The translations under genes were made by a program, and so were the position numbers. DNA of 14,420 bases. It comes from a bacterium (GTDB lineage: Bacteria; SM23-31; JAUVVT01). Below, one piece after another: positions 1 to 14,420 of this stretch; position 1 is the first letter of the stretch; each line of letters begins with the position of its first letter. The stretch is from the NCBI GenBank assembly GCA_030616165.1, contig JAUWXV010000073.1, positions 1 to 14,420 on the forward strand. The letters run 5' to 3'. A model generated the notes under the pieces. That model did no database searches. It had not been told where the DNA came from and saw only the letters and a program-made list of their open reading frames with translations.

Positions 1-37
1 GAACCGCTGAAACGCAGAAAAAAGGATTTATGATTTT

Positions 38-101
38 AGAAATTCCCCCTTAGCAAAGGGGGATCTTAGAGAAATTCCCCCTTAGCAAAGGGGGATCTTA
101 G
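38..101. repeat. Two perfect tandem copies of a 32-bp hairpin repeat
   Basis: The unit at 38-69 is repeated exactly at 70-101. Each copy contains CCCCCTTAGCAAAGGGGG, a self-complementary hairpin core, followed by ATCTTAG. A partial continuation (GGGGGTTGT) follows at 102. Intergenic repeats of this appearance are dispersed in many bacterial genomes. No gene is visible in 1-303. Confidence 0.85.
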
Positions 102-242
102 GGGGTTGTATATCTTCAATCCATGTTTCAATTATTTTCAAATATAGTTGGCTTTTAAAAGATGAGGATAACCGGGAGCGATAACTCTTGCCAACCATTC
201 CATACAAAAATGTATATTTTTAAATATACTGTCAAGAAATAT

Positions 243-270
243 GCAGAGACGTTGCATGCAACGTCTCTGC
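243..270. repeat. 28-bp perfect palindrome, REP-like, downstream of the RAYT
   Basis: The sequence centred on GACGTTGCATGCAACGTC is a perfect palindrome from 243 to 270. It begins 33 bases beyond the stop codon of the neighbouring RAYT gene. A 24-bp version of the same palindrome lies inside that gene at 562-585. RAYT proteins are known to act on REP palindromes near their own genes, so this is the likely partner site (inference). Confidence 0.8.
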
Positions 271-303
271 TTGAATATTGCAATATAAAAATATTCAATT
301 ATT

Positions 304-906
304 TCAATTTATTTTTCTTGCCTGATTTTCTTCGTCTTTATCCCAGTTTAATGGATTATTTATTATATAATTCCGGATGTTATTTAAAGATTTTACATCC
401 CTTATTATATGGTCATAGAATCTCAATTGCCATTGAAAATAAATATTATTGTGCGTTTTGTTTATTGTTTTTGTGCAATTTGATTTATATGAACGTATTA
501 CGGTTGATAATGAACCCCGTTTTGGCGATATTATTGACATTATTTTATTATTTGATGCCGTAGAGACGTTGCATGCAACGTCTCTTCCTCTGTCAACGTC
601 TCTGCCAACGCCTCTATGATTATCAATTATAATTATTCCATGAATATGATTTGGCATTATGATAAATTCATCCAATTTTACGAATGGAAAATGGGCAGGG
701 ATTTCCAGCCAGAATTTTTCTGCGATTTTGCCGATTTCTGATAATATCATTTTGTTATCATCCACATTTCCAAAAACGCATTCACGGTTTTTAACGCAAA
801 CTGTGACAAAATAATATCCACTTGAACCGTAATCCCAATTTTTTAAACGTGCGGTTTCAATACGGTATTTCCCCCGAAATCGTTCTGATGTGTTTTGAAA
901 ATGCAC
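304..906 (-). CDS. REP-associated tyrosine transposase (RAYT, Y1_Tnp/TnpA-REP type)
   Basis: This is a 200-aa single-strand DNA transposase-like protein of the HUH Y1 superfamily. RAYTs cut and join REP palindromes as single-stranded DNA and are usually domesticated single-copy genes. Visible motifs are the N-terminal RIETARLKNWDYG..YYFVTVCV strand typical of the family, the metal-binding MPNHIHG motif (His87 and His89), a candidate catalytic Tyr140 in RSYKSNCTK, and the C-terminal FYDHIIRD..SLNNIRNYIINNPLNW block. The order and length match the family, so the gene appears intact. Residues 98-116 are unusual: RGVGRDVDRGRDVACNVST is encoded directly by palindromic repeat DNA (562-616) inserted in frame between the HUH motif and the tyrosine helix. 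No clear Shine-Dalgarno precedes the ATG. It is not part of an operon. Confidence 0.9.
   Translation of the reverse strand: MHFQNTSERFRGKYRIETARLKNWDYGSSGYYFVTVCVKNRECVFGNVDDNKMILSEIGKIAEKFWLEIPAHFPFVKLDEFIIMPNHIHGIIIIDNHRGVGRDVDRGRDVACNVSTASNNKIMSIISPKRGSLSTVIRSYKSNCTKTINKTHNNIYFQWQLRFYDHIIRDVKSLNNIRNYIINNPLNWDKDEENQARKIN
562..616. repeat. REP-like palindrome and partial copies embedded in the RAYT coding sequence
   Basis: Positions 562-585 form a 24-bp perfect palindrome identical to the core of the palindrome at 243-270. Two further partial units (CAACGTCTCT at 594-603 and CAACGCCTCT at 606-615) follow, so the element looks like tandem growth of the repeat. The whole insert keeps the transposase reading frame. 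Confidence 0.85.
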
Positions 907-937
907 AATGTATATTTTTTAAACCATATTTCAAGAA

Positions 938-1000
938 TTAAGTATTATGTCCCCGAATTTCTGCGTATGTTGTCAATAATTAGTATTGTGTCCCCGAAAT
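938..1000. repeat. Pair of direct repeats containing GTCCCCGAA
   Basis: TTAAGTATTATGTCCCCGAA (938-957) and TTAGTATTGTGTCCCCGAAA (980-999) are near-identical and about 41 bp apart, upstream of the RAYT and downstream of the next minus-strand ORF. They resemble repeated insertion-sequence ends, but no transposase of a second type is present. They could be a footprint of a lost element or a dispersed repeat. Confidence 0.55.
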
Positions 1001-1054
1001 AAAAGTATAAGCTACTAATTTTCCTTTTCTGGAACAAGACAAACTTTCGTATAT

Positions 1055-1333
1055 TTAATGACAAAAATCAGATAGTAAGGCAATTGAACATTGTTTACGC
1101 GCTAATTCAATTGTAATCCATTTATAATTATTTATATTTAACCAAGACCATAATTTATCGCCACTTAATTTTAGTTTCTCAAATTTTTTAGCCTCATATT
1201 TTGATTTAAATTTAAATTCAACATGAAAGGTTTTATCTTTTTCACCTTGTACAATAATACGAACTAAAATATCATGTAAGAAAAAAGCGAAATAATGACT
1301 AAAATTAAACTTTTTAGGTAATAAATCTGCCAT
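1055..1333 (-). CDS. Hypothetical 92-aa protein
   Basis: I do not recognise this protein. The sequence looks protein-like: an aromatic N-terminal stretch (FNFSHYFAFFLHDILVRIIV), a charged middle (EFKFKSKYEAKKFEKLKLSGD) and a WSWLNINNYKWITIELAR segment that could form strands. An in-frame stop lies four codons upstream of the ATG, so the start cannot be moved upstream, yet no Shine-Dalgarno is visible. It may therefore be a gene fragment. It lies downstream of the Cap15-like gene on the same strand, separated by about 130 bases, so cotranscription is possible. It is also possible that it is not expressed at all. Confidence 0.4.
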   Translation of the reverse strand: MADLLPKKFNFSHYFAFFLHDILVRIIVQGEKDKTFHVEFKFKSKYEAKKFEKLKLSGDKLWSWLNINNYKWITIELARKQCSIALLSDFCH

Positions 1334-1462
1334 TTTATTAATTTGTTTTATGCTGGTATAACATTACAAATCAGCCGCCCGAATGGGGCATAGTGGAAGG
1401 AATGTCTACTGCATTTGCCTTGGTAGGAGATTCCTCTATGGCCTATTGTTTTCAATCCATGA

Positions 1463-2170
1463 TCAGCTTTTAGCTTCAAGGGGATCAGTCTTCTCATTGC
1501 TAGGCTTTCCCATCCCCCAGTTTTGCTCATCATAGGCTAGATCTCCTACACATTTGCGTGAGACCCATGTCAGTTCAATGAAACCAACTGCACCCAAAGT
1601 ACCATCTTTCCTTTTACGGTTGTTAAAGTACTCTCCACGAAGACGTTTTGAATTGTCCTTTGATGAAAAGTGCATAAAATGAGTTCCAGTGTGAGAATCA
1701 CCTGGACCTACTTCCGATGATCCTTGGGAGGCAGGCATCGGTCCTGTCTTATAAGTCCAGACAAGTTTATGAAAGACACCATGTCGATCAACTACAATTG
1801 AGGAACAGATCCCCTGGGAGCAGTTCTTTGGGCCAAAGGCAACTGCGGAAATATCAAGGCTATATTGGCTTATTTCGTGAGCTGTTGGCCGCCATTCTTT
1901 GGTTAGATCAGGTTGATACCAGCCTTCCCACCTCCCAGATATATCGGGAATTTGAAAAAACCAAGATAAGGGTGGCAAACGCCACAGCCAAGTGCGCACG
2001 CAATACGAAACTAAACCAACTAGCATTGTAACGGAAAAAAGATACCCGAAAGCAGGTCTCAATTCATTCAGACTGAGGCCTGTAAAAATAAGCACTAACG
2101 ACCAAACCAACAAAGTTACAGTTACGATTGTTTTAATAGCAACGTTCTTATTTTCTTCAAGTTGAATCAT
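1463..2170 (-). CDS. Two-helix membrane protein with beta-rich domain, Cap15-like (S-2TMbeta) effector candidate
   Basis: This 235-aa protein has two predicted membrane helices (about residues 11-32 and 40-60), a short linker, and a predicted beta-rich C-terminal domain opening with IPDISGRWEGWYQ (74-86). This layout matches the SMODS-associated 2TM beta-barrel family. Its known member Cap15 is a CBASS antiphage effector whose barrel binds a cyclic nucleotide and whose helices then disrupt the inner membrane. The assignment rests on architecture and the G-x-W-x-G motif read by eye. No CD-NTase or other CBASS gene lies in this window, so the gene is an orphan here. The start is well set by AGGAGGTGATG nine bases upstream of the ATG, one of the strongest ribosome sites in the window. 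Its composition is more GC-rich than its surroundings, which suggests transfer. The alternative is an unrelated membrane-anchored lipocalin-like protein. Confidence 0.55.
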   Translation of the reverse strand: MIQLEENKNVAIKTIVTVTLLVWSLVLIFTGLSLNELRPAFGYLFSVTMLVGLVSYCVRTWLWRLPPLSWFFQIPDISGRWEGWYQPDLTKEWRPTAHEISQYSLDISAVAFGPKNCSQGICSSIVVDRHGVFHKLVWTYKTGPMPASQGSSEVGPGDSHTGTHFMHFSSKDNSKRLRGEYFNNRKRKDGTLGAVGFIELTWVSRKCVGDLAYDEQNWGMGKPSNEKTDPLEAKS

Positions 2171-2177
2171 GTTCTTA

Positions 2178-2188
2178 CATCACCTCCT
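2178..2188 (-). promoter_or_regulatory. Strong Shine-Dalgarno of the Cap15-like gene
   Basis: On the minus strand AGGAGGTGATG closely matches the complement of the 16S rRNA tail and sits just before the ATG at 2170. It overlaps the end of the attC-like element (GTTAGGA at 2185-2191). That is how cassette genes with their own ribosome site are usually placed. Confidence 0.7.
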
Positions 2189-2304
2189 AACGGAACTGCG
2201 GATAAGCTGCAATCGGGATGGCACGCTTACGTGACGACTCGATTGACAGCTTCAGCCGCATGGATAGTCGGCGCGGCGCGGCGGCTATCAGCCGGATGTT
2301 AATT
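2185..2304 (-). other. Integron attC-like recombination site (candidate)
   Basis: Read on the minus strand, this 120-bp GC-rich element begins with AATTAAC and ends with GTTAGGA. These resemble the R'' (RYYYAAC) and R' (GTTRRRY) boxes of attC sites, each with one mismatch. Inside, 2198-2215 pairs with 2240-2259 in a long imperfect stem with unpaired extra bases on one arm (GCGG/CCGC, AAGCTG/CAGCTT, CAATCG/CGATTG). Extrahelical bases are a hallmark of attC folding. A second stem (GATAG 2263-2267 with CTATC 2285-2289) encloses a GC-only loop. The size fits attC sites (about 57-141 bp). No second attC and no integrase are in the window, so this is a candidate only. Confidence 0.45.
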
Positions 2305-2728
2305 CACAGCTTTGGTAAACGAGGGCCGAGCGCCCGCTTATATATTAACTAACTTAAAAATTTTACGGTTAACATTCAAAAAAATATTTTAAGTCAATAA
2401 TCTGCTTAATGATATTAAATATTTGAATTTAAAAATTCTATTTTAAGTTAATAAAAACAAAAAAACCGAATTAAGAATATTTCCACTCCTATAATATTCA
2501 GCAATCCGGTTTCTTAAATAAAAATTTTATTAATATATTAGAAACATAATATTCGAAGATAATAAACATTAAAGTTACTCCAGTTTGAAACATTAAAAAT
2601 AATATCCCAGTCTCAAGGATAAACTATTAAAGGTTTTGTAAATATTCCGACAATTTCTTCAAGATTTTTATTGATTTTGTCTTTTGAAATTTTAAGTCAC
2701 AATTATAATTCAAGTATCCAAATATGAC
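2305..2728. other. AT-rich spacer without a gene
   Basis: I find no supportable gene here. The stretch contains the first 67-bp hairpin repeat (2453-2519) and otherwise only AT-rich sequence between the attC-like element and the 68-aa gene. Confidence 0.6.
2453..2519. repeat. 67-bp hairpin repeat, copy 1
   Basis: It differs from the copy at 3036-3102 at only four positions by eye. Its ends are imperfectly inverted (AACCGAATTAAGAATATT against AATATTCAGCAATCCGGTT). Read on the minus strand, the hairpin is followed by GGTTTTTTTGTTTTT, so it can serve as a terminator downstream of the 68-aa gene. Confidence 0.85.
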
Positions 2729-2935
2729 TTAAGTTGTATGACACTCTTTAGAGCACCAGTAGCAACCATTTGATTGCGAATAGTGTTTCTTTGCTTCTCG
2801 TACTGCATCCTGACAATTGTTGAATGATCCAAGATATAAGCGGTTCTCTTCGGATGGCATATAAGAACAATCTGACTTGTGCACTTCATGATCACCATTA
2901 TCTTGTTCTTGTTTATTTACGTAGTATAGAGCCAT
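2729..2935 (-). CDS. Small Cys/His-rich conserved protein, function unknown
   Basis: The 68-aa protein begins MALYYVNKQEQDNGDHEVHK and ends with CYWCSKECH. I have the impression of having seen similar short proteins (YVN..NGDHEVH...C..LP...YLG.F..C..AV..AK..Y...NGCY.C...CH) annotated as hypothetical in many bacteria; this is memory, not a search. The His and Cys residues (HEVH, Cys23, Cys41 and the terminal C-x2-C-x3-C-H) could form a small zinc site (inference). The start is supported by AAAGGAG six bases before the ATG. The gene stands alone and is bracketed by two copies of a 67-bp hairpin repeat. A 62-aa overlapping frame is a shadow. Confidence 0.75.
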   Translation of the reverse strand: MALYYVNKQEQDNGDHEVHKSDCSYMPSEENRLYLGSFNNCQDAVREAKKHYSQSNGCYWCSKECHTT

Positions 2936-3035
2936 GATATTACTCCTTTAAGTTCGTTTTATTAATTATATTTAATTAAAAACTACATATGATGTTTAAC
3001 CTATCAATGGATTGATTATTTTAAATATCTTCTAT

Positions 3036-3102
3036 AAAAACAGAAAAACCGAATTAAGAATATTTGCACCCCTGTAATATTCAGCAATCCGGTTTCTTAA
3101 AT
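3036..3102. repeat. 67-bp hairpin repeat, copy 2
   Basis: Same orientation as the copy at 2453-2519, with four mismatches, so the 68-aa gene lies between direct repeats about 580 bp apart. On the minus strand it also ends in a T-rich run (CGGTTTTTCTGTTTTT). It could insulate the 68-aa gene from upstream transcription. Confidence 0.85.
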
Positions 3103-3422
3103 TTTAAAAAATTATTTTCTTTTAAAAATATAATGTAAAAATTGATGAATGTCAAGGGGAAATGTAAGTTTTTTATTTTGTATAATTTATTGGTTTGCAG
3201 GGAATTATGAGATATAACACAATTTACGACTTACCAACGACTAACAGAAAAATTAGAATGTTAAGCCCAAATGTCAAAACCTTTCTAAACCACAACTTTT
3301 GGGCACTTATCTCGCTCCTTCGGGATCTATGCTTAACTACTTTATTCTTCCAAATCTTTGGCAAATTCATAATAGTCATCTCTTCTATAAAAATCCCAAA
3401 CCTGTCATCCTGATATCCCACT

Positions 3423-3508
3423 CCTGTCATTACGCCCCCCTCTCCTGTCATCCTGAACCCTGTCCTGAACTTGTTTCAGGATCTACTTGATTCAGTATTG
3501 TTTCAGGA
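3423..3508. repeat. TGTCATCCTGAA-type dispersed repeat
   Basis: This cluster contains TGTCATCCTGAACCCTGT, CTGAACTTGTTTCAGGATCT and ACTTGATTCAGTATTGTTTC. A shorter version occurs in inverted orientation at 6308-6356. The last 24 bases (3485-3508) are the exact reverse complement of 6308-6331. This is a dispersed intergenic repeat family. Confidence 0.8.
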
Positions 3509-3556
3509 TCTATTGTTTATTAATTATTTCATTCCTCAAATTTTCCAGAAATTTAA

Positions 3557-3606
3557 TCTTTCTTTGTGACCTTTGTGCCTTCTTTGTGTCCTTTGTGGTT
3601 AAAATT
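3557..3606. repeat. CTTTGTG-type short tandem repeat
   Basis: CTTTGTGACC, CTTTGTGCCT, CTTTGTGTCC and CTTTGTGGTT follow each other between 3562 and 3600, in the style of a low-complexity dispersed genomic repeat. Confidence 0.6.
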
Positions 3607-3656
3607 CTATCTTCGAAATCATTTTTCCCCAGACTTCCCTCGAAAAATGTATCGAT

Positions 3657-3705
3657 CGCCCTGGGTTTCATTACCCAGGGCGTGACATTATGGGGCCTCT
3701 GCCCC
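3657..3705. repeat. Hairpin doublet (10-bp and 5-bp perfect stems)
   Basis: CGCCCTGGGT (3657-3666) pairs perfectly with ACCCAGGGCG (3673-3682) across a 6-base loop. GGGGC (3692-3696) pairs with GCCCC (3701-3705) across CTCT. Neither is placed as a clear terminator of a gene here. It is probably a dispersed palindromic repeat of the kind RAYT enzymes mobilise (inference). Confidence 0.7.
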
Positions 3706-3737
3706 AAAAGATTAACACTATAAGGTTTTGAAATTAT

Positions 3738-3851
3738 CTAAAAAACCAACCACAATTCCAAATTTAATTTACGACCCCTCATATTTATATACTGCTGTCG
3801 AAGTCCTTCTTCACCTTCGCCATACACCCCAAAAATAAAAAACTCTGTCAT
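3738..3851 (-). CDS. Possible 37-aa ORF or gene remnant
   Basis: On the minus strand an ATG preceded by GGGGAGAAGGAA opens a short frame reading MTEFFIFGVYGEGEEGLRQQ and ending in LNLELWLVF. The frame also stays open for about 15 codons upstream of the ATG. The mix of residues is more protein-like than the surroundings. It could be a tiny gene, the 3' end of a decayed gene, or a dispersed repeat that happens to be open. Confidence 0.2.
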   Translation of the reverse strand: MTEFFIFGVYGEGEEGLRQQYINMRGRKLNLELWLVF

Positions 3852-3944
3852 TTCCTTCTCCCCAAATAATACCCAATCTAAACTTCCATTCTTAATTTAA
3901 TTTTTCACTTTGCATTTTGCATTTTTCATTTCAAATAATTTCTC

Positions 3945-3973
3945 TTGACTTCCCTCAAAAAATATATTATATT
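3945..3973 (+). promoter_or_regulatory. Sigma70-like promoter of the HTH gene
   Basis: TTGACT (3945-3950) and TATATT (3968-3973) are separated by 17 bases. Each hexamer matches consensus in five of six positions. Transcription would begin near 3980, giving an AT-only leader of about 55 bases with no Shine-Dalgarno before the ATG at 4035. Confidence 0.55.
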
Positions 3974-4034
3974 ATAAATGTTATTATTATTACTAATAAT
4001 ATATAAATATATAATAAAATAACATAACATAATT

Positions 4035-4412
4035 ATGAATTACAGAACATTATCCGCAAAAAAACGAAAATTTATCGAACTCATTAACAAAAAAGAAATC
4101 ATTAACTTGGAAGTTAAAGATATCATAAATCAACTTGAAATAAGCAGGGCTACATATTACAGGTGGCTTAAAAATCAAAAACTCTTCAAAACCATGCAGA
4201 AAGATGTAGATAATGAATTGCATGAAAACATCCCCGAACTCCTCCGGACACTTCTGAAGATGGCACTGCAGGGAGACTTCAGGGCAATAAAAATGATTCT
4301 CGAAAAATATGATGACACAGATGAAGACCCTTTAAAAAATCTGACCCCGGACGATGTAATTAATATTATTCGTGCAAGTAAAAAAAGAGAGACAAATAAT
4401 CTAAATAACTGA
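4035..4412 (+). CDS. Helix-turn-helix protein, phage terminase small subunit/phBC6A51-like
   Basis: The 125-aa protein starts with LSAKKRKFIELINKK, then has a helix-turn-helix at about residues 25-47 (VKDIINQLEISRATYYRWLK). A helical segment follows with LLRTLLKMALQGDFRAIKMI (70-89) and an acidic linker before a basic tail. The HTH followed by a 'MAL.GD..AIK..L' helix is the layout of phBC6A51-type small terminase subunits and related recombination-associated HTH proteins (family recalled, not searched). Such proteins bind short repeated DNA sites. No large terminase, portal or other phage gene is nearby, so any role in packaging is doubtful. Its own promoter lies upstream. The ATG lacks a Shine-Dalgarno. 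Directly downstream is a 10-bp tandem array that may be its target. Confidence 0.65.
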   Translation: MNYRTLSAKKRKFIELINKKEIINLEVKDIINQLEISRATYYRWLKNQKLFKTMQKDVDNELHENIPELLRTLLKMALQGDFRAIKMILEKYDDTDEDPLKNLTPDDVINIIRASKKRETNNLNN

Positions 4413-4460
4413 TAATTAAATACATAATTGTCTCCCCTGTCTCAAAATCACCCCAGAAAT

Positions 4461-4530
4461 GATACAAATTGAGACAAACTGAGACTAACTGAGACTAACT
4501 GAGACAAAATGAGACAAAATGAGACAAATT
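4461..4530 (+). repeat. Seven-unit 10-bp tandem repeat (GAGACAAACT type)
   Basis: Units run without gaps: GATACAAATT, GAGACAAACT, GAGACTAACT twice, GAGACAAAAT twice, GAGACAAATT. A further GAGAC lies at 4389-4393 inside the end of the HTH gene. Two inverted copies (GTCTC) lie at 4430-4434 and 4439-4443. The spacing of exactly 10 bases places every GAGAC on nearly the same face of the helix. The array fills the 134-base spacer between two convergent genes, ending 16 bases from the gpmI stop codon. Confidence 0.95.
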
Positions 4531-4546
4531 CTCAAAATTGTTACTG

Positions 4547-6076
4547 TTAATATAAAAGACTTTTTCCTGTCATTTCCTTAGGTTGGGGGAGACCTAATAT
4601 ATCCAGGACTGTGGGAGCAATATCTGCCAATATTCCATGCTCCCTAATCTTTGCATTTCCATTAAAATTAAGAACAATAAATGGAACCGGACTTGTTGTA
4701 TGCGCAGTATGAGGTAGATTATTTTCAAAATCCCACATCTTTTCTGCATTGCCATGGTCTGCAGTAATTATAATTACTGCATTTCTTTCCATATTTGCTT
4801 TAACTAACCTACCAACACATTCATCTACTGTCTCCACAGATTTGATAACAGCTTTCCAAACTCCGGTATGTCCGATCATATCACAGTTAGGAAAATTCAA
4901 TACTGTAAAAATATGATTATCTTCCTTTATATCTTTTAAAACTGTCTCGGTCAATTCATAAGCACTCATCTCAGGCTTGAGGTCGTAAGTTGCAACCTTT
5001 GGAGAAGGAATAAGTATTCTATCTTCCAATTTAAACGGCTCCTCTTCACCCCCATTAAAAAAGTAGGTAACATGAGCATACTTTTCGGTCTCTGATATCC
5101 TTAACTGTTGAATACCCATTTCTGATAATATTCCTCCCAATATGTTGGTCAGATGTTCAGGTGGGAATACAATAGGAAGGTTAAATGATTCACCATATAG
5201 AGTCATAGTAGTATATAAAACTTTTTTCTTTACTCTCTGAAACTCATCAAAGTTTTTATCATTAATAGCTTTTGTCATTTGACGAGCCCTATCTGCCCTA
5301 AAATTGAAAAATAGAACAGAATCGCCATTATTTATTATACCAATAGGTCTTCCATCTTCAACTATTACGGATGGAATTATAAACTCATCTGTAATATTAT
5401 TTTCGTATGAATCTTTCACCGCCTCTTCGGCTGATGAAAATAATTTTCCCTTACCTTCAACTAAAGCATAATATGCCTTCTCAATCCTATCCCATCTGTT
5501 ATCTCTATCCATCGCGTAATATCTCCCTATTACTGTTGCTATCTTACCAACACCAATCTTTTTCATGTCCTTTTCTACATCCCTTATAAAACCAATCCCG
5601 CTTTTTGGAGAAGTATCCCTTCCATCAGTTAGAGCATGAAGATAAACATTATTTATCCCTTCCTTTTTTGCCATTCTTAAAATAGCAGCAAGATGCTCAA
5701 GTGAACTGTGGACACATCCATTAGACACAAGACCGATTAGATGCAAAGATGTATTAATATTTCTTGCATTACTCATCAAATCTATAAGAACCTTGATTTT
5801 AAAAAAACTTCCATCATCGATCTTTTTGTCAATTCTAACAATATCCTGATAAACAATCCTGCCAGCACCGATATTCAGATGCCCTACCTCAGAATTCCCC
5901 ATAATCCCTTCAGGCAAGCCTACATCCAATCCAGAGGCTCCTAGCGTAGTATAAAGACCAATCTCACGGAATCTATCAATATTCGGTGTTTTAGCAAATT
6001 TCACTGCATTATATTCTTTTTCTTCTTTTATTCCAAAACCGTCCATTATTATCAAAAAAACTTTCCTTTTCTCCAT
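4547..6076 (-). CDS. gpmI: 2,3-bisphosphoglycerate-independent phosphoglycerate mutase
   Basis: This enzyme interconverts 3-phosphoglycerate and 2-phosphoglycerate in glycolysis and gluconeogenesis, in the cytoplasm, using two metal ions (usually manganese) and a phosphoserine intermediate. All family landmarks are present: metal ligand Asp12 in IIMDGFG, nucleophile Ser62 in GIMGNSEVGHLNIG, His123 in GCVHSS, TDGRDTSP (150-157), GRYYAMDRDNRWDR (184-197), FNFRADRARQ (258-267), Lys332 in EKYAHVTYFFNGG, Asp399 and His403 in NCDMIGHTG, and Asp440/His441 in ITADHGNAE, then HTAHTTSPVPF. At 509 residues it has the usual length. The start is supported by AAGGAG a few bases before the ATG. It is transcribed alone and converges with the HTH gene. 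It looks like ordinary core genome. Confidence 0.98.
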   Translation of the reverse strand: MEKRKVFLIIMDGFGIKEEKEYNAVKFAKTPNIDRFREIGLYTTLGASGLDVGLPEGIMGNSEVGHLNIGAGRIVYQDIVRIDKKIDDGSFFKIKVLIDLMSNARNINTSLHLIGLVSNGCVHSSLEHLAAILRMAKKEGINNVYLHALTDGRDTSPKSGIGFIRDVEKDMKKIGVGKIATVIGRYYAMDRDNRWDRIEKAYYALVEGKGKLFSSAEEAVKDSYENNITDEFIIPSVIVEDGRPIGIINNGDSVLFFNFRADRARQMTKAINDKNFDEFQRVKKKVLYTTMTLYGESFNLPIVFPPEHLTNILGGILSEMGIQQLRISETEKYAHVTYFFNGGEEEPFKLEDRILIPSPKVATYDLKPEMSAYELTETVLKDIKEDNHIFTVLNFPNCDMIGHTGVWKAVIKSVETVDECVGRLVKANMERNAVIIITADHGNAEKMWDFENNLPHTAHTTSPVPFIVLNFNGNAKIREHGILADIAPTVLDILGLPQPKEMTGKSLLY

Positions 6077-6610
6077 AATTATGTCCGCTCCTTATTTTTT
6101 TCTCCTAAAATGAATAAAAAATTTGTATTCAAGTCACTATATTAAAGAACAATTATTAATAAAAAATTTATCCAAATTTTTTGTTTTATAATCTATTTTT
6201 ACTAACCTGATTTATCAATAGAATATGATTACTTTTGTCATGCTGAATTTATTTCAGCATCTATTTATTTCAGATTTCATGCCTAACTTATTAAGGCATC
6301 TTTTAGTTCCTGAAACAATACTGAATCAAGTTCAGCACAGGATTCAGGATGACAATAAATAAGTTCGGAATGACAATAGTAATGGGAAACTTATTTTAAA
6401 GGTAATTCTTTAGTAATTATAATAATATCAATAGATTGTATAATAAAATAGAAAATTTAATTAATTAAAAAAGTATGTAAATGAAATCCTATTAAATTTT
6501 AATTAAATTATAAACAAAAATCAATATAAATAATTTTAACAACTTCCTTGTAAAATTTTTGAATTTTGTGCCGATATAAAAATAGAGGGATATTTTAATA
6601 AGGAGATAAA
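6077..6610. other. AT-rich spacer with dispersed repeats
   Basis: Contains the ribosome site of gpmI (AAGGAG on the minus strand) near its left end and the repeat cluster at 6234-6386. I see no gene until the possible GTG-started small ORF at 6611. Confidence 0.6.
6234..6386. repeat. Dispersed repeat cluster, inverted copy of the one near 3.45 kb
   Basis: It begins TGTCATGCTGAATTTATTTC and contains 6308-6331, the exact reverse complement of 3485-3508. The next block to 6356 reads, on the minus strand, TGTCATCCTGAATCCTGTGC, matching the 3.44-kb cluster with two mismatches. It lies upstream of gpmI. Confidence 0.8.
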
Positions 6611-6781
6611 GTGAAAATAACTCCAAAATATCAAAACTTTATTAAAGCGCTTCTTAATAATACTAAAAACATCAGGATGAAAAACAGAAATAGATTCATT
6701 AAAAATATTGAAAAATTGCGCTTCAAGCCCAAAAAAAACAATTTTTTAGAAAGAGGGAGAAGGATAAATATAAAAATCTGA
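6611..6781 (+). CDS. Possible small basic protein (56 aa, GTG start)
   Basis: A GTG codon preceded by AAGGAG with five bases between opens a 57-codon frame. The product is very rich in Lys, Arg and Asn (it begins VKITPKYQNFIKALLNNTKN and ends ERGRRINIKI), suggestive of nucleic-acid binding if made. No family is recognised and no membrane segment is seen. It converges with the permease gene, ending 27 bases from that gene's stop. AAA and AAT codons are common by chance in such AT-rich DNA. The ribosome site is the main argument for it. Confidence 0.35.
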   Translation: MKITPKYQNFIKALLNNTKNIRMKNRNRFIKNIEKLRFKPKKNNFLERGRRINIKI

Positions 6782-6808
6782 ACTTGCTTCATTTAAAAAT
6801 CTCGAAAA

Positions 6809-8149
6809 TTATAACAATATGAAAGAAATAAGGGCAACTCCAGCAATTCCCGCCAGACCAATTATAAGAGATCCAAGCGTCTGGCATTTGTATGCGGTTG
6901 AAACATCCATATCTGAAAACTGCGAAACTACCCAGAAATAGCTGTCATTAGCATGTGATACAGTCATTGAGCCTGCGCCTATAGAAAGAACAATAAGTGC
7001 TCTTCCCAAACTTGAATCAAATCCCATATTAGAAAGCATAGGTACCATCAATGCCGATGTAGTAATTATAGCCACTGTTGATGAGCCCTGTGCCGTCTTT
7101 AATGCTGCCGCTATTAAAAACGGAAGAAAAATTCCAAGATGAAACCTACTTAAAAAATCACCAAAAACAACTCCAATTTCGGTCTCTTTTAATATTGCAC
7201 CAAGTGAACCTCCCGCACCTGTTATCAATATTATAACGCCCGCATTCCTTAGTCCATTTCCAACCCAATCGTGAATAACCTCTTTATTTAATCTGGGGAC
7301 AAGAAGGAAAGAAAGAAATATTCCTATCATCAAAGCAGTTATAGGATTACCTATAAAATCAAATAATGTAAGTAGGATTCCCGAACCAAAAGGATGGGAA
7401 GGAAAATCAGCAACAGATTTCAAAGCAATCAGAACTAATGGAAAAAGTATTGGCAAAAAAGATTTAAATCTTCCTGGAAGTTTAACATTATCAGGATTCA
7501 TATCCTCAGAATCATCTTCTTTGACAGTAATTTTAAATCTTGCAGTGTATTTAACCGCCCAGAAATAACCTGCTGCTACTGCTGGAATGGATACTATAAT
7601 CCCAAGTATAATCACAAGACCAATATCGGCATTCAGATTAGAAGCTGCTGCTAATGGTCCTGGAGTGGGAGGGACAAATACATGACTTGCATAAAGACCA
7701 GTGCTCAGTGCAATCGCAAATACCGAGAGGGATATTTTTGATTTTCTTGAGAGTGCACGATTCAGAGAAGAAAGAATTATAAATCCCGAATCACAAAAAA
7801 CTGGAATAGATACTAAAAACCCGGTCAAACTCATTGCAAGGGCCGACCTTTTCTGCCCGACAATTCTTAAAACTGTCTCCGCCATCCTCAAAGCACCACC
7901 GCTCTTAGAAAGTATATAACCTATAATTGAACCAAATGCTATAACTATCCCAATATTCTTTAGGATTGAACCGAATCCTTCTGAAATAATCTGCAATGTT
8001 TTTGTAATTGGCAGGCCTGCAAAAATTCCACACAACATTGAAGAAATCAAAAGAACTATAAATGGATGAAGTTTAATCTTTGATGTAAATACTATTATAA
8101 ATACCACAATAAAAACAAAGATTAGCAGCAAAACCGCACTCTCTGACAT
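6809..8149 (-). CDS. GntP-family sugar-acid:H+ symporter (gluconate permease type)
   Basis: A 446-aa integral membrane protein made of about 12 or more hydrophobic helices. It belongs to the GntP family, whose members import gluconate, idonate, fructuronate, glycerate and similar acids with protons. Recognisable parts are the N-terminal KIKLHPFIVLLISSMLCGI segment, GFGSILKNIGIVIAFGSIIG, GFLVSIPVFCDSGFIIL, SHVFVPPTPGPLAAA, the later AALKTAQGSSTVAIITTSAL and the terminal SHANDSYFWVVSQFS. These are the most conserved stretches of the family, and the length is normal. The start is set by AAAGGAA upstream of the ATG. It lies downstream of the two exported oxidoreductases on the same strand, separated from the nearer one by a terminator-like hairpin. 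A substrate related to their products is plausible, but the exact acid cannot be read from sequence. Confidence 0.93.
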   Translation of the reverse strand: MSESAVLLLIFVFIVVFIIVFTSKIKLHPFIVLLISSMLCGIFAGLPITKTLQIISEGFGSILKNIGIVIAFGSIIGYILSKSGGALRMAETVLRIVGQKRSALAMSLTGFLVSIPVFCDSGFIILSSLNRALSRKSKISLSVFAIALSTGLYASHVFVPPTPGPLAAASNLNADIGLVIILGIIVSIPAVAAGYFWAVKYTARFKITVKEDDSEDMNPDNVKLPGRFKSFLPILFPLVLIALKSVADFPSHPFGSGILLTLFDFIGNPITALMIGIFLSFLLVPRLNKEVIHDWVGNGLRNAGVIILITGAGGSLGAILKETEIGVVFGDFLSRFHLGIFLPFLIAAALKTAQGSSTVAIITTSALMVPMLSNMGFDSSLGRALIVLSIGAGSMTVSHANDSYFWVVSQFSDMDVSTAYKCQTLGSLIIGLAGIAGVALISFILL

Positions 8150-8250
8150 CGATCATTTCCTTTATTTAAGTTTGAACAACATATTTAAGAAATGTATAAT
8201 CCAATGTACTCTTTAAGAGCTAATAAGCTATCATTGTATTATTAGAGCAA

Positions 8251-8320
8251 TGATAAATTAAAAAGGGATAGGAATTAACAAGCACATTTACTTACAAGTA
8301 ATCCCCATCCCCTATTTTTA
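8251..8320 (-). terminator. Rho-independent terminator of Gfo/Idh copy 1
   Basis: On the minus strand TAGGGGATGGGGATTA pairs imperfectly with TAATTCCTATCCC and is followed by TTTTTAATTT. It begins 45 bases beyond the stop codon of copy 1. A matching hairpin lies below copy 2, which supports function. Confidence 0.7.
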
Positions 8321-8364
8321 TCTCGGTTCTGAAGACGCCGCATCTGCTCCGAAGCCCTTACTAA

Positions 8365-9750
8365 CTACAATCCAAATCCCTCTCGATATTCTTTGCTGAC
8401 ATATTTATTTGCATCAGGCTCGTTGGTAACCTTCATATTCGGCCCATCCCATTCCAACTTCCTGCCCACACGAATTGCAAGATTGCCCAGTACAACAATT
8501 TCAGTAAATGGTCCCGAGTAATCGAAATTCGAACACGCCGGTTCACCGCCCTTGCATGCCAGAATCCAGTTTTGTTCATGAACCCCTCTTGGCGCGCCTC
8601 TTTGCGGCTGTTTGTATTTTTCCATTATTTCTGGGGGTAACGTCTGTACGTTGTCGCCGTACTCGCCGCACATCAATGTGCCTTTGTCGCCTTTAAAGAT
8701 TACACTGGGCATTCGCTGTCGTCGGCCCTGCACTCCCTGGCTCTGTTCCAGTTCCGGCATTCGGGGCCTCAATCCGCCGTCGTACCAGGACAACTTAACC
8801 GGCGGCATATTCCCACGGGCAGGAAACTCATAATAAACAATAGATGCTGCAGGCGCGGTTTCATCAATAGTGTTCTTTCGCAAATAACTACCTTCTGCAA
8901 AAGCAATGGGGACACAGGCTTCCACGCTGGTCGGATAGCCCAGTTTAAGCGCCGAATTGACCGGGTCAAGTAAATGGCATGCCATATCACCTAACGCCCC
9001 GCATCCGAAATCCCACCAGCCGCGCCAGTTGAACGGTGCATAACACGAATGATAAGGTCGATATGGTGCGGGTCCAAGCCATAAATCCCAATTCATCGTG
9101 CGCGGTGCCCGCATTGTTTCCCTGGGCCGATAGATACCTTGAGGCCAAATGGGCCTGTTAGTCCAGGCTACTACCTCTCTCACCGGACCGATCGCCCCGT
9201 CCTCGATCATTTTACCTATTATGCGAACTCCATCACCCGAATGTCCCTGGTTGCCCATTTGAGTAGCAACTTTTTCTTTCCGTGCCGTCTCGGCAAGTAT
9301 GCGAGCCTCATAGACTGTATGTGTCAATGGCTTTTGGACATATACATGCTTGCCCATCTTCATCGCCATCATAGCGGGTGGGGCGTGCATATGGTCTGGT
9401 GTGGCTATTATCACTGCTTCGATGTCTTTCTGTTTATCCAGCATCTCGCGGTAATCAGTATATATCTTAGCATTGGGGAATTTCTCGAATGTCCGTGCTG
9501 CCCTTTCTCTGTCCACTTCGGCAAGTGCGACAATGTTTTCAGTCGCGCAAGCATTGATGTTCGATGCCGCCATACCACCTGCACCGACGCTGGCTATATT
9601 GAGCTTGTCGCTCGGCGGGACCTGACCAGGACCTCCAAGTACATGTCGGGGAACAATTGTAAACGCAGCTACAGCAGCCGCACTGCCCATAAAACCACGC
9701 CGAGAAATCTTCATGCCCTTCTTTTTGTTAGATTTTTTCTCGTCTTTCAT
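8365..9750 (-). CDS. Tat-exported Gfo/Idh/MocA oxidoreductase, copy 1 (QKP variant)
   Basis: A 461-aa NAD(P)-dependent oxidoreductase of the glucose-fructose oxidoreductase/inositol dehydrogenase family, acting on sugars or polyols. The N-terminus has a twin-arginine signal ([20 protein letters not shown], 13-32), so the folded, cofactor-loaded enzyme is probably exported. The Rossmann fold shows SVGAGG (54-59), acidic Asp80 after ALAEV, and ATPDHMH (116-122). The family EKP motif is replaced by QKP (Gln139-Lys140-Pro141), keeping the catalytic lysine. The C-terminal domain includes [14 protein letters not shown] and [20 protein letters not shown], typical of planctomycete-style members. Start: AAGGAG seven bases before the ATG. 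It is a close paralogue of the gene at 10392-11849, with its own leader and terminator. The substrate is unknown. Confidence 0.93.
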
Positions 9751-9945
9751 AATAATTCTCCTTGTATATTGTGTTTTGTTATTATTTATTGCTTAACCTT
9801 TAAGAGCAGTTCCTGTATTATAATTACGTGGTGAGTTTGAAAGGTTTCTCCTCCTTATTGTTTTCCTATAACCAGGAACTTCTATAAAAGGTCTGTCTAT
9901 CTGTGGGTAAATGTATGGTTATTTTTGCAATTGTATGAATCTTTT
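9751..9945 (-). promoter_or_regulatory. Conserved leader/promoter region of Gfo/Idh copy 1
   Basis: Two blocks match the leader of copy 2 closely: 9804-9828 (GAGCAGTTCCTGTATTATAA) and 9878-9943 (ACTTCTATAAAAGGTCTGTC then CTATCTGTGGGTAAAT). Read on the minus strand, TTTACC and TTTATA lie 17 bases apart in the outer block, and a TATAAT lies in the inner block. These are candidate promoter elements. The DNA between the blocks has diverged. That pattern fits a promoter/operator or a structured leader. Confidence 0.45.
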
Positions 9946-10236
9946 TTCAAATTAATAAAAGTTTTATAATTTTGCAAGTTTTTTTTTAATATTATTTTAT
10001 TATTCTAACTGTTAATGAAAAAAATATTTAATATTAAAGAAAATGTTATTGTTATATGTTCATATTTTACACTTTGAATAATGCTCCTTCAACTCAACAA
10101 AATTCTATAAGTCCATAATTTATTGACTAACAATAGATTACAGGGCTTTTATATTTTTATAAAAATTCTGGTAATAATATAGGGATAATATTAAAAAAGG
10201 ATGGTTCTCGGTATATCAATTTATATTATTATTTCA
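9946..10236. other. AT-rich spacer between the two duplicated units
   Basis: I see no gene, clear promoter or terminator here beyond the edge of the copy 1 leader. Most of it (from about 9986) has no counterpart next to copy 2. Confidence 0.5.
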
Positions 10237-10284
10237 TTCTTTAAGAGTTTATAAGCTATTGTCGTATTATTAGAGCAATCCTAA

Positions 10285-10347
10285 ATAAAAAGGGATAGGA
10301 ATTAACAAGCACATTTGCTTACAAATAATCCCTATCCCCTATTTTTA
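10285..10347 (-). terminator. Rho-independent terminator of Gfo/Idh copy 2
   Basis: On the minus strand ATAGGGGATAGGGATTA pairs with TAATTCCTATCCC, followed by TTTTTATTT. It is homologous to the hairpin below copy 1, and its stem is better paired. A second small perfect stem, CGGTTTT/AAAACCG, lies at 10351-10367, just before the gene's 3' end. Confidence 0.75.
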
Positions 10348-10391
10348 TTACGGTTTTGAAAAAACCGCATCTGCTCAGAAGTCCTCACTGA

Positions 10392-11849
10392 CTATAATCC
10401 AAATCCCTCTCGATACTCTTTGCTGACGTATTTATTTGCATCAGGTTCATTAGTAACCTTCAAGTTCTCCCCATCCCAATACAACTTCCTGCCCGAACGA
10501 ATGGCAAGATTGCCCAGTAAAACAACTTCAGTAAATGGGCCCGAATAATCGAAATTCGAAGTTGCTGGTTCACCTCCCTTGCATGCCCGAATCCAATTTT
10601 GTTGATGATTCTCTCCGCCAGGACCCTCCCGCTGCGCACCACTCTTGGGCTTTACGTATTTTTCCATTAATTCCTTGGGAAGCAATTGTAAATTGGTGCC
10701 GTATTGGCCAGCCATCAATGTGCCTTTTTCACCTATAAAGATTGTGTTAGGCATTGACCGGCGCCGCATTTGTTGCTGCATGGCAGGTGCCCCTCCACCT
10801 CTGCCGCCAAATGCCCGACCGGGCAATAACTCGTCCGGGTCCAGTTCTTCCGGCCAGGGTGGTAACAATCCGCCGTCGTACCAGCTTACCTTAACCGGCG
10901 GCATATTCCCACGGGCAGGAAACCGATAAACAACGATAGATGCCGCAGGACAAGATTCTTCAATAGTGTTCTTTTGCAAATAACTACCTTCTTCGTAAGC
11001 AGTGGGGACACAGGCTTCCACGCTGGTCGGATGGCCCAGTTTAAGCCCCGAATAGACATGGTCAAGTACATGGCATGCCATATCACCTAACGCCCCACAG
11101 CCGAAATCCCACCAGCCACGCCAGTTGAACGGCGCATAAACCGGATGATAAGGTCGATATGGTGCGGGTCCAAGCCATAAATCCCAGTTCATCATACGTG
11201 GTACTCGCGGTGTTTCCCTGGGTCGATAGATACCCTGAGGCCAAATGGGTCTGTTGGTCCAGGTTAAAACTTCTCTCACCGGACCAATCGCCCCATCCTC
11301 GATTATTTTACATACTAAGGGAACTGATTCGCCCGTATGTCCCTGGTTGCCCATTTGAGTGGCAACTTTGGTTTCCCGTGCTGTCTCGGCGAGTTTGCGT
11401 GCCTCATAGACCGTATGCGTCAATGGCTTTTCGACGTAAACATGCTTGCCCATCTTCATCGCCATCATGGCGGGCGGGGCGTGCATATGGTCTGGTGTGG
11501 CAATTATCACTGCTTCAATGTCTTTCTGTTTCTCTAACATCTCGCGGTAATCAGAATATAACTTAGCATTGGGAAACTTCTCAATCGTGGCAGCTCCTCG
11601 TTCAGTATCCACTTCACTCAGTGCTACAATGTTTTCAGTCGCGGCGCAGGCATTAATACTCGCTGATGCCCTGCCGCCTGCACCGACACTGGCAATATTG
11701 AGCTTGTCGCTCGGCGGGGTCCGACCTTGACCTCCCAAAACGTGCCGTGGAACAATTGTAAAAGCAGCAGCCGCTGCCGCACTACCCAAAAAACTACGTC
11801 GGGAAATCTTCATACTCTTCTGTTTGTTAGATTTTTTCTTTTCTTTCAT
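10392..11849 (-). CDS. Tat-exported Gfo/Idh/MocA oxidoreductase, copy 2 (canonical EKP)
   Basis: A 485-aa paralogue of the 8365-9750 gene with the same architecture: twin-arginine signal (MKISRRSFLGSAAAAAAFTI, 13-32), NAD(P)-binding SVGAGG (54-59), Asp81, ATPDHMH (117-123) and the intact EKP motif (Glu140-Lys141-Pro142). The C-terminal substrate domain is well conserved between copies, ending with the same [16 protein letters not shown] tail. It is longer mainly because of an insertion at about residues 331-363 that is rich in Pro, Gly, Gln and Arg (LLPGRAFGGRGGGAPAMQQQ), absent from copy 1. GAGGAG before the ATG supports the start. It is first in the minus-strand series, divergent from the glucan phosphorylase. 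It is likely the ancestral-type active enzyme, with copy 1 the divergent one (inference from EKP). Confidence 0.94.
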   Translation of the reverse strand: MKEKKKSNKQKSMKISRRSFLGSAAAAAAFTIVPRHVLGGQGRTPPSDKLNIASVGAGGRASASINACAATENIVALSEVDTERGAATIEKFPNAKLYSDYREMLEKQKDIEAVIIATPDHMHAPPAMMAMKMGKHVYVEKPLTHTVYEARKLAETARETKVATQMGNQGHTGESVPLVCKIIEDGAIGPVREVLTWTNRPIWPQGIYRPRETPRVPRMMNWDLWLGPAPYRPYHPVYAPFNWRGWWDFGCGALGDMACHVLDHVYSGLKLGHPTSVEACVPTAYEEGSYLQKNTIEESCPAASIVVYRFPARGNMPPVKVSWYDGGLLPPWPEELDPDELLPGRAFGGRGGGAPAMQQQMRRRSMPNTIFIGEKGTLMAGQYGTNLQLLPKELMEKYVKPKSGAQREGPGGENHQQNWIRACKGGEPATSNFDYSGPFTEVVLLGNLAIRSGRKLYWDGENLKVTNEPDANKYVSKEYREGFGL

Positions 11850-12060
11850 AACACTTCTCCTCTTATGTTATTCTTTAGTACTATTTTGATATATTGTTTA
11901 ACCTTTTAGAGCAGTTCCTGTATTATAAATACGATGTGAGTGTGAAAGACTTCTTCTCTTTGTTGTACTGGTGTAACCGAATACTTCTATAAAAGATCTG
12001 CCTATCTGTGGGTAAATATATAGTTATTTTTATAATTGCATGAATCTATTTATAAAATTA
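11850..12060 (-). promoter_or_regulatory. Conserved leader/promoter region of Gfo/Idh copy 2
   Basis: Carries the same two conserved blocks as the copy 1 leader (11909-11933 and 11983-12055), including ACTTCTATAAAAGATCTGCC then TATCTGTGGGTAAAT, and the same 17-base spacing between TTTACC and TTTATA on the minus strand. Conservation above that of the intervening DNA suggests binding sites or leader RNA structure. Confidence 0.45.
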
Positions 12061-12230
12061 ATAAAAATTTTTTAATTTTACAAGTTTTTTTAAAATGGAA
12101 CGGCAAAAATTTATAAAAATTTTTTAATTTTCTTTTGATATTTCAAAAAATAATATTATTTTATATAAATAAATTTTATTTAAATTTCAAGTTAAATATT
12201 AAATATATCACAAAGTGGGGAGTTTGTTTG
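12061..12230. other. Divergent intergenic region with a 19-bp direct repeat
   Basis: ATAAAAATTTTTTAATTTT occurs at 12061-12079 and again at 12113-12131. TTGATA at 12135-12140 could be a -35 element for the plus-strand phosphorylase, but no well-spaced -10 is clear in this AT-only stretch. Confidence 0.4.
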
Positions 12231-14420
12231 ATGCGTCCAATATATACTTTTACGATAGTTCCATCACTGCCCAAAAAACTAACAAAGTTAAAAGATATAG
12301 TTTATAATTTATGGTGGTGCTGGGACCATGAGGCTATTGACCTACTTCGCCGAATTGATAGAGACCTTTGGGAAGAAAAAGACCATAATCCAGTTTTAAT
12401 ATTAGGAAATGTAAAACAGGAAATATTGGAATATCTTTCCGAGGACGAAGGTTTTCTCGCTCAGATGGAGCGGGTTGAACAAAGATTACAGGAATATATC
12501 AAGGAAAAAACCTGGTTTGATAAGACCGGGCATTCTAAAGATAAATTATGTATTGCATATTTTTCTGCTGAATTTGGAATCACTGAATGTATTCCTATCT
12601 ATTCTGGAGGGCTTGGAATCCTTGCAGGTGACCACCTAAAATCTGCAAGTGAACTCGGGATACCACTTATTGGTATAGGTCTTATGTATCAGGAAGGGTA
12701 TTTTAGGCAATATCTGAATGCCGCTGGATGGCAGGGTGAACTTTATCCCAAAAATGATTTCTATAATATGCCAATTTCTCTTGTCAGGAATAAAGATGGT
12801 TCTGTATTGACTGTGGACATCGATTTACCGGGGAGGAAAGTTTTTGCACAAATATGGCAGATTAGAGTGGGAAGGCTCTCTCTTTATACCATGGATACCA
12901 ATATTCTTGAGAACAGACCTGAAGACAGAAATTTAACAGGTGAACTTTATGGAGGAGACATAGAAACCAGGATACAGCAGGAGATCTTGCTTGGAATCGG
13001 AGGTGTGAGGGCTTTAAAAAAATTAGGATTTAAGCCCTCCGTATTTCATATGAACGAAGGGCATTCAGCATTTCTTGCCTTAGAGAGAATTCGGGTTGCT
13101 ATGGAAGAAAATAATCTAACCTTCTGGGAGGCTTTCGAATTAACTAAATCAGGCAACATATTCACAACACACACCCCTGTGCCTGCAGGAATTGATGTTT
13201 TTTCTCCTGAATTAATGGACAAATATTTTAATAATTTCTACCCATTACTAAAAATCTCATGGGATGAGTTTTTATCCCTTGGAAGAGTGAATAGTTCAGA
13301 TTCGAATGAACCATTTTCAATGGCGATTCTGGCTTTAAAATTATCAGATTTTGCAAATGGTGTAAGCAAACTTCATGGAAAAGTTTCCCGCAGAATGTGG
13401 AGCAGTGTCTGGCCCCAACTCCCTGAAGATGAAGTTCCAATATCTCATGATACAAACGGAATTCATTATAGGTCTTGGATTTCACATGATATGGCGGACT
13501 TATATATAAGATACCTCGGGCCGCGCTGGTTAAAAAATCCAGAAGACCAGACCATCTGGGAGAGAATTGAGCAAATCCCCGCAGAAGAATTATGGAGAAC
13601 CCATGAGCGCAGGAGGGAAAGGATGGTTGCTTTTGCAAGGAGAAGACTATCTCAACAACTCAAAAGAAGAGGAGCTATGCCATCGGAAATTGCTTTTGCA
13701 GATGAGGTCTTAAATCCGGAGGCACTGACAATCGGATTTGCAAGGAGGTTCGCTACTTACAAAAGAGCCACACTAATATTCCATAATTTAGAAAGATTGG
13801 CTAAAATTATTAACAATAAAGAAAAACCGGTTCAGATTATATTTACGGGAAAAGCCCATCCAAGAGATAATCCGGGAAAGGAACTCATACAGAAAATTAT
13901 CCAGTTTGCTCGTCAAGAACGGTTCAGAAGAAATATCATTTTTATTGAGGATTATGATATAGTCGTTTCAAGATACCTGGTTCAAGGAGTTGATGTTTGG
14001 TTAAACACTCCACTTAGACTTCAAGAGGCAAGCGGAACAAGTGGGATGAAAGCTGCAGCAAATGGTGTTATTAATATGAGCATACTTGATGGATGGTGGG
14101 ATGAAGCTTATTCTATCCAATCAGGATGGGCAATCGGAAGGGGGGAGGTCTATGATGATAAAAGTTTGCAGAATGAGATAGAATCCAATGCCATTTACGA
14201 ACTTTTAGAGAAAGAAGTAATACCAATTTTTTATGATCGCGGCAGAGATGGTCTCCCGAGAGGATGGATTGCTAAAATGAAATCTTCAATGATGTCCCTG
14301 TGCCCGATTTTTAATACTAACCGGATGGTTTACGAATACTTTGAAAAATATTACTTGCCAGCAGTAAAACGATTCTATAAACTTTGCGAAGACAATATTG
14401 AGAAAGTAAAAGAACTTTCT
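12231..14420 (+). CDS. glgP: Alpha-glucan (glycogen) phosphorylase, DUF3417-containing type, 3' end cut by window
   Basis: The frame is open from the ATG at 12231 to the window end (730 codons). The enzyme removes glucose from the ends of alpha-1,4-glucans as glucose 1-phosphate, with pyridoxal phosphate, in the cytoplasm. The N-terminal ~100 residues (KDIVYNLWWCWDHEAIDLLR) are the DUF3417 domain of the Thermotoga-type GT35 branch. Then come AYFSAEFGITE (109-119), YSGGLGILAGDHLKSASELG, HMNEGHSAF (273-281), THTPVPAGID, GFARRFATYKRA, FTGKAHPRD, and RLQEASGTSGMKAAANGVIN with the PLP lysine at 607. All are hallmark motifs. Family length is about 840-860 residues, so roughly 110-130 residues lie beyond the window. 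GGGGAG eight bases before the ATG is the ribosome site. It is divergent from the oxidoreductase genes. Confidence 0.96.
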   Translation, partial: MRPIYTFTIVPSLPKKLTKLKDIVYNLWWCWDHEAIDLLRRIDRDLWEEKDHNPVLILGNVKQEILEYLSEDEGFLAQMERVEQRLQEYIKEKTWFDKTGHSKDKLCIAYFSAEFGITECIPIYSGGLGILAGDHLKSASELGIPLIGIGLMYQEGYFRQYLNAAGWQGELYPKNDFYNMPISLVRNKDGSVLTVDIDLPGRKVFAQIWQIRVGRLSLYTMDTNILENRPEDRNLTGELYGGDIETRIQQEILLGIGGVRALKKLGFKPSVFHMNEGHSAFLALERIRVAMEENNLTFWEAFELTKSGNIFTTHTPVPAGIDVFSPELMDKYFNNFYPLLKISWDEFLSLGRVNSSDSNEPFSMAILALKLSDFANGVSKLHGKVSRRMWSSVWPQLPEDEVPISHDTNGIHYRSWISHDMADLYIRYLGPRWLKNPEDQTIWERIEQIPAEELWRTHERRRERMVAFARRRLSQQLKRRGAMPSEIAFADEVLNPEALTIGFARRFATYKRATLIFHNLERLAKIINNKEKPVQIIFTGKAHPRDNPGKELIQKIIQFARQERFRRNIIFIEDYDIVVSRYLVQGVDVWLNTPLRLQEASGTSGMKAAANGVINMSILDGWWDEAYSIQSGWAIGRGEVYDDKSLQNEIESNAIYELLEKEVIPIFYDRGRDGLPRGWIAKMKSSMMSLCPIFNTNRMVYEYFEKYYLPAVKRFYKLCEDNIEKVKELS

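Follow-up and report, generated by a model that had tools for sequence, protein, structure and literature searches.

A multicopy repeat element that joins a small-terminase-like gene to a helically phased GAGAC array

What is a run of GAGAC motifs in 10-bp steps doing directly downstream of a gene whose HTH protein resembles a phage small terminase (TerS)? The question was raised by a sequence-only reading of the 14,420-nucleotide stretch of bacterial DNA analysed here (the window). That reading treated gene and array as a self-contained unit and offered several functions, among them replication control, control of transcript ends and a domesticated packaging signal. The analysis confirmed the observation and supported its interpretation in part.

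The phased array and its surroundings

TRF placed a 10-bp tandem array at 4460-4528 (6.9 copies, 91% matches, period 10). Exact GAGAC motifs start at 4471, 4481, 4491, 4501, 4511 and 4521, giving six perfect units (4471-4525), and the unit before them carries GATAC at 4461; the array is thus real, and one of the seven gapless units counted previously is imperfect. Extra motifs on both strands, also reported from the sequence, are present as one GAGAC within the last codons of the 125-aa gene and two GTCTC sites between gene and array (Table 1). The window contains 29 copies of GAGAC, as compared with 11.6 +/- 3.4 in shuffles. Pairs of GAGAC at exactly 10 bp appeared in 0 of 200 order-2 Markov simulations, in which the longest run of a 5-mer at 9-11 bp spacing was 3, against the observed run of 6. 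The array is far beyond chance.

The 125-aa gene and a downstream 509-aa ORF, which by eye encodes a phosphoglycerate mutase (4547-6076, reverse strand), converge towards the array, and the TerS-like gene is the sole phage structural or packaging gene recognised in the window, in keeping with the earlier statements that the genes are convergent and that no phage gene is near. A search of Rfam with positions 3300-4700 returned nothing above threshold. The window also contains a perfect 32-bp tandem duplication at 38-101 (AGAAATTCCCCCTTAGCAAAGGGGGATCTTAG). An iteron replicon and a parS centromere, to which the array had been likened, found no support and were rejected: the sole adjacent gene is TerS-like, no plasmid match was obtained and the arrays lie at many chromosomal loci.

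Table 1. Features of the element copy in the window
Feature	Position	Strand	Basis or remark
Decayed second 5' (promoter) end, upstream	3629..3652	+	Nested or rearranged older copy
Whole element copy	3921..4537	+	Similarity shared with 8-10 further contigs; self-comparison depth over 54 stretches; alignments
Promoter TTGACT-17-TATATT	3945..3973	+	Predicted from consensus match; conserved in copies with an assembled 5' end
Operator-like palindrome, degenerate here (GTTATTATTATTACTAAT)	3980..3997	.	GTTAT-N8-ATAAC in many family-2 and family-3 copies
TerS-like HTH gene, 125 aa	4035..4412	+	PF13022; TerS PHROGs; 2AO9 by profile
GAGAC in the 3' end of the gene, opening the conserved 3' block	4389..4393	+	
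Pair of inverted GTCTC sites (4430, 4439) with conserved block GTCTCAAAATCACCCC (..CACCCC in the window)	4430..4454	-	
Phased array: TGATAC and six TGAGAC units in 10-bp steps	4460..4529	+	
CTCAAAA block 3' of the array	4531..4537	+	Window copy without the hairpin and sharp 3' end of other copies

A short repeat element in three families

Array and adjacent TerS-like gene together represent a single copy of a short repeat element that occurs many times in the genome, and this element family is well supported. Genome searches and retrieved sequence stretches, on which all copy counts are based, yielded about 44 copies of such elements in three sequence-distinct families; numerous copies are located close to the end of a contig. 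A pattern of three array units matched 9 genome sites on five contigs and its reversed control matched 0; a looser array pattern brought in further contigs. DNA search with the 3' part of the element recovered 11 good copies and three fragments of family 1, the GAGAC family, whose elements measure ~0.6 kb with the array as their 3' end. Aligned copies share two blocks, the first running from the promoter (TTGAC-17-TATATT) into the gene start and the second comprising the gene end, the conserved block listed in Table 1, the array and CTCAAAA. Family 1 has a sharp 3' end and no consistent 5' end, and several copies carry a hairpin with A/T tracts. A quasi-repetitive sequence at 3562-3604 of the window (CTTTGTGTCCTTTGTGGTTAAAA / CTCTGTGGTT) recurs directly upstream of many element copies.

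Among family-1 copies, the full 125-aa gene is found only in the window and in contig C128 (86% identical), with a promoter-to-CACCCC distance of 510 bp in both. This distance is 219 bp in C16, C277 and C319 alike and 215 bp, one codon shorter, in C32; C293 is cut by a contig end. These five copies (L045, L050, L051, L053 and L142 for C16, C277, C293, C319 and C32) are in-frame internal-deletion remnants, for example MKNKTFSAKKLKIISLINKKSETNDVIS, and each retains an intact predicted ORF of 27-28 aa in which the start of the TerS-like gene is joined in frame to its end. They occupy unrelated loci with the same internal deletion (nearly the same in one copy), and therefore the deletion derivative has been copied as such. 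In C259 and C316 the middle of the element is occupied by other filler sequence, and most family-1 copies have lost the gene while keeping promoter and array. The supposed self-contained unit is instead one of the 11 good copies, most of them gene-less. Occurrence of the array at many unrelated loci had been named as an outcome that would speak against the proposal, and it was literally observed; but each such locus holds a copy of the same element, which changes the interpretation and leaves the link between gene and array unbroken.

The pairing of gene and array recurs in the full copy in C128, and two further gene families own different phased arrays. Downstream of each of the paralogous TerS-like genes at C128:2797, C339, C173 and C192 lies a different repeat, and DNA searches recovered family 2 (motif TGATAA) in 17 good copies and family 3 (motif TGGGAA) in 16, two with the gene in either case. 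The layout common to the three families consists of a promoter, an operator-like palindrome, the gene or its remnant, and a phased array. Gene-less copies of families 2 and 3 that are uncut by a contig end keep promoter, leader and array, and often the palindrome near the -10 box. GTTAT-N8-ATAAC has 29 sites in the genome, of which about 20 lie at elements by manual count. With 25 sites for the reversed control pattern, the palindrome itself is not significant; only its co-location with the elements is. Mosaic copies reveal exchange of 5' modules between families, and the element ORFs are intact in 6/6 cases across the three families.

Site spacing was taken over all copies, and spacing p-values are not to be read at face value since the copies are related. 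In family 1, sites of the same orientation are 10 or 11 bp apart in 39 of 43 short steps. Family 2 has spacings of 9/10 and 21 bp in the same orientation and of 10/11 and 20 bp between opposite sites, and the corresponding values in family 3 are 9 bp and 19/20 bp. Three unrelated motifs thus all show helical-turn site spacing, in keeping with the phase-locking described for the window.

The convergent gene arrangement had suggested control of 3' ends; array and hairpin would then end transcription. A convergent gene indeed lies downstream in 8 of the 11 family-1 copies, and the hairpin with A/T tracts would suit such a role; the window copy, however, lacks a hairpin, a scan found no terminator-like site between the 125-aa gene and the downstream gene, and the copies of family 2 frequently precede genes. 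We regard this explanation as highly improbable.

The elements share high copy number, gene-less internal-deletion derivatives and mosaic copies with MITEs and other non-autonomous transposable elements. A plain MITE-like repeat, whose TerS-like gene is a passenger and whose array is an element end recognised by some transposase, would account for the high copy number, the deletion derivatives, the mosaic 5' modules and the sharp family-1 3' end; short direct repeats are also possible at both ends, and a Y1 (IS200-like/REP-associated) transposase gene is located in the window (304-906, reverse strand). Unlike MITEs, however, the elements have no identified transposase, and inspection of the copies detected neither terminal inverted repeats nor a consistent 5' end or proven target-site duplication. 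They also have a conserved promoter and family-specific phased arrays, and a different array paired with the TerS-like gene in each of three families is not expected of a passenger, making this an unlikely account. REP-like hairpins (GTAGGGRC..GYCC) are scattered over the retrieved genome stretches. Our observations make the element family a novel variant among non-autonomous repeat elements.

The lexA-dinB operon of this genome (L134 3480-3910, contig C38) has an SOS-type promoter, TTGACA-17-TATATT, with GAACATTCGTTC between the boxes. Its long 5' leader contains about ten TGATAA half-sites in 10-11 bp steps, TGATAA being the array motif of family 2. TerS paralogues domesticated as host regulators or nucleoid factors, with dispersed arrays controlling transcription or chromosome organisation and no packaging role, would agree with this leader array, with the closeness of elements to genes, and with the fact that gene-less copies conserve the promoter and the operator-like palindrome. 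Yet the position of the elements relative to host genes is inconsistent, the copies differ and decay as mobile repeats do, and the proteins have kept the C-terminal segment that characterises the cluster TerS described below. We consider such a role rather doubtful.

Small-terminase ancestry and a resident packaging cluster

The 125-aa protein (P0001) matched PF13022 (E 7e-13; 49 bits, cut-off 27.9) and four PHROG terminase small subunits (best E 5e-11), bearing out its description as a TerS-like HTH protein. Its best PDB match by profile was 2AO9 (E 1e-4), which has been placed among the small terminases (PMC4737164). The AlphaFold prediction for P0001 was poor (pLDDT 64), and the fold matches from that model, with 2AO9 first in one list, count as weak support. 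Element proteins are 34-43% identical to the TerS that adjoins a large terminase (TerL) gene in the same genome. By region, the conservation between the families and this cluster TerS is 48% in the HTH, 50% in the core and 53% in the C-terminal segment (residues 102-116), against 26% in the linker. The element proteins are thus well supported as TerS homologues of TerS ancestry, and the conserved C-terminal segment may dock TerL. P0001 itself is a stand-alone paralogue: the window has no TerL, and the single TerL match of the genome is at C76. The dN/dS ratio of the family-1 gene, from one pair, was 0.63 or 0.96 by two methods, indicating modest selection; one family-3 pair gave about 0.3.

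The C76 cluster (L201) encodes TerS, TerL, a portal, a 731-aa protein and an endolysin. The 731-aa protein (L201 6765-8960) contains an ATP-dependent DNA ligase domain (PF01068, E 8e-16), and its N-terminal part matches phrog_16951. In a comparison set of six genomes of the phylum, a TerS homologue was present in 6/6 and TerL in 5/6, in single copy and with 50-53% identity to the C76 TerL, plus one distant extra in G005. The gene order of the cluster is the same in four relatives and is syntenic in 5/6 genomes (L200, L194, L195, L196). In G004 (L200, G004:C242) the genes ahead of the cluster are core chromosomal ones, identified by eye, and no integrase was seen. The cluster contigs end ahead of the tail genes. 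A contig from a viral database (L213) has a TerL of 39% identity, a similar gene order and, by eye, a capsid-like gene; TerS was not found between its expected neighbours there. Judged from its genes, the C76-type cluster resembles a gene transfer agent (GTA) or a long-fixed prophage.

A phased array was looked for beside the cluster TerS and not found. In the TerS tree, the cluster TerS and a stand-alone gene of G001 formed a group (85/94 support) that excludes the element proteins; support is weak for several other branches. G001 is the nearest of the genomes compared, from the same bacterial family, and its stand-alone TerS gene is single copy. This gene (L193 3430-3801, reverse strand; G001:C68) adjoins a beta-lactamase-like gene, and a 7-bp TTCTCCA tandem repeat, not a 10-bp array, overlaps its 3' end.

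Searches for other origins returned no exact match to the three array patterns in viral contigs and no match to P0001 in annotated phages. Relatives of P0001 elsewhere comprised two distant matches in genome contigs and four distant viral matches; in viral contigs and annotated phages, neither such arrays nor any close P0001 relative were present. The elements could act as packaging decoys, the TerS paralogue and a sponge of arrays hindering incoming phages with a related terminase from packaging their DNA, as the TerS ancestry and the many dispersed sites would allow and as an operator-like palindrome could make inducible. Against this, no phage with such arrays was found in the viral contigs, and the only nearby defence gene is a solitary Cap15-like ORF. 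We judge a decoy function quite improbable. The Cap15-like ORF (1463-2170, reverse strand) matches PF18153, a CBASS cyclic dinucleotide receptor domain (E 4e-8), and no CD-NTase gene was recognised with it in the window.

A possible role in DNA packaging

A TerS-like protein, a phased array and recurring gene-array pairs together make a domesticated or repurposed packaging signal, as proposed in the sequence-only reading, a reasonable interpretation. We tentatively favour, at somewhat less than even confidence, multicopy TerS/pac-like units that exploit, or derive from, the resident phage-derived packaging machinery. In TerS rings, neighbouring HTHs lie about one B-DNA turn apart (PMC4737164). 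Judging from the sequences, the protein of each family probably forms such a ring and binds the array of its family, including the arrays at gene-less copies, which would be served in trans by a TerS paralogue. The retained C-terminal segment would recruit the resident large terminase. That the protein-array complex acts as a pac-like start site recruiting the large terminase of the resident cluster, such that element-bearing DNA is preferentially packaged and transferred, is possible but doubtful. With similar reserve we raise the possibility of minimal 'pac parasites', sub-kilobase chromosomal elements composed of a TerS paralogue and a private phased array. They would use the terminase of a resident GTA or fixed prophage to have the chromosome segment in which they lie packaged and transferred, and a machine that packages at random would thereby become targeted.

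Several lines of evidence speak for multicopy TerS/pac-like units. Array copies lie at unrelated loci, two with the full gene and five with in-frame deletions; families 2 and 3 have their own genes and motifs, and the spacing is helical. The proteins are TerS homologues with the ring-forming 2AO9 as best PDB match and with the C-terminal segment kept, and the same genome has a TerS-TerL-portal cluster that shows synteny with four further genomes from the phylum. Weighing against this explanation are the lack of a phased array at the cluster TerS, the lack of these arrays and of close P0001 relatives in viral contigs and annotated phages, the modest selection on the family-1 gene, and the report that GTA terminases bind DNA weakly and with no sequence preference (PMC6854486). 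Preferential packaging also does not in itself account for many copies per chromosome. According to a 2022 review, specific TerS-pac binding has been hard to show and DNA wrapping is disputed (PMC9611059).

The closest known counterparts include the phBC6A51-type TerS (PF13022; 2AO9) and the TerS-pac systems of SF6/SPP1, which have a homologous HTH protein and an HTH ring that the one-turn site spacing of the elements would fit (PMC4737164). Unlike these, the elements have a stand-alone gene without TerL, many copies per chromosome and explicit short direct repeats, and their gene-less copies keep the array.

PICIs and other phage satellites have an integrase, att sites, and replication and capsid-redirecting genes in about 10 kb or more. 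Like SaPIs/PICIs, the elements may redirect packaging through their own TerS and may have regulated expression; in contrast, they are about 0.6 kb or less, carry no integrase or replication genes and are present in many copies. A PICI or phage satellite was rejected: the element measures ~0.6 kb and has at most one gene, and no integrase was recognised in the window.

The elements themselves are not a GTA. It is the resident head/packaging cluster that is GTA-like, being present in single copy and in syntenic arrangement in different genera of the phylum, with no integrase seen nearby. Known GTAs package without sequence preference (PMC6854486), whereas the dispersed element sites would give preference. 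A limited search of the open-access literature found no precedent for such elements.

Even on a conservative reading, a TerS-derived DNA-binding gene that diversified alongside three phased arrays and reached about 44 chromosomal sites is unusual. If the packaging interpretation is true, these would be packaging parasites with at most a single gene, far below phage satellites in size, and their dispersed sites would lend sequence preference to a phage-derived transfer machine. If true, matched protein-array pairs with three specificities in one genome could also settle how TerS rings read DNA.
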